This document shows, in pieces, positions 1 through 64,000 of a stretch of DNA of 64,000 nt (position 1 is the first letter of the stretch; each line of letters begins with the position of its first letter). This stretch comes from Roseovarius arcticus (GTDB lineage: Bacteria; Pseudomonadota; Alphaproteobacteria; Rhodobacterales; Rhodobacteraceae): the NCBI RefSeq assembly GCF_006125015.1, contig NZ_SZZN01000001.1, positions 2,604,001 through 2,668,000 of the forward strand, written 5' to 3'. A program made the translations under genes and the position numbers. The notes beneath the pieces are model-generated. The model ran no database searches. It saw nothing but the letters and a program-made list of their open reading frames with translations, and was not told the origin of the DNA.

Positions 1-338
1 TCATAGCTTCTTTGCAAATACAACCTGCAACGCAAGCAACAAGTGTTTCGGATTGTAAAGGCTTCGATATTATCTGTGCATCTATTCCCATGATCACTTG
101 ACCATCAACGGGAACGTTCCCCGTATGAACTACGAATGGAATAGAAAAAGTCGCTAGTTTTTTCGCAACGGCCTCGCAGGTATGATCCCCAAGATTGACG
201 TCGAGAACGGCAGAATTGAGTGAGAGCCCCATCGCGATGGTATCAATGGCCTCCAGAGCATTTGCAGCTGTCAGAAAAGGCCCAAGAATTTTCGCACTTT
301 CTGACGTCAGCCGACGGGGTCTCTCCCGGTTTAGGTCG
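1..338 (-). pseudogene. Truncated receiver-domain (response regulator) fragment
   Basis: Read on the minus strand, one frame gives the second half of a two-component receiver domain: an AVLDVNLGD stretch with the likely phospho-acceptor Asp, then FVVHTG with the conserved Thr, then ISKP with the conserved Lys. The acidic N-terminal strand is missing: upstream of about base 338 the frame hits a stop and no start codon fits. A second, shorter copy of the same domain lies at 7607-7882. Relative to that copy this one has a single-base difference near base 49, so the two copies end in different frames. The gene runs off or stops at the left window edge. I read it as a decayed gene; whether the frame of this copy or the other is ancestral cannot be settled here. 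Confidence 0.6.
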
Positions 339-367
339 CACGACCCGTTGTGCGGGCTCGATAATAG

Positions 368-553
368 TCAAAAGCCGAAATCCCCTTCCGCCTTAGAGAT
401 GCCTTCAAGGACTGCAATCGGCGAGGGCGCAGCGTTGTCGTTGTCATGCGCTGCGATACCGAGAAAATGCGCGACGAGATCCAGCACAATTTGATCGTCA
501 TAGCCCGATACCAACACCGTCGGATCATCATAAACCGCTAATACTTTCATCAC
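368..553 (-). CDS. Small unknown ORF, 61 aa
   Basis: A short minus-strand ORF with two Met codons at the start and a purine-rich GGAGTCGTG just before them. The protein is acidic (motifs YDDPTVL and HDNDN) and has no transmembrane segment that I can see. It sits directly upstream of the truncated receiver fragment and could be a small gene of its own or the remains of that gene's original 5' neighbour. I do not recognise a family and the call is weak. Confidence 0.25.
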   Translation of the reverse strand: MMKVLAVYDDPTVLVSGYDDQIVLDLVAHFLGIAAHDNDNAAPSPIAVLEGISKAEGDFGF

Positions 554-1038
554 GACTCCAAGTTTGCTTCGACTTTACGATTCGCTCGTTGTCGCCAAAC
601 ATTGAGGTCGTATTTTGGCGGATTTGCGAAATTCACCGTCGAAATTCGCCGCCTTTGCCACTTCAACGTCACATTGTCGGTTCAGCGCACTGCGACTTTT
701 GTGAAGCAAGCGAAACTTTCTCACGCGGCCGATCCGGGCAGCCCTCATAGGACTCAAACAGGTCAAGCCCACAGACTGACCTCACAATTTGAGGTTGTGC
801 CTTCATCCGAAGCACATTTGGCGACGATAACAACGCCAACGAAACTGGATGTCTCACTCTTATCTCCTTCAAGTTAGGTCACCGGTCTGCGCTCAGCCTG
901 TTGCCGAATGGGAAACAATGAGGGCATAATGGCACCACTGTGTATAAAAGTCCTTGTAATGTCAGTTTGATGGCGTCACGTTTGTGACAAAGGCCGTGTA
1001 GCAAATCATTCCCAATTGAACCTTGGAGTCTCCCCCCC
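554..1038. other. Intergenic stretch, no convincing gene
   Basis: About 485 bases between a small minus-strand ORF and the methyltransferase. Short ORFs on both strands overlap each other and look like chance. The last 100 bases presumably hold the promoter of the methyltransferase/acyl-synthase pair; a small palindrome at 975-988 is noted separately. Confidence 0.5.
975..988. promoter_or_regulatory. Small palindrome GTCAC-N4-GTGAC, possible operator
   Basis: A perfect 5-bp inverted repeat separated by four bases, 50 bases before the methyltransferase ATG. The size suits a dimeric regulator site, but I cannot tie it to a known regulator. Confidence 0.25.
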
Positions 1039-1809
1039 ATGCAATCAAACACTCGTGCTTACGGGTCAGGTTCTGACAATCTCGATACGTCTGAAACAGC
1101 AAATCGGTCGGTGCGTGCCGATTGGAGTGCCTATGCAACGGCCTATGATCTGCTGTCCGAGCACAACCCTGAGTACCAAGCGATACTGCACAACTTTGAG
1201 GCTTTCCTTGCGACGATAGAGACGCCGCGCTTGATCTATGACATCGGCGGCGGCACCGGAAACTACACCGAGATCGCGGCCCGTGCTTGCCCGGAGAGCG
1301 AGATATGTCTCGCAGAGCCCGACGCTGGCATGATCGGGGCGGCGCGGTCCAAATTGGCAGCCCATAAAAATATCAGTTTTGAAGCTCTACCGCTTGAAAA
1401 TATCGTAGCGCGAGGCACAGCTGATCTTGTCGTCTGCGTTCACGCGCTATACGCGATGCCCGCGCCAAAGCAGCGACTCGAGGATATGCGTCGGTTGCTC
1501 CGTCCAGGCGGTTGGCTCTACCTCGTCGATCTCGGTCGTCACATGAACGTGGCCGACTGGCGCGACTACCTGTTCTCACAGTTGAAAAAGAAACAGGGGT
1601 TGGCAGGCGCGCTCGGGGTCTTCTGGCAGGGTAGAGAGATCGCCAAGCAGAACAAGGCCATCCTCAAGGCACAAAAGAACGGCGTCTACTGGACGCACAC
1701 CGGGGCCCAGATAGCATCCGCTGCCACCGCAGCTGGTTTCGAAATCCAGAGACAAGAAGTCGTTTATCGTGGCTACAGCGACCTACTCGTATGTCATGCC
1801 AAGCCATAG
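1039..1809 (+). CDS. SAM-dependent class I methyltransferase
   Basis: 256 aa. Motif I is clear at residues 68-78 (DIGGGTGNYTE), followed by the acidic ribose-binding residue in LAEPD (about 93) and the late-strand motif LLRPGGWLYLVD (about 153-164), so the fold is a Rossmann SAM methyltransferase, cytosolic. The substrate cannot be read from the sequence. The stop lies 24 bases before the start of the FeeM-like acyl synthase on the same strand, with a ribosome site (AGGA) between them, so the two are probably one operon. This suggests, as inference only, that the enzyme methylates the acylated product or its amino-acid head group. A small-molecule methyltransferase of another pathway is the alternative. 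Confidence 0.8.
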   Translation: MQSNTRAYGSGSDNLDTSETANRSVRADWSAYATAYDLLSEHNPEYQAILHNFEAFLATIETPRLIYDIGGGTGNYTEIAARACPESEICLAEPDAGMIGAARSKLAAHKNISFEALPLENIVARGTADLVVCVHALYAMPAPKQRLEDMRRLLRPGGWLYLVDLGRHMNVADWRDYLFSQLKKKQGLAGALGVFWQGREIAKQNKAILKAQKNGVYWTHTGAQIASAATAAGFEIQRQEVVYRGYSDLLVCHAKP

Positions 1810-1833
1810 TGCGCACGGGCAATAGGATCGAGC

Positions 1834-2523
1834 ATGAACGAACAAGTTATCGACGCGTTGAAGCACGTCCGCTACAAAGTTCTAACTGACAGCAAAGACC
1901 TCGAAAATCTATATCGCTTGCGTTACAAATGCTACCGTGCCGGACGATCGATCGCCGAGAACGAGCTTGGCATCATGACCGACGCATTCGACGAGACCGC
2001 GAATTGCGTCCATGTCGCGGTTGAAATGGACGGGGAGATTTTGGCGTCGGTGCGCCTCCATTTAATGTCCAAGCTTTCGTTCACATCGCCGACGCTGGAG
2101 GTGTTCCCCGAAATTCTGGATAATCTCACGCGCGGACAAACGATCCTTGATGCGACCCGTTTTGTAATCAACCCAGCGGCCCGCAAAAAGCGTGTGCCAC
2201 TGCATTTTTTGGTCCTGCGCATCCCGTTTCTCGCGACGATGTTCTACGACATCGACTTGGCCCTTGCTCCGGTGCGGGCCGAACATACCGCGTTCTACCA
2301 ACGCTACCTCGGCTATGAATTGGCGATGGGACCACGCAGCTACCCGGGATTGAGAAAGCCCATCCAGCTTCTGACCGCTGAAGTTCGCGAACAGCGCGCC
2401 GCGGTTCTGGCACGCACACCAGTTTTCGGTCCGGTGAACGAAATCCCACAATCCGATATTGCGTTTCCAGACCTATCAGAGGTTTACGCCGCTTCAAAGT
2501 ATGGCAGTTTCAAGACGGCGTGA
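1834..2523 (+). CDS. FeeM-like N-acyl amino acid synthase (autoinducer-synthase fold)
   Basis: 229 aa. The N-terminal RLRYKCYRAG (residues 28-37) and DATRF (106-110) match the layout of the GNAT-related N-acyl amino acid synthase FeeM and acyl-homoserine-lactone synthases, which join an acyl-ACP-derived fatty acid to an amine. The late VRAEHTAFYQRYLGYE region fits the family's acyl-pocket segment. No membrane segment or signal is visible, so it should act in the cytosol on acyl-ACP. It follows the methyltransferase closely. Its 3' end abuts a decayed IS5 element, so any original downstream partner may be lost. The family call is fairly firm; the product (acyl amino acid, acyl amine or lactone) is unknown. 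Confidence 0.7.
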   Translation: MNEQVIDALKHVRYKVLTDSKDLENLYRLRYKCYRAGRSIAENELGIMTDAFDETANCVHVAVEMDGEILASVRLHLMSKLSFTSPTLEVFPEILDNLTRGQTILDATRFVINPAARKKRVPLHFLVLRIPFLATMFYDIDLALAPVRAEHTAFYQRYLGYELAMGPRSYPGLRKPIQLLTAEVREQRAAVLARTPVFGPVNEIPQSDIAFPDLSEVYAASKYGSFKTA

Positions 2524-2554
2524 CCGCCTCCCGTCGCGCGCGTTCGCCACGCCA

Positions 2555-3084
2555 CCACGCTCGGTTCCCATTCTTCGTGGACGACATCTCCGGGTCCCGC
2601 GCGCGCGCCTTGTTCTTCGTCGAGGACGGCGCACCAACCGTAATCGCATCTAGGAGCGTACCCGAGCGCAGCGTGATGGCCTTCTCGACAAGGTGACCGT
2701 TCACCTCAGCGAAGAGCGCCTTGGTCAACTCGCGCCGCTCCAGCAGATGCCGGAAGTTGAGAGTTGTGGACTCATCCACTGCTCGGCATGGGTATGCGAA
2801 GCAATCACTGCAAGGGGGGATGCGGTCATTGCCCAGTTAGATCCCCGCTAAGCGGCGCATCGCCTCGCTGTGATAGAGCGTTTCTTCCGCCGTCGAGTCT
2901 CTCGGCGCATACCAGTTCTGAGCGAAGTAAGCCCGCAGCATTTTCTTAAACAGCATCGGCGGGGGTCCACCCTTCGATCCGGCCTTCGGATAGTAAGGCG
3001 CGATCAGCGCCAGCAGCCGCCCCGCGGCACCACCCCGTCCATCTCAGAAAGGAACAGTTCCCGCCACGTCTGCTTTTTCTTCAT
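2555..3084 (-). pseudogene. IS5-family transposase remnant
   Basis: Minus-strand reading gives the typical N-terminus KKKQTWRELFLSEMDGVV, then the segment YFAQNWYAPRDSTAEE, and finally MDESTTLNFRHLLERRELT and APSSTKNKARARDPEMSST, all familiar from IS5-type transposases. A one-base loss just after VVPRG shifts the frame, a stop interrupts the middle, and the C-terminal catalytic part is gone where the element meets the acyl synthase gene. Dead element. Confidence 0.75.
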
Positions 3085-3288
3085 CTCATGGCGCAGTCCG
3101 GGTATGGCACGTTGTTTCGGCAGTGGAACGGCTCCTCGTGGGAATGGCAAAGCTTACCAAATTACGCCGAAAGAGGCAGATTTTTCATACGTTTTCTACG
3201 GAAGAATCCTCAACGCGCCCTGCGTATGGTCTAATTTCGACACATTTCGACCTTAGCTGTCTACCTTCGCAGAGTTGCAGAGGCAAAC

Positions 3289-4698
3289 ATGACGGATCTC
3301 AACACATTTTGGGCGGCCCGGATCAACTGGTTCAACTCCGATGGTCGCGAACAGAGCATCAAAGATTACATTGACCTTGCCAACCAGCTCATCTGGAAAC
3401 GGCAAGCGAGCTTTCTCGCTGCGGCCATACTGGCGGCGTTCTATTTCAACCCTCTCTCGATTTTTGCGTTCTACGGAATCGTAGCCCTTACCGAAATGCT
3501 CGACTTGCTTCTCGGACGCCAATCAAAGGCTTGGAATGGCCAGGACCCCGTCGTGGGTCAGCAGATCCTCAAGCGCATCGCGATCAACACGGCCGTGAGC
3601 GCGATAGCGATCAGCGTTTTCATCGTCAACATTGCGCTTCAGCAGACTTCGCCAGGGCATTTCACGCCCCTCTTCTTTCTATTCTCTGCATCGGTCTTCG
3701 CGGCGATGTACAATAGCCAAATGAAAGGCATTCTGCTCTTGCGTCTGCTGATCTACGCTTTCGCGTTTCTATACATCGCATTTCTCGATGTGGTCCGCTA
3801 TCTCCCACCAATCAGTTCTGACATTTGGTTGGAGTTCTTCACGATTTTCTTCGTGCTCTACTTCACTGGCGACATATCGGTGAAATTCTACCTCAGCCAC
3901 AAGCAGCGGCTCGCACAGATGAAAATGATCAATGAAGAAAACGAGCGCACTAAGGCTGCCTTGGAGGTTAAGTCACGGTTTCTGGCCACGGTTAGCCACG
4001 AGTTGCGCACGCCGCTGACGTCGATCATCGGATCGCTCGAACTCATCAAGAACGACAGACTTGGCGTGCTGCCCGAGACCCTCAAGCCTGTTTTTAGCAT
4101 AGCAACCAGGAACGGGCATCGCCTCGCTACCCTAATCGATGATCTGCTGGATCTGCAGCAGATCGAGGCCGGCGCGATGGTGTTTCATTTCGAACCGATC
4201 AATGCGAACGATTTGGTACAAGAGGCAGTGGAATCCATCGCAGGTTACGCCAGCAAACTTGGCATCCAAGTTATGTCTGACCCTTGCATTGAAGATTGCC
4301 AGATCAATGGTGATCGCAATCGCTTGATCCAAGTGATGAGCAACCTGCTATCCAACGCTCTGAAGTTTTCCGACGAAGGCGGCGCGGTTAAGGTGCGCGT
4401 CGAAACTCAGGGCGCCCGCATCCGTATTTTGGTCCATGACGAAGGATCAGGTATTCCGGAAGGCGCGAAAGACTGCGTGTTTGGCAAGTTCAGCCAAGTA
4501 GATTCCTCTGATATTCGCAAGGTCGGCGGCACCGGCCTTGGCCTCAACATTGCCAAGCAAATCGTCGAGCGCCACAACGCCATTATCGATTACGTCAGCG
4601 AACCGGGTGTCGGTTCAACCTTTTATATAGAGTTCGACCGGCAGACAGGGGGAGATGACCCGAGCGCCAAGATCAAACCGCTCGCAACGGCGGCCTGA
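3289..4698 (+). CDS. Membrane sensor histidine kinase, orphan
   Basis: 469 aa. Residues about 38-195 hold five to six hydrophobic segments and form a membrane sensor domain with no large periplasmic loop. A helical linker (200-230) leads to the HisKA box FLATVSHELRTPLTS with the phospho-acceptor His at 237. The ATPase follows: N box with NLLSNALKF (352-360), G1 DEGSGIP (384-390) and G2 GGTGLGLN (413-420). It should autophosphorylate and pass phosphate to an unlinked regulator; no response regulator gene is adjacent. It lies between two dead IS elements, downstream of the acyl synthase and upstream of the FadL gene. Sensing of a hydrophobic or membrane-soluble ligand is plausible but unproven. 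The start follows a weak purine stretch (AGAGG). Confidence 0.85.
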   Translation: MTDLNTFWAARINWFNSDGREQSIKDYIDLANQLIWKRQASFLAAAILAAFYFNPLSIFAFYGIVALTEMLDLLLGRQSKAWNGQDPVVGQQILKRIAINTAVSAIAISVFIVNIALQQTSPGHFTPLFFLFSASVFAAMYNSQMKGILLLRLLIYAFAFLYIAFLDVVRYLPPISSDIWLEFFTIFFVLYFTGDISVKFYLSHKQRLAQMKMINEENERTKAALEVKSRFLATVSHELRTPLTSIIGSLELIKNDRLGVLPETLKPVFSIATRNGHRLATLIDDLLDLQQIEAGAMVFHFEPINANDLVQEAVESIAGYASKLGIQVMSDPCIEDCQINGDRNRLIQVMSNLLSNALKFSDEGGAVKVRVETQGARIRILVHDEGSGIPEGAKDCVFGKFSQVDSSDIRKVGGTGLGLNIAKQIVERHNAIIDYVSEPGVGSTFYIEFDRQTGGDDPSAKIKPLATAA

Positions 4699-4847
4699 GG
4701 TGCAGAAATTCCATCGCAGGTGCTGTCAGACCGATTCGAACCAATTTCAGCTAGGACAGGGAGGCTACAATTTAGTCTGCGCAAAGATTGTGCGGTGCTG
4801 TCAGGCAAATGCGAACCGGTCTCTGAAAGAGCAGTGAAGCTGCCCCT

Positions 4848-5186
4848 TATGCCGCGCCGAGATCGCGCCACTCGGCGAGAGCGACAGCCCAGTTCAATTT
4901 CAAATTATCACGTGAGAAAAGGTGGCGTTCCTGATTGAAGAGGTAGTGAACTGAAGAATGAACCGCATCCGCCTGACCCGGCTTCTACAGATCTCCGCGG
5001 GTGAACACTGAACCAAATCTGTTCCACCAGACCCTGACCATCTCGTGACTATTGTCGATGCCACGCTCATGCAGAAGATCCTCCACATCCCGAAGCCAAG
5101 TCCGGACACGGACATATAGCATCACCGCCAAGGGTATAATCTCGGGGCTCGTCTTGAAATAGCGAAAAGGACTGCGTTTTGCTATG
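4848..5186 (-). pseudogene. IS6-family transposase, internally deleted
   Basis: The N-terminal part reads SPFRYFKTSPEIIPLAVMLY, then VRTWLRDVEDLLHERGID, which is the standard IS6 N-terminus. After WWNRFGSVFTRGD the frame jumps, through a deletion, to the family's C-terminal tail with FNQERHLFSRDNLKLN and AVALAEWRDLGAA. The DDE core is lost. The start codon position is ATA rather than ATG in this copy. Confidence 0.7.
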
Positions 5187-5228
5187 TCGCGATGCTAGCA
5201 AGCCGCCCTACCTCGCTCAAGCCGGTTT
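5184..5228. repeat. Inverted repeat copy 1 (IS6 5' end) flanking the fadL-like gene
   Basis: The 34 bases 5195-5228 (CTAGCAAGCCGC to GCCGGTTT) recur exactly, in inverse orientation, at 6562-6595. Similarity continues imperfectly for about 10 bases on the outer side and 15 on the inner side. In this copy the repeat is the 5' end of the IS6 transposase region. Confidence 0.9.
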
Positions 5229-5383
5229 GATCTGACAGTGCCGCGCGACCGCATAGCTCGTCATATCTCAGCTATGGCTTCTGCAACAACGGGCGGCCAT
5301 TCTATATATGTATCATCGGCAACACAGCATTCTGCGGTCTGACAGATTACTGGCAAATTCTCTTGCTAATCTAGGTGTGCCCG

Positions 5384-5403
5384 CCGAGAGTCGCTACTCT
5401 CGG
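5384..5403 (+). promoter_or_regulatory. Stem-loop in the leader of the fadL-like gene
   Basis: CCGAGAGT-CGCT-ACTCTCGG, a perfect 8-bp stem with a 4-base loop, ending 20 bases before the ATG and just before the ribosome site GGTGGAGG. It could modulate translation or mRNA stability; no family of regulator is implied. Confidence 0.35.
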
Positions 5404-5423
5404 TGGAGGTCGCGGACGGGTAA

Positions 5424-6533
5424 ATGACGAAATTTGCTTTGGTACTTGCCATTTGGTTGGGTTTTCTGACGAGTACATCGGCCGTCGCCGGTAATCTTGA
5501 TCGCAATAAGACACCAATCGACCTGATCTTCGATGAAGGCAACCGCGCTGAGCTGTCGATGACTGTGGTCGCCCCCAATGTGACGGGCCGGGACAGCTCT
5601 GGCCATGCAGTCGGCAATGTCGGCGAGGATTTCGGAAGCGTCGCCGCTGGCATAAAGTTGCAGTTCGGGCAGCGCCTGTCTTTCGCGATGATCTACGATC
5701 AACCCTACGGCGTTGACACCCAGTACGGCGGATCGCCGACGACAACCCTCTTCGGTGGCGCTCGCTCCCAAGCGGAGAGCGACGCTTTGACGGTTTTGAT
5801 AAGCTACGACGTCACCGACCGCATTGCCATCTATGGCGGTCCGCGTGTCGTGCAGGCGCGGGGCAATATTACCCTTTCTGGATTGGCCTATGGCCCCCTC
5901 AACGGATACGATGTGCATTTCGCCACTGATAGTGCGTTGGGATATGTCGTGGGTGCGGGCTACGAAATTCCCGAGATCGCATTCCGCGCGGCGCTGACAT
6001 ACCATTCAGATGTCGACTTGGAGATGCAGACTGTCGAAACATTTCCCGGCACCACTCCGATTTCGACCGGACCGACTGGGGCCACGCTGCCTCAGTCGCT
6101 GAAATTTCAGGTGCAGTCCGGAGTGGCTGAGGACACATTGCTGTTTGCCAGCGTTCGTTGGTCCGATTGGAGCAAATTTACGCTGGACCCGAACAGTGCG
6201 GTGACGAACCTAGCAATTCTCGACGATGCATGGACATACGAGATTGGCGTTGGGCGTCGGTTCACCAACAATTTTTCCGCCCGCCTGAGTTACAGCTATG
6301 AACACGAGGAGGGTGAGAAGCTGGTATCACCTTTGGCACCGGCAAAGGGTGGCCAGACCGTAACGCTGGGAGGCATCTATCAGCTGACGCCCCGGATCGA
6401 TATTTCTGGCGGAATAAGCTACACTTGGCTGGGTAAGGCCCCACTTGAAACCTACCCGGAAAATGTAGTGCGCGGCACATTCGACGACAACGGAGCATTT
6501 GGTGCTGGCCTCAGGGTTGGTGTCAGTTTTTGA
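5424..6533 (+). CDS. FadL/OmpP1-type outer-membrane lipid transport protein
   Basis: 369 aa. A signal peptide covers about residues 1-22 (LVLAIWLGFLTSTSAVAG). The rest is beta-barrel in character with alternating hydrophobic strands. It carries FadL-family features such as GIKLQFGQRLSFAMIYDQPYG, the later DVDLEM and RWSDWSKF segments, and a C-terminal aromatic ending in VGVSF, as expected for an outer-membrane barrel. Family members let hydrophobic molecules such as long-chain fatty acids cross the outer membrane. At 369 aa it is shorter than E. coli FadL. The gene lies alone between two inverted IS6 ends (repeats at 5184-5228 and 6562-6606), so it may have been carried there with them. A good ribosome site (GGAGG) precedes the ATG. 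Confidence 0.8.
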   Translation: MTKFALVLAIWLGFLTSTSAVAGNLDRNKTPIDLIFDEGNRAELSMTVVAPNVTGRDSSGHAVGNVGEDFGSVAAGIKLQFGQRLSFAMIYDQPYGVDTQYGGSPTTTLFGGARSQAESDALTVLISYDVTDRIAIYGGPRVVQARGNITLSGLAYGPLNGYDVHFATDSALGYVVGAGYEIPEIAFRAALTYHSDVDLEMQTVETFPGTTPISTGPTGATLPQSLKFQVQSGVAEDTLLFASVRWSDWSKFTLDPNSAVTNLAILDDAWTYEIGVGRRFTNNFSARLSYSYEHEEGEKLVSPLAPAKGGQTVTLGGIYQLTPRIDISGGISYTWLGKAPLETYPENVVRGTFDDNGAFGAGLRVGVSF

Positions 6534-6548
6534 TCAGTCTCGACAACG

Positions 6549-6626
6549 GCAGTATCAGACGAAACCGGCTTGAGCGAGGTAGGGCGGCTTGCTAGTATCG
6601 CGCCATGACGAACCGACAGACCCCAA
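6549..6626 (+). mobile_element. Isolated IS6-family 5' end, opposite orientation
   Basis: Starts with GGCAGTATCAGACG, a degenerate form of the IS6-like terminus at 5239, then the exact 34-base repeat shared with 5195-5228, then an ATG (MTNRQTP) where a transposase would begin. The homology then stops. Only the end of an element survives. Confidence 0.6.
6562..6606. repeat. Inverted repeat copy 2 flanking the fadL-like gene
   Basis: Bases 6562-6595 are the exact inverse of 5195-5228; a few more bases match with scattered differences. Together the pair brackets about 1.4 kb containing only the fadL-like gene. Confidence 0.9.
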
Positions 6627-6629
6627 AAC

Positions 6630-6844
6630 ATGACTGACCGCCCGAACGCCCTGACCATCCATCTAAGCGACGAAGAGTTGGCGTTTCTAGAAATGTCAGC
6701 GCATCGGATGAGAACCCTTGTCGCCCGTTGTGATCCAAAGGAAGCGCCGCTCTCTATGTTGAAGGTGACTCCTTGCTGCTGGCTGTCTTGCTGATAGAAA
6801 TGGTGCTGAGCCAGTTTCTGAAAGGTCAGGAGGCCGAAGCATGA
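6630..6844 (+). pseudogene. Small unknown gene A, frameshifted
   Basis: Starts MTDRPNALTIHLSDEELAFL and, in the starting frame, stops at 6792-6794 after 54 residues. A one-base backward shift near 6770 would give a longer product ending in LLLAVLLIEMVLSQFLKGQ with a stop at 6842-6844, which overlaps the next gene's ATG in the usual ATGA manner. That overlap argues that the longer product is ancestral. The N-terminus resembles gene D at 7403 (shared DR and TIHLS..E pattern). No known family recognised. Confidence 0.5.
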
Positions 6845-7101
6845 CGCCAAGGGAAGCGAGTTTGCGGCGCGCGACGGATTATTTGGTTTTGAATGTACCG
6901 GTCAGCGTTCGAATGAGAGCGGACGAGCTTCTCAAGCAAGCAGATGGCGACAAGCAAACTGCCTTAGAGCTGGCGCTTGTGTGTGAAGATCAGGCGCCAG
7001 ATTGTGCCTATGTTTTTGCGGTCATGGTGCGCTCGCTTAGCCAATCGCGCGCCCAAGCGGACAAAGTGGGCAGTTATGTTCTTGTCGAAGTGATTGAGTA
7101 A
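6841..7101 (+). CDS. Small unknown gene B, 86 aa
   Basis: The ATG overlaps the stop of gene A by four bases (ATGA), so the two are translationally coupled. The protein is helical and has no signal or membrane segment: basic N-terminus, a VSVRMRADELLKQADGD segment, and an ELALVCEDQAPDCAYVF segment with two cysteines. I do not recognise the family. It is the best-preserved member of the four-gene row 6630-7579. Confidence 0.5.
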   Translation: MTPREASLRRATDYLVLNVPVSVRMRADELLKQADGDKQTALELALVCEDQAPDCAYVFAVMVRSLSQSRAQADKVGSYVLVEVIE

Positions 7102-7134
7102 ACCGATAGGAAAGTTCAAGTGTTGGATCAAGGT

Positions 7135-7410
7135 ATGACACGGGAGAAAGAACCCGCTATTACCGACGACGAACTGATGAGGGCGCTTCACTAGGGCAAG
7201 GGTTGTCCAAAATGTGGCGGCACAGGGTGCGTGTTTGTGGAAGATGCGCAAAACGTGGAAGATTGCCCATCGTGTGGACATGTCATAGCGTTATTGCCAG
7301 ACAAAGGATTGAGTGTCGCACATACCCTGAGCACCTTTCCGCAGGTGTTTGTCGATCCAGTCATCAGAAAGATCGACACAATCTCTTTTGGAAGGAGGAA
7401 TTATGATTGA
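7135..7410 (+). pseudogene. Small zinc-ribbon-like gene C with in-frame amber stop
   Basis: One open frame runs from ATG 7135 to TGA 7408-7410 except for a single TAG at 7192-7194 (codon 20). Beyond the TAG it encodes GCPKCGGTGCVF and CPSCGHVI, two Cys pairs that look like a rubredoxin-type or DnaJ-like zinc ribbon, then about 40 more residues. The frame stays open after the stop and overlaps gene D at the end, so it was recently functional. Point-mutated gene is the plain reading; readthrough, or a downstream start producing only the ribbon, are alternatives. Confidence 0.55.
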
Positions 7411-7579
7411 CCGCCGTTGCCCTCCGACGATCCATCTGAGCGCCGATGAAATCGGTATTTCTTTAGAAAGTCGCGCAAGAGACCAACAGCTTTATGGCCG
7501 ACAGCCACCCGCCGAATTTTCTCGCACCGCATGTCAGGCTCCATTCGCCAAGCGCAGTGAAGGGGTCAGGTTCCCGTAA
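7403..7579 (+). CDS. Small unknown gene D, paralogue of gene A
   Basis: 58 aa. The ATG lies inside the last codons of gene C, after GGAAGGAGGAATT, an excellent ribosome site. The N-terminus MIDRRCPPTIHLSADEIG parallels gene A (MTDR..ALTIHLSDEELA); the second half is unrelated, which suggests either a shift in frame or replacement of the C-terminus. No family recognised. Confidence 0.45.
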   Translation: MIDRRCPPTIHLSADEIGISLESRARDQQLYGRQPPAEFSRTACQAPFAKRSEGVRFP

Positions 7580-7606
7580 CAGCGGGGCTAACGCCTGCGA
7601 CAGGGG

Positions 7607-7882
7607 CTAGGCATTCAGATCATGCGTTCGCTCCAGCTTCCTTTCTCGGTACAGAAGACCCCAGCGCAATGCATGCTGGCAAATGAACGATCTGACGGTT
7701 CTCAGTTTCTTTGCAGAGACCGCCTGCAACGCAAGCAACAAGTGTTCCGATTGTGAAGGCTTTGATACTATCGCTGCATCTATCCCCATGATGACTTGAC
7801 CATCAAAGGGAGTTTTCCCCGTATGAACTACGATGGGACAGAAAAATCCGCTAGCGCACCGGTAATGTAACAACAGCACCAT
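7607..7882 (-). pseudogene. Second truncated receiver-domain copy
   Basis: Contains FFCPIVVHTGKTPFDGQVIMG, cut here at 7840 and continuing into IDAAIVSKPSQSEHLLLAL, the Thr and Lys motifs of a response-regulator receiver. The phospho-acceptor Asp half is missing, so it cannot work as a receiver. Over about 160 bases it matches the left-edge copy (1-170) closely, with one indel. Presumed remnant of a duplication. Confidence 0.6.
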
Positions 7883-7959
7883 TCTGACGAATTTTAACCA
7901 CAGATCCCTGCCAAACTTGGAATCAATACATTACATATTGATGAACAAGGGTTGAATTG

Positions 7960-8475
7960 ATGGGACTAAGTGACTTAAGGCGAGCGAACAAACATATTGT
8001 TTGCAAAGTCGAAAGTGCCAGCTTCAACCTGAACTGCGATGCCTTTTCGGACGACAATTACCGTGACATTCAGTTCATCCTGCCGCTGGAGAGTATCAAT
8101 GTCACTGAAGGTTTGATGCGTGGCGACGAGTTAAGGTCTGATGTCGACATCGTCGCGGGCGACGAATATCGTATCGCTTGCAACGCCTCTTGGAGTGCGG
8201 CCAAAGTATCCGACTTTCGGGGCCAATGGTCACTGAAACTTGAGCACGTGGAGATAGGTCAAAGGCACATTCAGATCACGCAAAAGTTAATCATCAATCT
8301 TATTTCTGATGACGGGGTGATAGTTAGAGCCATCCTGTTTACGCTTAGCGGTAAACTGAAGTTCAAACCGCTACTTTGGGTTGCGAGCAAGCTTTCTTCA
8401 GAGCGGAGTTACACAGTCATCCGCGTGAAGGAGGTTCCAGACGGCATTTTTGCAGAACTCACGCTTGGAGCTTAA
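7960..8475 (+). CDS. Unknown protein, about 171 aa
   Basis: Complete ORF with ATG at 7960 (a TTG three bases earlier is in frame) and terminal TAA. The product is mixed alpha/beta and soluble, with conserved-looking blocks such as DIVAGDEYRIACNASW and GQWSLKLEHVEIG. No signal peptide; one hydrophobic stretch (LLWVASKL) is too short to be a membrane segment. No family recognised. Neighbours are remnants, so context does not help; the intact length among decayed genes hints it is still in use. Confidence 0.5.
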   Translation: MGLSDLRRANKHIVCKVESASFNLNCDAFSDDNYRDIQFILPLESINVTEGLMRGDELRSDVDIVAGDEYRIACNASWSAAKVSDFRGQWSLKLEHVEIGQRHIQITQKLIINLISDDGVIVRAILFTLSGKLKFKPLLWVASKLSSERSYTVIRVKEVPDGIFAELTLGA

Positions 8476-9002
8476 GCTCCCTTTTCCCCGTTAGCTTCGG
8501 GCCAGGGGCAGGATCTCGGCGGTGCCGAGGGCCGAAAAGGAATTCGGAAGGGCGATATGGACAGTAAATTTCTGCGGTTTAGCAGTCTGGACCTGTCGCG
8601 GCCTAAAACTCTGAATCCTGACGGCCCAAAGTTGGGTGGCAGCGCAATTGTCAGGCGCACTTTATTTTAGACTGAGGGATTCCACGGGGGAGCAGGTCAG
8701 CGCGAATGTTTCGCACGCGAAACATTTTCCGCCACTTAGTACGGCTCTGAAAAGAGGCAACTGCTCCCACCTAACCAGAATCTATGGCCTAATTCCAAGA
8801 CCCAAGTCTGCATTTTGGCTGTGGCTGTGGCTGTGGCTGTGCGATTGACGGTCGAAAAGAATATCTCGGGGAATTAGTCTGCGCTGACGTTAGATACTAT
8901 TTTCGCTCCCACGCCAATTTTTATCCGTGCCCGTGTATCAAGCGCTTTGAATTGTTGATAAGCCACTTTGAATAGATCTATACGATTCGGGATCCTACAA
9001 AA
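8476..9002. other. Intergenic stretch with IS-end debris and a hexanucleotide repeat
   Basis: No convincing gene. Bases 8605-8655 resemble 9658-9706, the distal end of an IS3-type element (shared CTGA-GGC and GTTGGGTGGCAGC-type stretches), so this is probably another IS end. Four tandem GCTGTG units lie at 8817-8841. Confidence 0.5.
8817..8841. repeat. Hexanucleotide tandem repeat, (GCTGTG)4
   Basis: Four perfect GGCTGT/GCTGTG units in non-coding sequence; a slippage-prone tract. Confidence 0.85.
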
Positions 9003-9326
9003 TTAGCCCCCAGCGGACCCAGTGTGCTTTACCCCAATGGGCTGGGTCTCTTCCTTCGCACTTTCTTGTTTTCCCCAAATTGGTGGAAACCGCCATGCCT
9101 TTAATCTTTTCGTATCCGTCATACTAATAAAGTACCGGCGTGCCTGATCCGTTTGACCATACTTCTCGATATAACTTGATAGAATTGTTTCTAGCTCTGC
9201 TATCCTTTTCTTCGACATCAGTGCCTCATCAAATTTCAACTTAAGCGCACTCTCTCTAACTTTTCTTAACAAAAAGTTAATGTACACGGTAAAACCTAAG
9301 CGTTGCTGGGTAGGATGATCTTTCAT
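9003..9326 (-). CDS. Unknown 107-aa protein, helical
   Basis: Basic, strongly helical N-terminal two thirds (LRKVRESALKLKFDEALMSK and RIAELETILSSYIEKYG), then a tail with KRLKAWRFPP. There is no signal peptide or membrane segment. A decayed paralogue lies at 11540-11850 in the same orientation (shared SEAVMSRKKVAELAKILSS and ARRY), so this family was duplicated locally. Function unknown; the coiled-coil character would suit a DNA-binding accessory or partner protein, but that is a guess. Confidence 0.5.
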   Translation of the reverse strand: MKDHPTQQRLGFTVYINFLLRKVRESALKLKFDEALMSKKRIAELETILSSYIEKYGQTDQARRYFISMTDTKRLKAWRFPPIWGKQESAKEETQPIGVKHTGSAGG

Positions 9327-9435
9327 GAAGTGAATCTAGTGTAGGCGAATGATTTGACTGCCCTTTTGCTGCATTCTAGGCAGCAGACCGTCGACACGAG
9401 TGATTTTGCAGATGGTAATGCGGGCAGTGTGCCTA

Positions 9436-9690
9436 AAAGACAAGCCGGCCGAAAATTGATTTATAGAAGCGTTCAACAGCAAGTTCCGCGCAGAGTGCCT
9501 GAGCCCCCACTGGCTCTCGACGCTTGCAGATGCGCCGAAAAACTTGGAGGACTGGCATAGAGACTACAACGAGATTCGGCCACGCAGCGCGATCGGATAC
9601 AACATTCCGGTCGACATCGATAATCGCGGCAGCGAAACCAGTCCCAGCCGTTCTCAGAGGCTAAAATCTGCATACTGACGGTTCAAGGTT
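9436..9690 (+). pseudogene. IS3-family transposase C-terminal remnant
   Basis: The frame gives AENxFIEAFNSKFRAECLS, HWLSTLADAPKNLEDWHRDY and NEIRPRSAIGYN, the usual end of IS407/IS3-type OrfB with the last catalytic Glu region. An early stop and the missing front part show it is a fragment. The following bases match an IS end also seen at 8605-8655. Confidence 0.7.
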
Positions 9691-9757
9691 GGGTAGCAGC
9701 ACATTTGCTCCAATGCCTCTGGCGCCGGTTAGGGAAACTTGGGGCTCAGGTCAGACG

Positions 9758-11017
9758 CTATCCCATGAGAAGGCCAGCAACTGGCCTGCCATGTTTGTCC
9801 ACCGCTCTGCTTTCCGCCATGGTGATCACGTGATCCGTCGCCATTTTTGCGCGCTCTGCCTTTGTGCCTTGCAGCGTTATTGGCCCCCCAACCGATACGC
9901 CTATCCGTGTGCCATACACAGAAGCGTTGCCTTGGAGCCTTCTTTCAATGTTCTTCTCGATGATAATCGCAGGCAGTTGGTTTGCAGAATTAACAGCAAT
10001 CAGAAGGGTTGCGTTGTCGGTGTAGGCCATCACGGTTTGGTCAACACCAAGACAATCGGCCGCTACCGCTGAAACATCTTGGAGGAGCGAGACAAACTCT
10101 TGGGGTGAGGATCGCATCTGATCTGCTTCGATACCATCTATGATTGCGGCGAAAACTTGGATGTCTGTCACTCTTGTGCGGGGTGATTGGGTAAGATAAT
10201 TTGAGAAGGCTGTGTGATCGATGAGACTTTTCACAACTTCGAGACGTAACCCGTCGGGCAATTCGAAGCCGTAGCAACGAATTGGACTCCAACCGTATCC
10301 CGTGCCTTCCTGTTTGCCATGGCTCGGCTCTCTCTGCACGTGGATCGCTTTCTGTGCCATCCGCAAGCGGGTGCCTAGCTCTTCAATTATGAATGGCTTG
10401 GTGGCATAATCAGTCGCACCGGCTCGGTAAGCGTCACCCATATGTGAAATGTCGCGCATCGCAGTCAGCATGACGATCGGCGTCTGGCAATATTGGGGTA
10501 ACTGGCGAACACGTTTGCAAAGTTCGATACCATCCATTCCCGGCATGTTGATGTCGAACAAGAGGCAGTCGAAAATCATTCTGGTGTCGGCCAACAATCT
10601 CAGCGCCTGTTCAGCCGATGCAGCAGGAATAACTTCGAAAAAACCTACCTTCGCCGCAATCTTCGGTATTAGCTCCAGAATGAATGGGTCGTCATCGACG
10701 ACAAGAATTCTCATTGAGGCGTTGATAGCCGCGCCCTGCTGTCTGGCCGAGGACTCACAAGAGCGCAGATATCCGGTCTCGTTCCAGTTGCCTTTGGCAG
10801 GTGGGGCTTCGCCGTGATTAATAAAGATGCCAGAGATCAACCGGGCAACAGGCAGCAGGATCACGGCGAAGGAGCCGACCAAGGTGTAAAGGCCTAGCGC
10901 TAGCCAGACTGTTGCACCAACGAGAAGGGCAGTAACGGATGCGAGCAGACCCGCAACGGCACCGACCAAGACATATCCAACTATCAAATGAGCATCTCCG
11001 ACAATTCGATCTACCAT
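9758..11017 (-). CDS. Membrane-anchored response regulator with degenerate GGDEF-like C-terminus
   Basis: 419 aa. Residues about 10-66 form two strongly hydrophobic segments, unusual for a response regulator. A linker leads to a receiver domain starting MRILVVDDDP at 102, with the phospho-acceptor Asp near 154 (LLFDINMPG), Thr in VMLTA and Lys 207 (YATKPF). The C-terminal 200 residues end in RIGVSVGGPI and AKMATDHVITMAESRA, which recall the closing strands and helix of GGDEF domains, but no GGDEF signature is visible, so cyclase activity is unlikely. An alternative start at 10714 would give a plain soluble regulator, but the whole upstream frame is open and hydrophobic. No kinase gene is adjacent. 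Likely a membrane-localised phospho-relay output or sink. Confidence 0.75.
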   Translation of the reverse strand: MVDRIVGDAHLIVGYVLVGAVAGLLASVTALLVGATVWLALGLYTLVGSFAVILLPVARLISGIFINHGEAPPAKGNWNETGYLRSCESSARQQGAAINASMRILVVDDDPFILELIPKIAAKVGFFEVIPAASAEQALRLLADTRMIFDCLLFDINMPGMDGIELCKRVRQLPQYCQTPIVMLTAMRDISHMGDAYRAGATDYATKPFIIEELGTRLRMAQKAIHVQREPSHGKQEGTGYGWSPIRCYGFELPDGLRLEVVKSLIDHTAFSNYLTQSPRTRVTDIQVFAAIIDGIEADQMRSSPQEFVSLLQDVSAVAADCLGVDQTVMAYTDNATLLIAVNSANQLPAIIIEKNIERRLQGNASVYGTRIGVSVGGPITLQGTKAERAKMATDHVITMAESRAVDKHGRPVAGLLMG

Positions 11018-11224
11018 TAAAACAACCTAACGTTGTTACTTAAGTTTGCCAATCAGTTCCGGACAGCATGCTTGGCACGTATTTTCTCCCTTGTTACGCG
11101 GGTTATAAAGTGGCCATATGAAAAGAGTCGCTCAACTTAAGGACGACATAGTTCGTAACATGAATGTTTGGTAACTACCTCGCTCAAAGCGCTGCCGCAG
11201 AGGTATTCCTGCAAAGTCAGCTGT

Positions 11225-11445
11225 TGTCTTGTTACATAACCGGAGCCAACTATGATCGCAGAAATTCAGACCTATTATCGATAAAGCTCGAGGCTGAGAG
11301 CCAACGACTAGAGCATTCAGTGTCGGATCTGACACTGGATAATCTGATCCTGACTGTGGCTGCTCTGCGAAACCTCTAAGCCTTTCCCTCTGCCGACGAT
11401 GCATTGATCATGTGCGGCAAGCCCTAGCGACGTGACCGATTTTGA
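11225..11445 (+). pseudogene. IS3-family OrfA remnant
   Basis: The end of the frame (SVSDLTLDNLILTVAALRN) matches the OrfA tail of the IS3 copies at 37939-38217 and 43215-43493 (AVSDLTLDKMILTEAARGN), and the bases that follow match the junction into OrfB (CATTGATCATGTGCGGCA). The front half is scrambled. Confidence 0.65.
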
Positions 11446-11539
11446 CGCCATGTCGCACTATTCAGCGTTGAAACTCGGGTTGATCCCCGATCATGAACAT
11501 CTCCTTGTTCCCAAACCTGGGAGTTAAGGAAAATGTCGC

Positions 11540-11850
11540 GCGAGAAACGGCATATCTACAGTTTAGCTCCCGCTGACTACGTATTCTCGCATTCTCCAGA
11601 TTGGTGAAATCCACCATAATCTTCAGTCTTTTCGTTTCTGACATATTAATAAATATCGGCGCGCTTTGTCCTTTTGACCCGGCTTTTCAATTTAACTCGA
11701 CAAGATCTTTGCTAGTTCGGCAACCTTTTTCCGCGACATCACGGCCTCACTGAATTCCAACTTAGCCTCACTTTGCCTGGCCTTTATTAACAAATGGTTA
11801 ACGGACTCAGAATAGCCTTAACATTACTGGTTAGGATGCACTTTTATGAA
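11540..11850 (-). pseudogene. Decayed paralogue of the 107-aa gene
   Basis: The translated minus strand gives QSEAKLEFSEAVMSRKKVAE and LAKILSS followed by a stop, then IEKPGQKDKARRY and, after a frame change, MSETKRLK. Each block aligns with the intact gene at 9003-9326. Two stops and one frameshift make it dead. Confidence 0.65.
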
Positions 11851-11870
11851 ATAAAGATAGGAGACTTTCG

Positions 11871-12851
11871 ATGGAACACAATTTTGATCGCTCCAACGAG
11901 CGTATGGCTACTGCGATACAATTGGTGAGCACTTCTGCTGATGCTCGGGAGCAACTGAAAGCAGAATACCACAAGCGGTCTGATGCCGCGTTTGCCCCAG
12001 AGACGTTGAGAAATTTCCGACAGATTACAGCCATGTTCTGCAGTTGGTGTCGTGAAAAAGGCTATGATGCAGCCCCTCCGGTCGACCCCAAGGCGGTAGC
12101 CGCTTATGTTGATTACCTAGGAGGTAAGGTTAGGAGCACTGCGATTGGGGTCCGGCTTTGGGCTATCTCGGAAATGCATAGGGCTCAATTTCAGCCTTCA
12201 ACCTGTAACCACCGGCTAGTCGAACTAGCGGTGAAGGCAGTGAAGCGTAAGTATGGTGCTGCAGTCCGACTAGCGCCGCCACTTGGAAAAAAAGAGATGA
12301 TTGAGACAATTCAGAAATTAGGTAGCAGCCGATTGGAATTACGAGACAAGGCAGTACTCTGGGTTGCAACTGACAGTGGGTGTCGTGCGTCCAAGATTGT
12401 GGCTTTCAAGGTGAAAGATCTGGTTCGCCAAGATGACGGATCGAGCTTGCTCTATGTTAGCAGATCCAAAACAGATCCGTACGGAGAGGGTGCCTATTCA
12501 TTTTTATCTGAGGCCGGGACGGAGGCTGTTTTGCGCTGGATTGAAACCGCTGGATTAGAATCTAGCGACCCTATTATTACCAAATCGCAGCCCAACTCGC
12601 AAATCCGGCACATGGACCCCGCAACGATATCGCGCATTCTCAAGCGATGCACAGGGCGATCGGAAGTATCTGCGCACAGCACGCGTGTAGGCGGAGTTCA
12701 AGATGCTTTCAGGCTTAGATGTGATCTATCATCCATCATGGTCGCAGGTCGCTGGAGTTCGCCCGAAATGCCTGACCGTTACGGTCGGCGCATCATGGCA
12801 AGCCAATCGACTTCAGCTCAAGTATCGGCTGCGTTCAGCAAATCACGGTGA
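11871..12851 (+). CDS. Tyrosine recombinase / site-specific integrase
   Basis: 326 aa, full length for a simple tyrosine recombinase. The N-terminal core-binding domain (about 40-130) precedes a catalytic domain with Arg 172 (GCRASKIVAF), Lys 200 (SRSKTDPYGEG), His 269 and Arg 272 (SAHSTRVG), Trp 295 (AGRW) and nucleophile Tyr 304 (PDRYGRR). The set looks catalytically complete. An AGGAG ribosome site precedes the ATG. It resembles the stand-alone integrases of Rhodobacteraceae islands and plasmids. Surrounded by IS debris; it may have driven one of the insertions here, but no attachment site is obvious beside it. Confidence 0.85.
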   Translation: MEHNFDRSNERMATAIQLVSTSADAREQLKAEYHKRSDAAFAPETLRNFRQITAMFCSWCREKGYDAAPPVDPKAVAAYVDYLGGKVRSTAIGVRLWAISEMHRAQFQPSTCNHRLVELAVKAVKRKYGAAVRLAPPLGKKEMIETIQKLGSSRLELRDKAVLWVATDSGCRASKIVAFKVKDLVRQDDGSSLLYVSRSKTDPYGEGAYSFLSEAGTEAVLRWIETAGLESSDPIITKSQPNSQIRHMDPATISRILKRCTGRSEVSAHSTRVGGVQDAFRLRCDLSSIMVAGRWSSPEMPDRYGRRIMASQSTSAQVSAAFSKSR

Positions 12852-12944
12852 GAGTTGATCGATACTCTGCACTTATATAGATGCTCAGAATGAACATTGC
12901 CCTAAGTTCATTTCAGCACTGTGCGGAGTCCTTGGGGTTAAATC

Positions 12945-13140
12945 TTTGGTCTTAGACTGCCATCTTGTCCATCATCATTCCCTGGAAAAACTCCGTCGGG
13001 GTTAGGTTTGCCAAGGCTAATGTGGCCTACGCCAACTGTATTCCTCCTGCCATTCTTCAAGTGTTTCGCGGGCATCGCGCAACGTCCCGAACAGCGTTTC
13101 GTTAGGTCATTCGCCTCGCAGCTTATATCCACTCCAATTC
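12945..13140 (-). pseudogene. IS3-family transposase C-terminal fragment
   Basis: The frame reads LNETLFGTLRDARETLEEWQ and EEYSWRRPH, then a stop and frame change, and SALANLTP-like bases before the end. This is the C-terminal Glu region of an IS3-type OrfB. Fragment only. Confidence 0.65.
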
Positions 13141-13379
13141 CGCCACAGTGCTAGGACCAGATACCTTCATGCGCGAAGTGCATCATTCCGGACGTTGCCT
13201 CAATGTTTGGCTTCCATGGCTGGGCACTATTGCGTGGCGGAATGAATGCGTCCGCACCGCGGTCAGAGATGGCATTATGGCATCCGCGCGTATTAATGCT
13301 CCATCTGCCGTCTCGCTGCCAATCTCCTGGTCGCGAGGGGTCTGATTGAGCATATGAGGTAACATTGTTGCATCCCGGC

Positions 13380-13830
13380 ATTGCTGCCGCGGCACGGGCG
13401 CGAGCCAAGCCGCAAAGTCACGCCCTCGGCGGTAGGTCTTGAGGCGGCGCGAGGGCAACCAGAGCCGTGGCGATTAATGGCCCTATCACCGGAATTCTAA
13501 TCAGAATGCGCCCCACCTTATTCTCTTTGGCACGCATGCTGATCTCAGCGTGAGCTTGGCGATCTGGTCGTCGAGGCAGGTCTTCGTTTCAACGAGGACC
13601 GGCAACGTCGCCTAGGCTTCCTCGGGCAAGCCGCTTGCAGGATCCTCTATGATTGCAATCAGACGCTTCGCTTTCGGTGCCCCCTGTGGAACCACCTCGC
13701 CGAATTCCATCAGGTGACCTAGCGTCAAGCCAAAGGCGTGCTTTCAGCACGACGCGCATCGAACGCTTAAGTGCGCTGCCCGATCAATAGCTCCCGGACC
13801 CGAAGACCATCGCCGCCGGTATCATTCTAG
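13380..13830 (-). pseudogene. IS110-family transposase fragment
   Basis: Three pieces of an IS110 transposase can be read in shifting frames: LRRHLMEFGEVVPQGAPKAK with RLIAIIEDPASGLPEEA, then RAKENKVGRILIRIPVIGPL with IATALVALAP, then YRRGRDFAAWLAPVPRQQ. The order is right for the linker and Tnp20 part of the family. Two frameshifts and missing ends show it is dead; it is a different lineage from the intact IS110 at 47198. Confidence 0.65.
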
Positions 13831-13839
13831 CGGTTCAGG

Positions 13840-14130
13840 TCTTGTGCTTCCAGCCAGACGTTCAACTCATCGAAGCTGCCAAACCTGGACGCAGGCACGA
13901 GAAAGTTCCGCCGCCCAAAGCCGCCTCTCATCGACGCTGCGCATCGCTTGTCGGCCAGCAGATTACACCTTTGACGTTGCCGCTATCGTTGCCCTTGCCG
14001 GGCCTACCGAACTTGTCGCCAAACAAGTAGTACAACTGCAACTCTGAAAAGACCCACATGCGTAACCGGGTACCGTCCAATGCCCGGCAGTGCCTGTTCT
14101 TATATGCCCAAGAGGAGCCAAGGATCTTCG
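13840..14130 (-). pseudogene. IS21-family IstA fragment
   Basis: The frame gives LYYLFGDKFGRPGKGNDSGN, followed by VKG, then a frame change to MRGGFGRRNFLVPASRFGSF and DELNVWLEAQ, the segment after the catalytic domain of IstA. No istB follows. Confidence 0.65.
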
Positions 14131-14483
14131 TCATCGTGATCATTGTATTGTCATACAGGATCAATACTTGGACGCCACCGATGAACGCACCAGCAGAGGC
14201 ATGCCGGTCGCAGAAGGCTTCTTCGGTCCCGCCGAATAGGCTTCAGGGCATTGTTTTACGCAGGCCAATTCCTTGTGCGATAGCTCAGGAGAGTCTTATC
14301 TGTGCATTCTATCATACTGAATCTTCAGCACAAATCCTCATCAGACGGCCACTTTCGCAACAAAGCATTGCAAAAATATACAACCTTTAGTATCATTAGT
14401 TAGATGATACACACGTACAGGTTGTTGCGCTTTCCTGTTGTTATCACAAATCTACATATCGAACATTTAAGAAGGGAAATGAG

Positions 14484-16049
14484 ATGGCAACAACAGGCGT
14501 GCGCTCGACGGGTGGATATCAAAATCTTGCAGCTACGGGAACGGAGGGTCTCAGTGGTGGTGACGGCGATGATACACTTGAAGCGTCGGTAGCGGAAAGT
14601 GGACAAGTCCATTTGTTCGGTGGAATTGGGGACGACACTTTCATTTTGGATTTGACTAACAACAGCGGCCGACAAGGACATCATGCGTATGGTGGTGAAG
14701 GCTCGGATACGTTCAATTTTACGAACGTCCATCTAGTCAATTCGCCTGTGGTTGGTCGCTTAAATGATTTTGAGCCAAGCCGGGATGTGATCAAAATTGA
14801 AGGTCAAGTCATTGATTTGAAGAATCTGCCCTCAACGATAGCTCTTACAGATGGAAGTAGTATAATAGTTCGGGTTGTTGAACACATGTCTACCGGCACT
14901 TCGAATAGTGCCGATGTATTGGGGCTGGGGCCTCAGCATTTCTTGCAGATTGGTGACAACGTTTTCTATGCATTAGATGGTGCGCGAAATGGCGGCACGG
15001 AACACCACTTTATAAATGTTCCAAGCCCCTCAGATCTCACAGAAGTTATATACCTTAACGAAGTTAATTTTGTTCCTTTTGATTTCTACGATGATTTGGA
15101 TCTGCGAATTCGGGTCGTCAAACATAGTGATGATGATTTTAACGGATGGAAGATATCAGAGTATATTCGCGGTCATGTGAATGGGAATATCGACGGGGAA
15201 GCAAGTGGTGCACATGAAACTATTTTTGCAGACAACGGAAACGACATCGTAGATGGTGCGACCGGCGACGATTTGATCTATGGCGGCAATGGAAATGATT
15301 TAATTGCAGGCGGAATCGATCACGATACATTACACGGAGAGCTTGGAAACGACAGGCTTTGGGGTGGAAGTGGAAATGACTCCTTAATTGGAGGGGACGG
15401 GAATGACACATTGGACGGTGGGTCAGGAAATGACACGCTTAAAGGTGGATCCGGCGACGATGACATCTTTGGCGGAAACCAAGACGACTTGATCTACGGA
15501 AACGGTGGTGCAGACAGCCTACTCGGAGGTTTAGGTGACGACGAGATACGCGGAGGAAGTCACGATGACACGCTTCACGGCGGGGATGGAGCCGATATAC
15601 TAAAGGGAGAAAACGGAAACGACCTGCTTTATGGGGAAGCTGGGGATGATGCGCTCTCGGGGGCCAATGGAAATGATACCATTCTAGGTGGCGAGGGTGA
15701 CGACAAACTCTATGGCCGGGCCGATAATGACCTCCTAGAGGGAGATGAAGGAGACGATCGCATTCAAGGTGACGGCGGAAACGACACTATGTGGGGCGGG
15801 AGCGGCGCCGACAGATTCGTGTTTAAAGACGGTGACGGAAGCGATGAAATCGGAGATTTCAATGTCTCGGAAATTGGTGAGGTTATCGATTTGTCTGACA
15901 TTTCCAAGATCACCAGCTTTACCGACTTAATTGCCAACCATGCAACTGACGTAGGTCCCGACCTCGTCATAGATACGGGCGGCGGCAATCAGTTTAGAAT
16001 TTATGATGTTCTCATGGCTGATCTCAGCGCTGACGACTTTGTATTCTGA
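14484..16049 (+). CDS. RTX (hemolysin-type calcium-binding repeat) secreted protein
   Basis: 521 aa. After an N-terminal part (1-250) with a few early GGxGxD units and no recognisable enzyme domain, residues about 255-450 are nearly continuous glycine/aspartate nonapeptides (GGxGxDxLx), which bind calcium outside the cell. The C-terminus ends in a hydrophobic DFVF tail after DLSADD, typical of type I secretion signals. There is no N-terminal signal peptide. It lies just upstream of a T1SS ABC transporter and adaptor, so it is their likely substrate, perhaps an adhesin or matrix protein. Ribosome site GAAGGGA. The gene is visibly more AT-rich than the transporter genes, hinting at a separate origin. 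Confidence 0.85.
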   Translation: MATTGVRSTGGYQNLAATGTEGLSGGDGDDTLEASVAESGQVHLFGGIGDDTFILDLTNNSGRQGHHAYGGEGSDTFNFTNVHLVNSPVVGRLNDFEPSRDVIKIEGQVIDLKNLPSTIALTDGSSIIVRVVEHMSTGTSNSADVLGLGPQHFLQIGDNVFYALDGARNGGTEHHFINVPSPSDLTEVIYLNEVNFVPFDFYDDLDLRIRVVKHSDDDFNGWKISEYIRGHVNGNIDGEASGAHETIFADNGNDIVDGATGDDLIYGGNGNDLIAGGIDHDTLHGELGNDRLWGGSGNDSLIGGDGNDTLDGGSGNDTLKGGSGDDDIFGGNQDDLIYGNGGADSLLGGLGDDEIRGGSHDDTLHGGDGADILKGENGNDLLYGEAGDDALSGANGNDTILGGEGDDKLYGRADNDLLEGDEGDDRIQGDGGNDTMWGGSGADRFVFKDGDGSDEIGDFNVSEIGEVIDLSDISKITSFTDLIANHATDVGPDLVIDTGGGNQFRIYDVLMADLSADDFVF

Positions 16050-16130
16050 ACAACTAGATCTGCTGAAATAAGTCTCTTGGAAGCCAAAAAAGTTGGAACA
16101 TTCTGATCATTGCTCATCGTATTCCACCGA

Positions 16131-16167
16131 CGCCGACACTTATCATCCCGACAGATAAGTGTCGGCG
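16131..16167 (+). terminator. Perfect 14-bp stem-loop between rtx and the T1SS genes
   Basis: CGCCGACACTTATC and its exact inverse flank a 9-base loop. There is no T-run after it, so it may act as an attenuator or mRNA processing site that separates the high-output rtx message from the transporter message rather than as a simple terminator. Confidence 0.6.
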
Positions 16168-16189
16168 AATATTGCAAAACGACACCAGC

Positions 16190-17971
16190 ATGTCCGGGAC
16201 CGCTCAGTCACCCACCACGGCGGCACCTTCGTCTACGATGAGGTCCCCTCCCCTCAGGCCCGGCTTTCCCGAATTGCGCACGGCGCGCCGCGCATCGCGC
16301 GGGCTCTACTGGTTCGTTGGCATTCTCAGCTTTTTTGTGAACCTGCTGATGCTTACCGGGCCGCTCTACATGTTGCAGGTCTACGATCGCGTGCTGGGCA
16401 GCCGATCGGTCGAAACACTTGTGGCGCTGACACTGCTGGTGGCGTTTCTCTTTGCGATGATGGGGATCCTCGACTTCTCCCGCGGTCGCGTCATGGGCCG
16501 GGTCGGGGCGCGGTTTCAGTCGTCGCTGGAGCGCCGAGCGTTCGACGCGGTGCTGCGCAAGTCCGCACGCAGTCCCGATCAGGGCAGCGCCACCGGGCTG
16601 AGCGATCTGCAATCGGTGCAACAGCTGGTGACTTCGCCAGTTCTGACGTCGGCGTTTGATATCCCTTTCACACCGCTTTTCCTGGCGACCATCTGGTTTT
16701 TTCATCCATGGCTGGGAGTTCTCGCGCTCAGTGGGGGAGCGATCCTCATCTTGCTCGCGGTGCTCAATCAGTTGGTCACGCGGCGGTCGGCGCAGGCGGC
16801 AGGCCGCGCCAGTGTCGACGCCGATTTGATGGCTGGCGAAATCCGGAACGAGGCTGATGCCGTACAGGCGATGGGCATGCGGGGCGCAGCCTTCGACCGC
16901 TGGCAGACAACACGCGCGCAGGCACTGACGCAGCAGGTCGGACTGGCCGACCGGGCCGGCACCTTTACCGTATCGATCAAGATGTTCCGCCTGTTTTTGC
17001 AATCAGCTATGCTGGGCCTCGGCGCTTGGCTGGTGTTGCAAAATCAGCTGACAGCGGGCGCGATGATCGCGGGCTCGATCCTGCTGGGCCGTGCGCTGGC
17101 GCCGGTCGAACAGCTGGTCGGCCAATGGTCCATGGTACAGCGCGCGCGGCAAGGCTGGTCCAGTCTCGGCCGCCTTCTGGCCGAGGTGCCGCCTGAAGCT
17201 GCGCGGACGGCTCTGCCCAAGCCAAAGGCGCGGCTTGAGATCCAAGGCGTCACAGTGGTGCCGCCGGGCGAGCGCGAGCCCACCCTGCGGGGCGTCACCT
17301 TTGCGCTGAAGCCCGGTCAGGCATTGGGCGTAATTGGTGCCTCCGGGGCTGGCAAATCGTCATTGGCACGGGCAATCACGGGTCTCTGGCCGCCCATCGC
17401 GGGCAAGATCCGGCTGGACGGTGCAACACTGGATCAATTCGCGCCGGATACGCTGGGCCAGCACATAGGCTACCTGCCACAGCGCGTGCATCTCTTCGCC
17501 GGAACCATCGCGGAGAACATCGCGCGCCTCTCAGCCTCCCCGGATGCCGAACAGGTCGTCGCAGCAGCACAGCGCGCCGATGCGCATGAAATGATCCTTA
17601 AACTGCCCAAAGGTTATGATACACAGATAAGCGCCGGAGGCGGTCGTCTGTCCGGAGGTCAGATGCAGCGTATTGGCCTCGCGCGGGCCATGTATGGCGA
17701 TCCGGTTATCCTGGTCTTGGACGAACCGAACTCGAATCTCGACAACGAGGGCAGCGAGGCCGTCAACGTCGCCATCCGCTCTTTCAAAGAAGCCGGTAAG
17801 ACTATCCTGATCATGGCCCACCGCCCCGCTGCGATCAAGGAATGCGATCTGCTGCTGATGCTCGAAGGCGGGCAGGTGCGGAGTTTCGGCCCCAAGGATG
17901 GGGTGCTGCGCGAGGTTGTGCGCAACCGCACCCAGATCTTGCAATCGGTCGGACAGGGGGGCGTGCAGTGA
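16190..17971 (+). CDS. Type I secretion ABC transporter (permease/ATPase)
   Basis: 593 aa from the ATG at 16190; a TTG at 16172 is in frame but has no better ribosome site. Six membrane segments occupy roughly the first 330 residues (LYWFVGILSFFVNLLML at the start). The ATPase has Walker A GASGAGKSS, signature LSGGQMQR, Walker B VILVLDEP and the H-loop AHRP. This is the PrtD/HlyB-like class without the C39 peptidase, which exports RTX proteins in one step with a membrane-fusion adaptor and TolC. The stop overlaps the GTG of the adaptor gene (GTGA), so the two are translationally coupled. No TolC gene is in the window. Confidence 0.9.
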   Translation: MSGTAQSPTTAAPSSTMRSPPLRPGFPELRTARRASRGLYWFVGILSFFVNLLMLTGPLYMLQVYDRVLGSRSVETLVALTLLVAFLFAMMGILDFSRGRVMGRVGARFQSSLERRAFDAVLRKSARSPDQGSATGLSDLQSVQQLVTSPVLTSAFDIPFTPLFLATIWFFHPWLGVLALSGGAILILLAVLNQLVTRRSAQAAGRASVDADLMAGEIRNEADAVQAMGMRGAAFDRWQTTRAQALTQQVGLADRAGTFTVSIKMFRLFLQSAMLGLGAWLVLQNQLTAGAMIAGSILLGRALAPVEQLVGQWSMVQRARQGWSSLGRLLAEVPPEAARTALPKPKARLEIQGVTVVPPGEREPTLRGVTFALKPGQALGVIGASGAGKSSLARAITGLWPPIAGKIRLDGATLDQFAPDTLGQHIGYLPQRVHLFAGTIAENIARLSASPDAEQVVAAAQRADAHEMILKLPKGYDTQISAGGGRLSGGQMQRIGLARAMYGDPVILVLDEPNSNLDNEGSEAVNVAIRSFKEAGKTILIMAHRPAAIKECDLLLMLEGGQVRSFGPKDGVLREVVRNRTQILQSVGQGGVQ

Positions 17972-19269
17972 GTGACGAATCCGAATGGTCTGCGCGCTGG
18001 CCAATAACAGTCGGGGTCACGGGGCTGGTAGTGCTGCTTGGCGGCTTCGGTGTCTGGGCTGGTTTTGCCAGTATCGCCGGGGCGGTCATCGCGCAGGGGC
18101 AGGTCGAGGTCGACCAGAACCGGCAGGTCGTACAGCATCCCGATGGGGGCGTGGTCGAGGCGATCCTCGTGACCGAGGGCGCGCGCGTCGCGGCAGGCGA
18201 CACGCTCTTGCGGCTGGACCCGACACTACTGGCCTCTCAACTAACCATCACCGAAAACCAGCTCCTTGAACTGATGGCCCGACGCGGACGCCTTGAGGCC
18301 GAGCGTGACGACCGCAGCGAGATCACCTTCGATCCGCTGCTGCATGAGATGGCCGGGACACGCCCCGTTGCAGTCGAGTTGATGGATGGCCAAACCCGCC
18401 TCTTGGCCGCTCGCGCCGAGACGGCCGCAAATGAGACGGAGCAGCTGGGCAAACGCCGTATGCAGATCACCGACCAGATCAAGGGCATCGAGGCTCAGCA
18501 AATCGCGCTGAGCCAGCAGAGCGATCTCATCATTGAAGAGCGCGACACGCAACAATCGCTTCTGGACAAGGGGCTGACGCAGGCGTCGCGGCTGCTGGCC
18601 CTGCGCCGCGAAGAGGCCCGCATGGCAGGCACGTTGGGCGAACTGACGGCTCAAAAAGCACAGGCCAAGACGCGCGTCACCGAAACCGACATCGAACTGT
18701 TGAAGCTCGGCGCGATGCGTCGTGAGGAGGCCATCACCACCCTGCGTGACCTGCAATATCGCGAATTGGAGTTGCGTGAGAAGCGCGTGGCCCTGATTGA
18801 ACAGCTCAGCCGCCTCGACATTGTCGCACCGGTTTCAGGGGTGGTCTTCGGCCTTCAGGTCTTCGCGCCCCGGTCGGTTCTGCGTCCCGCCGATCCGGTC
18901 CTCTACATCGTTCCGCAGGACCGCCCACAGGTGATCACCGCGCAGGTGCCGATCACCGATATCGACCTTTTGCATCTGGGACAGGACGTTATCCTCCGGT
19001 TCTCGGCGCTCGACCAGCGCAAGACGCCCGAACTGGTGGGCGAGGTCGTGCAGGTTTCCGCCGACGCCTTCCGCGATGAAACAACCGGCGCCAGCTACTA
19101 CCGCGCCCGCATCATCCTAAGCGATGAAGAGCGCAGCCGCCTTCCCGAGAATACGGCGCTGATCCCCGGCATGCCGGTCGAGGCGTTTTTCCGCACTAGT
19201 GATATGACCCCCATCGCGTATCTCGTGAAACCCCTGGCGGACTATTTCGCGCGCGCCTTCCGGAATTGA
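17968..19269 (+). CDS. HlyD/PrtE-type periplasmic adaptor of the type I secretion system
   Basis: 433 aa from GTG 17968, chosen because it overlaps the ABC transporter stop by four bases; the open frame further upstream is a shadow of that gene. One membrane helix at about 10-33 (ITVGVTGLVVLLGGFGVWAG), then the lipoyl half motif EVDQNRQVVQHPDGGVVEAI, long coiled coils (about 95-270), the second lipoyl half VAPVSGVVFGLQV, and a beta-barrel domain. It should bridge the inner-membrane ABC protein and an outer-membrane TolC. Confidence 0.9.
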   Translation: MSDESEWSARWPITVGVTGLVVLLGGFGVWAGFASIAGAVIAQGQVEVDQNRQVVQHPDGGVVEAILVTEGARVAAGDTLLRLDPTLLASQLTITENQLLELMARRGRLEAERDDRSEITFDPLLHEMAGTRPVAVELMDGQTRLLAARAETAANETEQLGKRRMQITDQIKGIEAQQIALSQQSDLIIEERDTQQSLLDKGLTQASRLLALRREEARMAGTLGELTAQKAQAKTRVTETDIELLKLGAMRREEAITTLRDLQYRELELREKRVALIEQLSRLDIVAPVSGVVFGLQVFAPRSVLRPADPVLYIVPQDRPQVITAQVPITDIDLLHLGQDVILRFSALDQRKTPELVGEVVQVSADAFRDETTGASYYRARIILSDEERSRLPENTALIPGMPVEAFFRTSDMTPIAYLVKPLADYFARAFRN

Positions 19270-19629
19270 TAAGTACAAAGTTCCGGCCTCCGGACTGTTG
19301 CGTTGTCGAGGCTGTAAGGTGCGGTTGCTCGCGGGACATCCTATTTGTTGATTATAGCTTTTCTCTGAGCGCTACGTAAGGCGTCTTTCCATTGTGCGCA
19401 CCGTGCGGTCTGTGGAAGTTGTAAAAGCACTCCCAATCGTCGAGTTTTGCTTTGAGATCAACATCGCCTTTGTAGCTAAGCAGTTGATAGAAATCCTGTC
19501 CATCCGACCGATGCGAGCGTTCCACTTTGCCGTTCAGCTGGGGCGTATCAAGCTTGATGTAGGCGTGGCGGATGCCAAGATCCTCGACATACCAATGGAA
19601 TTTCGCTTGGAACTCATGGCCATTGTCCG

Positions 19630-19662
19630 CTGCAGTTGATTGCAAAGCAATCAATGAGAGGG
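19630..19662. repeat. Palindromic mini-element, variant copy
   Basis: CTGC, then TTGATTGC-AAA-GCAATCAA (perfect 8-bp stem), then a GAGAGGG tail. It has the same layout as the copies at 19724 and 42995 (CTGC... palindrome ...GAGAGGG) and sits in the transposase gene just before DNGHEF. Confidence 0.55.
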
Positions 19663-19723
19663 CGTCATGATTTCGCGGATGCGTAATGGGAACTTTTCAG
19701 TGATATGATCAACGAAATTGATT

Positions 19724-19763
19724 ACTGCCCGGCAGGGCATTGCGTAGCAATGTCCCGAGAGGG
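19724..19763. repeat. Palindromic mini-element, full copy in IS481 transposase
   Basis: CTGCCCGGCAG followed by a hairpin (GGGCATTGC-GTA-GCAATGTCCC, one bulge) and CGAGAGGG. Removing about 40 bases restores the conserved transposase reading from QANA into INFVDHI. The same element lies at 42995-43029. Confidence 0.7.
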
Positions 19764-20289
19764 GGCGTTGGCCTGGGCATGTTTCTGGTATACTTTCAAC
19801 GCCCGAACCCGCGTTGCATCATCGATGGCTGTATACTGACAACGGCGAACCTTTCCCCCTGTTTGCCTTTGAAGGTCAGGAACTTAACATCCATCTGGAT
19901 GTGATGACGCGGAACCTGTTTTTCATAGCGCTTTGTGTGAACCTTGCGCATCCGATTGCCTCGAGAAAGTCGGTTTAAGCCATTGCGCCGTAAGATGCGC
20001 GAAACTGTGGCGTCAGACATTTTAATGTCGTGATAGCGCTCCAGATACCAAACGATCCGCATCGGCCCGAGATGATATTTGCGACGAAGATAAAGGACTT
20101 TCTCTTCTCGTTCAGGCGGCGTTCGATTGGCGTGCCATTTTGGGAAAGCTGGATCGGCCGATCCCAAAATAGTGGCAAGTTTTGGAGACATGGCCGATCT
20201 CCTCGGCATATCTACAGCTACTGGCTTGAGGTGACGGGCTTCTCGAATAAGCTAAGGATCGATATTTGCTAGGTCCGCTTCAGAAGCCC

Positions 20290-21711
20290 TTAACTACGAG
20301 CATAGACATCCTCGTATCGGATGATGTCATCCTCACCGAGGTAACTGCCGGTCTGCACCTCGATCAGGACCATCGGCAACTTGCCGGGATTTTCCATCCG
20401 GTGGACAGCACCGAGCGGAATATAGATAGATTGGTTCTCGCTTAGCAGTTGGACGTCCTCGTTCACCGTAACGCGGGCAGTGCCTTCGACCACTATCCAA
20501 TGCTCCGAGCGGTGGTGATGACTTTGCAAACTGAGCGCCGCACCGGGATTGACCACAATCCGCTTTACCTGAAATCGCCCGCCGACGACGAGGCTCTCGT
20601 ACCAGCCCCAGGGGCGGTAATCGCGCGGCAGTTGCACCGCTTGCGACGCGCCGCGCGCCTTCAGTGCGATCACAGCCTCCTTGACGCGCTGCGCCTCAGA
20701 TTTATGCGCGACCAGTACCGCATCGTTCATCGCGATGGCGACGATATCCTTTAGCCCGATTCCGACCAGCTCCAGCCCCGGCGTCTCCGAGCGTAGGAGT
20801 GTATCCTCGCAGGAAATCGCGATGGCGTGGTCCGAGCAGACGTTGCCCTGCGCGTCGGGGCCGGATTCTAGCCAGACCGCATCCCAGCCGCCCAGATCAG
20901 ACCAACCGGCGGCAAATGGCATGACGACCAGCTTGTCCGCCTTTTCCATGATCGCGTAGTCAATCGAGATGTCATCGGCCTTAGCCCACGCATCCGGCTC
21001 CAGCCGCGTAAAGCCCAGATCGCGATTGGCACCAGCCAGCGCCTTGCCTACCGCGTCCAGCATTTCGGGCGCGTCCTTGCGGTAGGCCTCTATCACGGTT
21101 TTGGCGGTAAAAAGGAAAATACCTGCGTTCCAGAGGAAGTTACCGGCCGCCAGCATGTCTTTGGCGCGCGCAGCATCCGGCTTCTCAATAAAGTCAGCAA
21201 GGCTTTGGGGGGTGCCCGCGCTGGCATCGGCGCCGGGCGCCAGCTCAAGATAGCCATACCCGGTTTCGGGGTGGTTGGGCACGATGCCGAACGTCACTAG
21301 ATCACCGGCCTGCGCGCGCGGCGCGGCGGCGGTGATGGTGGCGCGAAAGGCGTCTGCGTCGGGGATGACATGATCCGAGGGCGCCACTAGCATCAGCGCG
21401 GCCGGATCTGTTTCGGCCAGCCACAGCGCAGCGGCCAGCACGGCGGGGGCGGTGTTGCGGCCCTCAGGCTCGATCAGGATGCCTTGGGGCGCCAGCGCGG
21501 CCTGCGCCAACTGCTCGGTCACAATAAAACGGAACGGATCGCCCGTCACGATCAGCGGCGCGGCAAAGCCTTCGCCAGACAAGCGGCGGGCGGAGGCCTG
21601 AAACAGGCTCTCGTCGCCCATGAGCCGCGCGAATTGCTTGGGGTATGACTTGCGCGACAATGGCCATAGCCGGGTGCCTGACCCGCCGCACAAAAGAACT
21701 GGATGAATCAT
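20290..21711 (-). CDS. manC: Mannose-1-phosphate guanylyltransferase / mannose-6-phosphate isomerase
   Basis: 473 aa, normal for the bifunctional ManC/AlgA/CpsB type. The nucleotidyltransferase signature GGSGTRLWPLSR is at residues 9-20, FIEKPD marks the sugar-binding part, and a C-terminal cupin (about 370-473) carries SHHHRSEHW, the metal-binding isomerase motif. It makes GDP-mannose from mannose-6-phosphate, supplying mannose or fucose-type residues for surface glycans. It is the distal gene of the minus-strand rhamnose operon, 124 bases after rfbA; that gap may hold its own promoter. Confidence 0.93.
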   Translation of the reverse strand: MIHPVLLCGGSGTRLWPLSRKSYPKQFARLMGDESLFQASARRLSGEGFAAPLIVTGDPFRFIVTEQLAQAALAPQGILIEPEGRNTAPAVLAAALWLAETDPAALMLVAPSDHVIPDADAFRATITAAAPRAQAGDLVTFGIVPNHPETGYGYLELAPGADASAGTPQSLADFIEKPDAARAKDMLAAGNFLWNAGIFLFTAKTVIEAYRKDAPEMLDAVGKALAGANRDLGFTRLEPDAWAKADDISIDYAIMEKADKLVVMPFAAGWSDLGGWDAVWLESGPDAQGNVCSDHAIAISCEDTLLRSETPGLELVGIGLKDIVAIAMNDAVLVAHKSEAQRVKEAVIALKARGASQAVQLPRDYRPWGWYESLVVGGRFQVKRIVVNPGAALSLQSHHHRSEHWIVVEGTARVTVNEDVQLLSENQSIYIPLGAVHRMENPGKLPMVLIEVQTGSYLGEDDIIRYEDVYARS

Positions 21712-21835
21712 AACACAACCTTTTCAGTGTCTTTCTAAGGTGAACCCAAGCCGGGTGTCCCAAGGGATGGTCGCCGGGAGCCTTGATCTTGTCATGGTCC
21801 GCCCCCGTAGTCTACTGCACGCCGGCGCGGCGCTA

Positions 21836-22711
21836 TCAGCTCTTGAGCAAGCCTAGCAGATAGTCGCCGTAATCGTTCTTGGCGAATTTCGTCGCCCGCT
21901 CGCGCAGGTGTTCGGCGCTGATCCAGCCCTTGTTATAGGCGATCTCATCGGGGCTACCGGTCTGCAATCCCTGCCGCTGCTCCAGCGTGCGCACGAAATT
22001 GCCGGCATCCAGCAGGCTGCCATGGGTGCCGGTATCCAGCCACGCATAACCCCGGCCCATCTGTTTTACGCTCAGTTGCTCGTCGGCCAGATACATCTCG
22101 AGCAAGGTGGTGATCTCCAGCTCGCCGCGCGCGGACGGTTTGACTTGGGCTGCGCGTGCGGGCGCTGTTCCATCCAGAAAATAGAGCCCGGTAACCGCGT
22201 AGGATGAGGGCGGCACGACCGGCTTTTCCACGATTGCGCGCGCGCGGCCGGTCTCGTCGAAATCAACGACGCCGTAGCGCTCGGGATCGGCCACGCGGTA
22301 GCCAAAGACGGTGCCGCCGACAGTCTGCTTGCTGGCCTCGCTTAGCAATTCGGGCAGGCCATGCCCAAAGAAGATGTTGTCGCCCAGCACCAGCGCGCTG
22401 GCGGCGCCTGCCAGAAAATCCTCGGCCAGAATATAGGCCTGGGCCAATCCATCAGGGCTGGGCTGGACGATATAAGTCAGCTCCAGTCCCCATTGGCTGC
22501 CATCGCCCAGTGTGCGGCGGAACTGTTCCTGATCGTGCGGGGTGGTGATGATCGCGATCTGCCGGATGCCCGCCAGCATCAGCGCCGTAAGCGGGTAGTA
22601 AATCATCGGCTTGTCGTAGATCGGCAAGAGCTGTTTGGACACGCCAAGCGTCACCGGATATAGCCGCGTGCCCGACCCGCCTGCCAGAATGATACCTTTG
22701 CGCTGCGTCAT
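21836..22711 (-). CDS. rfbA: Glucose-1-phosphate thymidylyltransferase
   Basis: 291 aa from the ATG at 22711 ([20 protein letters not shown]); the open frame before it is a shadow. First enzyme of the dTDP-L-rhamnose pathway: dTTP plus glucose-1-phosphate to dTDP-glucose. GGSGTRLYP nucleotide loop, GDNIFFG and the VEKP active-site motif are all present. Its start lies two bases after the rfbD stop, so they are one transcript. Confidence 0.95.
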
Positions 22712-22713
22712 GG

Positions 22714-23571
22714 CTATGATGCTCCTAGATCGGTCAGAATGTCGGCCAGCCCATCGCGCCAATCGGGGCGGGGGATGCCAAAGGTGGCCATGGCCGCGCT
22801 ACAGTCCAGCCGCGAATTCATCGGGCGCTGCGCGGGCGTGGGATAGGCGCTGCTGGGGATGTCGGTGATTGTGCAAGGCAGGCCCGCCTGCGCGAAAATC
22901 TCGCGCGCGAAATCGGCCCAGCTGACATCGGGCGCGCCCGAGAAATGATAGGTGCCCGCCTTGGTCGGTGCCACAATAAGCTGGCCCGCGATGGCAAGGC
23001 AGGCATCCGCGATACCCGCCGCCGGGGTCGGCCCGCCGATCTGGTCGGCGACGATATTCAGCGCGTCCCGCTCGGCCCTGAGGCGCAGCATCGTGCGGAC
23101 AAAATTGCTGCCATGGGCCGATACCACCCACGACGTGCGCAAGATGGCATGGACGCCGCCCGCGGCGCGCACTGCCGCCTCGCCCGCCAGCTTGGTGCGT
23201 CCGTAGGCGCCCAAGGGGGCGGTGGGATGATTCGGCGCAAAGGGCACCTGCCCTGCCCCGTCGAACACATAATCGCTCGAGATATGCACCATTGGGATAC
23301 CGCGCGCGGCGGCTGCCTGCGCGATCGCACCGGGGGTATCTGCGTTGACGCACATCGCCGCCGCCTCGTCCTCTTCGGCGCGGTCGACGGCGGTGTAGGC
23401 AACCGCGTTGATGATTGCGTCCGCGTCCGTTTTGGCGACATGCGCGGCGCAGGCGATGGGATCCGTAAAGTCCGCCACATCGCGGCCCAGCACCTCTAGC
23501 ACGGCATCCCCTGCCCTGCGCTGCACCTCTTGGGCGACTTGGCCCGTCTGTCCGAACAGCAGGATTTTCAT
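22714..23571 (-). CDS. rfbD: dTDP-4-dehydrorhamnose reductase
   Basis: 285 aa from [16 protein letters not shown] at 23571. Rossmann NADPH motif GQTGQVA near the start; the catalytic Tyr-Lys pair sits in [12 protein letters not shown]. Last step of dTDP-L-rhamnose synthesis. Follows rfbB by 29 bases and precedes rfbA by two. Confidence 0.95.
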
Positions 23572-23600
23572 TGTGCGGCTCCTGTCTTTTTGGGCTCGAG

Positions 23601-24653
23601 TCATGATTTGTGACCCAGCCGCTGGCCCACGCCCGCGCGGCCTTGCAAGGGGCGCCACCAATCCTCGTTGTCCAGATACCAGCGCACTGTCTTTTCCAGC
23701 CCTTCTTCGACGCTCACGCTGGGCCGCCAGCCCAGTTCGGCGCGGATGCGCGCGGGATCAATCGCATAGCGCGCGTCATGGCCGGGCCGGTCGGTCACAA
23801 AGGTGATCAGATCAGCGTAGGAGCCGCCATTCGCCTGCGGGCACAGCCGGTCCAGAATGGCGCAAAGGTTCTGTACCAATTCCAGATTTGTGCGCTCATT
23901 CTCGCCGCCTATATTATAGGATCGGCCTAACGCGCCCTTGCCCAGAACGCAGAGCAATGCGTCGGCGTGATCCTCAACATAGAGCCAATCGCGAACGTTA
24001 GAGCCGTTTCCGTAGATCGGCAGCGCCTTGCCGGCCAGCGCGTTCAGGATTATGACCGGCACCAGTTTCTCGGGGAAATGGTATGGTCCGTAATTGTTCG
24101 AGCAGTTGGTCAGCAGGATCGGCAGGCCGTATGTTTGGTGCCAGGCGCGTACCAGATGATCTGATCCGGCCTTGGACGCCGAATAGGGGCTGCGGGGGTC
24201 ATAGCTGGTGTCTTCGGTGAACTGCACGGATGGGTCGGCGGGAAGCGATCCAAACACCTCGTCGGTGCTGATATGGTGAAAGCGGAACGTGTCCGGCCTG
24301 CCCGTCCGCTCCCACAGGGCGCGGGCCGATTGCAGCATGTTGAGCGTGCCCATTACGTTCGTCTCGACAAAGACTCCCGGCCCATCGATGGACCGGTCCA
24401 CATGGCTCTCGGCGGCCAGATGCATGATGGCATCGGGCGCATGGGCGGCAATGCAATCCTCCAGCGCGGGCGCATCGCGGATATCCACCTGCTCAAAGGT
24501 ATAGAGCGGGCTGGTGGCTACCGAGGCCACATTTTCGAGGCAGGCCGCATATGTCAGCGCGTCGAGGTTGACGACCTCATGCCCCCGCGCCACCGCAAGG
24601 CGCACCACCGCCGATCCGATAAACCCGGCCCCGCCGGTGACCAGCAGCTTCAT
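23601..24653 (-). CDS. rfbB: dTDP-glucose 4,6-dehydratase
   Basis: 350 aa. N-terminal NAD site [13 protein letters not shown], substrate and catalytic motifs STDEVFGSL and [14 protein letters not shown] (YxxxK). Second step of the pathway: dTDP-glucose to dTDP-4-keto-6-deoxyglucose. The ATG overlaps the rfbC stop (ATGA). Confidence 0.96.
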
Positions 24654-25231
24654 TGCGTAGACCCTTTGGCAGGCCCCTCATAGGTGAACGGGCTGTCAAA
24701 GCTGTCCAGAGACGGCGCTGCCTCATCCTTGGCGGATAGAACGGGGGCTGCGCCGTCCAGCGGCCAGTCGATGCCGCAACTGTCCCAGCGCACCGCGCCA
24801 TCGCAGTCGGGGGCATAATGATCGGTGCATTTATAGATAATCTCGGTATCAGGCTCTTGCGTGACGAACCCGTGCAGAAACCCTGCCGGCACCCATAGCT
24901 GGCGCCCGTTCTCAAAGCTCAGCTCGGCGCCCGTCCAGTGGCCGTAGGTCGGGCTGCCCCGGCGAATGTCGACCGCCACGTCAAAGAGCCGCCCGCGCCC
25001 GCAGCGCACCAGCTTGGCCTGGGCATGGGGGGGCGACTGATAATGCAGCCCGCGCAAGGTGCCCACCTGCGCCGACATTGAATGATTGTCCTGCACGAAT
25101 TCGGGCAGATCCAGCCCGGCCTCAGTTAGCCGCGCCTTGCTCCAGCTTTCTGAGAAGAAGCCACGATGATCCCCGAAACGCGCCGGGGTCAAAATTATCA
25201 CTCCCTCAAGGGCGGTTTTCTCGATCTGCAA
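24650..25231 (-). CDS. rfbC: dTDP-4-dehydrorhamnose 3,5-epimerase
   Basis: 193 aa if started at TTG 25231, which reads [11 protein letters not shown] and sits after the ribosome site GGAGAGCC; the family normally begins M-IEKT, so the longer frame up to 25303 is unlikely. Cupin fold with [16 protein letters not shown] and LRGLHYQ, the catalytic His region. First gene of the rhamnose operon rfbC-rfbB-rfbD-rfbA. Confidence 0.93.
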
Positions 25232-25417
25232 GGCAGGGCTCTCCGGCTGGGGTATGTTGCACGAGTCGCCAAACTGGATAGCAATCCCGCCTGCGATTGT
25301 CACCCGCCATATGGGGCGTCTGAACTGCCCTTTTGGTCCGGGCCGGTGATCTGCGGCACGGCAGGGGGCGGCATCGCGAACGGCTCTGTAATGGGCATAT
25401 TGCAGGCGCGCGCCCGG

Positions 25418-26584
25418 TCAGTCTGCGCCGGACAGATCGCGCGTGAATATCTTGGCCGCGCAATCCGAGATATCGTCGGTCACTCGGTTGGCGACGATGA
25501 TGTCGGCCTCGCCCTTGAACGCGGCCAGATCGCTAATGACGCGCGAGCCAAAGAAGTGATCCTCTTGCAAGGTCGGCTCATAGACGATGACCTCGATCCC
25601 CTTGGCCTTGATCCGCTTCATGATGCCCTGGATCGACGATTGGCGGAAATTGTCGCTGCCAGCCTTCATCACTAGGCGGTAGACGCCCACGATGCGCGGG
25701 CGCCGCGCGATGATCTGGTCCGACAGGAAATCCTTGCGCGTGCGGTTGGCGTCCACGATGGCGCGGATCAGGTTCTGCGGCACTTCGGAATAATTCGCTA
25801 GCAGCTGCTTGGTATCTTTGGGCAGGCAATAGCCGCCATAGCCGAAGGACGGATTGTTGTAATGCGCGCCGATGCGCGGGTCGAGGCCGATGCCGTCGAT
25901 GATCTGGCGCGTGTCCATGCCGCCCGCCATGGCGTAGCTGTCCAACTCGTTGAAAAAGGCAACACGCATGGCGAGGTAGGTGTTGGCAAACAACTTGATC
26001 GCTTCGGCCTCGTCGGAATCGGTAAAGAGAACCGGCGCGTCCTTGGTGATTGCGCCCTCCAGCAGCAGGTCTGCGAACACGCGGGCGCGCTCTGACTGCT
26101 CGCCCACGATGATGCGGCTGGGGTGCAGGTTGTCGCGCAGCGCGCGGCCCTCGCGCAGAAATTCGGGCGAAAAGATGATCTGATTTGTCCCCAGCGCCGC
26201 GCCGAGTTCGCGGGTAAATCCGACGGGCACGGTCGATTTTACCACGATCGTCGCAGATGTGTTGACCGCGATGATCTGCCTGATCACCGTCTCGACCGAG
26301 GATGTATCAAAGTAGTTCGAGTGCGGATCATAGTTCGTCGGCGTTGCGACGATGACGAAATCGGCGCCTTGATAGGCACTGTCGCCGTCGGTGGTGGCGG
26401 TCAGGCGCCGGGCGCCATTGGCCAGATATACCTCAATATCAGGGTCTACGATGGGGCTGCGGCCCGCGTTCACCATCTCTACCCGCTCGACCGAGATATC
26501 GACGGCGGTGACGTCGTGGGCACCTGCCAGAAGCACCGCGTTGGACAAACCGACATATCCGATGCCTGCAACCGCTATTTTCAT
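25418..26584 (-). CDS. ugd: UDP-glucose 6-dehydrogenase-type nucleotide sugar dehydrogenase
   Basis: 388 aa. NAD motif [14 protein letters not shown] at the N-terminus, the conserved [21 protein letters not shown] and the catalytic Cys in [11 protein letters not shown]. It oxidises UDP-glucose to UDP-glucuronate in two steps. Length and sequence fit the Ugd class with the short C-terminal domain rather than GDP-mannose dehydrogenase. Likely partner of the UDP-glucuronate 4-epimerase-like gene at 28280. Separated from rfbC by about 190 bases. Confidence 0.88.
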
Positions 26585-26742
26585 GATGTCACTCTCTGCT
26601 AACTACTAATGGGCCGCTAAATATACGCAACCTTTGCCTTAAAACCGGGCTCTTGAAGGCAGAGCACTAGAACCTCATCCTGGCAAGAGCGCGGCAGGGA
26701 GCGGGCGAAATACGGGCGCGCGCCCCCCTTAGCCTGCCCGCC

Positions 26743-28086
26743 TTAGTCTGCACTGCGCACGGCGTCTGCGATAGTGCCCACGACATCGTGCAGCATCGCC
26801 TCATCCTCGCATTCGGCCATGACGCGGATCAGCGGCTCGGTGCCTGAGGGGCGGATCAGCAGACGGCCCTTACCCTCTAGCCTCTTTTCCTGATCGGCGA
26901 TGATGCGCTGCACGCCGGCATCCGATAGCGGGGCTGCGCCATTGCTGAGCGACACATTCCGCAAAAGTTGCGGCACCGGATCAAAGCTGTGCAGCAGCGT
27001 GCTGGCGGGTTGCCCGGTTTGTGCCATGACGGCCAGAAAATGCAACCCGGCCAGCAGGCCGTCGCCGGTCGTGGCATAATCGCTCATCACGATATGGCCC
27101 GACTGCTCGCCACCCAGGTTAAAGCGTCCGGCACGCATCCGCTCGACCACGTGGCGATCGCCGACCTGCGTGCGCTCCAGCGTGACGCCGATACCGTCCA
27201 GATACCGCTCTAGCCCCAGATTAGACATGACCGTCGCGACCAGTGTGTCGCCCGCCAATGTGCCTGCCTCGGACCATTGCCACGCGAAAAGGGCCATTAT
27301 CTGATCGCCATCCACGACGCGGCCCATCTCATCGACCAGAATGATGCGGTCGGCGTCGCCATCCAGACAAATCCCCAGATCGGCGCCATGATGGCGCACC
27401 GCATCCGCCGTCGCCTGCGGCGCGGTAGAGCCGCATCCAAGGTTGATGTTAAAGCCGTCGGGCGCGCATCCAACGGGGATCACGTCAGCGCCCATTTCCC
27501 ACAGCACGTCAGGGGCGGCGCGGTAGGCGGCCCCGTTGGCGCAGTCGACGACCACCTTGAGGCCGGTCAGGCGGGTGGCGCGCGGCACGGTCGTTTTGGC
27601 ATATTCCACATAGCGGCCGCGGCCATCGTCGATCCGCCGGGCGCGGCCGATATTGATCGGCTTGGCGGGCGTTATCTGGCCTGTCAGGATGCGCTCAATC
27701 TCGTCCTGGGATGCATCGTCCAGCTTAAATCCGTCGGGGCCGAACAGCTTGATCCCGTTATCGTGGTGCGGGTTGTGGCTGGCCGAAATCATGATGCCCA
27801 GATCGGCCCGCATCGAGCGTGTCAGAAACGCGACCGCAGGCGTCGGCACCGGGCCCAGCAGCAGCACGTTCATGCCCGTCGAAGTCAGCCCGGCGGTCAG
27901 CGCGTTTTCGATCATATACCCTGAGCGGCGCGTATCCTTGCCAATCACGGCGCGGTGCTTGTTCATGCCGTCGCGGCGAAAATGTCGGCCCACTGCCGCG
28001 CCGACGCGCAGCGCCATTTCGGCGGTCATCGGATAGGTATTGGCAGTGCCGCGGATGCCGTCGGTGCCGAAGATCTTGGCTGTCAT
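26743..28086 (-). CDS. glmM: Phosphoglucosamine mutase
   Basis: 447 aa. The N-terminus [10 protein letters not shown], phospho-serine loop [14 protein letters not shown] (Ser about 101), metal site DGDADR and C-terminal phosphate loop [12 protein letters not shown] are all in place. It interconverts glucosamine-6- and glucosamine-1-phosphate for UDP-GlcNAc. In related genomes the housekeeping glmM lies elsewhere, so this could be a second, polysaccharide-dedicated copy; that is inference. Ends about 160 bases before ugd starts. Confidence 0.92.
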
Positions 28087-28279
28087 GTCTGGTGCCTTTC
28101 GCAGAAGGTGGCCTGAAGTGTAGCGTCTATATCGCTATGGTGCGGTCTTGACGAGGGTGGCAGGCCCAGCTTGACTTGGCGAGAGTTCGTTTGTCGGATA
28201 CCTAGACAGTTTGGGTATGCCTGCTCTGCGAATGGGCTGGAATGTCGGCCAAAACCCCCGAAAAGTGGGAAAGCAAAGT

Positions 28280-29305
28280 ATGACACGCAAAATCCTGATT
28301 ACCGGCAGCGCCGGATTCATCGGCTTTCATCTGGCAGAGCTGCTGCTCGAGAAAGGCTGGCAGATCCACGGTCTGGACGCCATGACCGATTATTATGATG
28401 TCCAACTAAAACAGCGCCGCCATGCCGCGCTTCTTAAGAATCCCGGCTTCGCCTGCACCGAAGGCCGGATCGAGGATATGGATCTGCTCACCCGCATCGG
28501 GGATGAGTTTGCGCCAGATGTCATAGTGCATTTAGCCGCGCAGGCTGGCGTGCGCTACAGCCTTGAGCAGCCGCGATCCTATATCGAGAGCAATATAGTT
28601 GGCACCTTCAACGTGATGGAGTTGGCGCGCGCCCTGCCCGTTCAACATCTGCTGATGGCCTCGACCTCCTCAGTCTATGGTGCCAATACTAAAATGCCCT
28701 ATGCAGAGACGCATAAGGCCGATTTGCCGATGACGATCTACGCCGCCTCGAAGAAGGCAACCGAGGCGATGAGCCATTCTTACGCGCATCTTTATCATCT
28801 GCCGACTACGATGTTTCGTTTTTTTACCGTCTATGGCCCTTGGGGGCGTCCCGACATGGCGCTGTTCAAATTCGTCGAGGCGATCGAGAATGGTCGCCCC
28901 ATCGACATCTATAATCACGGCGAGATGTATCGCGACTTCACTTATGTTACCGATTTGGTGCGCGGCATTGCCCTGTTGATTGACACTGTGCCAGTACGCC
29001 CGCAGAGCCCCGACGATATTGCGCCAAACGACAGCCTGTCGCCCGTCGCGCCGTGGCGCGTGGTCAATATCGGCAATTCAGGCAAAGTGCGCCTAATGGA
29101 TTTTGTCATTGCTGTGGAGGCTGCGATGGGCAAGCCTGCGATCCGCAACTATTTGGAGGCCCAGCCCGGCGAAGTGCCTGCCACATGGGCCGATGCGTCA
29201 CTGCTGCACGACCTGACGGGGTATCGCCCGGATACGGACCTAGCGATCGGTATCGACGCCTTTGTGCGCTGGTACCGCGAGGAGTATGGTTCCAGTCGGG
29301 GCTGA
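28280..29305 (+). CDS. NAD-dependent epimerase, UDP-glucuronate 4-epimerase-like
   Basis: 341 aa from ATG 28280 (MTRKILITGSAGFIGFHLAE); upstream in-frame codons are ignored because this ATG follows a purine-rich GGGAAAG site and starts the Rossmann fold. Contains the catalytic YAASKKATE and the distinctive DYYDVQLKQRR and FRFFTVYGPWGRPDMA seen in UDP-glucuronate/galacturonate epimerases (LpsL, GAE type). With ugd it would supply UDP-galacturonate for surface glycans. Transcribed away from glmM. Confidence 0.88.
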   Translation: MTRKILITGSAGFIGFHLAELLLEKGWQIHGLDAMTDYYDVQLKQRRHAALLKNPGFACTEGRIEDMDLLTRIGDEFAPDVIVHLAAQAGVRYSLEQPRSYIESNIVGTFNVMELARALPVQHLLMASTSSVYGANTKMPYAETHKADLPMTIYAASKKATEAMSHSYAHLYHLPTTMFRFFTVYGPWGRPDMALFKFVEAIENGRPIDIYNHGEMYRDFTYVTDLVRGIALLIDTVPVRPQSPDDIAPNDSLSPVAPWRVVNIGNSGKVRLMDFVIAVEAAMGKPAIRNYLEAQPGEVPATWADASLLHDLTGYRPDTDLAIGIDAFVRWYREEYGSSRG

Positions 29306-29670
29306 GTGCATCGTGACAAGCTCTCATAACTATGGCTCCTTGGCGGGTTCATCGTCAGTCTTACCTCGTTTGCTGTCGTCACTGCTATTTTCGCCGCCGG
29401 TGCCGTTGCGATGCTGAGCTTCTCTTGATCTTTTTTTTACCGGCAGGCTGAAACGCGCTTGGACAGCGAAACATTACATTCGTCTATTGAAGCTTTTCCG
29501 GCCTATAGCCACTTCAGTCATGCGAGCCGGGCCCTTCTGACGGATGATGCATAGCAAGCATCTGCCGTGATGTCGGATCGCTCCCCCGAAGGGGAGTGTA
29601 CTAACCGATGCTCGCCATCCAAAGCATCAAAAAGCCGCTTTCCTTCGGGGTCACACTGAAGGAGTTATCA
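29306..29670. other. Intergenic stretch with one hairpin
   Basis: No gene found. A short GC hairpin (CTCCCC-CGAA-GGGGAG) near 29581-29596 may terminate the upstream transcript. The last 60 bases include a ribosome site for the Bax-inhibitor-like gene. Confidence 0.5.
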
Positions 29671-30404
29671 ATGGAAAGAACTGTTCCACCACGCGACTAC
29701 GTAGCGCCCGAAGGGCGTCAATACGACGTAGGACTGCGCAAGTATCTGACAGGCATATTTGCCTACATGGGCGGCGGGTTGGTGTTGTCGGCGCTGGTTG
29801 CATTTGCTGTGGTAAATTTCGACCTGGTCACAGCCCTCATCTTTGGCACACCGCTTAAATGGCTCGCAATCTTCACACCACTGGCGTTGGTGATGTTCGC
29901 CTCATTCCGTTTTGACCGGTTATCCGTCGGTGTCCTGCAAGGTCTCTTCTGGGGGTTTGCAGCATTGATAGGCGTGTCTTTGGCCAGCGCGCTGCGGGTT
30001 TTCACAAGCACGAGCATCGTCACGGCGTTCCTGAGCGCGTCCATCCTCTTTCTGACGATGGCCCTGTGGGGCTACACGACGAAACGCGACCTGTCCGGCT
30101 GGGGTAGCTTCCCGGTGATCGGCCTGATCGGGAATCATCGGTGCCTCAATAATCAACCTGTTCTTGGCATCTGGCGCACTGGCCATGGCCGTCTCTGTCA
30201 TCGGGGTGATCGTCTTCACCGGCCTGACCGCCTGGGACATGCAGCGCCTTCGGAACGAGTATCTGGCGCATCAGGAGGCAGGTGGGATGTCTGCCACAGC
30301 TGATCTCGGGAAATTACAGATCATGGGGGCACTCTCTCTATCTTAATCTCATCAACCTGTTTCAGATGCTGCTGAGCCTTTTTGGCCAACGGCAGGAAGG
30401 ATAA
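29671..30404 (+). pseudogene. Bax inhibitor-1/YccA-family membrane gene, two frameshifts
   Basis: Starts MERTVPPRDYVAPEG and runs through five to six hydrophobic segments in the BI-1 pattern. After FPVIGLIG (near 30130) the frame changes; the continuation reads IINLFLASGALAMAVSVIG and TGLTAWDMQRLRNEYLA. A second change after MGALSLS is needed to reach LNLINLFQMLLSLFG, the family's classic end. YccA-type proteins interact with the FtsH protease. The two shifts make it non-functional unless they are sequencing errors; everything else is well conserved. It precedes the zinc-ribbon gene by only a few bases. Confidence 0.8.
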
Positions 30405-30410
30405 TCAATC

Positions 30411-30773
30411 ATGCGAACTCAAGAAACTGTCTCGGCCATGCTATGCCCTGTTTGCCAGACCGGCCTGTCTATGTCTGACCGGAGCGGGGTGGAAATTGAT
30501 TTCTGTCCTTCATGCCGGGGTGTCTGGCTTGATCGGGGGGAACTCGACAAGATCATCAAACGCTCCACCGCACCGGCAGCGCGGGAGATGGAACCTCAAA
30601 GGGGCTCCGACCGACGCGGAGAAGGCGGCGGGCTTATGGGGATGGCTTCATCCCTCCTGAAAGGTGATGACGACCGCTACGGTGACCGACGCCGGGATGA
30701 CCAGTATGACGACGATGACCGCTACGAAAAACGACGGCGGAAAAAATCGATCTTCTCGGAATTTTTCGACTGA
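30411..30773 (+). CDS. TFIIB-type zinc-ribbon protein
   Basis: 120 aa. Two Cys pairs in MLCPVCQTGLSMSD and FCPSCRGVWLDRGELDKII, the usual zf-TFIIB motif, followed by a disordered, very charged tail (DDRYGDRRRDD and similar) and a basic end KRRRKK. Cytosolic; role in these loci unknown. Starts 7 bases after the Bax-inhibitor-like gene and ends at a terminator hairpin. Confidence 0.8.
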   Translation: MRTQETVSAMLCPVCQTGLSMSDRSGVEIDFCPSCRGVWLDRGELDKIIKRSTAPAAREMEPQRGSDRRGEGGGLMGMASSLLKGDDDRYGDRRRDDQYDDDDRYEKRRRKKSIFSEFFD

Positions 30774-30784
30774 CCGCCTTATGA

Positions 30785-30810
30785 ACACCGCCTTCGAAAG
30801 GAGGCGGTGT
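30785..30810 (+). terminator. Hairpin after the zinc-ribbon gene
   Basis: ACACCGCC and its exact inverse GGCGGTGT around a 10-base loop, 12 bases after the stop codon; no strong T-run follows. Confidence 0.55.
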
Positions 30811-30913
30811 GCTGCGTTGTAGTTCATCCACGATAGATTTCCTTAGGGTCGGTATGCCAACCCGGTTAATCCAGCCGGACACTCTTTGCTTGTAATAATG
30901 GAAAGAAGCTACC

Positions 30914-31405
30914 ATGTGGCAAGAAATCTGGACGGCCGTCATAGTCGAATTTTCCGACATCCCCGATCTGGCCACCATCACGCGCATTGTGCTGCGCCTA
31001 GTGCTGGCCGCAATTCTGGGGGGCGTCATTGGATATGAACGCGAGCGCAAGGCCAGCAGTGCCGGTGTAAGAACCCATATGCTGGTTGCCGTCGGTGCCG
31101 CGCTGTTCGTTATTGGCCCACTTCAAGCCGGTATGGAGATTTCGGACATGTCGCGTGTGCTGCAAGGTATCGTTCAGGGCGTCGGCTTTTTGGGAGCTGG
31201 AGCAATTCTTGTCCGTGCCAGTCAGCAAAAAATACTCGGGCTGACCACAGCAGCAAACATCTGGGTGACTGCGGGGATCGGAGTAGTCGTCGGCCTTGGC
31301 CTCGAAGCAACCGCGATCCTTTCAACGGTTATCGTGCTGACCATTCTGGCTGTTGTGCCCTTTATTGTGCAGCCATCCGATCACGACAATATCACTCCAA
31401 AGTAG
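30914..31405 (+). CDS. MgtC/SapB-family membrane protein
   Basis: 163 aa. Four to five membrane helices; the family signature GGVIGYERERKASSAGVRTHM is cut here as GVIGYERERKASSAGVRTHM (about 37-57), followed by GVGFLGAGAILV. MgtC proteins respond to low magnesium and acid and inhibit ATP synthase in some pathogens; SapB members are otherwise of unknown function. Complete, with its own ribosome site (AGAAAG). Confidence 0.87.
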   Translation: MWQEIWTAVIVEFSDIPDLATITRIVLRLVLAAILGGVIGYERERKASSAGVRTHMLVAVGAALFVIGPLQAGMEISDMSRVLQGIVQGVGFLGAGAILVRASQQKILGLTTAANIWVTAGIGVVVGLGLEATAILSTVIVLTILAVVPFIVQPSDHDNITPK

Positions 31406-31547
31406 TACGTCATTCTGATTATCGCTCCTAACCACTAACCCACGATCATTCGGGCACTCTGCGGCTAAGGTTGGCGTTGAGTGATGTTTGCAGAGAGACA
31501 GACGAATGTGTGACGGGACGACAACCTGCTTGCTACCGCCTTGTACC

Positions 31548-31890
31548 TTAGCCCACGCGCGTCACAAGAATCTTGTCTATGCGGCGACCATCCAGATCGA
31601 CAACTTCGATCGACCAGTTCTGCAGATCAAGTCGTTCCGCGACCTCCGGTAAATTGCCGATCTTTTCAAGGACAAATCCGGCTTTCGTCTCGCAATCACG
31701 ATCATCCTCAAGCTCCAGCGACAGCAGATCGGCAAATTCGTCTACGGGCATCCAGCCTGCGACAAGGTAGGATCCGTCCACACGGGTCACAACTTTTGGC
31801 TCATCCGTCTCGCCGTCCAAGAAATCGCCAGATATGGCTTCCAGAACGTCCATCGGCGTAATGATTCCTTCGAAATGGCCATACGCGTTT
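31548..31890 (-). pseudogene. C-terminal fragment of a CBS/CorC-HlyC family protein
   Basis: The frame begins inside a CBS domain (YGHFEGIITPMDVLEAISGD) and then holds the CorC_HlyC transporter-associated domain (DGSYLVAGWMPVDEFADLLS onward to KILVTRVG). The N-terminal membrane or first CBS part is missing and the apparent start (MRENIMRSCQKLNA) does not belong to the family. Remnant. Confidence 0.65.
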
Positions 31891-32070
31891 AATTTTTGGC
31901 AGGAACGCATAATGTTCTCCCGCACCGCATCCTATGATGAGAGGTCATCTCAATGCAGCATTTCTTCAAGGTTTGATTTTTTTGGACGATTTGTCGGTTC
32001 GTGAATTATCTTTACGCTTCCCTTGCAAGCGCCCGGCTTCATTCACAACTTCTCGTGAAGGGCGGATCAA

Positions 32071-33012
32071 TTGCCCTTTGGGGGCACCGATTTGGACTAT
32101 CTTTACCTGCTTATCGGTCTGATCGGTCTGTTCTTTGGCGGCGAGGCGCTTGTGCGAGGCAGCGTTGGCATCGCCCGACGCATGGCTATCCCACCGCTGC
32201 TGATCGGCCTGACGGTGGTAGGCTTCGGCACATCGACGCCTGAACTTCTGGTTTCAGTCGACGCAGCCTGGCGCGGCGTGCCTGATATTGCATTGGGCAA
32301 CATCGTCGGGTCCAACATCGCCAACATCCTACTGATCGTCGGCCTTTCGGCGCTGGTCTGGCCGATCAAGGTCATGGGTGCGACCCTGCGGCGTGACACG
32401 GCGGTCATGATGGCGGCGGCACTTTTGCTGGTCCCGATTTTCGCCTTTGGTCAGATAACGCGCCTGTCCGGGCTGGTTCTGTTCGGCGGCTTGGTTGCTT
32501 ACCTTGTCTGGGCATATCTCAAGCCGGGTGAGGCAGAGGCCGAAGACGACGGCCTGAGACCGCCAGCATCGACGTTTGTTTCAGTGCTCTGGATCATAGG
32601 CGGGCTTGTTGCTTTGATGGTAGGTGCGCGGTTCCTCGTGGATGGCGCTGTGTCGATCGCGCGTGGCTATGGCATATCGGAGGCCTTCATAGGTTTGACC
32701 ATCGTTGCCGTTGGCACGTCTCTGCCGGAACTGGCCACGTCCCTGATCGCGGCCTTCCGCCGCCAGTCCGAAATCGCCATCGGCAATATCATCGGATCGA
32801 ACATCTTCAACGTTCTGGGCATTCTCGGCGTCACCGCGCTGATCGCACCGATCCCGGTGGCATCGCGGTTCCTAACCTTCGACCTTCCGGTGATGATTGC
32901 CGTGTCGCTGGTACTTACGGGGCTTCTGCTGACCCGGCCGGTGATCGGACGCGGCATTGGGGTCGTGATGCTGGCGGGCTACTTCGCCTATGTCTGCGCT
33001 GCGCAGGGATGA
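32071..33012 (+). CDS. Calcium/sodium antiporter of the CaCA family
   Basis: 313 aa from TTG 32071 (GAAGGG ribosome site), or 306 aa from TTG 32092 (LDYLYLL); no ATG fits. Two inverted five-helix halves each carry the alpha-repeat: TVVGFGTSTPELLVSV with GNIVGSNIANILLI, and TIVAVGTSLPELATSL with GNIIGSNIFNVLGI. This is the YrbG-like inner-membrane Na+/Ca2+ exchanger. The stop overlaps the start of the next small gene. Confidence 0.9.
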   Translation: MPFGGTDLDYLYLLIGLIGLFFGGEALVRGSVGIARRMAIPPLLIGLTVVGFGTSTPELLVSVDAAWRGVPDIALGNIVGSNIANILLIVGLSALVWPIKVMGATLRRDTAVMMAAALLLVPIFAFGQITRLSGLVLFGGLVAYLVWAYLKPGEAEAEDDGLRPPASTFVSVLWIIGGLVALMVGARFLVDGAVSIARGYGISEAFIGLTIVAVGTSLPELATSLIAAFRRQSEIAIGNIIGSNIFNVLGILGVTALIAPIPVASRFLTFDLPVMIAVSLVLTGLLLTRPVIGRGIGVVMLAGYFAYVCAAQG

Positions 33013-33365
33013 CAATGGGGCGTGGCTGGGCAACAAGAGGGATGGCCGCGATTCTGTCGCGGCTTTTCCTTGTGCTGGCGATTGCGCTTTTTGGGGCGTA
33101 TCATGTTGTGGCGGAAAGATCTGTCACCCACGATGGTCCTGCTGCGGCACTTGAGACCGCATTTGCAGAGGTCATCCTGACGCCGCAAAGCCATCTCATC
33201 CGCGCGCCATTGCCCGAGGGCGACACACCGCTGGCCACCGCGCCCGGATCAGAAATTCCTACGCCACGAAAAACGCTTGCGCGTGTTTCGTGGGAACCTG
33301 GGGCATCTGTTTCTACCCCTGCAATCAATATCCTTCCACCCGTTCGGGGACCGCCTGCGGTCTGA
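33009..33365 (+). CDS. Small membrane-anchored or exported protein, unknown
   Basis: 118 aa, translationally coupled to the antiporter (ATGA overlap). One N-terminal hydrophobic helix (LSRLFLVLAIALFGAYHVVA) acts as anchor or signal; the rest is Pro/Thr-rich and likely periplasmic. It ends 46 bases before secDF. No family recognised. Confidence 0.55.
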   Translation: MTMGRGWATRGMAAILSRLFLVLAIALFGAYHVVAERSVTHDGPAAALETAFAEVILTPQSHLIRAPLPEGDTPLATAPGSEIPTPRKTLARVSWEPGASVSTPAINILPPVRGPPAV

Positions 33366-33411
33366 CATTTCGACGTCAGACCGAACACTCAGGCACCAAA
33401 GGATACTGAAA

Positions 33412-35874
33412 ATGCGCCGGCCAGCATGGGTCGTGATGACCTATGCCGTCCTTCTGCTTGTGGCAGTTGTGACGGCCCTTCCGAACTTTCTTTCCAAAGA
33501 CATACGCGATCGACTGCCGCCTTGGGCAACCAGCCAGATGGTATCACTCGGCCTTGATCTACAGGGGGGCGCGCATCTGCTGCTGGCCGTCGATCGCGCG
33601 GATCTGGCAACCTTGCGCCTTCAGGAGTTGCGTCAGATACTTGTATCCGAGATGCGCAGGCTGAGCTTGAACCCGGCAACCATCCGGGCCGAAGGCACCG
33701 CATTGTCCGCTCCTGCGAACGAAGCGCTGCTGGCCGCTCTGCAGGCGGTGGCGTCAGCCACTACTCATCCCGGTATCCCACCCGACTTCACCGTCGACCT
33801 GTCTGATGGGCTTGTGCAGCTTTCCATAACCCCGTCCGGGCTTGACCGCGCCACCAGCGCCGCCGCCGATGCCAGCCTTGAAGTGATCCGCCACCGGGTT
33901 GATCAGGTCGGCGTGTCCGAACCGGTGATCAGCCGGGTCGGCGATGACCGCATCCTTGTCCAGATGCCGGGCGTCGAGAACCCGGCCCAGTTGCGCGCGT
34001 TGTTGGGATCGACCGCGAAGATGAGTTTCCAGATGGTCGCGCCCGGACCGGGACCGGGCGTGACGCTGCTGCCGCTTCGGGACGGGTCTGGTGATATTCC
34101 GGTTCAAGACGATGTCGCACTCTCGGGTGATCGACTAGACGCCGCTGCATCAGGGTTTGAACCCGATACAGGCCGCCCGATGGTCACCTTCGATTTTGAC
34201 CAACAGGGTGGTGCTGCCTTTGCCGAGATCACTGCGGCCAACATCGGTCAAAGGTTTGCGGTCGTACTGGATGGCGAGGTTCTGACCGCTCCGGTCATCC
34301 GGCAGGCCATTCCGGGCGGCCACGGTCAGATAACCGGGGATTTTACGCTGGAAGAGGCGCAGACGTTGGCCGTATTGCTGACCTCGGGCGCGCTGCCTGC
34401 GTCGCTCGACGTGATCGAAGAACGCAGCGTAGGGGCGGCACTTGGTGCGGATTCCATCCACGCGGGTTTGGTCACGGGCGCCATCGGTTTGGCGCTGGTG
34501 GTTGCGATCATGGTTGGGCTTTATGGCGGTTGGGGCCTTCTGGCCAGCGCCATTCTTGGACTAAACGTAATGCTGACGCTGACTGCGTTGGGCCTTTTGG
34601 GAGCCACGCTGACACTGCCGGGGATTGCCGGGATCATCCTGTGCCTTGGCATTGCGGTGGACAGTAACATTCTGATCTTCAGCCGTATCCGCGAAGAAAC
34701 CGCCAAGGGCGCGATTGCCATCAAGGCGCTGACGCTCGGTTATGGGCGGGCCTGGGCGACAATCCTTGACGCCAATATCACTACGCTTCTCGCGATGGTG
34801 TTGCTGTTCATGTTTGGTGCCGGGGCGATACGGGGATTTGCCGTCACGATGAGCATTGGCATTGTCATCTCGATGTTCACGGCTGTCGCGTTGATGCGGT
34901 TCATGATGGAGACACTGGTGCGTCGCCGCAAACTCAAGCGGCTGGACATCGCGCCGCTGTTCGGTGGCGTGCCAGCGCCGGGGAAACTGTCCTTCATGCG
35001 GCGCGGACGTCTGGCGCTTGCGGTTTCGGCGGTGCTCTCCTTGGGGTCGCTCGGCCTGCTCGTGATGCCTGGGCCGAATCTTGGAATTGATTTTACTGGC
35101 GGGGTGCAGATGGTCCTGCGCTCGGACGCGCCCGTCCCGTTGTCCGAGCTGCGTGCCGCCATCGCGCAACAGGTTCCGGGCGACGCGAGCCTTCAGGCCT
35201 TTGGCGACCCGAACGAGGCGCTGATCCGGGTGCAGGGAGAGGTCGGACAGACCACTGTTGCCGCTGTCGAACGTGCAGCAACAGATGTGATCCCGGGTGC
35301 GGTGTTCAACCAGATCGACCTTGTTGGCCCGACGATCAGCGGGGAACTGGCAACCACCGGCCTGCTGGCGCTTGGCCTCGCCGTATTGGCGATGCTGGCC
35401 TATATCTGGGTCCGGTTCGAATGGCACTTTGCCGCCGGGGCCATCGCGGTGCTGTTCCTCGACGTCACCAAGACCTTCGGCGTCATCGCCCTGATGGGAT
35501 GGGAGGTGAACTTGACCACCATCATCGCCCTGCTGACGCTGATCGGCTATTCGGTCAATGACAAGGTTGTGGTCTATGACCGGATCCGCGAACATCTTGC
35601 CGAAGGTGGCGACGTACCCCTGGCAGATGTAATCGACAGAAGCCTCAATCAGGTTCTGGCACGATGCATCTTCACCTCTGGCACAACGCTCGCAGCGATT
35701 GTGCCGATGGCGATCTGGGGCGGGCCAGCGGTTTCAGGGTTTGCATGGCCAATGATCGCAGGCGTGACCATCGCCACCGCGTCTTCGTTGTTTGTGGCGG
35801 GGCCGGTCCTCCTTTGGCTCGCGCAGCGCAACAAGGTTGCGATCATGCCGGATGCTTTGCGCAATCAGGCCTGA
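33412..35874 (+). CDS. secDF: Fused protein translocase subunit SecDF
   Basis: 820 aa from ATG 33412 (MRRPAWVVMTYAVLLL). The SecD half has GLDLQGGAHLLLAVD and a periplasmic P1 domain, then six helices with GIAVDSNILIFSRIREE; the SecF half has GIDFTGGVQMVL and a second six-helix block with NDKVVVYDRIRE. SecDF uses the proton gradient to pull preproteins across the inner membrane. Rhodobacterales normally carry separate secD and secF in the core genome, so a fused copy within an accessory ion-homeostasis cluster is probably an extra, acquired version. A strong terminator follows. Confidence 0.9.
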   Translation: MRRPAWVVMTYAVLLLVAVVTALPNFLSKDIRDRLPPWATSQMVSLGLDLQGGAHLLLAVDRADLATLRLQELRQILVSEMRRLSLNPATIRAEGTALSAPANEALLAALQAVASATTHPGIPPDFTVDLSDGLVQLSITPSGLDRATSAAADASLEVIRHRVDQVGVSEPVISRVGDDRILVQMPGVENPAQLRALLGSTAKMSFQMVAPGPGPGVTLLPLRDGSGDIPVQDDVALSGDRLDAAASGFEPDTGRPMVTFDFDQQGGAAFAEITAANIGQRFAVVLDGEVLTAPVIRQAIPGGHGQITGDFTLEEAQTLAVLLTSGALPASLDVIEERSVGAALGADSIHAGLVTGAIGLALVVAIMVGLYGGWGLLASAILGLNVMLTLTALGLLGATLTLPGIAGIILCLGIAVDSNILIFSRIREETAKGAIAIKALTLGYGRAWATILDANITTLLAMVLLFMFGAGAIRGFAVTMSIGIVISMFTAVALMRFMMETLVRRRKLKRLDIAPLFGGVPAPGKLSFMRRGRLALAVSAVLSLGSLGLLVMPGPNLGIDFTGGVQMVLRSDAPVPLSELRAAIAQQVPGDASLQAFGDPNEALIRVQGEVGQTTVAAVERAATDVIPGAVFNQIDLVGPTISGELATTGLLALGLAVLAMLAYIWVRFEWHFAAGAIAVLFLDVTKTFGVIALMGWEVNLTTIIALLTLIGYSVNDKVVVYDRIREHLAEGGDVPLADVIDRSLNQVLARCIFTSGTTLAAIVPMAIWGGPAVSGFAWPMIAGVTIATASSLFVAGPVLLWLAQRNKVAIMPDALRNQA

Positions 35875-35883
35875 AAGCGAACA

Positions 35884-35909
35884 TCGCCGGGGGCGCAATC
35901 CCCCGGCGA
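35884..35909 (+). terminator. Strong hairpin after secDF
   Basis: TCGCCGGGGG-CGCAAT-CCCCCGGCGA, a perfect 10-bp GC-rich stem starting 9 bases after the stop codon. Confidence 0.8.
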
Positions 35910-36052
35910 GATACTTCCTATCGCAGTCGACTAGGCAATCTCACCCTGACCGTTTCTTGCACCTGAATGTATGATCAGAACACAAGGCTGCGGTTCGAAT
36001 CGAGAAAACCTCAGTCCGCGCTGCCACTGGCCCAAGGGAGCCCGATCACTGA

Positions 36053-37842
36053 ATGTCCTTCGACTTTGCAACACTGGCACCTTACGCCGCCGTCGTCTTG
36101 TTCCTCGGCGTTTTTACAGCCTTTGTCCTGGAACTGCGATCCCCGGATGTTGTCGCCTTTTGCGGGGCGGCAACAGCTCTTGCCATCGGACTTGTCAAGC
36201 CGACCGATGTCCTCGACGCGCTCGCCAATCCTGCACCTGCAACCATCGGCGCGATGTTCGTCCTCAGCGCGGCCCTTGTCCGGACGGGCGTACTTGAGGC
36301 CCTCAGCATTGTCCTTGGTCGATATGCTCAGGCGCGTCCGGTCCTGACGCTCGGGCTGTTCTTCAGTGCCGCCGCCGGAGCCTCGGTCTTCATGAACAAC
36401 ACACCGGTGGTCATTGTGCTGATCCCGGTGGTGATCACCCTTGCGCGTCAGATGAAGGTTGCGGCGTCGCACCTTCTTATCCCGCTGTCCTACATGGTCA
36501 TTCTTGGCGGCACCTGTTCGCTGATCGGGACCTCGACGAACCTGCTGGTGGATGGCGTTGCACGCGATCTGGGGATGGCACCGTTTAGTCTGTTCGAGAT
36601 CGCGCCTGTCGGAATCGTTGTGGCCATTGTTGGCGGTGCTTTTCTGGCAATCGCCGCCCCGCGCCTTCTGCCCGTGCGACATACCGTCGGGGAGGTTCAA
36701 TCCAAGCGCGACGGGCGCACCTGGCTGGTTGAACTGTTCATTCCCGCAGGCTCGCCTCTGATCGGCAAGACTGTGCTGGAAGTGGAGGCGTTCAAGAAGG
36801 CCGGAAGCCGGGTTGTTGATCTTGTCTGCGGGGACCTTTCCATGCGCGCAACCCTTGCCACATCGACGATGGCGGCTGGCGATGTTGTGGTTGTGAAGAC
36901 CACAGATACCGAGATCATGGGTTTTCGCGACGGCGCAGCGGTGGGCAACGCCGTTCTGGGCACCGAGCCGTCGACCGCCCGGCGCACGTCGGTTGTCGAG
37001 GTCCTGATCGGCCCAAATTCAAAAGCGCTGCACAGAATGGTCGGGCGTTTGCAATGGCGTCGCCGTTTCGGGGTCTATCCGGTCGCACTTCACGAAAGGG
37101 AGCAGCGGTCGACATGCGCCTTGCGATGATGAAACTGGAGGTCGGCGATACCTTGTTACTTGACGGTGCGCCGGAAGATATCGCGCGGCTTGCCGATGAA
37201 GAACAACTGATCGAACTGTCCTCGGTCACCTCTCGGGGGTTTCGCCGCAAGAAAGCGCCCATCGCGATTGCCACCATGGTTGCCGTCGTCGTTTTGGCGG
37301 CCCTGAATGTGGCCCCGATCCTGACACTTGCGCTGATCGGGGTTGCAGTGGTTTTGCTGACAAACTGCATTGATGCGGATGAAGGCGTGGGGGCGATCGA
37401 CGGCCGGTTGCTTTTGCTGATCGTTTCGATGCTGACATTGGGGAGTGCTTTGGGCAATTCCGGCGCGCTTGCGCTGATTGTGGCCAAGGTATCGCCGCTG
37501 CTGGCTACGGTCCAACCAATCGTCGCACTTGCTCTAGTGTATGCCCTCACGTCGATCCTGACGGAACTGGTCACCAACAATGCCGTCGCTGTCCTGCTGG
37601 CACCGATTGCGGCGGGCGTGGCAATTCAACTTGGCCTTGACCCGCGCCCTTTCGTTGTGGCCGTGATGTTCGGCGCAAGCGCAAGTTTTGCGACGCCAAT
37701 CGGTTACCAGACCAATACGCTTGTCTACAACGCCGGAGGGTACAAGTTCACCGATTTCCTAAAAGTTGGTGTTCCAATGAACATTATCATTGGGTCAGCA
37801 ACTGTTGTTCTGATCCCGCTCATTTGGCCACTGATGCCCTAA
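36053..37842 (+). pseudogene. SLC13-family permease with TrkA-C domain, frameshifted
   Basis: The front frame (36053 to about 37110) starts MSFDFATLAPYAAVVLFLGV, carries the family's FMNNTPVVIVLIPVV and LIGTSTNLLVDG, then the soluble TrkA-C (RCK) insert beginning ELFIPAGSPLIGKTV. Near 37110 the frame breaks; the rest (to 37842) continues with KLEVGDTLLLDGAPED, further helices and the matching half-motif ELVTNNAVAVLLAPIA and FATPIGYQTNTLV. A single indel separates two otherwise intact halves of about 590 residues. Sodium-coupled anion (for example sulfate or dicarboxylate) uptake is the family role. Confidence 0.8.
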
Positions 37843-37871
37843 AAAGGTGCAAGCTTTGGTTGGGCATCCGC

Positions 37872-38420
37872 TGGAATGCCCCACTGATGTGGTCCACCTT
37901 TTGGGATGGAATTATCCCGTTTTCAGGAGGACGACGAGATGGCAGGCAAGCGAGAGAAGCCCGAGGACATTGTGCTGAAGCTGCGACAAGTTGAAATGCT
38001 GCAAGGGCAAGGACGATCGACGGCGGAAGCCGTGCGTCAGATCGGCGTGACGGTTCAGACCCACTATCGATGGCGGAAAGAATACGGTGGTATGACCCGG
38101 GACCAGCTTAAGCGGCTCAAAGTGCTGGAGACGGAAAACACCCGGCTCAGGTGTGCGGTGTCGGATCTGACACTGGACAAGATGATCTTGACTGAGGCCG
38201 CACGGGGAAACTACTAAGCCCTTCCCGCCGCCGTCGCTGCATTGATCATGTGCGGCAGACCCTTGGCGTATCTGAGCGCAGTGCCTGCCTTACATTGGGT
38301 CAACATCGCTCGACGCAGCGCAAAGCTCCTTGCGGCTTGCCGGACGAAGTGCGGCTGACCGAGGACATCATTGCAGTGACGGAAGAGTTCGGACGCTATG
38401 CGCTGCCCGGCAGCCTCAGG
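37872..38420 (+). mobile_element. Truncated IS3-family element
   Basis: Begins with the terminal sequence TGGAATGCCCCACTG and GTGGTCCACC that also ends the IS3 copy at 43561. OrfA is intact; OrfB is cut after FGRYALPG at the mini-palindrome CTGCCCGGCAG (38403-38413). Confidence 0.8.
37939..38217 (+). CDS. IS3-family OrfA (helix-turn-helix subunit)
   Basis: 92 aa from ATG 37939 after AGGAGG. MAGKREKPEDIVLKLRQVEM, HTH, then the leucine-zipper region ending AVSDLTLDKMILTEAARGN. Nearly identical to the OrfA at 43215-43493. It can at most repress or regulate since its OrfB is cut off. Confidence 0.85.
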   Translation: MAGKREKPEDIVLKLRQVEMLQGQGRSTAEAVRQIGVTVQTHYRWRKEYGGMTRDQLKRLKVLETENTRLRCAVSDLTLDKMILTEAARGNY

Positions 38421-38548
38421 AAAAGAAGGCAACAAGACTTCGCCGCTGCTGAAATCTTACATATGGAGATGAAAAAGTCGACATTCGCGCTGGCCGACCT
38501 CTTTTAGAAAGCTAATCTATGTGCATCCTGTGGGTTGGAGAGGCCGCA

Positions 38549-41020
38549 ATGGCTCAGGCCATGGGTGATCAAAATGTGAGGGCTATGATGCAAAACGTGT
38601 TGGGCATGACTAGCGACCGACTGGGGCGTATCGTCGAAGATGCTGTCAGCGAAGTTTACGTCTTCTCGGAGGACGACTTTAGGTTCTCTCTGGTTAACCG
38701 GGGAGCCCGTGATAACCTTGGGTTCACCATGGAAGAGCTTCGAGCTAAGACCCCATGGGACCTCAAGCCCACACTATCACGGCAGGAGTTTCTTGACTTG
38801 GTTGATCCCCTGCTCAAAGGGGATCGCTCCGGCTTGGAATTCGAGACGGTTCACGAAAGGAAAGATGGCTCGCGCTACAACGTCTGGGTCCATTTGCAGC
38901 TGATTTCCACCGACGGTGAAAGAGTATTCTACGCGGCCATTCAGGACATCACGAACCAGAAAGAGACTACAGCGGCCCTGGCGAAGGCCTCGACGCGGCT
39001 GGACGCCATCCTGAGCAACACCACCATGGCAATTTTCATGATGGATGAGGGGCAGCATTGCGTTTTTATGAACAAGGCCGCCGAAACGCTCACAGGCTAC
39101 AGGTTTGAGGAAGTCCAAGGCCAACTCCTTCACGATGTCATCCATCACAGCCACCCCGACGGACAGAAATTTCCTATTGAAGACTGCGAAATTGATCGCG
39201 CCTTTCCTGAGGACCACCAGGTCCAGGGCGAAGAAACCTTTGTCCACAAAGATGGGAGCTTCTACCCGGTAGGGTTCACGGCATCCCCCATGAAGGACGA
39301 AAGCGGAAAGACCGTGGGGACGGTCATCGAAGCGCGGGACATCACCGAGGAATTGAAGGCCCGAAATGCCGAAATCGAATTCAACAACGCACTAAAGGCC
39401 CGGGTCCAGGAGGCGATGATTGAGCGCGACCGCCTTGAGGCACGACTCGTCCAATCGCAAAAGATGGAGGCGGTAGGTCAGTTGACCGGCGGTGTCGCGC
39501 ATGATTTCAACAACCTCCTGCAGGTGATCGGCAGCAACCTTCAGTTGTTGCTGAAGGAGCTGCCAGATAGTGACCCCAAGAGAAAGTTTGCCGAGAGCGC
39601 GATGACCGGTGTCTCGCGGGGCGCAAACCTAACCGCGCAACTCCTTGCCTTTAGCCGTCAGCAACCCCTCGAACCCAAGCCGAAGAACGTTGGCCGACTT
39701 TTGCGCGGGATGGACGATTTGCTCCGACGAACGCTGGGAGAAGCGATAGAGATTGAAACGGTCATCGCTGGAGGTCTGTGGAATTGCCTCGTCGATCAGG
39801 TCCAGCTGGAAAACGCCATCCTCAATCTGGCCATCAACGCGCGCGATGCGATGAACCACTCCGGCAAACTCACGATTGAGGCGGGCAACGCATCGCTCGA
39901 CGATGCTTATGCCGAGGCTCACTCGCATGTCGTGCCCGGGCAATACGTGGCGCTTGCCATCACCGATACCGGCAGCGGTATTCCCCAGGACATCATCGAG
40001 AAGGTCTTTGACCCGTTCTTTACGACGAAGGCGATTGGCCAGGGCACCGGCCTTGGCCTAAGCATGGTATATGGTTTTATCAAGCAATCGGGCGGTCACG
40101 TCAAAATCTACAGTGAAGAAGGCCATGGCACAACGGTTCGGATCTATCTGCCGAAAACGCGACGAGAGGAAGACGTGCTTCAGGCGCTGCTAGGGGTAGA
40201 GACGCCCAAGGGGCACGGGGAGATCGTGCTCATCGTCGAAGACGATCAAGCGGTGCGCGAAACCGCCGTCGATCTGCTGCGCGATCTCGGCTATTCGGTT
40301 CTGACCGCCGAAAACGCCGACAGCGCGCTGGCCATCGTGAACAGCGGTGTGAAGATCGACATCCTATTTACCGACGTGGTCATGCCCGGCACACTGCGCA
40401 GCCCTGATCTTGCCCGCAAGGCCAAGGAGAAACTGCCCGGTATTGGGGTTCTCTTCACATCGGGTTATACGCAGAACGCGATTGTCCATGCCGGACGACT
40501 GGATGACGGTGTGGACCTGCTGAGCAAGCCCTATACGCGTGAACGTCTTGCCCAAAAGATCTCTGAAATACTCGAGCGGCACCCGGCGTCGCTGCCGCAG
40601 GAACGCCAGCAGGGCAAGAATGGCGGTTTCGTCTCTGGAAGCAATCTGCCCGTAAGGGGGGCGCGCGTGCTTCTGGTGGAGGACGACGTCCTGATCCGCA
40701 TGGCGACTGCGGAAATGCTGGCAGATTTGGGTCACGAGGTTGTCGAAGCCGGCACGATAGCGGAAGCCTCAGCATTGTTAGGTAGTGAGGTCTTGCATGT
40801 GATGGTTGCTGACCTTGGTCTTCCTGACGGGCATGGGATGGAGCTGGTGCGCCTCGTTTCAGAAACTCATCTAGATATCGCGGTGATCATCGCCTCGGGT
40901 GCTGATCTGCGTGAATATACAGAGGGCAGCAAATTGGGGTGTCCCATAACCGGTTTGGTCAAACCCTATGATCAACGCGCTTTGGAGGTTGCGCTTCAGC
41001 AATGTATCGGCGGGTCATGA
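38549..41020 (+). CDS. Hybrid sensor histidine kinase with two PAS and two receiver domains
   Basis: 823 aa from ATG 38549, which follows GGAGAGG; an upstream ATG at 38519 lacks a site. PAS 1 (about 25-130), PAS 2 (about 155-290, with a [17 protein letters not shown] insert and VGFTASPM), HisKA-type box [16 protein letters not shown], ATPase with [10 protein letters not shown] and [12 protein letters not shown], then receiver 1 ([12 protein letters not shown], Asp in LFTDVVMPG) and receiver 2 ([12 protein letters not shown], Asp in [10 protein letters not shown]). No membrane segment, so it is a cytosolic signal integrator. It sits alone between IS copies in opposite orientation and may have moved with them. 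Ligand unknown. Confidence 0.88.
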
Positions 41021-41213
41021 AGCGCAGGCTTGAAAGGCGGGACCTTTTCCTGACCCGTTGATGAATGAGCGCGAATACTGGACCCACCCGTCCGCTTCTG
41101 TGCGGAATCTATACCCCAGATGTAACAATGTTACTTTAGCCAAGTCCGCCAGCGCTCACCGAGCAGCTGACGTTTGAACAGCGCGCGGCGAATGTCCGGT
41201 ATCCGCGGCGATC

Positions 41214-42296
41214 TCAACTGATCGACGCAACACACTCCGCAAACTTCTCCGCTGGGGTTTGGTATTGCAAGGTCTTGCGGGGGCGTTCGTTCAACTGCCT
41301 CGCGATTGCGCTGAGTTTTGCTTGAGAATGGACGGATAAGTCTGTTCCTCTTGGTAAATACTGCCTCAAAAGCCGGTTGGTATTTTCGTTTGATCCGCGT
41401 TGCCACGGTGACTGAGGGTCGCAAAAGTAGACGTCGACGTCAGTTGCCATGGTCAGGCGTGGGTGATCCGCCAGCTCTTTGCCGCGATCCCATGTCAGAG
41501 ATTTGTAGAGTTCGCGGGGTAGTCTCTGAGCTGACTTGATGAGCCCTGAGATGACGCTTTCGGTGTCTTTGTTAGCGACTTTGACCAGCATGACATATCG
41601 TGACTGGCGCTCGACAAGCGTCGCAACATAGCTGTTCTTGGAGCCGCCAATCAAGTCACCTTCCCAGTGCCCCGGTACGGCACGATCCTCGACAGCTGCG
41701 GGCCTTTCACTGATCGATACAGCGTCTTTAATTTGACCAAGACCATTGCGTTTGAGGCTTGCGTGTCTGGAGCGGCGGACTGTGCGTTTGGCGCGCAAGT
41801 GCTCAAGCAACTCCTTCTTCAGCACGCCGCGCGCTTGAATATAAAGGCTTCGATAGATCGTCTCGTGTGACACCTGTTTGTGCGCCTCTCTCGGGAACGC
41901 GCGTTTGAGCCAGCCCGCAATCTGCTCGGGAGACCACTTACGCCGTAGCTTTGCTGATACTGCGTGGGCCAATGCTGGGTGGCAAGCCAGCTTACATATC
42001 TTTGGGCGCAGAGCACGGTTCCATGCCGCCTGATCTGATGCCGTCGCACGATAACCCGCAACGCCACCATTGCGCCGGACCTCCCGGCTGATCGTCGAGG
42101 GTGCGCGACCCAACTGGCGCGCGATCATACGAAGGGACTGCTTCATACTCAGACCGCGCGAGATCTCTTCGCGTTCCGAAAGACAAAGAGCAAACTTTCC
42201 GCGTATTCGATCTGGCGGGCGAATGCCTCCTGTCGGGGAAATCACTGAGAACACCGATGATGACTGACGGTCAAAAACCCGTCCAATCGATCTCAT
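41214..42296 (-). pseudogene. IS30 transposase, C-terminal part after the IS3 insertion
   Basis: From RSIGRVFDRQSSSVFSVIS through EEISRGLSMKQSLRMIARQL (HTH) to the DDE domain: HWEGDLIGGS (Asp), LTWDRGKELADH (Asp) and QRGSNENTNRLLRQYLPRG (Glu). All catalytic parts are present; the N-terminal 28 residues lie on the far side of the IS3, at 43643-43559. Confidence 0.85.
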
Positions 42297-42329
42297 GGTG
42301 TGCCCCCATCGGGTGGTCCAGTTTAAATA

Positions 42330-43180
42330 TTAATGCATGGTCGGTCTCTGGTCTATCGGTACGATGCTTTTTGGTGCCGGTGGACGATAATCCAAGGCGC
42401 TGTGTGGCCTGACTGTGTTGTAGTGGCGGCGCCATCTTTCGATCAGGATCTGAGCCTCGCGCAACGTGAAGAAGACCTCCCCGTTCAGCAGCTCGTCGCG
42501 GAAGCGGGAGTTGAAGCTCTCGCAGTATCCGTTTTCCCATGGTGAGCCTGGCGCGATGAAAGCGGTTTTCGCGCCAACTGCCCCGATCCAGGCACGCACT
42601 TTTTTTTGCGATAAATTCCGCGCCATTATCCGATCTGATATATTCTGGCGGCCCTCTCAGGATAAACAGATCGGTCAAGGCGTCGACCACGTCTGTTGAA
42701 TTGAGCTTACGTTTAACCCTGATCACAAGCGCCTCCTTCGTGAACTCATCGATGATATTCAGTGTGCGGTAGACCCGCCCATCGTGTGTGCGATCTTGGA
42801 CGAAGTCATACGACCAAACGTGGTTTGGGCGCTCAGGCCGCAGCCTCACGCAAGATCCGTCGTTCAGCCAGAGCCGCCCCTTCTTGGGTTGTTTTTGTGG
42901 AACTTTCAGCCCTTCGCGCCGCCAAATTCGCTCTACGCGCTTGTGATTCACATGCCATCCGCTGTTGTTCAACATCCCGGTGATCATGCGGTACCCCTCT
43001 CGGCGATGCGAGCATCGCCTGCCGGGCAGCGCATAGCGTCCGAACTCTTCCGTCAGTGCAATGATGTCCTCGGTTAGCCGCGCTTCGTCCGGCAAGCCGC
43101 AAGGTTCCTTGCGCTGTGTCGAACGATGCTGCCCGAGTGTGCGGCAGACCCGGCGCTCAGATACGCCAAGGGTCTGCCGC
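42330..43180 (-). pseudogene. IS3 OrfB, shifted at an A8 run and carrying a 36-base palindromic insert
   Basis: The frame reads through RLTEDIIALTEEFGRY, then twelve extra codons from the palindromic mini-element (ALPGRRCSHRRE), then GYRMITGMLNNSGWHV and the catalytic domain to SDNGAEFIAKK. There an A8 run (42600-42607) throws it out of frame. The other frame continues correctly with VRAWIGAVGAKTAFIAPGSP and ENGYCESFNSRFRDEL to the end at 42330. Either a mutation or slippage-dependent expression. Confidence 0.8.
42995..43029. repeat. Palindromic mini-element in IS3 OrfB
   Basis: On the plus strand CCCTCTC, then GGCGATGC-GA-GCATCGCC (perfect 8-bp stem), then CTGCCGGGCAG. This is the same layout and flanks as the element at 19724-19763 but in the opposite orientation relative to the transposase. 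It adds an exact multiple of three bases, so the frame is kept. Confidence 0.75.
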
Positions 43181-43214
43181 ACATGATCAATGCACCGACG
43201 GCGGCGGGAAGGGC

Positions 43215-43493
43215 TTAGAAGTTTCCCCGTGCGGCCTCAGTCAAGATCATCTTGTCCAGTGTCAGATCCGACACCGCACGCCTGAGCCGAGTATTCTCTG
43301 TTTCCAGCTCTTTAAGCCGCTTGAGCTGATTGCGGTTCATGCCGCCATATTCTTTGCGCCATCGATAATAAGTCTGAACCGTCACACCGATCTGACGCAC
43401 CGCTTCCGCCGTCGACCGCCCTTGCCCTTGCAGCACTTCAACTTGCCGTAGCTTCAGCACAATATCTTCGGGCTTCTCTCGTTTGCCAGCCAT
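43215..43493 (-). CDS. IS3-family OrfA
   Basis: 92 aa, intact: MAGKREKPEDIVLKLRQVEV, HTH with YYRWRKEYGGM, leucine-rich ending with AVSDLTLDKMILTEAARGN. Normally fused to OrfB by -1 frameshifting. Confidence 0.88.
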   Translation of the reverse strand: MAGKREKPEDIVLKLRQVEVLQGQGRSTAEAVRQIGVTVQTYYRWRKEYGGMNRNQLKRLKELETENTRLRRAVSDLTLDKMILTEAARGNF

Positions 43494-43558
43494 CTCGTCG
43501 TCCTCCTGAAAACGGGATAATTCTATCCCAAAAGGTGGACCACTTCAGTGGGGGCATT

Positions 43559-43643
43559 CCATCATCGACTCGCCACGCTGCCAACGATCCCAGATATCCG
43601 CACGTTGCTCAGCCGAATAGTAAATCCTGGTACGATACTTCAT
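43559..43643 (-). pseudogene. IS30 transposase N-terminal piece
   Basis: MKYRTRIYYSAEQRADIWDR followed by WQRGES, then the IS3 boundary. Joining it to 42296 gives GESMRSIGRVFDR, a seamless IS30 transposase N-terminus. Confidence 0.85.
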
Positions 43644-43696
43644 TGCCAACACTCCATCTCTTCCTAAAGATTAAAGTGTTGCGTCCACCTGTTGAG

Positions 43697-44511
43697 ACCA
43701 CCGCCCGACATGCCCAGTCCCGCCAATTAAAGGCGCGGCCTGATGCTATCCTCCGAGGCTAGGCGGCAGAGCGCTGCCCAGCTTACATCTTTGCGCCCTA
43801 CCGTAGCACCAGCGTAGCACCGTGGGTTTGCTTCGAAACGCAAAAAGCGCTCCGAGGGGCGCTAGATCATCAGTATAATTAAGTAAATTTGGTTGCGGGA
43901 GGGTGCAATGACCTTGACCGAACATCGGGAGTACTCCGAATTAACAGAGAATTAGCGCGTTATGAACGAGAAAGCGAACTGTATGTTGCCTCTCAGTGAG
44001 GACTTGATCTTCCCACAATCAGCCGCCAAACGCTTTTTTTGATTGTATCCGGCACAACCAGATCATGATGGTTACCGATATTTATGAGGTGTCGGCCAAT
44101 GCGGCCTGAACGACGACGTCCGCGCCAGTTATATGAGTTATCCATTTGGCCGTAGCGCCTGCGCCTCGGACCGTTTGAGCTGGCACCCGCCTTAGCTAAA
44201 CCGCCTCTGGCGCGACCTATCGCTCCCTGTGGAGGGAAATCTGGCAACAACGAAGAAAGATCGCGACAAACTGATCGATGTAATCTTCACAAGAATTCCG
44301 GCGGAGCAAGCCCAACATCTGATGCTTGCGCTTGACGCATTTAGGACTCCGTGCCGCCTTTCAGTTTCTTGATCGTCTGACGCCAGTTGAGCAGGCTGAT
44401 CGACGAAGAAGATGACAGCTAGTCATATATTCAACCTATAGTATAAATTGCCATACTTTTGTTGTAGCATATTCCGATAACCAAAAAAAAATCACCATGA
44501 AAGGTTAAAAT
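43697..44511. other. Non-coding or decayed stretch with a possible attachment-site scar
   Basis: No intact gene. 43888-43901 reads TTTGGTTGCGGGAG, which resembles the reverse complement of a tRNA-Met 3' end, after a GTAGCACCAGCGTAGCACC repeat like that often seen beside integrase genes. A short open stretch at 44235-44370 (DRDKLIDVIFTRIP and QAQHLMLALDAF) may be the end of a lost regulator. An 85-aa ORF at 43993-44250 on the minus strand is not recognised. Confidence 0.35.
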
Positions 44512-44991
44512 ATGAGAGAGAAATTGCTTCGTGCGGCCCGCAACACCTTGGCAATGCTCTTCCTTGCGCTGCCTACTGTGAGTTATGCAGAAGGTCTGCT
44601 TACGGTAACTACCGATGGCGCGTCTGAGTCGCTGAGCCTGGATGATTTGCTCGCCATGCCGCAATCCACGGTCACAACTAAAAATGACTATGTAGATGAT
44701 ACCACGGAGTTTTCTGGCCCAGCACTAAAAGACTTGCTGGTAAGGTACGACATAGGCCCAGACGAGACACTGACCCTGCGCGCGATAAATGACTTTTCCG
44801 TCAGCGTACCGGCTGCCGACGCCTACCAGTACAATGTAATCTTGGCCCTTTTCAGTAACGGGGAAAAATTGACAAGCCGGGACAAAGGCCCAATCTGGGT
44901 CATCTATCCCATGAGCGATCACGAAGAGCTGCGCGATGATATCTACAACAGCCGAATAATCTGGCAACTGACAAGCATCACTGCCGAATGA
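44512..44991 (+). CDS. Exported sulfite-oxidase-fold protein without cysteine, kinase partner
   Basis: 159 aa. Signal peptide about 1-26 (LAMLFLALPTVSYA). The body matches the molybdopterin-oxidoreductase (Oxidored_molyb) fold in outline: SLDDLLAMPQ, FSGPALKDLL, VPAADAY, GPIWVIYPMSDH. It contains no cysteine at all, so the Mo-coordinating residue of sulfite oxidases is absent and an enzyme role is unlikely. The stop overlaps the ATG of a membrane histidine kinase (ATGA), which points to a periplasmic ligand-binding or sensing subunit. Confidence 0.72.
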   Translation: MREKLLRAARNTLAMLFLALPTVSYAEGLLTVTTDGASESLSLDDLLAMPQSTVTTKNDYVDDTTEFSGPALKDLLVRYDIGPDETLTLRAINDFSVSVPAADAYQYNVILALFSNGEKLTSRDKGPIWVIYPMSDHEELRDDIYNSRIIWQLTSITAE

Positions 44992-46367
44992 TCAAAGCTG
45001 GCAGCGCACTTCGAATTGCCCTTGCGCTTTTGTGTTTGGCTGCGGTCCTTTTGGGAGGCACCGTCATTTGGAAACTCAGCGACCGTGTATACCAAATCAG
45101 AACCGCTGAACAAAGTGACCCGTTATGGATCGCGTCAAAGCTACAATTCGAGCTTCTAAATTTTAACGCTGAACTAGCAGAATATGCCATCGGCGCACGA
45201 TCGGCTGAGGAAGTGGCGACTCGGTTTGATATTCTATGGAGCCGACTCAACGTCATGCAAGAAGGGAAGATGGCCGAGATAATAAGTGAAGCTAATATTG
45301 ACCAGGCTGCACTCGTTGAATTCGAGCGGGTGCTCGAGAAAGTTGATCCTCTGGTTCAATCGCTTCCTGAATCGGATATCTTAGGGCTCGACCGCCAAGT
45401 GGCGGCGAGGGAAATACTTGTAGAAATCGATCCATACAATCTAAAATTCAACCAGCTGTCCTTATCAATGGCACAGGAGCGATCCCGCATTCTATCGGAG
45501 TTTCGGAACGGCCTCCTGTCGCTGTCGAACGCCATTGCTTACTTGGGTATCGTTATTGTGGCGCTCGCAAGCATCGTCGTTATCATACTCATAGCTGACC
45601 TTCGTTTGAGCAGACGAAAGTCGCAACAACTTCAGAAGCTCGTTCTTGAAGTTGAGGCATCATCAAAAATGAAAGACAACTTTATGATTGTTGTCAGCCA
45701 TGAGTTACGCACGCCCCTCACGTCGATTGTTGGAGGGATCAGTCTATTCAAGGCAAAGTTTGGAAAGGGATTGGACGAGGGGGCGACTAAATTGATTGAT
45801 ATCGCTCACCGCAATTCAGAACGACTGCTAAGCCTGGTAAATGATATTCTCGATGCGCAATCTTTGAGCGAAGGAAAGATCAACCTCAAGAAGGAGTGTA
45901 TGAACTTAAATTCAGTAATTGTAGCGACAGCCGAAGAGTGTGAAGTCTATGCTAGTGAACTTGGTGTCAAGTTCTCAGTCGCGCAACCCGGTGCAGAAGT
46001 GATCGTGAGCGCTGATGAGGCCCGTATTTCACAGGTTATAAGTAACCTACTCTCGAATGCGGCTAAATTCAGCCATGCTGGAGGGATCGTGGACATCAGC
46101 GCACGGCAGACTGGCTCTTGGATACGGGTCGAGGTCACTGACTACGGAAAAGGGATGTTGCGAGCAGATCAAGAAAACCTATTCTCTCGTTTTCATCAGA
46201 TTAACCCAGGAACAACGACCGCTCGAAAGAGCAGTGGTCTGGGTTTAAGCATTACCAAGAATATAATTGAGTTACATGGTGGAAAAGTTGGGGTGAACTC
46301 AATCGAAGGCGAAGGCTCAACTTTCTGGTTTACATTGCCTTCTGCCAATGCCCCAAAATCAAAATAA
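44988..46367 (+). CDS. Membrane sensor histidine kinase coupled to the periplasmic protein
   Basis: 459 aa. Membrane helix 1 at about 8-28, a helical periplasmic domain of about 155 residues, helix 2 at about 183-204, then the HisKA box NFMIVVSHELRTPLTS (His 238) and ATPase with NLLSNAAKFS, DYGKGM and SSGLGLSITK. The kinase core resembles that of the orphan kinase at 3289 (shared SHELRTPLTSI). No response regulator follows; the membrane-anchored regulator at 9758 or the hybrid kinase at 38549 could be partners, but nothing in the sequence proves it. Confidence 0.88.
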   Translation: MIKAGSALRIALALLCLAAVLLGGTVIWKLSDRVYQIRTAEQSDPLWIASKLQFELLNFNAELAEYAIGARSAEEVATRFDILWSRLNVMQEGKMAEIISEANIDQAALVEFERVLEKVDPLVQSLPESDILGLDRQVAAREILVEIDPYNLKFNQLSLSMAQERSRILSEFRNGLLSLSNAIAYLGIVIVALASIVVIILIADLRLSRRKSQQLQKLVLEVEASSKMKDNFMIVVSHELRTPLTSIVGGISLFKAKFGKGLDEGATKLIDIAHRNSERLLSLVNDILDAQSLSEGKINLKKECMNLNSVIVATAEECEVYASELGVKFSVAQPGAEVIVSADEARISQVISNLLSNAAKFSHAGGIVDISARQTGSWIRVEVTDYGKGMLRADQENLFSRFHQINPGTTTARKSSGLGLSITKNIIELHGGKVGVNSIEGEGSTFWFTLPSANAPKSK

Positions 46368-46414
46368 GTCTGGCTTCAAAGTGAACACTTTCATTTAGCC
46401 TGAAAAATTTACAG

Positions 46415-46748
46415 CTACGCCATGCGCTCGCAATTTCTAGAAGCATTTCCACTAAACTTCCGGGAGTCGATATCAATTTCTTGATAGTCACCAGGCATAT
46501 TTTTAAGTGTGCTTATTAGTGAATAATCACTCTCATACAAATCTCTGATTTTGGCCTCCGTTTTGCTGGATATTTCGATATCAAACTTTCTACTTTCGTT
46601 TCGATCCAATGGAGACAATACCTCCGGAGTATCGGTAACGTTGTCAATCCAGCGGTATACCCTATTCAAACCTCTTTCGAAAAGAAAGACCTTAATATTA
46701 GCTCCAATAAAATCGATCTGCGGTCTTATGTGATTATCACAGGCGCAC
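46415..46748 (-). pseudogene. Sulfotransferase-like gene, C-terminal fragment cut by an IS3
   Basis: RPQIDFIGANIKVFLFERGL and the end EAKIRDLYESDYSLISTLKN resemble the C-terminus of family 2 (HNK-1/carbohydrate) sulfotransferases. The frame is broken where the IS3 end begins at 46749, so the N-terminal three quarters are missing from this side; on the far side of the IS lies an unrelated integrase fragment. Confidence 0.5.
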
Positions 46749-46787
46749 GGTAATCCCCCCATTTTTAATGGGGTCCAGCCGTAGAAT

Positions 46788-47060
46788 TCAGGCGGCTGTC
46801 TTTAGTTTCATGGCAGGTGTCATGCCGCCGATTCCCATGTTGGGTCGCTCGTTGTTGTAAGTCCAGAGCCATTCAGTTGCTTGGTCCTGTGCCTCCTCGA
46901 TGGTTTCAAAGACGTATTGCCCCAGCCATTCACCGCGAACGGTACGATTGTAGCGTTCGATGTAAGCGTTCTGTTGTGGCTTGCCCGGCTGGATATATTC
47001 CAGCCGAACATTGCGTTTCTCGGCCCATTCCATCAGCTTACCACTGATATATTCTGGGCC
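46788..47060 (-). pseudogene. IS3 OrfB, C-terminal part
   Basis: GPEYISGKLMEWAEKRNVRL, YIQPGKPQQNAYIERYNRTV and the family end. Continues exactly from RVDN at the far side of the IS110: the codons for Asn-Gly-Pro-Glu are split by the insertion. Confidence 0.85.
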
Positions 47061-47090
47061 ATAACACATTCGGAATGACGCTGATTGAGA

Positions 47091-47178
47091 GGCTATGGCC
47101 ACCTGCGCAGCCCTCAAATAGCGCAGCAGGTGGTCATAGCCGGTTCTCAGGTCCCTACAGTGGTTTTGCACAAACCAC
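47091..47178 (+). ncRNA. Structured left end of the IS110 element, candidate bridge RNA region
   Basis: Two hairpins: GGCTATGGCCACCTGC pairing with GCAGGTGGTCATAGCC (47091-47106 with 47126-47141, one mismatch) and GTGGTTT-TGCAC-AAACCAC (47160-47178), directly before the transposase ribosome site. IS110-family elements are known to encode a bridge RNA in a non-coding end; which end is used here is not proved. Confidence 0.4.
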
Positions 47179-47197
47179 ACTGTAAAGGAGACCGACT

Positions 47198-48430
47198 ATG
47201 ACCGAGATTATTGTTGCACAAGATGCACCTGTTTTGGTGGCCATCGACATCGCCAAGGCCCGGCATGAAGTTTTGATCGCTATTCCAGATAAGAAACGGC
47301 GACGCCGCTTAACTGTTTTGAACGAGCTTGCCGACTTCAACCGCCTCATCGACACGTTGAGGGATTATGGATGCCCGGTGCGTGTGGCCTTCGAGGCGAC
47401 CGGCAATTATCACCGCGCCTTGGGTTATCATCTGGCAACAGCTGGCTTTGAGGTGAAGCTGGTGTCATCAGTTGCTTTGGCGCGTACGCGGGAAGCACTC
47501 AACAACAGTTGGGACAAGAATGACCCCAAGAACGCCCAGGTCATCCTGCATATGATGGAGATCGGGAACGAGCAGTTTTATCATGATCCATTGGTGCATG
47601 GCACGAATGACATTCAGGAGCTGTCCAAAACCCACGATATCGTCTCCAAGTCGAAGACCGAACTTTGGCACCGCGTGCTGACACATTACCTGCCGTTGTA
47701 CTTCCCCGAAGCTGACCGCTTTCACCGCAGCTCGCGCAGTGATTGGTTCTTTGCATTCCTTGAGCGCTATCCATCACCACATTTTATCACGGCAATGGGC
47801 AAAGACGCTTTCACCGTTGATGCTTGGGGCGTCATTGGGCGCAAGGTCGCGAAAGAGCGTTTGCTTGCAGATATTTACGAGACAGCCAGGTCTTCAGTGG
47901 GATTGCCGGTTGCCCCAGATTCTGATGCGATCAGTATGTTCCGCTTGGTTCTTGGGGAAGGCCGCAGTCTCATTGCGCAACGTAATCAAATCGAAGATCG
48001 CGCCGTCGCGCTTCTCAAAGATCTGCCTGACTATCAGTTGCTGACATCAATACCTGGGATCGGCCCGATCAACGCCCTGACCATCCTGGCAGAAGCTGGC
48101 GACTTGCGCCGCTTTGGACACCACCGGCAGTTCATGAAGTTCTGCGGTATGGATTTGGCAACCATCCAGTCCGGCACATTCCGTGGCCAAACCAAGTTGT
48201 CAAAATACGGGAATGCCCGCTTGCGCCGCACCCTGTGGATGGCCGGTCAGGTTGCCATTCTGCAGCGGACCAACAGCTTCCGGGATAAGTTCGAGCGCTA
48301 CATCGCCAAGGACCGACAAAACACCCATTTGCGCCGAAAGGCGTATACCGCAATCGCCGCCAAGATGGCCCGTACTGTCCACGGGATTATCAAACATGGC
48401 GAGCCCTATCGCCCCTTCTTTGAGGGGTGA
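47198..48430 (+). CDS. IS110-family transposase (DEDD recombinase)
   Basis: 410 aa, somewhat long for the family. The N-terminal RuvC-like domain starts VLVAIDIAKARHEVLIAI (Asp near 17) with the Glu in AFEATGNYHRALGYHL and the Asp pair in WDKNDPKNAQVI. The C-terminal Tnp20 domain has LLTSIPGIGPINALTILAEA and the Ser-containing TFRGQTKLSKYGNARLRR. Complete, with a ribosome site AGGAGA, so the element may still be mobile. Confidence 0.92.
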   Translation: MTEIIVAQDAPVLVAIDIAKARHEVLIAIPDKKRRRRLTVLNELADFNRLIDTLRDYGCPVRVAFEATGNYHRALGYHLATAGFEVKLVSSVALARTREALNNSWDKNDPKNAQVILHMMEIGNEQFYHDPLVHGTNDIQELSKTHDIVSKSKTELWHRVLTHYLPLYFPEADRFHRSSRSDWFFAFLERYPSPHFITAMGKDAFTVDAWGVIGRKVAKERLLADIYETARSSVGLPVAPDSDAISMFRLVLGEGRSLIAQRNQIEDRAVALLKDLPDYQLLTSIPGIGPINALTILAEAGDLRRFGHHRQFMKFCGMDLATIQSGTFRGQTKLSKYGNARLRRTLWMAGQVAILQRTNSFRDKFERYIAKDRQNTHLRRKAYTAIAAKMARTVHGIIKHGEPYRPFFEG

Positions 48431-48690
48431 TTGATCACAGAAGGACCTTTCTCTGTAAGGGCCGTGGAGGCAGACATCTGACCTCGTAGATAATGTTTAG
48501 GCCTTCTGTGTTAGCGACCCGATGATCTCGTCTTAAGGACGGTGAGAGCCGCAAAAGCGTACTCTGTGTTTGTTATGGGAGAGACTGTCGTTGACCAAAT
48601 CGCCAAACTGAGGCATTTTCTGAACGTGTCGAGGCACCTCGATACGACAATGACCTGATGCCAAATCAGCCAGTTATTCCGCGCATAGGA
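48431..48690 (+). other. Right non-coding end of the IS110 element
   Basis: 260 bases with no gene. It starts with a stem ACAGAAGG...CCTTTCTCTGT just after the stop and has TCGAGGCACCTCGA near 48629. In IS1111-type members the bridge RNA is encoded on this side, so it is the alternative candidate to the left end. Confidence 0.4.
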
Positions 48691-49219
48691 CGTTATCGAC
48701 GCGAATTGTCTGCGGTTGTCCGCGCCATTCAATGATCTGGTTTAAGCTTCTGACAACTCTCTCTGCGGGCAGCGAAAAGTCCACTTCGATGCATAGACCC
48801 TCGCGGTTAAAGTCATCCAGCACGTTTAATGTCCTAATCGAGCGCCCGTCTGCCAGCTGATCCGCCATGAAATCCATGGACCATGTCTCATTGGGCTTAT
48901 CAGGCACCGCCAGGGGCTCCGGCTTGTCCCGCTTCAAGCGTTTCTTCGGCTTGATACGCAGGTTTAGCTCCATTGCGCAGTAGATCCGGTAAACCCGCTT
49001 GTGGTTCCAGCCGTAACCCTGGACGTTGCGCAGATACAGGAAGCACAGGCCGAAGCCCCAGTTGCGCTTGTTTGCTGTCAGACGTTCCAGCCAATCGGCG
49101 ATCTCTTCATTCTCATCGCTCATAACAGGGCTGTATCTGTAGCAGGTCTCGCTGATCTGGAACGCCCGGCACGCCGACGCGATGCTTACGCCGTGTCGTA
49201 CGACCGCATTCATGGCCAT
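48691..49219 (-). pseudogene. IS3 OrfB, N-terminal part
   Basis: Begins with [23 protein letters not shown]_21 region with [20 protein letters not shown], first catalytic Asp in [10 protein letters not shown] and second region [19 protein letters not shown], cut after QTIRVDN by the IS110. Confidence 0.85.
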
Positions 49220-49239
49220 CTCTCGTCGCAGAGACGGCC

Positions 49240-49506
49240 TTAACGCTTTTTTCCAAGGGCTTCCTTCAGCAGATCATTTTGCATGCTCATCTCAGCATAC
49301 ATGCGCTTCAGACGGCGGTTCTCCTCCGCCATATCCTTCATCTCAGACATCAAAGACGCATCCATGCCGCCAAACTTGGCGCGCCACTTATAGAAACTGG
49401 CGCTGCTCATGCCATGCTCACGGCAAAGCTCAGAGACCGGCACACCGCCCTCCGCCTGCTTCAACACGGCCATGATCTGCGCGTCGCTGTATCGTCCGTT
49501 CTTCAT
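49240..49506 (-). CDS. IS3-family OrfA
   Basis: 88 aa from ATG 49506: [23 protein letters not shown] with [13 protein letters not shown], leucine zipper to LKEALGKKR. Intact, but its OrfB is split. Confidence 0.85.
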
Positions 49507-49574
49507 CGTAAATCTCAGATACCTTGCCGAGAAAATTCTACTTTTGAACACCACTAATTTTAGGTGGGATTACC

Positions 49575-49900
49575 GTTCACTGTCGCGCCCAGGCTGGCGG
49601 AGCTTTCCCGGTAGCGTGCGAAGCCGTCTGGATGGGTACGCATGGCTTCGAGCGAGACGCCAAGCAGAGGGATGGTCCGCCGCGAGCTCTTCGTCTTGAG
49701 CTGCCGCCCATGCGGCGCGAGCGCGATATGCGGCATGTTGGCATCAAGCCGGATCTCCTTGGGCGTCAGCCCGGCAAGTTCACTCGAACGTAGCCCTGTG
49801 TTGATCATGGCAAGCAGGATGGCCCGCGCCTCGTCATTCAGGCCGGTCAGTGCGCCGGGGCGCAGAAGGTGCGTCGATCCACGTGCGCGAGAAGGGTGAT
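49575..49900 (-). pseudogene. Tyrosine integrase fragment next to tRNA-Phe
   Basis: Reads ALTGLNDEARAILLAMINTG, then LRSSELAGLTPKEIRLDANM (catalytic Arg in GLRSSEL) and SSRRTIPLLGVSLEAMR (Lys region replaced by the usual SKRTIPL form), and ends at the IS3 boundary before the His-Arg and Tyr motifs. It was probably the integrase of an island inserted at tRNA-Phe, killed by the IS3. Confidence 0.7.
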
Positions 49901-50488
49901 CTAAGCAGCCTGTTCCGAGACTTCGGCTCTCAGCCGGGGCGACCTCGCAAACTGAGCCTTTCCATTCGAAAAGATCGATGGTCTTAGGCGTCAGAAGAAA
50001 GACACTCCATCAAGACCGGAATTGATCCGTCTGCTCTTGGAAAAACACCTAGTGGACTTAAGGCGGTCGGCATAGCGTTGGATGGCATTCGACGTGCTTG
50101 GCACTGGTCGAAGCAATCTGACCTCGTGACTTCTTGTACGCGCACCAACCCATTCAAAGCTTTTAGGCACCGAGATATGATCCAGTGTCTGGGCGACGTC
50201 ATTTGATGCGCCTAGTGTCAGGATAGACCACTCCACAAGTGGGCATAAAAGAGCGCAACTTATTGCCTTTGGGGGACGCGTTCGAAGCCTTTGCCTTCCA
50301 AGCTGCAGCCTTTGGGTCTGTCGGATGTGGCGACACAGCAAAGTGCGAAGCGTAAAAATTTCCACAAAACTCACTAAATAAGATGAGGGCGAAACTTTTT
50401 GCGTCCCCAGTGCGTCCCCGAAGAAATCGACACCTTTGAAGTCCTGCGGCTAAGATCAGAATATCTGTATGTATTCAACTATTTAAAG
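49901..50488. other. Integrase-to-tRNA interval, no sure gene
   Basis: Holds a 127-aa minus-strand ORF (49991-50374) that I do not recognise, and near the tRNA the direct repeat GCGTCCCC at 50401-50420. Probably the remaining front part of the island's integrase region. Confidence 0.4.
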
Positions 50489-50563
50489 TGGTGCCCAGGG
50501 GCGGAATCGAACCACCGACACGAGGATTTTCAATCCACTGCTCTACCCCTGAGCTACCCGGGC
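50489..50563 (-). tRNA. tRNA-Phe (GAA)
   Basis: Minus strand: acceptor GCCCGGG pairs with the 3' CCTGGGC region, D-arm TAGCTCAGGGGTAGAGC, anticodon loop TTGAAAA (GAA), T-loop GGTTCGATTCC, and an encoded CCA end. Its 3' end faces the integrase fragment, the classic layout of an island attachment site. Confidence 0.95.
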
Positions 50564-50641
50564 ACCGGGAACGCGGCTGCGTTCGGGTGAGGGCGTTCTA
50601 GGCGACGGTTGCAAGGCTGTCCAGAGGGTTCGGCAAAAATA

Positions 50642-50836
50642 TCAATTGGGTTTTGTGCGCTCTGCCTCGGCAACTCGGGCGGCGGCGTCGAGAGCGGCCT
50701 CGATATCTTCGGGATCGGTTGACGGGATGGCGTATCCGCCGCCCAGCCAACGACCCAGATCGACGTCGGCGCAGCGCTTGGAACAGAAGGGCCGGTGCGC
50801 CGCCTCGGTGGGCTTGTTGCAGATCGGGCAGCTCAT
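50642..50836 (-). CDS. yacG: YacG zinc-binding protein (DNA gyrase inhibitor)
   Basis: 64 aa. The four-cysteine zinc motif CPICNKP and FCSKRCADVDLGRWL is intact. YacG binds zinc and inhibits DNA gyrase. The ATG overlaps the stop of the RNase G-like gene (ATGA); the order infA-maf-rng-yacG is common in Alphaproteobacteria. Confidence 0.93.
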   Translation of the reverse strand: MSCPICNKPTEAAHRPFCSKRCADVDLGRWLGGGYAIPSTDPEDIEAALDAAARVAEAERTKPN

Positions 50837-51849
50837 TGCGGCACCTCCAACGGCGCACGGTCGCGCTTGCGTTGTAGCTCGTAGTGGCCCAGCGGCGTCC
50901 AGCCAACCAGCGCCGTTTCACCCGGATCGGCGCGGAAGGCGGCCCTCAACGCATCCTCGAACTGTCGGCGGTCCTTCTTTGCCATGGGGGCCAGATCCAG
51001 CGTGATCTGCCCGCCCAAACCGCGCAGGCGCAGCTGACGTGGCAGCTCGCGCGCGGCGGCCAGATTAGCCTTGTGGCCTGCCGCCGGGCTGGTGTCGCCT
51101 CCGGTATTGACATCGACAGCTATCAGCGCGCGGGTCGGCTCCACATACATCGACGCTCCACCACTGAGCGCGACATGCGCGGCGCCCAGCAGCGCAATCT
51201 GGTCCAGCACGCCCTCGGCCTCAAAGCCGCCAGGATCGGTCACAACATCCGCAGGTTCGGTCCACTCGCGCCACGCCAGCTGGTGGGGGCCATCGCCTTC
51301 GGTCAGTGCCTCGGCGTCGCCTGCGATATCGGCCATGACGGCGGCGGCCAGATCGGCCATAGCGCGAATATCCTCGGCGATGGCAGCATCATCGCCATCC
51401 GCACAAGAGGAGCGCAGGATGAGGCCTGCATCCCCGTCCATCTCGCTCTTGGCGATCTGCATCAGGACGTCGCGGCGGTCATCGTCCCGGATCGCGCGGC
51501 TGATGTTCAGGCCCGGCGCGCCCGGCGTGACAATGGCATAGCGCGACTTGAACAGCAGCTTTTGCGTAACGGGTAGCGCCTTGCCCGGTTCGGCCTGTCC
51601 GGTGATCTGCACCAGAAGTGCCTGTCCCGGCGCCAGGCCGCGCACCTGACGCAGAAAAGCCGGCCCATCGGGCGTGCGCAGGAACATGCCGCCCTGCCCC
51701 TTGACGGGCCTGTCGGCAATGGCGCGGTAGATCGTACCGACGCGGGGGCCGCCGCCGTCGATTAGTACATCCTCCAGCCGCCCGGCCACAAGGCGCGCGG
51801 CGGCCTCAAGGCCATTTAGGTGGTCCAGAACGATCGTTTCGCGGCTCAT
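50833..51849 (-). CDS. rng: Ribonuclease E/G family protein (short RNase G type)
   Basis: 338 aa from ATG 51849 ([17 protein letters not shown]); the longer open frame upstream is a shadow of maf. Carries the catalytic region with [17 protein letters not shown] and the end [12 protein letters not shown]. Shorter than E. coli RNase G and without the N-terminal S1 portion usual there and without the zinc-link Cys pair, as is often seen in Rhodobacteraceae. It processes rRNA and mRNA 5' ends. Confidence 0.85.
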
Positions 51850-52439
51850 GCCTGCGCCCTCCAGCCTGCAGCTTGCAGCAGCGCTGCGGTCTCTGCCAAG
51901 GGCAGACCGACGACAGCGGTGAACGAGCCTGAAATCCACGGTATCAGCGCCCCGGCGGGGCCTTGGATGCCGTATCCACCTGCTTTGCCTTGCCAGTCGC
52001 CCGTGGCGAGGTATGCGGCAATCTCGGCGTCCGAAAGGCGCTTCATCCGTACCTTGGTCAGCACGTCGCGCTGCCAAGTGCGTGCGCCGCGCCGAACGGC
52101 GACCGCAGTGATCACGCTGTGGCGGCGGCCAGACATGGCGCGCAGAAATGTGTCTGCCTCAGCGACATCATCGGGTTTACCCATGATACGGCGGCCCAGC
52201 GCGACTGTTGTATCGGCCGACAGCACGATATCATCGTCGCCCGCATCCACAGCCTGCGCCTTTTCCAGAGCCATGCGGATGCAATAGGGGCGCGGTAACT
52301 CCGCCTTGCCGGGCGCCTCGTCAATGTCGGGCGGGCGAATGTCGTCCGGTGTCACGCCAATCTGCGACAACAGGTCCAGACGGCGCGGACTGCCAGAGCC
52401 GAGGATGAGCTTTGGGTGCAGATCAGAGGAGAGCGTCAT
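51846..52439 (-). CDS. maf: Maf-like nucleoside triphosphate pyrophosphatase
   Basis: 197 aa from ATG 52439 ([20 protein letters not shown]). The [11 protein letters not shown] phosphate loop, DIDEAPGK and LSADTTV motifs are standard. It hydrolyses non-canonical NTPs. Overlaps rng by four bases. Confidence 0.93.
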
Positions 52440-52525
52440 TGTGGCACCCAGTTTGCAGGCGGTGTGCGGACGCATTTCGCCTGCGGCAAAACGCTTGCCC
52501 GCACTGCGCGAAACTTTGTTTTGCG

Positions 52526-52744
52526 CTATTTAAATCTGTAATTGATCCGACCCTTGGTCAGATCGTAGGGGGTCATCTCGACCTGTACCTTGTCGCCAGC
52601 CAGAACACGGATGCGGTTCTTGCGCATCTTGCCTGCCGTGTGTGCGATGATCTCATGGCCGTTTTCCAGCTCGACCCTGAACGTCGCATTCGGCAGGAGT
52701 TCCCTAACGACACCGGGAAATTCGAGCAGTTCTTCCTTAGCCAT
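52526..52744 (-). CDS. infA: Translation initiation factor IF-1
   Basis: 72 aa, exact family length: [20 protein letters not shown] start, OB-fold with [20 protein letters not shown], and end [12 protein letters not shown]. Confidence 0.98.
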
Positions 52745-52840
52745 GTGGTCTCCTAAAGCGGTAAGTTCCGCACGGGCGGCGGAACAGCGCCTTAGATGGC
52801 CCTATTCCCCGGCTATTTCAAGGGCTATTAACGCCGCACT

Positions 52841-53725
52841 TTAACGCAAGGTCACCGTGGGCGGCGCGTCATCGCGTCCGCTCTGATCGGACCAATGGGC
52901 GTGGTTCAGCACACCGCCATCGGCGCGCACATGCGCCACGCGGGACAAGTCGACCTCGCCAATGGTCCAGCCGGGTTGGTTCAGCACGCCTTCGGCAATC
53001 ACGCCGGTCGAGGGAAATCCAATATCTGGCGGGCCGAATATGCCACCCATCCCGACATTCATGTCAACTGCGGGCGACCATGGCGCCGCGCCCACGAGGG
53101 AGGACATCACACTGACGCATTGCGCCTCTAGCGCGCGGGCCATGGCGCCGATTCGCACGCGGCTGTAGCCGGCCAGCGCCTCGGTGCAGGACGGGACCAG
53201 CAGCAGTTCGGCGTCTGAGACGGCGCGCGCCAAGAGCGGAAATTCGCTGTCATAGCAGATGAGGATCGCGATCTTTCCCAGCGCGGTGTCAAACACCTTA
53301 AGCTTGCCGCCCGGCGCCACGTCCCAAGGCGTACGTTCAAACCGGGTCATAATTTGCTTGTCTTGCACGCCGCGCCCGCCGCCCGGTGCGAAAAGCCGCG
53401 CGCGATTTACCGGCCGCGGGCCGATAGCGTCGTCAAAGACGGGTGCCGACGCGGCGAGGATATGCACCCCGTACCGCGCCGCCAGATCTGCGTGTAAATC
53501 ATCGGCATCTACCATCAGGTCCGAGGTGGCGCGAAGGCACTCTTCGAGGTCGCCCGCTACGGCAGGCCCGGCAAGCATCGACAACTCAAGCGCGCCGTAT
53601 TCGGGGAAAACCAGCAACTCGGCCCCCTGCCCCGCGGCGTCCGCGACCCATTCTGTCAGTTTGGCATTATAGGCTGCCCAGTCGGGCAGCGGGTCCAGCG
53701 GGTATGCGGCGGTTGCTATTTTCAT
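52841..53725 (-). CDS. Carbon-nitrogen hydrolase (nitrilase superfamily)
   Basis: 294 aa. The Glu-Lys-Cys triad is visible: Glu 42 (VFPEYGALE), Lys 123 (VQDKQIMTRFE) and Cys 157 (LICYDSEFPLL). Cytosolic amidase of unknown substrate; the branch that takes amides or omega-amides is possible. Lies between infA and the ABC exporter, with its own promoter likely. Confidence 0.9.
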   Translation of the reverse strand: MKIATAAYPLDPLPDWAAYNAKLTEWVADAAGQGAELLVFPEYGALELSMLAGPAVAGDLEECLRATSDLMVDADDLHADLAARYGVHILAASAPVFDDAIGPRPVNRARLFAPGGGRGVQDKQIMTRFERTPWDVAPGGKLKVFDTALGKIAILICYDSEFPLLARAVSDAELLLVPSCTEALAGYSRVRIGAMARALEAQCVSVMSSLVGAAPWSPAVDMNVGMGGIFGPPDIGFPSTGVIAEGVLNQPGWTIGEVDLSRVAHVRADGGVLNHAHWSDQSGRDDAPPTVTLR

Positions 53726-53816
53726 GGCGGCGACAATACCAGTGCCGCATTCGCCGTCTAGCCCTCACTTTTCATCCGCGCAAAAATACTCGATGTTTCC
53801 GGGGCCAAGCCCCGGC

Positions 53817-55607
53817 TCAGACGCCGCCGGTGAATTGCAGCTTGGCCAGACGCGCATAGAGGCCGCCTTCGTCCACCAGACTATCATGCGTGCCGGTCGC
53901 GACGATGCGCCCTTCCTCCATTACTATGATACGGTCCGCCTTCTTAACCGTCGCGAGCCGGTGCGCGACGATGATCGTCGTGCGCCCCTTGGCCAGGGTG
54001 TCGACAGCATCCTGCACCGCTCGCTCACTTTCAGCGTCCAGCGCGCTGGTCGCCTCGTCCAGTAGCAGCACGGGTGCGTCGCGAAGGATGGCACGCGCGA
54101 TAGCTATGCGCTGTTTCTGGCCGCCCGACAGCATGACACCGCGCTCGCCCACTTGGCTCGCATACCCCTCTGGCAGGGCCATGATGAAATCATGCGCAGC
54201 TGCAGTGCGCGCGGCCTGCTCGACCTCTGCGTCAGTGGCGTCCAAGCGTCCAAAGCGGATGTTTTCGCGCGCAGATGTGGCGAATATCACCGGATCTTGC
54301 GGCACCAGCGCCATAACCTTGCGGAAATCATCGCGCCGCATATCGCCCAGTGCCACACCGTCCAACAGTACGCGGCCCGCCACCGGATCGTAGAACCGTT
54401 GCAGCAGCTGGATCACCGTCGTCTTGCCCGCGCCCGACGGGCCCACCAGTGCGATAGTCTCTCCGGGTTGAATATGCAGATCGAAACTGTGCAGCGCGGG
54501 CACTTCGGGCCGCGCGGGATAGACGAAATCGACATTGTCGAACCGGATATCGCCAGTCACACGGCTGGGCAGCGCTTGCGGCTGCACCGGGTCCTGTACC
54601 GGATCATCGCTGCGCAGCAATTCGACCAAACGCTCGGTCGCGCCAGCAGCGCGCTGAAGCTCGCCCCAGATCTCGGACAGGGCGCCGACAGCACCCGCAA
54701 CCATCACCGAATAGATCACGAACTGGACCAGCGATCCCGCGCTCATCCCGCCGCCACGTACATCCCGCGCGCCGATCCAGAGAACGCAGACGACCCCGGT
54801 AAAGACGAGGAAGATCACGATCACTGTCATCAATGCCCGCACACGGATGCGCTGGCGTGCGGCGTCATAGCTCCGCTCGGTCGCGGCGCCGAAATCGGCG
54901 CGCGTCGCGGCCTCATGTGTGAACGCCTGCACGGCCTGAACGCTAAGCAGCGCCTCGGACGCCTTGCCCGAGCTTTCGGCGATCCAGTCCTGGTTCTCGC
55001 GGCTAAGGCGGCGCAATTTGCGGCCGAGCGTCAGGATAGGTACGATGATCAACGGCACGATCAGCAGGACCAACCCCGTCAGCTTGGGCGAGGTGGCCAG
55101 CATCAAAACGAGGCCACCAGCAAAGATCAGCGCATTTCGCAGCGCAATCGAGACGGAGGAGCTAATGACGCTGAGGATCAGGGTGGTATCGGTCGTGATC
55201 CGGCTGAGGACTTCGCCGGTCATGATGTTCTCAAAGAACACCGGGCTCATCCCGATCACGCGATCAAACACCGCGCGGCGAATGTCGGCGACCACACGCT
55301 CGCCCAGCTTGGTCACCAGCGCGTAGCGCAGGCCGGTGCCAATGGCCAAAAGCGCGGTAATCACCAGCGCGGCCATAAAATACTGGTCCAACACCGCACC
55401 ATTTTCAGCACCGAAGTTATCGATAACGCGGCGAACGGCCAGCGGCAGCGTCAGCGACACGCCCGCCGTCAACATTAGCGCGGCGATGGCGGCGGCCATC
55501 AGCGCCTTATAGGGCGCAAGGAAAGGGGTCAGCGCAGCAAGCGCGCCGATACGTTTGGAGGGATCGCGGTCGCGCATTTCTGCGGCGGTTGCACCGTTGC
55601 GGGCCAT
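53817..55607 (-). CDS. MsbA-like ABC exporter (fused membrane and ATPase domains)
   Basis: 596 aa half-transporter. Six helices in the first 330 residues (MAAAIAALMLTAGVSLTLPL at the start), then Walker A GPSGAGKTTVI, LSGGQKQR, Walker B VLLLDEATSALD and the His loop IVAHRLATV. Homodimeric exporter of lipids or drugs; too distant to assign lipid A flipping with certainty. Confidence 0.88.
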   Translation of the reverse strand: MARNGATAAEMRDRDPSKRIGALAALTPFLAPYKALMAAAIAALMLTAGVSLTLPLAVRRVIDNFGAENGAVLDQYFMAALVITALLAIGTGLRYALVTKLGERVVADIRRAVFDRVIGMSPVFFENIMTGEVLSRITTDTTLILSVISSSVSIALRNALIFAGGLVLMLATSPKLTGLVLLIVPLIIVPILTLGRKLRRLSRENQDWIAESSGKASEALLSVQAVQAFTHEAATRADFGAATERSYDAARQRIRVRALMTVIVIFLVFTGVVCVLWIGARDVRGGGMSAGSLVQFVIYSVMVAGAVGALSEIWGELQRAAGATERLVELLRSDDPVQDPVQPQALPSRVTGDIRFDNVDFVYPARPEVPALHSFDLHIQPGETIALVGPSGAGKTTVIQLLQRFYDPVAGRVLLDGVALGDMRRDDFRKVMALVPQDPVIFATSARENIRFGRLDATDAEVEQAARTAAAHDFIMALPEGYASQVGERGVMLSGGQKQRIAIARAILRDAPVLLLDEATSALDAESERAVQDAVDTLAKGRTTIIVAHRLATVKKADRIIVMEEGRIVATGTHDSLVDEGGLYARLAKLQFTGGV

Positions 55608-55703
55608 GATACGCTCCTGTCGCGGGGGGATTGGATTGCGGCCTGTTCTTGGCCCTGCGGCAGCGTAGGGTCAAGCAACCAATCGCCGCAGTGCGGCCCG
55701 CTG

Positions 55704-56864
55704 TTACTCAGCCTCGGTACGCTCGGCCTCGATCTGGCGCCACTTGGCGACGTTGGCGTTGTGCTGTTCCAGCGTTTCGGCAAAGGCGTGCCCGCCGCTT
55801 CCATCGGCGACGAAGAATACAAAATCCGTTGCCGCCGGGTCTACCGCCGCCTCAATGCTGGCACGGCCCGGATTGGCAATCGGCGTAGGCGGCAGCCCCT
55901 CGATCACATAGGTATTCCAGGCTGTCGCGGCACGCAGCTCACTGGCGCGTAGACCGCGGCCCAGAACGCCTTTACCCTCGGTGATGCCATAGATCACGGT
56001 CGGGTCGGTCTGAAGGCGCATGCCGCGCTTTAGCCGATTCTCGAATACGGACGCCACTTGGCGGCGCTCATCCGGCAGGCCGGTCTCTTTCTCGATGATC
56101 GAGGCCAAGACCAGCATTTCCTGCTCATTCTCCAGCGGCAAGCCATCGACGCGGCTGGCCCATGCAGCGGCGACCAGCACCTCTTGGGCGTCGGTCATGC
56201 GCGCGATCACGCTGGCGCGGGTGTCGCCCTTGACCACCTCATAGCTGTCGGGTGCGAGTGTGCCCTCGGCAGGTATCTCGGCCACATCACCGTCTAGCAC
56301 GTCGATGGATTTCATCGCCTCAACGATCTGCCAGCTTGTCGTACCCTCGGCGATCGCCACGCGGTAGCGGGTGTCAGCCTGCGCGCTTACCTCGGCAAAG
56401 ATCGCTGGAGCTTCTTCTTCGCTTGCGGGGTCAAAGGCGGCCTTTTCGACATAGCGGTTAGATTCCAGATCCAGCTCGCGCACCTCAATCTCGTTGCTGT
56501 TCACGCCGATGCGGTACACGACTTCGGTGCCGCAGGTGCTGGCCCCACCGCGCGTGATTATGCGCGTAATCTCGGACATGGTCGCGTGCTCGGGGATCAG
56601 CCAGCTGCCGGCTTTCAGATCGCCGGACTTGCCTGCGTAATCTGCACCGATGCGAAAAATCATCGGGCTGGTGATCGCGCCCTGATCGGCCAGCCGGGCA
56701 GATGTGGCACGCATGGATGATCCGCGATCGACCCGCAGACAGATCGGCGCGGTGGCCGGGCCTTCGGCCTTATAGGTGTTCTGACCCCAGACGATCACAC
56801 CGCCAAAGAGGAACGCGACCACGACCAGAAAGCTGATCGCGCTGGATGTAATGTTACGCCACAT
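55704..56864 (-). CDS. mltG: Endolytic murein transglycosylase MltG
   Basis: 386 aa from ATG 56864 (MWRNITSSAISFLVVVAFLF), an N-terminal anchor helix, a LysM-like region, then the YceG domain with ASIIEKETGLPDERRQVASV (catalytic Glu) and LQTDPTVIYGIT. It cleaves nascent glycan strands at the inner membrane. Its start overlaps the fabF stop by one base (TAATG). Confidence 0.95.
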   Translation of the reverse strand: MWRNITSSAISFLVVVAFLFGGVIVWGQNTYKAEGPATAPICLRVDRGSSMRATSARLADQGAITSPMIFRIGADYAGKSGDLKAGSWLIPEHATMSEITRIITRGGASTCGTEVVYRIGVNSNEIEVRELDLESNRYVEKAAFDPASEEEAPAIFAEVSAQADTRYRVAIAEGTTSWQIVEAMKSIDVLDGDVAEIPAEGTLAPDSYEVVKGDTRASVIARMTDAQEVLVAAAWASRVDGLPLENEQEMLVLASIIEKETGLPDERRQVASVFENRLKRGMRLQTDPTVIYGITEGKGVLGRGLRASELRAATAWNTYVIEGLPPTPIANPGRASIEAAVDPAATDFVFFVADGSGGHAFAETLEQHNANVAKWRQIEAERTEAE

Positions 56865-58123
56865 TAGCGCACCGCGCCAAAGCAAACGCTGGCATTCGTG
56901 CCACCAAAGCCAAAGCTGTTAGACATGGCGAACTTCACTGACCGCTCAACCTTTTTGTGGGGGGCCAGGTCCAGAGGCGTCTCGACCGCCGGATTGTCCA
57001 GATTGATCGTCGGCGGCACCACCTGATCGCGGATCGCGAGGATCGAGAAGATGCTTTCGATAGCGCCCGCAGCCCCCAAAAGGTGCCCGGTCGCCGATTT
57101 GGTCGAACTCATCGTCGCTTTGCTAGCCGCGTCGCCCATCAGACGCTCAACCGCCTTCAGCTCGATCGTGTCGGCCATGGTCGAAGTGCCATGCGCATTG
57201 ATGTAGTCAATGTCGGATGCCACGATGCCCGCATGGCCCAGCGCCATTTTCATGGCGCGAAAGCCGCCATCGCCGTCCTCGGCGGGTGCGGTGATGTGAT
57301 GCGCGTCGCCCGACAGACCGTAGCCCAGAACCTCGGCGTATATCTTGGCGCCGCGCGCCTTGGCATGTTCGTACTCCTCCAGCACGACGATACCCGCGCC
57401 CTCGCCCATGACAAATCCGTCGCGGTCAACGTCATAGGGCCGGCTGGCAGCCTTGGGGTCATCCGCGCGCCTGGTGCTGAGCGCCTTGCACGCGTTAAAG
57501 CCCGCGATGCCGATCTCGCAAATTGCGGCCTCGGCGCCGCCCGCGATCATCACGTCGGCATCACCAAAGATGATCAGGCGCGCCGCGTCGCCGATGGCAT
57601 GCGCGCCAGACGAACACGCGGTAACGACCGAATGATTCGGCCCCTTAAAGCCATAGCGGATGCCCACTTGGCCACTGATGAGATTGATCAGTGCACCCGG
57701 AATAAAGAAAGGAGACACGCGCCGCGCCCCCTTGTCGCGTATGACCAGCGTTGTCTCTTCGATTGAGCGTAGACCGCCGATGCCAGACCCGATCATGACG
57801 CCGGTGCGCTGGCGCGCCTCCTCGTCCTGAGGCATCCAGCCGCTATCCTCGACCGCCTGCTGGGCCGCTGCCACACCGTAAAGGATGAAATCATCGACCT
57901 TGCGGCGCTCTTTGGGCTCCATAAAGTGGTCAGCGTTGAACGTGCCGTCCGTGCCATCGCCAAGTGGAACCTCGCAGGCATATTTAGTCAGCACTTGCGA
58001 CGGATCGAAGCGCGTGATCAGGCCCGCGCCCGATTGTCCGTCTAAAAGACGGCTCCAGCTTTCTTCGACGCCTGAGGCGAGCGGTGTGACCAGTCCTAGG
58101 CCTGTTACGACGACACGGCGCAT
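56864..58123 (-). CDS. fabF: Beta-ketoacyl-ACP synthase II
   Basis: 419 aa. Catalytic Cys 170 (VTACSSGAHAIGDA), His in INAHGTSTMADTIE and His in ATGHLLGAAGAIE. Elongates acyl-ACP chains. Downstream of the hisA-like gene, coupled to mltG. Confidence 0.97.
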   Translation of the reverse strand: MRRVVVTGLGLVTPLASGVEESWSRLLDGQSGAGLITRFDPSQVLTKYACEVPLGDGTDGTFNADHFMEPKERRKVDDFILYGVAAAQQAVEDSGWMPQDEEARQRTGVMIGSGIGGLRSIEETTLVIRDKGARRVSPFFIPGALINLISGQVGIRYGFKGPNHSVVTACSSGAHAIGDAARLIIFGDADVMIAGGAEAAICEIGIAGFNACKALSTRRADDPKAASRPYDVDRDGFVMGEGAGIVVLEEYEHAKARGAKIYAEVLGYGLSGDAHHITAPAEDGDGGFRAMKMALGHAGIVASDIDYINAHGTSTMADTIELKAVERLMGDAASKATMSSTKSATGHLLGAAGAIESIFSILAIRDQVVPPTINLDNPAVETPLDLAPHKKVERSVKFAMSNSFGFGGTNASVCFGAVR

Positions 58124-58224
58124 ATTGCTGCCCCTCTTCCACTAGTTCATTGGCGCTGCTCATACCCCGGCTTGGGGCCGGGGGGCAAGTGTACGCTGGC
58201 GGATACGGCAGCGCTACGCCAGCC

Positions 58225-58968
58225 TTATTGGAAGTCGGCGATAGGCTCATTCGGGGTACTAGCCAATGCAATCGCCTCGCCCAGATCAACGTCATGCGCC
58301 AACAGTGCGCGGCCAATCAGCGTGCCGGCAATGTTTGGCACGTACTTCAGACGTGCCACATCGTCGAGGCTGGCGACCGTGCCATGCGCAATGACGGGGT
58401 GCCGCGTAGCGGCGGCAAGTGCAGTTATGACGCTGAGGCTGGCATCACGCTGGTCGATATGCGCGTCCACATCGGTCACGATAATCCCGGCCAGCGGGTC
58501 GGTATCAAACGCCGCGATGAAGGTATCCGGCGCAAAGCTGGAGCGCTCGCGCCAGCCGTCGGTCACCACCGCGCCCTCATAGATATCCACTGCCAGGACA
58601 ATCTGGTCTGGATGAAACTTGGCCAATTCGCGCAGCAGATCGGGATTTCGTGCGGCCATAGTGCCGACCACGATACGGCCAGCGCCCCGGTCGATCCAGC
58701 CCGCCACCTGAGCTTCGGTGCGAAAGCCGCCGCCCAGTTGCACCGGAACACGTGCGGCGCGGATGATCTGTTCGACCAGTTCGTTATTATCGCCATCGCC
58801 GCGCAGCCCGTTGATATCTGTGACGTGCATCCACTCTGCGCCCGCATCCGCAAAGCTGCGTGCTGTCTCGACCGGATCGACGTGCCACAGCACAGGCTCG
58901 TCCAGCCGCCCGCGCGTCAGCGAGACGCATTTGCCGTCCAGAATTTCGAGAGTGGGATAGATAATCAT
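58225..58968 (-). CDS. HisA-like TIM-barrel protein within the fatty-acid cluster
   Basis: 247 aa, full HisA length, with the duplicated phosphate loops: LGGGFRTEAQVAGWIDRGAG and GTVASLDDVARLKYVP. The first catalytic position, normally Asp in PAIDLKDGKCVRL, is Glu here (PTLEILDGKCVSL); the second, Asp in VLAVDIYEG, is kept. It lies between acpP and fabF rather than with his genes. Either a HisA with altered base or a paralogue of unrelated function; I would not name it hisA. Confidence 0.75.
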   Translation of the reverse strand: MIIYPTLEILDGKCVSLTRGRLDEPVLWHVDPVETARSFADAGAEWMHVTDINGLRGDGDNNELVEQIIRAARVPVQLGGGFRTEAQVAGWIDRGAGRIVVGTMAARNPDLLRELAKFHPDQIVLAVDIYEGAVVTDGWRERSSFAPDTFIAAFDTDPLAGIIVTDVDAHIDQRDASLSVITALAAATRHPVIAHGTVASLDDVARLKYVPNIAGTLIGRALLAHDVDLGEAIALASTPNEPIADFQ

Positions 58969-59106
58969 AGCAAAGATTCCCCGTTATTGCGCACCCCCGT
59001 CATAGGGAGACGCGGCCATTCTTGCACAGAATGGACCTGTAAGGGGATTACAAATCGGCAATTGCTGCGCCGTTCGCGGCGTGGGGGGGGGGCCGCGCCC
59101 GCATAC

Positions 59107-59138
59107 GAAAAAGCCCCCGCCGCTAGGGCGAGGGCTTG
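59107..59138 (-). terminator. Rho-independent terminator after acpP
   Basis: On the minus strand AAGCCCTCGCC-CTAG-CGGCGGGGGCTTTTTC: GC stem followed by a T-run, 35 bases after the acpP stop. Confidence 0.9.
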
Positions 59139-59172
59139 GACCAAGACCAGTGCAGCCGCAGCTGCGCGTGGC

Positions 59173-59406
59173 TTAGGACGCTTCTTTGATGAACTTAACC
59201 GCATCGCCGAAGGTCTGGATGTTCTCGGCGGCGTCGTCTGGAATCTCGATGCCGAACTCTTCTTCGAACGCCATGACCAGCTCGACCGTGTCGAGGCTGT
59301 CGGCGCCCAGATCGTCAATGAACGAGGCGTTCTCGACAACCTTGTCCTCTTCGACGCCCAGATGCTCTACGACGATCTTCTTAACGCGGTCTGCGATATC
59401 GCTCAT
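59173..59406 (-). CDS. acpP: Acyl carrier protein
   Basis: 77 aa from ATG 59406. Phosphopantetheine Ser 37 in [13 protein letters not shown]; very acidic and helical as expected. It would be the acyl donor carrier for fabF/fabG and also for the FeeM-like synthase at 1834. Confidence 0.98.
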
Positions 59407-59682
59407 GACATAATCCCTATTCTTCGTTGGGCGCCTGTGCCCGATTGTGCCCCCGCACGTGTGGCGGGTAGCGGCCTGATTGGTGCCCCGAAGGGCGTTA
59501 ACTAAATGCCCAGCTAGGGGCAATCGTGCCGGGCCGCAACGCGCGGCCGCCAGCAAATCTGCGCCGCCTATAGCATATGGCGGCGCATTGGCAAATGATT
59601 TACCTGCCCACAGCCTGAGCGGCAAATCGCTGAGCCGCAAGGGCAAATCGCGCCTCTTGCGCGGCGAAATGCGCCGGCAGCC

Positions 59683-60420
59683 CTACAGCATCGCCATGCC
59701 GCCATTCACATGCAGCGTCGCACCGGTAACATAGCCTGCCTCGGTGCTGGCCAAGTAGAGGACCGCCGCCGCGACCTCATCCGCCTCGCCCATGCGGGCG
59801 GCGGGGATCTGGCCGTTGATCTTGGCCTTTTGGTCGTCAGTCAGCCCGTCTGTCATGGGCGTAGCGATAAACCCGGGCGCGACCGCGTTAGCCGTTATAC
59901 CCCGGCTGGCGACCTCGTAGGCAATAGATTTTGTCAGGCCGATAACTCCGGCCTTGGACGCGGCATAATTGGCTTGGCCGGGATTTCCGGTGGACCCGAC
60001 GATCGAACTGATGTTGACGATCCGCCCCCAGCGCGCCTTCATCATCGGGCGCATCACGGCGCGGCAGAGGCGCATGGTGCTGGTCAGGTTGACGTCCAGA
60101 ACGTCCTGCCAATCCTCATCCGACATACGCATGAACAACTGATCGCGCGTGATTCCTGCGTTATTGACGAGGATGTCCAGGCCGCCCATCGCTTCTATTG
60201 CTTGCTTCGGCAGTGCCTCAACGGCGTCTTTGTCGCTGAGGTTGCAAGGCAGGACGTGCGCCCGCTCGCCCAGTTCTTTGGCCAAAGCCTCCAGCGGCTC
60301 TGTCCGCGTGCCGCTCAGGCCCACGGTCGCGCCAGCGCCATGCAGCGCGCGCGCAATCGCGCCGCCGATGCCGCCTGATGCGCCAGTGACCAGCGCCTTC
60401 TTTCCCGTCAGATCGAACAT
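59683..60420 (-). CDS. fabG: 3-oxoacyl-ACP reductase
   Basis: 245 aa short-chain dehydrogenase: TGASGGIGGAIAR cofactor site, NNAG, Ser 138/139, Tyr 152 and Lys 156 (YAASKAG). Reduces 3-oxoacyl-ACP with NADPH. Starts 34 bases after fabD. Confidence 0.97.
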   Translation of the reverse strand: MFDLTGKKALVTGASGGIGGAIARALHGAGATVGLSGTRTEPLEALAKELGERAHVLPCNLSDKDAVEALPKQAIEAMGGLDILVNNAGITRDQLFMRMSDEDWQDVLDVNLTSTMRLCRAVMRPMMKARWGRIVNISSIVGSTGNPGQANYAASKAGVIGLTKSIAYEVASRGITANAVAPGFIATPMTDGLTDDQKAKINGQIPAARMGEADEVAAAVLYLASTEAGYVTGATLHVNGGMAML

Positions 60421-60453
60421 GTCGAAATCCCTTTTCCTGTCATTTGTCTGGCG

Positions 60454-61395
60454 TCAGCCTTGCAGCGCGGCGGCGGCCGCCACGACATCCTCAGGTGCGC
60501 CGATATTGCGCACCGCGATATCCCGCTCAATCCGGCGAACCATACCTGACAGCGCTTTGCCTGCGCCGATTTCCCACGTCTCGGTCACGCCGTGCTGCGC
60601 CATGTAGCCAACACTTTCGCGCCAGCGCACCGATCCGGTGACCTGTTCGACCAGCAGCGCGCGGATAGTATCCGGATCGCTTACCGCCTCTGCGCGCACG
60701 TTGGCAATCAGCGGCACGGAGGGCGCCTCCATCGGGACCTCGTCCAGCGCGGCGCGCATCACCTCGGCGGCGGGTTGCATCAGGGCACAGTGAAACGGTG
60801 CGCTGACCGGCAACAGCATGGCGCGCTTGGCGCCCCGCTCCTTGGCCAGAACGACGGCACGCTCGACCGCCGCCAGATGCCCAGATACGACCACTTGGCC
60901 GGGATCATTGTCGTTGGCGGCCTGGCAAACCTCGCCCTCTGCGGCGTCATTAGCCACGGCTGTCACCGCCTCAAAGTCGAGGCCGAGTATCGCGGCCATC
61001 GCGCCCACGCCCACAGGCACGGCCTGCTGCATCGCGCGGCCCCGGATGCGCAACAGTCGCGCGGTGTCGGCGATGCTGAGTGCGCCTGCTGCGGCCAGCG
61101 CCGAGTACTCGCCCAGCGAGTGACCCGCGACAAAGGCGGCGGCGTCCAGCGTGACCCCTTCGGCCTCCAGCGCGCGCAGGGCGGCCAGCGATGTGGCCAT
61201 CAGCGCTGGCTGCGCGTTTTGCGTCAGGGTCAGCGTGTCTTGCTGCCCCTCCCAGATCAGCGCCGACAGCGCCTCTCCCAGCGCATCGTCGACTTCGTCG
61301 AAGACCGCGCGCGCGGCTGGGTATGCCTCGGCCAAGGCTTTGCCCATGCCGATGGTCTGTGCACCCTGCCCCGGAAAAATAAATGCTCGGCTCAT
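60454..61395 (-). CDS. fabD: Malonyl-CoA:ACP transacylase
   Basis: 313 aa from ATG 61395 (MSRAFIFPGQGAQTIGMGK); the upstream open frame is a shadow. Active-site Ser 93 in GHSLGEYSALAAAG and the late APFHCALMQPA. First gene of the fabD-fabG unit; divergent from the b561-YceI gene. Confidence 0.97.
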   Translation of the reverse strand: MSRAFIFPGQGAQTIGMGKALAEAYPAARAVFDEVDDALGEALSALIWEGQQDTLTLTQNAQPALMATSLAALRALEAEGVTLDAAAFVAGHSLGEYSALAAAGALSIADTARLLRIRGRAMQQAVPVGVGAMAAILGLDFEAVTAVANDAAEGEVCQAANDNDPGQVVVSGHLAAVERAVVLAKERGAKRAMLLPVSAPFHCALMQPAAEVMRAALDEVPMEAPSVPLIANVRAEAVSDPDTIRALLVEQVTGSVRWRESVGYMAQHGVTETWEIGAGKALSGMVRRIERDIAVRNIGAPEDVVAAAAALQG

Positions 61396-61558
61396 GCCCG
61401 CTCTCCCTCGTCTTGATGCGAGACGGATAACGCGCAGCGAGGCGCGAGGCAATGGCGCAGGGCGCATGTGCGCAGGCATGGGATTGCCGGCGGGGCGCGA
61501 TGCGTTACTCTTCGGAGAGGCGTTATTGGCGCCATACAACCATAAGAAGGACACGTTC

Positions 61559-62788
61559 ATGCATCTCGGCAATACCCGCACCAGCTATGGCACGGTCACC
61601 AAGACGTTTCACTGGACCATCGCGTTGATGATTGCTTCGATGTTTGTGCTGGGCTGGATCGCCACCACATTGGCGGAATGGATCGAGGCGCCTGACATCG
61701 CCACCACCGACGCGACCATCACACTTGCCAAGGTACTGTTTTCTATACACAAGACGATGGGAGTCACGATCTTTGCGCTGGCAATCCTGCGCATCGCCTG
61801 GGCCATCTCGCAGCCCAAGCCGGGCTTGCTGAACGGCGATAAATGGCTGGAATCGCGGCTGGCCGAGACAGTGCATTGGCTGCTTTACGGCTCGCTGGTT
61901 CTGGTCCCGCTCAGTGGCTGGGTGGATCACGCAGCGACGACCGGATACGCTCCGATCTGGTGGCCTCTGGGTCAGGGTCTGCCCTTTGTACCCAAGGATC
62001 CGGGCGTGGCCGAGATCGCAGGCGCGCTGCATGTCATCCTGCAATGGGTGCTGCTGGTCGCAATCACCCTGCACGTCGCGGGGGCGGCGAAACATCATTT
62101 GATCGACCGCGACGCGACCCTGCGCCGCATGCTGCCCGGCAAGCAGACCGCCCTGCCGACGGCACAGCAGCCGGGTCATGCGCTACCGGTCGTAGCGGCG
62201 CTGGCGATTTGGGGCGCGGCGCTGGGTTTGGGGGCATGGGCCGGCTGGCTGACCCCGGAGGCGCGTGCAGACACCGAGGCATTGGCCGAGGTTGTCAGCG
62301 GCTGGCGCGTCGAGGACGGCGCGCTGAACATCACTATCATTCAAAACGGATCAGAGGTCACCGGCAGCTTTGACGACTGGACAGCAGACATCACCTATGA
62401 CGAGACGCCGGACGCAAGCGGCGTTAATGGTGCGGTCACAGTCACAGTCTCGATCCCGTCGCTGACGCTAGGAACGGTCACCGCGCAGGCGATGGGCGCA
62501 GACTATTTTGCCGCCGAGCAGTGGCCGACAGCGACTTTTCAGGCGAATCTGGTAACATCCGGCGCGGGCCTGATTGCTGACGGAACTCTTGGTATCCGTG
62601 ACCAGACAGTTCCTGTGCAAATACCAGTGGAGCTGAGCATCAACGGCGACACCGCCAATGCGGCAGGGCAGCTAACGGTCAATCGGCTGGATTACGGCAT
62701 CGGGACCAGCACACAGGACGAAGGATCGCTTGCCTTCGATGTGCAGATCGATTGGAGCCTCACAGCCACCCGCGCGGCTGGCGAGTAG
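61559..62788 (+). CDS. Cytochrome b561-type domain fused to a YceI-like domain
   Basis: 409 aa from ATG 61559 after AGAAGG. The first about 180 residues are a four-helix cytochrome b561 domain with heme-binding histidines (FHWTIALMI, HKTMGV, HWLLYGSLV and LHVAGAAKHHL). A further helix (LAIWGAALGLGAWAGWL) leads to an about 190-residue YceI-like lipocalin domain. YceI proteins bind isoprenoid quinones or lipids; the fusion suggests electron transfer to a bound quinone on the periplasmic side. Unusual architecture but clean single ORF. Confidence 0.85.
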   Translation: MHLGNTRTSYGTVTKTFHWTIALMIASMFVLGWIATTLAEWIEAPDIATTDATITLAKVLFSIHKTMGVTIFALAILRIAWAISQPKPGLLNGDKWLESRLAETVHWLLYGSLVLVPLSGWVDHAATTGYAPIWWPLGQGLPFVPKDPGVAEIAGALHVILQWVLLVAITLHVAGAAKHHLIDRDATLRRMLPGKQTALPTAQQPGHALPVVAALAIWGAALGLGAWAGWLTPEARADTEALAEVVSGWRVEDGALNITIIQNGSEVTGSFDDWTADITYDETPDASGVNGAVTVTVSIPSLTLGTVTAQAMGADYFAAEQWPTATFQANLVTSGAGLIADGTLGIRDQTVPVQIPVELSINGDTANAAGQLTVNRLDYGIGTSTQDEGSLAFDVQIDWSLTATRAAGE

Positions 62789-62799
62789 CCTAAGAAAAT

Positions 62800-62827
62800 G
62801 CCCGCGCCCCTTTCAAAGGACGCGGGC
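62800..62827. terminator. Bidirectional hairpin between converging genes
   Basis: GCCCGCG and CGCGGGC around a CCCTTTCAAAGGA centre that also pairs (CCTTTCAAAGG), between the b561-YceI and yceI stops. Confidence 0.75.
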
Positions 62828-62854
62828 TCAATAGCTCTGCTATCAGGTGCGGAG

Positions 62855-63427
62855 TTACTCAGCCTTGCCAGCCTCGATCGAGATCTCGACATCCAGCTCA
62901 TCGCTGATGTTAGGCGCAAAGGCGCCAACGCCGAAATCGGAGCGTTTGATGGTTGTCTCGGCATCAAAGCCCAGCCAATCCTTGCCAGCCATCGGGTGTT
63001 GGCCGTGCTGATTCAGTTCTGCCTCCAACTGTACCGATTTAGTGATGCCGTTCATGGTCAGATCGCCGGTGATGATTGCCTCGTCGTCGCCCGTCACCTC
63101 AATGGCGGTCGACTTGAAATTAATCATATCGCCATCCTTGGCGTCGAAAAAATCAGGGCCCATCAGATGCTCAAACCGCTTTTCCCAGCCGGTGTAGAAT
63201 GATGCCAGCGGGATCGACACGTCCACCGATGATGCGGCGGGATCGTCGGCGTCGAACATGATCTCGCCTTCCCAGCCAGCCAACATGTTGTGGGTCGTGG
63301 AATATCCCAGATGCTCGTAAGTGAACATCACTTGGCTATGGCTTGAATCCAGCGTGTACGCCTCGGGGGCGGCTACAGCGCCTGTTGCGGCCATGGTTAC
63401 TGCGGCTGCGATAAGTGCGGTTCTCAT
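62855..63427 (-). CDS. YceI-family periplasmic protein
   Basis: 190 aa from ATG 63427 (MRTALIAAAVTMAATGAVAA), a clear signal peptide, preceded by AGGAGACG. Lipocalin fold with YTLDSSHSQVMFTYEHLG and FKSTAIEVTGDDEAIITGDL, ending EISIEAGKAE. Likely binds a polyprenyl ligand. It converges on the b561-YceI fusion and may be its soluble partner. Confidence 0.92.
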   Translation of the reverse strand: MRTALIAAAVTMAATGAVAAPEAYTLDSSHSQVMFTYEHLGYSTTHNMLAGWEGEIMFDADDPAASSVDVSIPLASFYTGWEKRFEHLMGPDFFDAKDGDMINFKSTAIEVTGDDEAIITGDLTMNGITKSVQLEAELNQHGQHPMAGKDWLGFDAETTIKRSDFGVGAFAPNISDELDVEISIEAGKAE

Positions 63428-63581
63428 ACATCGTCTCCTGATTGTTGCGGTTACTGCGTAACAACCTACCGCAATCAGACGACAAGGCAATTGCGCACAA
63501 CTCAACACCTCGTGTGGAAACATACAGGGTGGCGGCTTCGCGCGCACCCAAGCCGAGAGACGCGACGATCGGCGCGCGCAG

Positions 63582-63992
63582 CTAGCGTGCGCCGCGCCCC
63601 AGCATCGAACGCAGTGCGGCCTCAACGGAGGGGTCGCTGACAGGAAGTACGATCAGCGGCTGGCCCGACCCATCGCGCGCTGTCAGCAGGCCATCGCGCA
63701 GCACCAACTCGCCCAAGGTATCGACCGAATAGGCAGTCTCAGACAAAGTGTGCCCGTGCGCGTCTTTCTCGACGATTGTCAGGCAGCGCGCCACGGTGTC
63801 AATCTGCACTTCGGGACCAGCATCCGACGCCCGCGTGGGCAGCAGAAACGCGCCCCCGGCGGCCAATGCTATCGACAGCGCCAGCTTGGTCAGCTGCATC
63901 GCCCCGTCACCCGGAACCACCGGGATCAACCAAAGGCCCGCAGCCGCAATCAGCGCGGAGATACCAGCAACGCGGATCGCATTGCGGCGCAC
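63582..63992 (-). CDS. Small unknown inner-membrane protein
   Basis: 136 aa, near the right edge. Two hydrophobic helices in the first 55 residues (VAGISALIAAAGLWLIPVVP and LALSIALAAGGAFLLP), then a cytosolic or periplasmic tail of about 80 residues. The ATG at 63992 is inside the window but a longer start beyond the edge is possible. No family recognised. Confidence 0.5.
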   Translation of the reverse strand: MRRNAIRVAGISALIAAAGLWLIPVVPGDGAMQLTKLALSIALAAGGAFLLPTRASDAGPEVQIDTVARCLTIVEKDAHGHTLSETAYSVDTLGELVLRDGLLTARDGSGQPLIVLPVSDPSVEAALRSMLGRGAR

Positions 63993-64000
63993 TCGGCCAG

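Follow-up and report, generated by a model that had tools for sequence, protein, structure and literature searches.

Genes and features of the locus

The window analysed here is a stretch of 64,000 nucleotides from Roseovarius arcticus. A first-pass annotation had pointed to four genes near its start, encoding a methyltransferase (MT), a FeeM-like synthase (FeeM), a membrane kinase (HK) and a FadL-type barrel. All four reading frames were found at the coordinates it gave and were open throughout, and the distance of 24 bases between MT and FeeM on one strand was confirmed on the sequence. The features are listed below.

1039..1809, plus strand: class I SAM-dependent methyltransferase (MT), 256 aa; Pfam Methyltransf_23/12/25/11
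1834..2523, plus strand: predicted FeeM-type N-acyl amino acid synthase (FeeM; AHL-synthase/GNAT fold), 229 aa; PF21926 and fold
2524..3288, no strand: debris between FeeM and HK, 765 bp; this gap measures 130-307 bp in the loci of 25 relatives
3289..4698, plus strand: membrane sensor histidine kinase (HK), 469 aa; hydrophobic N-terminal part of about 210 aa, then HisKA and HATPase_c
4850..5185, minus strand: decayed IS6-type (IS240 DDE) transposase remnant, middle missing; found by tblastn with an IS6 ORF of the same genome
5175..5243, no strand: left arm of an inverted repeat, 69 nt, 86% complementary to 6547-6615
5424..6533, plus strand: FadL/TodX-type barrel, judged a bystander; PF03349, 4e-16
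6547..6615, no strand: right arm of the inverted repeat, 69 nt, pairing with 5175..5243, so that the FadL gene is bracketed
9758..11017, minus strand: response regulator with REC (PF00072) and a degenerate-GGDEF-like domain (CTD profile 4e-37), possible optional output partner

The genes had been described as separated by dead IS elements. This was borne out between HK and FadL, where the remnant was 76% and 64% identical to the IS6 ORF over residues 1-62 and 197-235 (tblastn). In the gap between FeeM and HK the one ORF examined had no Pfam match; we take this debris to be IS5-like. Matches at 611-676 kb in the same genome were considered as HK paralogues and rejected, being IS6 debris.

The genome contains a second copy of MT and FeeM, 0.41 Mb away and 97% identical at the DNA level, and the segment 2733-2971 recurs behind it. 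Another regulator of the REC plus degenerate-GGDEF type lies just before the window, and such regulators are found near both MT-FeeM copies. The second copy and both regulators had been overlooked in the first-pass annotation.

The FeeM product matched PF21926 with 128.5 bits (E 2.6e-37) against a curated cut-off of 27. Its structure model had FeeM 2G0B as the best structural match, ahead of AHL synthases, and the protein is thus predicted to adopt the NAS/FeeM fold, as had been supposed, at 12-14% identity to the 2G0B chains. Against the LuxI profile PF00765 it gave a weak match of 21.3 bits, under the cut-off of 24, which one R. tolerans FeeM exceeded with 28.3. The AF2 model of MT (pLDDT 86) had the fold of a class I methyltransferase without readable specificity, and neither the model nor PDB sequences gave any indication of its substrate.

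Conservation of the gene order

MT was located directly upstream of FeeM in all of 26 distinct Rhodobacterales loci, with 24-71 bp between aligned ends, and in one locus the two shared a single open frame. An HK homologue followed FeeM directly in 25 of these loci, with 130-307 bp between aligned ends; methyltransferase and sensor kinase were thus in one gene cluster, with FeeM between them. The loci are distinct but not all distant from each other (e.g., L034/L036 and L037/L038), and L146, L147, L148, and L151 were left out because their FeeM proteins were identical to those of L020, L022, L024, and L041, respectively. The linkage was also present on both Sulfitobacter plasmids examined, two of the three with FeeM at 60-80% identity. 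Among 295 genomes of the family, five contained FeeM, all with an HK match at 58-100%, 0.2-1.1 kb away. The adjacency of MT to FeeM and of FeeM to HK is beyond chance, and MT-FeeM-HK is a real, intact, and conserved module, recurring in scattered relatives across many genera.

The fourth gene behaved differently from these three. FadL was found at none of the 26 FeeM loci and at one of 28 LuxI-type kinase loci. Homologues were found in 65 of 120 relatives and in 30 of the 31 same-genus genomes with the kinase, near the kinase in two of them, the window's own genome and G011. In G011, a counter-example, a 61% FadL is situated about 2 kb from its kinase. The gene was considered as an export or import channel, and this was rejected; since it was absent from all 26 loci and is flanked here by inverted IS-like repeats, FadL was judged a bystander outside the module. 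From the four-gene set proposed earlier the linkage of MT, FeeM, and HK therefore stands, while the membership of FadL and the idea that a signal moves through it do not.

A regulator with a GGDEF-like tail was found at 7 of the 26 FeeM loci, while REC-type ORFs of any kind clustered in 14 of them. On these counts the response regulator was rejected as a fixed part of the FeeM loci and kept as optional.

The kinase and its synthase partners

The HK family occurred in 31 of 72 Roseovarius genomes and, at the chosen thresholds, these were exactly the genomes in which FeeM (6) or AIS, a LuxI-like synthase (25), was present, giving a nominal Fisher p of 4e-21. AIS was counted at E <= 1e-67, a threshold set after the gap was seen. 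Weaker AIS matches in G014, G036 (a FeeM genome), G051, G058, G065, G080, and G113 were excluded, as were distant FeeM matches in G077 and G078 (E 6e-4 and 2e-6) and a partial HK match in G114, outside the genus. Up to 13 kinase candidates were scored per genome for the same-genus result and up to five for the family result. Because of the exact correspondence the kinase family is taken as a partner of AHL-synthase-fold enzymes. The kinase was present in 25 of 25 same-genus genomes with the LuxI-like partner; the distance was 6.4 kb or less in 24 of 28 loci and 3.2 kb or less in 26 of 33 family genomes. No MT was found at the 28 LuxI-type kinase loci.

The kinase had been called an orphan; this was not confirmed, as a synthase gene regularly accompanies it. 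The suggestion that the signal is not of the LuxI/LuxR type was upheld in part: the window's genome had no match to the LuxR-type Autoind_bind domain (PF03472) at E <= 0.001 among 13 candidates scored, and no LuxI (PF00765) above the cut-off, but the kinase family is common to LuxI-like synthases in sister species.

The FeeM-linked kinases formed one clade (support 100/100), and HK distances tracked those of FeeM and MT (r 0.63-0.78). Same-genus LuxI-linked kinases were only 40-51% identical to the HK of the window, and the sensor halves of both groups were homologous throughout (hhalign probability 100%, 48% over 212 columns), a similarity that is compatible with an AHL-like ligand. Among the matches of HK to solved structures that were listed, all covered the catalytic half of the protein, at residue 168 and beyond.

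In a sister FeeM clade, mostly from rhizobia, the FeeM gene follows that of a PAS-GGDEF-EAL protein in 54 of 56 loci, among the best 80 of 185 FeeM-encoding stretches. A sensor domain common to HK and this protein was not detected by hhalign (probability <1%, like two shuffled controls), and our literature search found no publications joining an N-acyl amino acid synthase with GGDEF.

Proposed product and alternative explanations

Roseovarius and Loktanella strains produce N-acyl amino acid methyl esters (NAMEs), which are reported to be antialgal and antibacterial and to be produced continuously. In a published experiment, transcription did not respond clearly to a spike of NAME. According to a 2024 paper, the search for NAME synthase genes had yielded no candidates. 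In the literature searched we found no gene assignments for NAMEs; those of R. tolerans EL-164 and relatives are known as molecules only. R. tolerans DSM 11457, another strain of the species of the producer EL-164, has two MT-FeeM loci.

On balance, we favour MT-FeeM-HK as a synthase-receptor operon, in which a NAME is made by FeeM and MT and sensed by HK. FeeM would join a fatty acyl group, with acyl-ACP as the expected donor, to a small amino acid, for instance alanine or glycine, and MT, proposed as the carboxylate methylase, would convert the free carboxylate of the N-acyl amino acid into the methyl ester. The uncharged ester might then exit the cell or remain in the membrane, where the hydrophobic N-terminal domain of HK could sense it. 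HK would signal to REC plus degenerate-GGDEF regulators, encoded near the locus here and elsewhere in many other genomes. The gene order, the folds, the co-occurrence, and the single clade of FeeM-linked kinases were observed; we infer the substrates, the methylation site, the ligand, and the output. Of the earlier scheme, in which a lipid signal was made, methylated, moved, and sensed, all steps except transport through FadL agree with the conserved linkage and the chemistry of the genus.

It might be argued that the NAMEs made by MT and FeeM act as an antibiotic or allelochemical, and that HK serves as a feedback or self-protection sensor and not as a cell-cell receptor. The reported bioactivities, the continuous production, and the outcome of the spike fit this, but we consider it rather unlikely, given that kinases of this family in sister species regularly have a LuxI-like synthase as their partner and that the FeeM clade found mostly in rhizobia goes with another signalling protein. 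Known NAS enzymes accept several amino acids, so FeeM could also make another acylated amine, for example one that is N-acyl-homoserine-like or a membrane aminolipid precursor, with MT modifying something else and the link to NAMEs being coincidental. The unreadable MT specificity and the weak PF00765 match speak for this. However, the nearest fold is FeeM and not AHL synthase, MT accompanies FeeM at every locus and in one case within its frame, and no O-acyltransferase was recognised in the 25 largest neighbour clusters, one cluster of 14 loci being not identified; such a product appears unlikely.

Accidental linkage by IS traffic, a caution raised from the start, is scarcely credible for the whole set. 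The IS remnants, the duplicated MT-FeeM block, and the position of FadL between inverted repeats would agree with it, yet nearly all loci keep MT-FeeM-HK together, across many genera, and their gaps leave no room for the debris. This explanation is refuted for the three-gene module and stands for FadL, for which it is most likely right.

A wider reading, which we advance more tentatively than the operon itself, is that the receptor for the NAMEs made by FeeM and MT belongs to a kinase family whose partners elsewhere are LuxI-like enzymes; the receptor would then have been retained while the synthase was replaced. The sister FeeM clade would be wired via PAS-GGDEF-EAL to cyclic di-GMP, making FeeM enzymes signal synthases in two orders. 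The locus supplies two candidate genes and a candidate receptor for molecules whose synthases had been sought in vain; if the proposal is true, such a molecule would gain a role, that of a signal with a receptor. Related kinases naturally paired with two synthase chemistries would be useful for the question of how ligand choice evolves.

Comparison with known systems

FeeM/Nas synthases such as 2G0B have PF21926 and the fold in common with the gene of the window; they are linked to the fee cluster or exosortase genes, whereas here the linkage is to MT and HK. Lqs/CqsS-type systems combine a signal synthase with a sensor kinase, as here. The likeness lies in the gene roles; their signals are alpha-hydroxyketones, and LqsR is a REC plus degenerate-GGDEF regulator like those near the locus.

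In roseobacters, the orphan LuxI I-delta beside a histidine kinase (topologies H, I, and J; Cude and Buchan, 2013) likewise joins an AHL-synthase-fold enzyme to a kinase, an arrangement that those authors compare with LuxN. It differs in that the synthase is LuxI-like and, judged by our AIS-HK loci, which presumably belong to this group, without a methyltransferase.

In Ralstonia Phc (PhcB methyltransferase, PhcS kinase, PhcX regulator of the LqsR family), the signal is a lipophilic methyl ester, made by a methyltransferase and sensed by a histidine kinase, and a REC plus degenerate-GGDEF regulator is located nearby. The likeness is one of roles and gene clustering, and the compound esterified in Phc is a 3-hydroxy fatty acid. 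The NAMEs of R. tolerans EL-164, from the same genus as the window, need one N-acylation and one carboxyl methylation, for which FeeM and MT are natural candidates, with HK as the receptor in a Phc-like manner.

Genes of the locus and a second copy

The four open reading frames of the first-pass annotation are present, each with the expected domains, and 24 bases do separate the methyltransferase from the FeeM-fold synthase:

1039-1809, methyltransferase (MT): class I methyltransferase domain
1834-2523, FeeM-fold synthase (FeeM): PF21926, 128.5 bits against a cut-off of 27
3289-4698, membrane histidine kinase (HK): HisKA and HATPase_c domains
5424-6533, FadL/TodX-type barrel (FadL): PF03349

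The window (G000:C1:2604001-2668000) lies in a genome of 4.2 Mb, which carries a second MT and FeeM at 3.01 Mb (G000:C1:3012566-3014160, about 8070-9660 of stretch L003) with 97% DNA identity. The second FeeM matches up to codon 222 and then reads into debris common to the window. No kinase lies behind this copy, and two regulators with REC and degenerate GGDEF domains are found nearby. In the window, a phage-integrase family recombinase (PF00589, 11871-12851) is situated past the regulator at 9758-11017. Elsewhere in the genome, a 2816-aa open reading frame of Rhs/Tc-like type, with SpvB, FG-GAP, TcdB-mid and RHS repeat domains, was observed at G000:C1:663345-671795 (L016:3346-11796, minus strand).

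Conservation of the MT-FeeM-HK trio

Named genomes were scanned with an alignment of 27 FeeM proteins. The best 80 of 185 encoding stretches were examined and comprised 24 from Rhodobacterales (65-79% identity) and 56, mostly rhizobial, at 30-36%. With two additional same-genus loci, the Rhodobacterales set included 26 distinct FeeM loci besides the window, and flanks of up to 10 kb were examined, less at contig ends. MT was directly 5' of FeeM on the same strand in all 26 (gap 24-71 bp between aligned ends), and HK directly 3' on the same strand in 25 (gap 130-307 bp). The sole exception was the second locus of R. tolerans, where a REC domain begins 361 bp past FeeM and the contig stops after 680 bp. 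No LuxI-like protein was found near FeeM in these 26 loci.

The proposal that all four genes form a set held for MT, FeeM and HK, but not for FadL, which was near FeeM in 0/26 loci. In the window, FadL is bracketed by a 69-nt inverted repeat (arms 5175-5243 and 6547-6615, 86%), the left arm overlapping a decayed IS6-type transposase. FadL homologues were present in 65/120 relatives. The kinase occurs in 31 same-genus genomes; 30 of these had a FadL homologue as well, and it lay close to the kinase in just two, that of the window and G011. We judged FadL to be a passenger of the locus.

In Sulfitobacter, three plasmids had FeeM at 60-80% identity, and both of the two examined carried the trio. 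The trio's presence on plasmids, together with FeeM in only 6/72 same-genus and 5/295 family genomes, points to horizontal spread. On one Sulfitobacter plasmid an IS256 transposase splits MT (L160:5872-7973), and another plasmid of the same strain (L161) has the trio with full-length MT. In Carideicomes alvinocaridis (L028:9191-10687; one locus of 26) a single open frame spans MT and FeeM with no stop.

The kinase and its synthase partners

The kinase family was searched in 120 relatives (E <= 1e-60) and occurred in 31 of 72 same-genus genomes; a further match, from beyond the genus, was partial. Of these 31 genomes, six had FeeM and an HK at 66-100%; the remaining 25 had HK homologues at 40-50%. 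Beside one of the latter we discovered a divergent LuxI-like autoinducer synthase (AIS; PF00765, 44.8 bits). A search with it at E <= 1e-67 matched these 25 genomes and no others; this cut-off was fixed after the gap was seen and excludes weaker matches. At these thresholds HK was present in the 72 genomes if and only if FeeM or AIS was present, never both (Fisher p 4e-21, nominal only, as the genomes are related and not independent). AIS lay 0.1-6.4 kb from the kinase in 24 of 28 loci (L118-L145); of the other four, one is on a too-short contig and three are second, divergent kinases. The latter (L136, L141 and L142, in G008, G032 and G055) have no synthase near and form one clade. The LuxI-like synthase of L118-L145 has about 50 additional N-terminal residues and is linked to the kinase family and to REC and degenerate-GGDEF regulators.

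In a family sample of 295 genomes, five had FeeM, and in all of these HK (58-100%) lay 0.2-1.1 kb away. Among 33 further kinase genomes of this sample, AIS was within 3.2 kb in 26, on another contig in four and without match in three. As a LuxI relative, AIS at 33-60% also matches many kinase-free genomes (127/295 overall). The kinase had been described as an orphan; it regularly has a synthase partner, FeeM or AIS. By description rather than sequence, the AIS-HK arrangement seems to be the orphan I-delta luxI group, to which Cude and Buchan assigned topologies H, I and J (PMC3824088).

The view that the locus is not of LuxI/LuxR type was upheld in the window's genome, which had no PF03472 match and whose sole PF00765 matches were the two FeeM genes, both under the cut-off. 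Among nine other FeeM genomes examined, a LuxR-type domain adjoins the trio in one only: an Autoind_bind domain immediately past the kinase (G169:C8:112158-112439), the single case in ten genomes.

In a midpoint-rooted tree of 54 rows, the 26 FeeM-linked kinases, including that of the window, formed one clade (support 100/100) next to two LuxI-linked kinases (94/89). Between the FeeM-linked and the LuxI-linked kinases, the sensor half aligned at 48% across 212 columns. The distance matrices of FeeM, MT and HK correlate (r 0.63, 0.73, 0.78; 0/2000 permutations equally high), which common species history could also explain.

A second FeeM pairing

Neither MT nor HK was near FeeM in the 56 mostly rhizobial relatives (L044-L099). 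In 54 of them FeeM is preceded, on its own strand and at a distance of no more than 1 kb, by a gene whose product is related to one 771-aa protein; three such proteins were scanned and had PAS, GGDEF and EAL domains after some 210-240 residues, hydrophobic by eye. Downstream genes varied among three loci examined. Together with the trio, this pairing means that FeeM-type enzymes accompany two unrelated signalling proteins.

Proposed product and comparison with known systems

R. tolerans EL-164 produces N-acyl alanine methyl esters (PMC4582587), and a further study gives alanine, 2-aminobutyric and valine esters for Roseovarius sp. D12_1.68 and glycine esters for three Loktanella strains (PMC6296433). 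The structures of these N-acyl amino acid methyl esters (NAMEs) call for FeeM plus a methyltransferase, and both Roseovarius and Loktanella are among the trio-carrying genera (L020, L022, L023, L037, L038, L041). Against a signalling role speaks that, in a published NAME study, production was continuous and a C16:1-NAME spike gave no distinct response; the same study allows that constant NAME production could have masked it. The components and architecture of the trio are each of known kinds. In the literature searched, with most subscription journals outside its scope, we found no report of the combination, of its link to NAMEs or of a NAME-sensing kinase.

The GGDEF-like tail of the regulators scored 20.1 bits in Pfam in one of three scanned (cut-off 23.8), with no match in the other two, and tails were counted with a profile built in this analysis. 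They were found near both MT and FeeM copies of the window's genome, and near 20/28 LuxI-type kinase loci versus 7/26 FeeM loci; none occurred in 56 rhizobial or seven own-genome background stretches. One REC and degenerate-GGDEF regulator (L004:12746-13822) ends 180 bases ahead of window position 1, and a short open reading frame at 331-553 (minus strand) resembles, by eye, a fragment of another.

By analogy, the nearest working counterpart of the trio is the Phc system, in which a methyl ester is made by PhcB and sensed by PhcS (PMC10653808; PMC8578825). Adjoining the phc operon is PhcX, an LqsR-like regulator; its predicted structure is almost identical to that of LqsR, whose GGDEF motif is degenerate.
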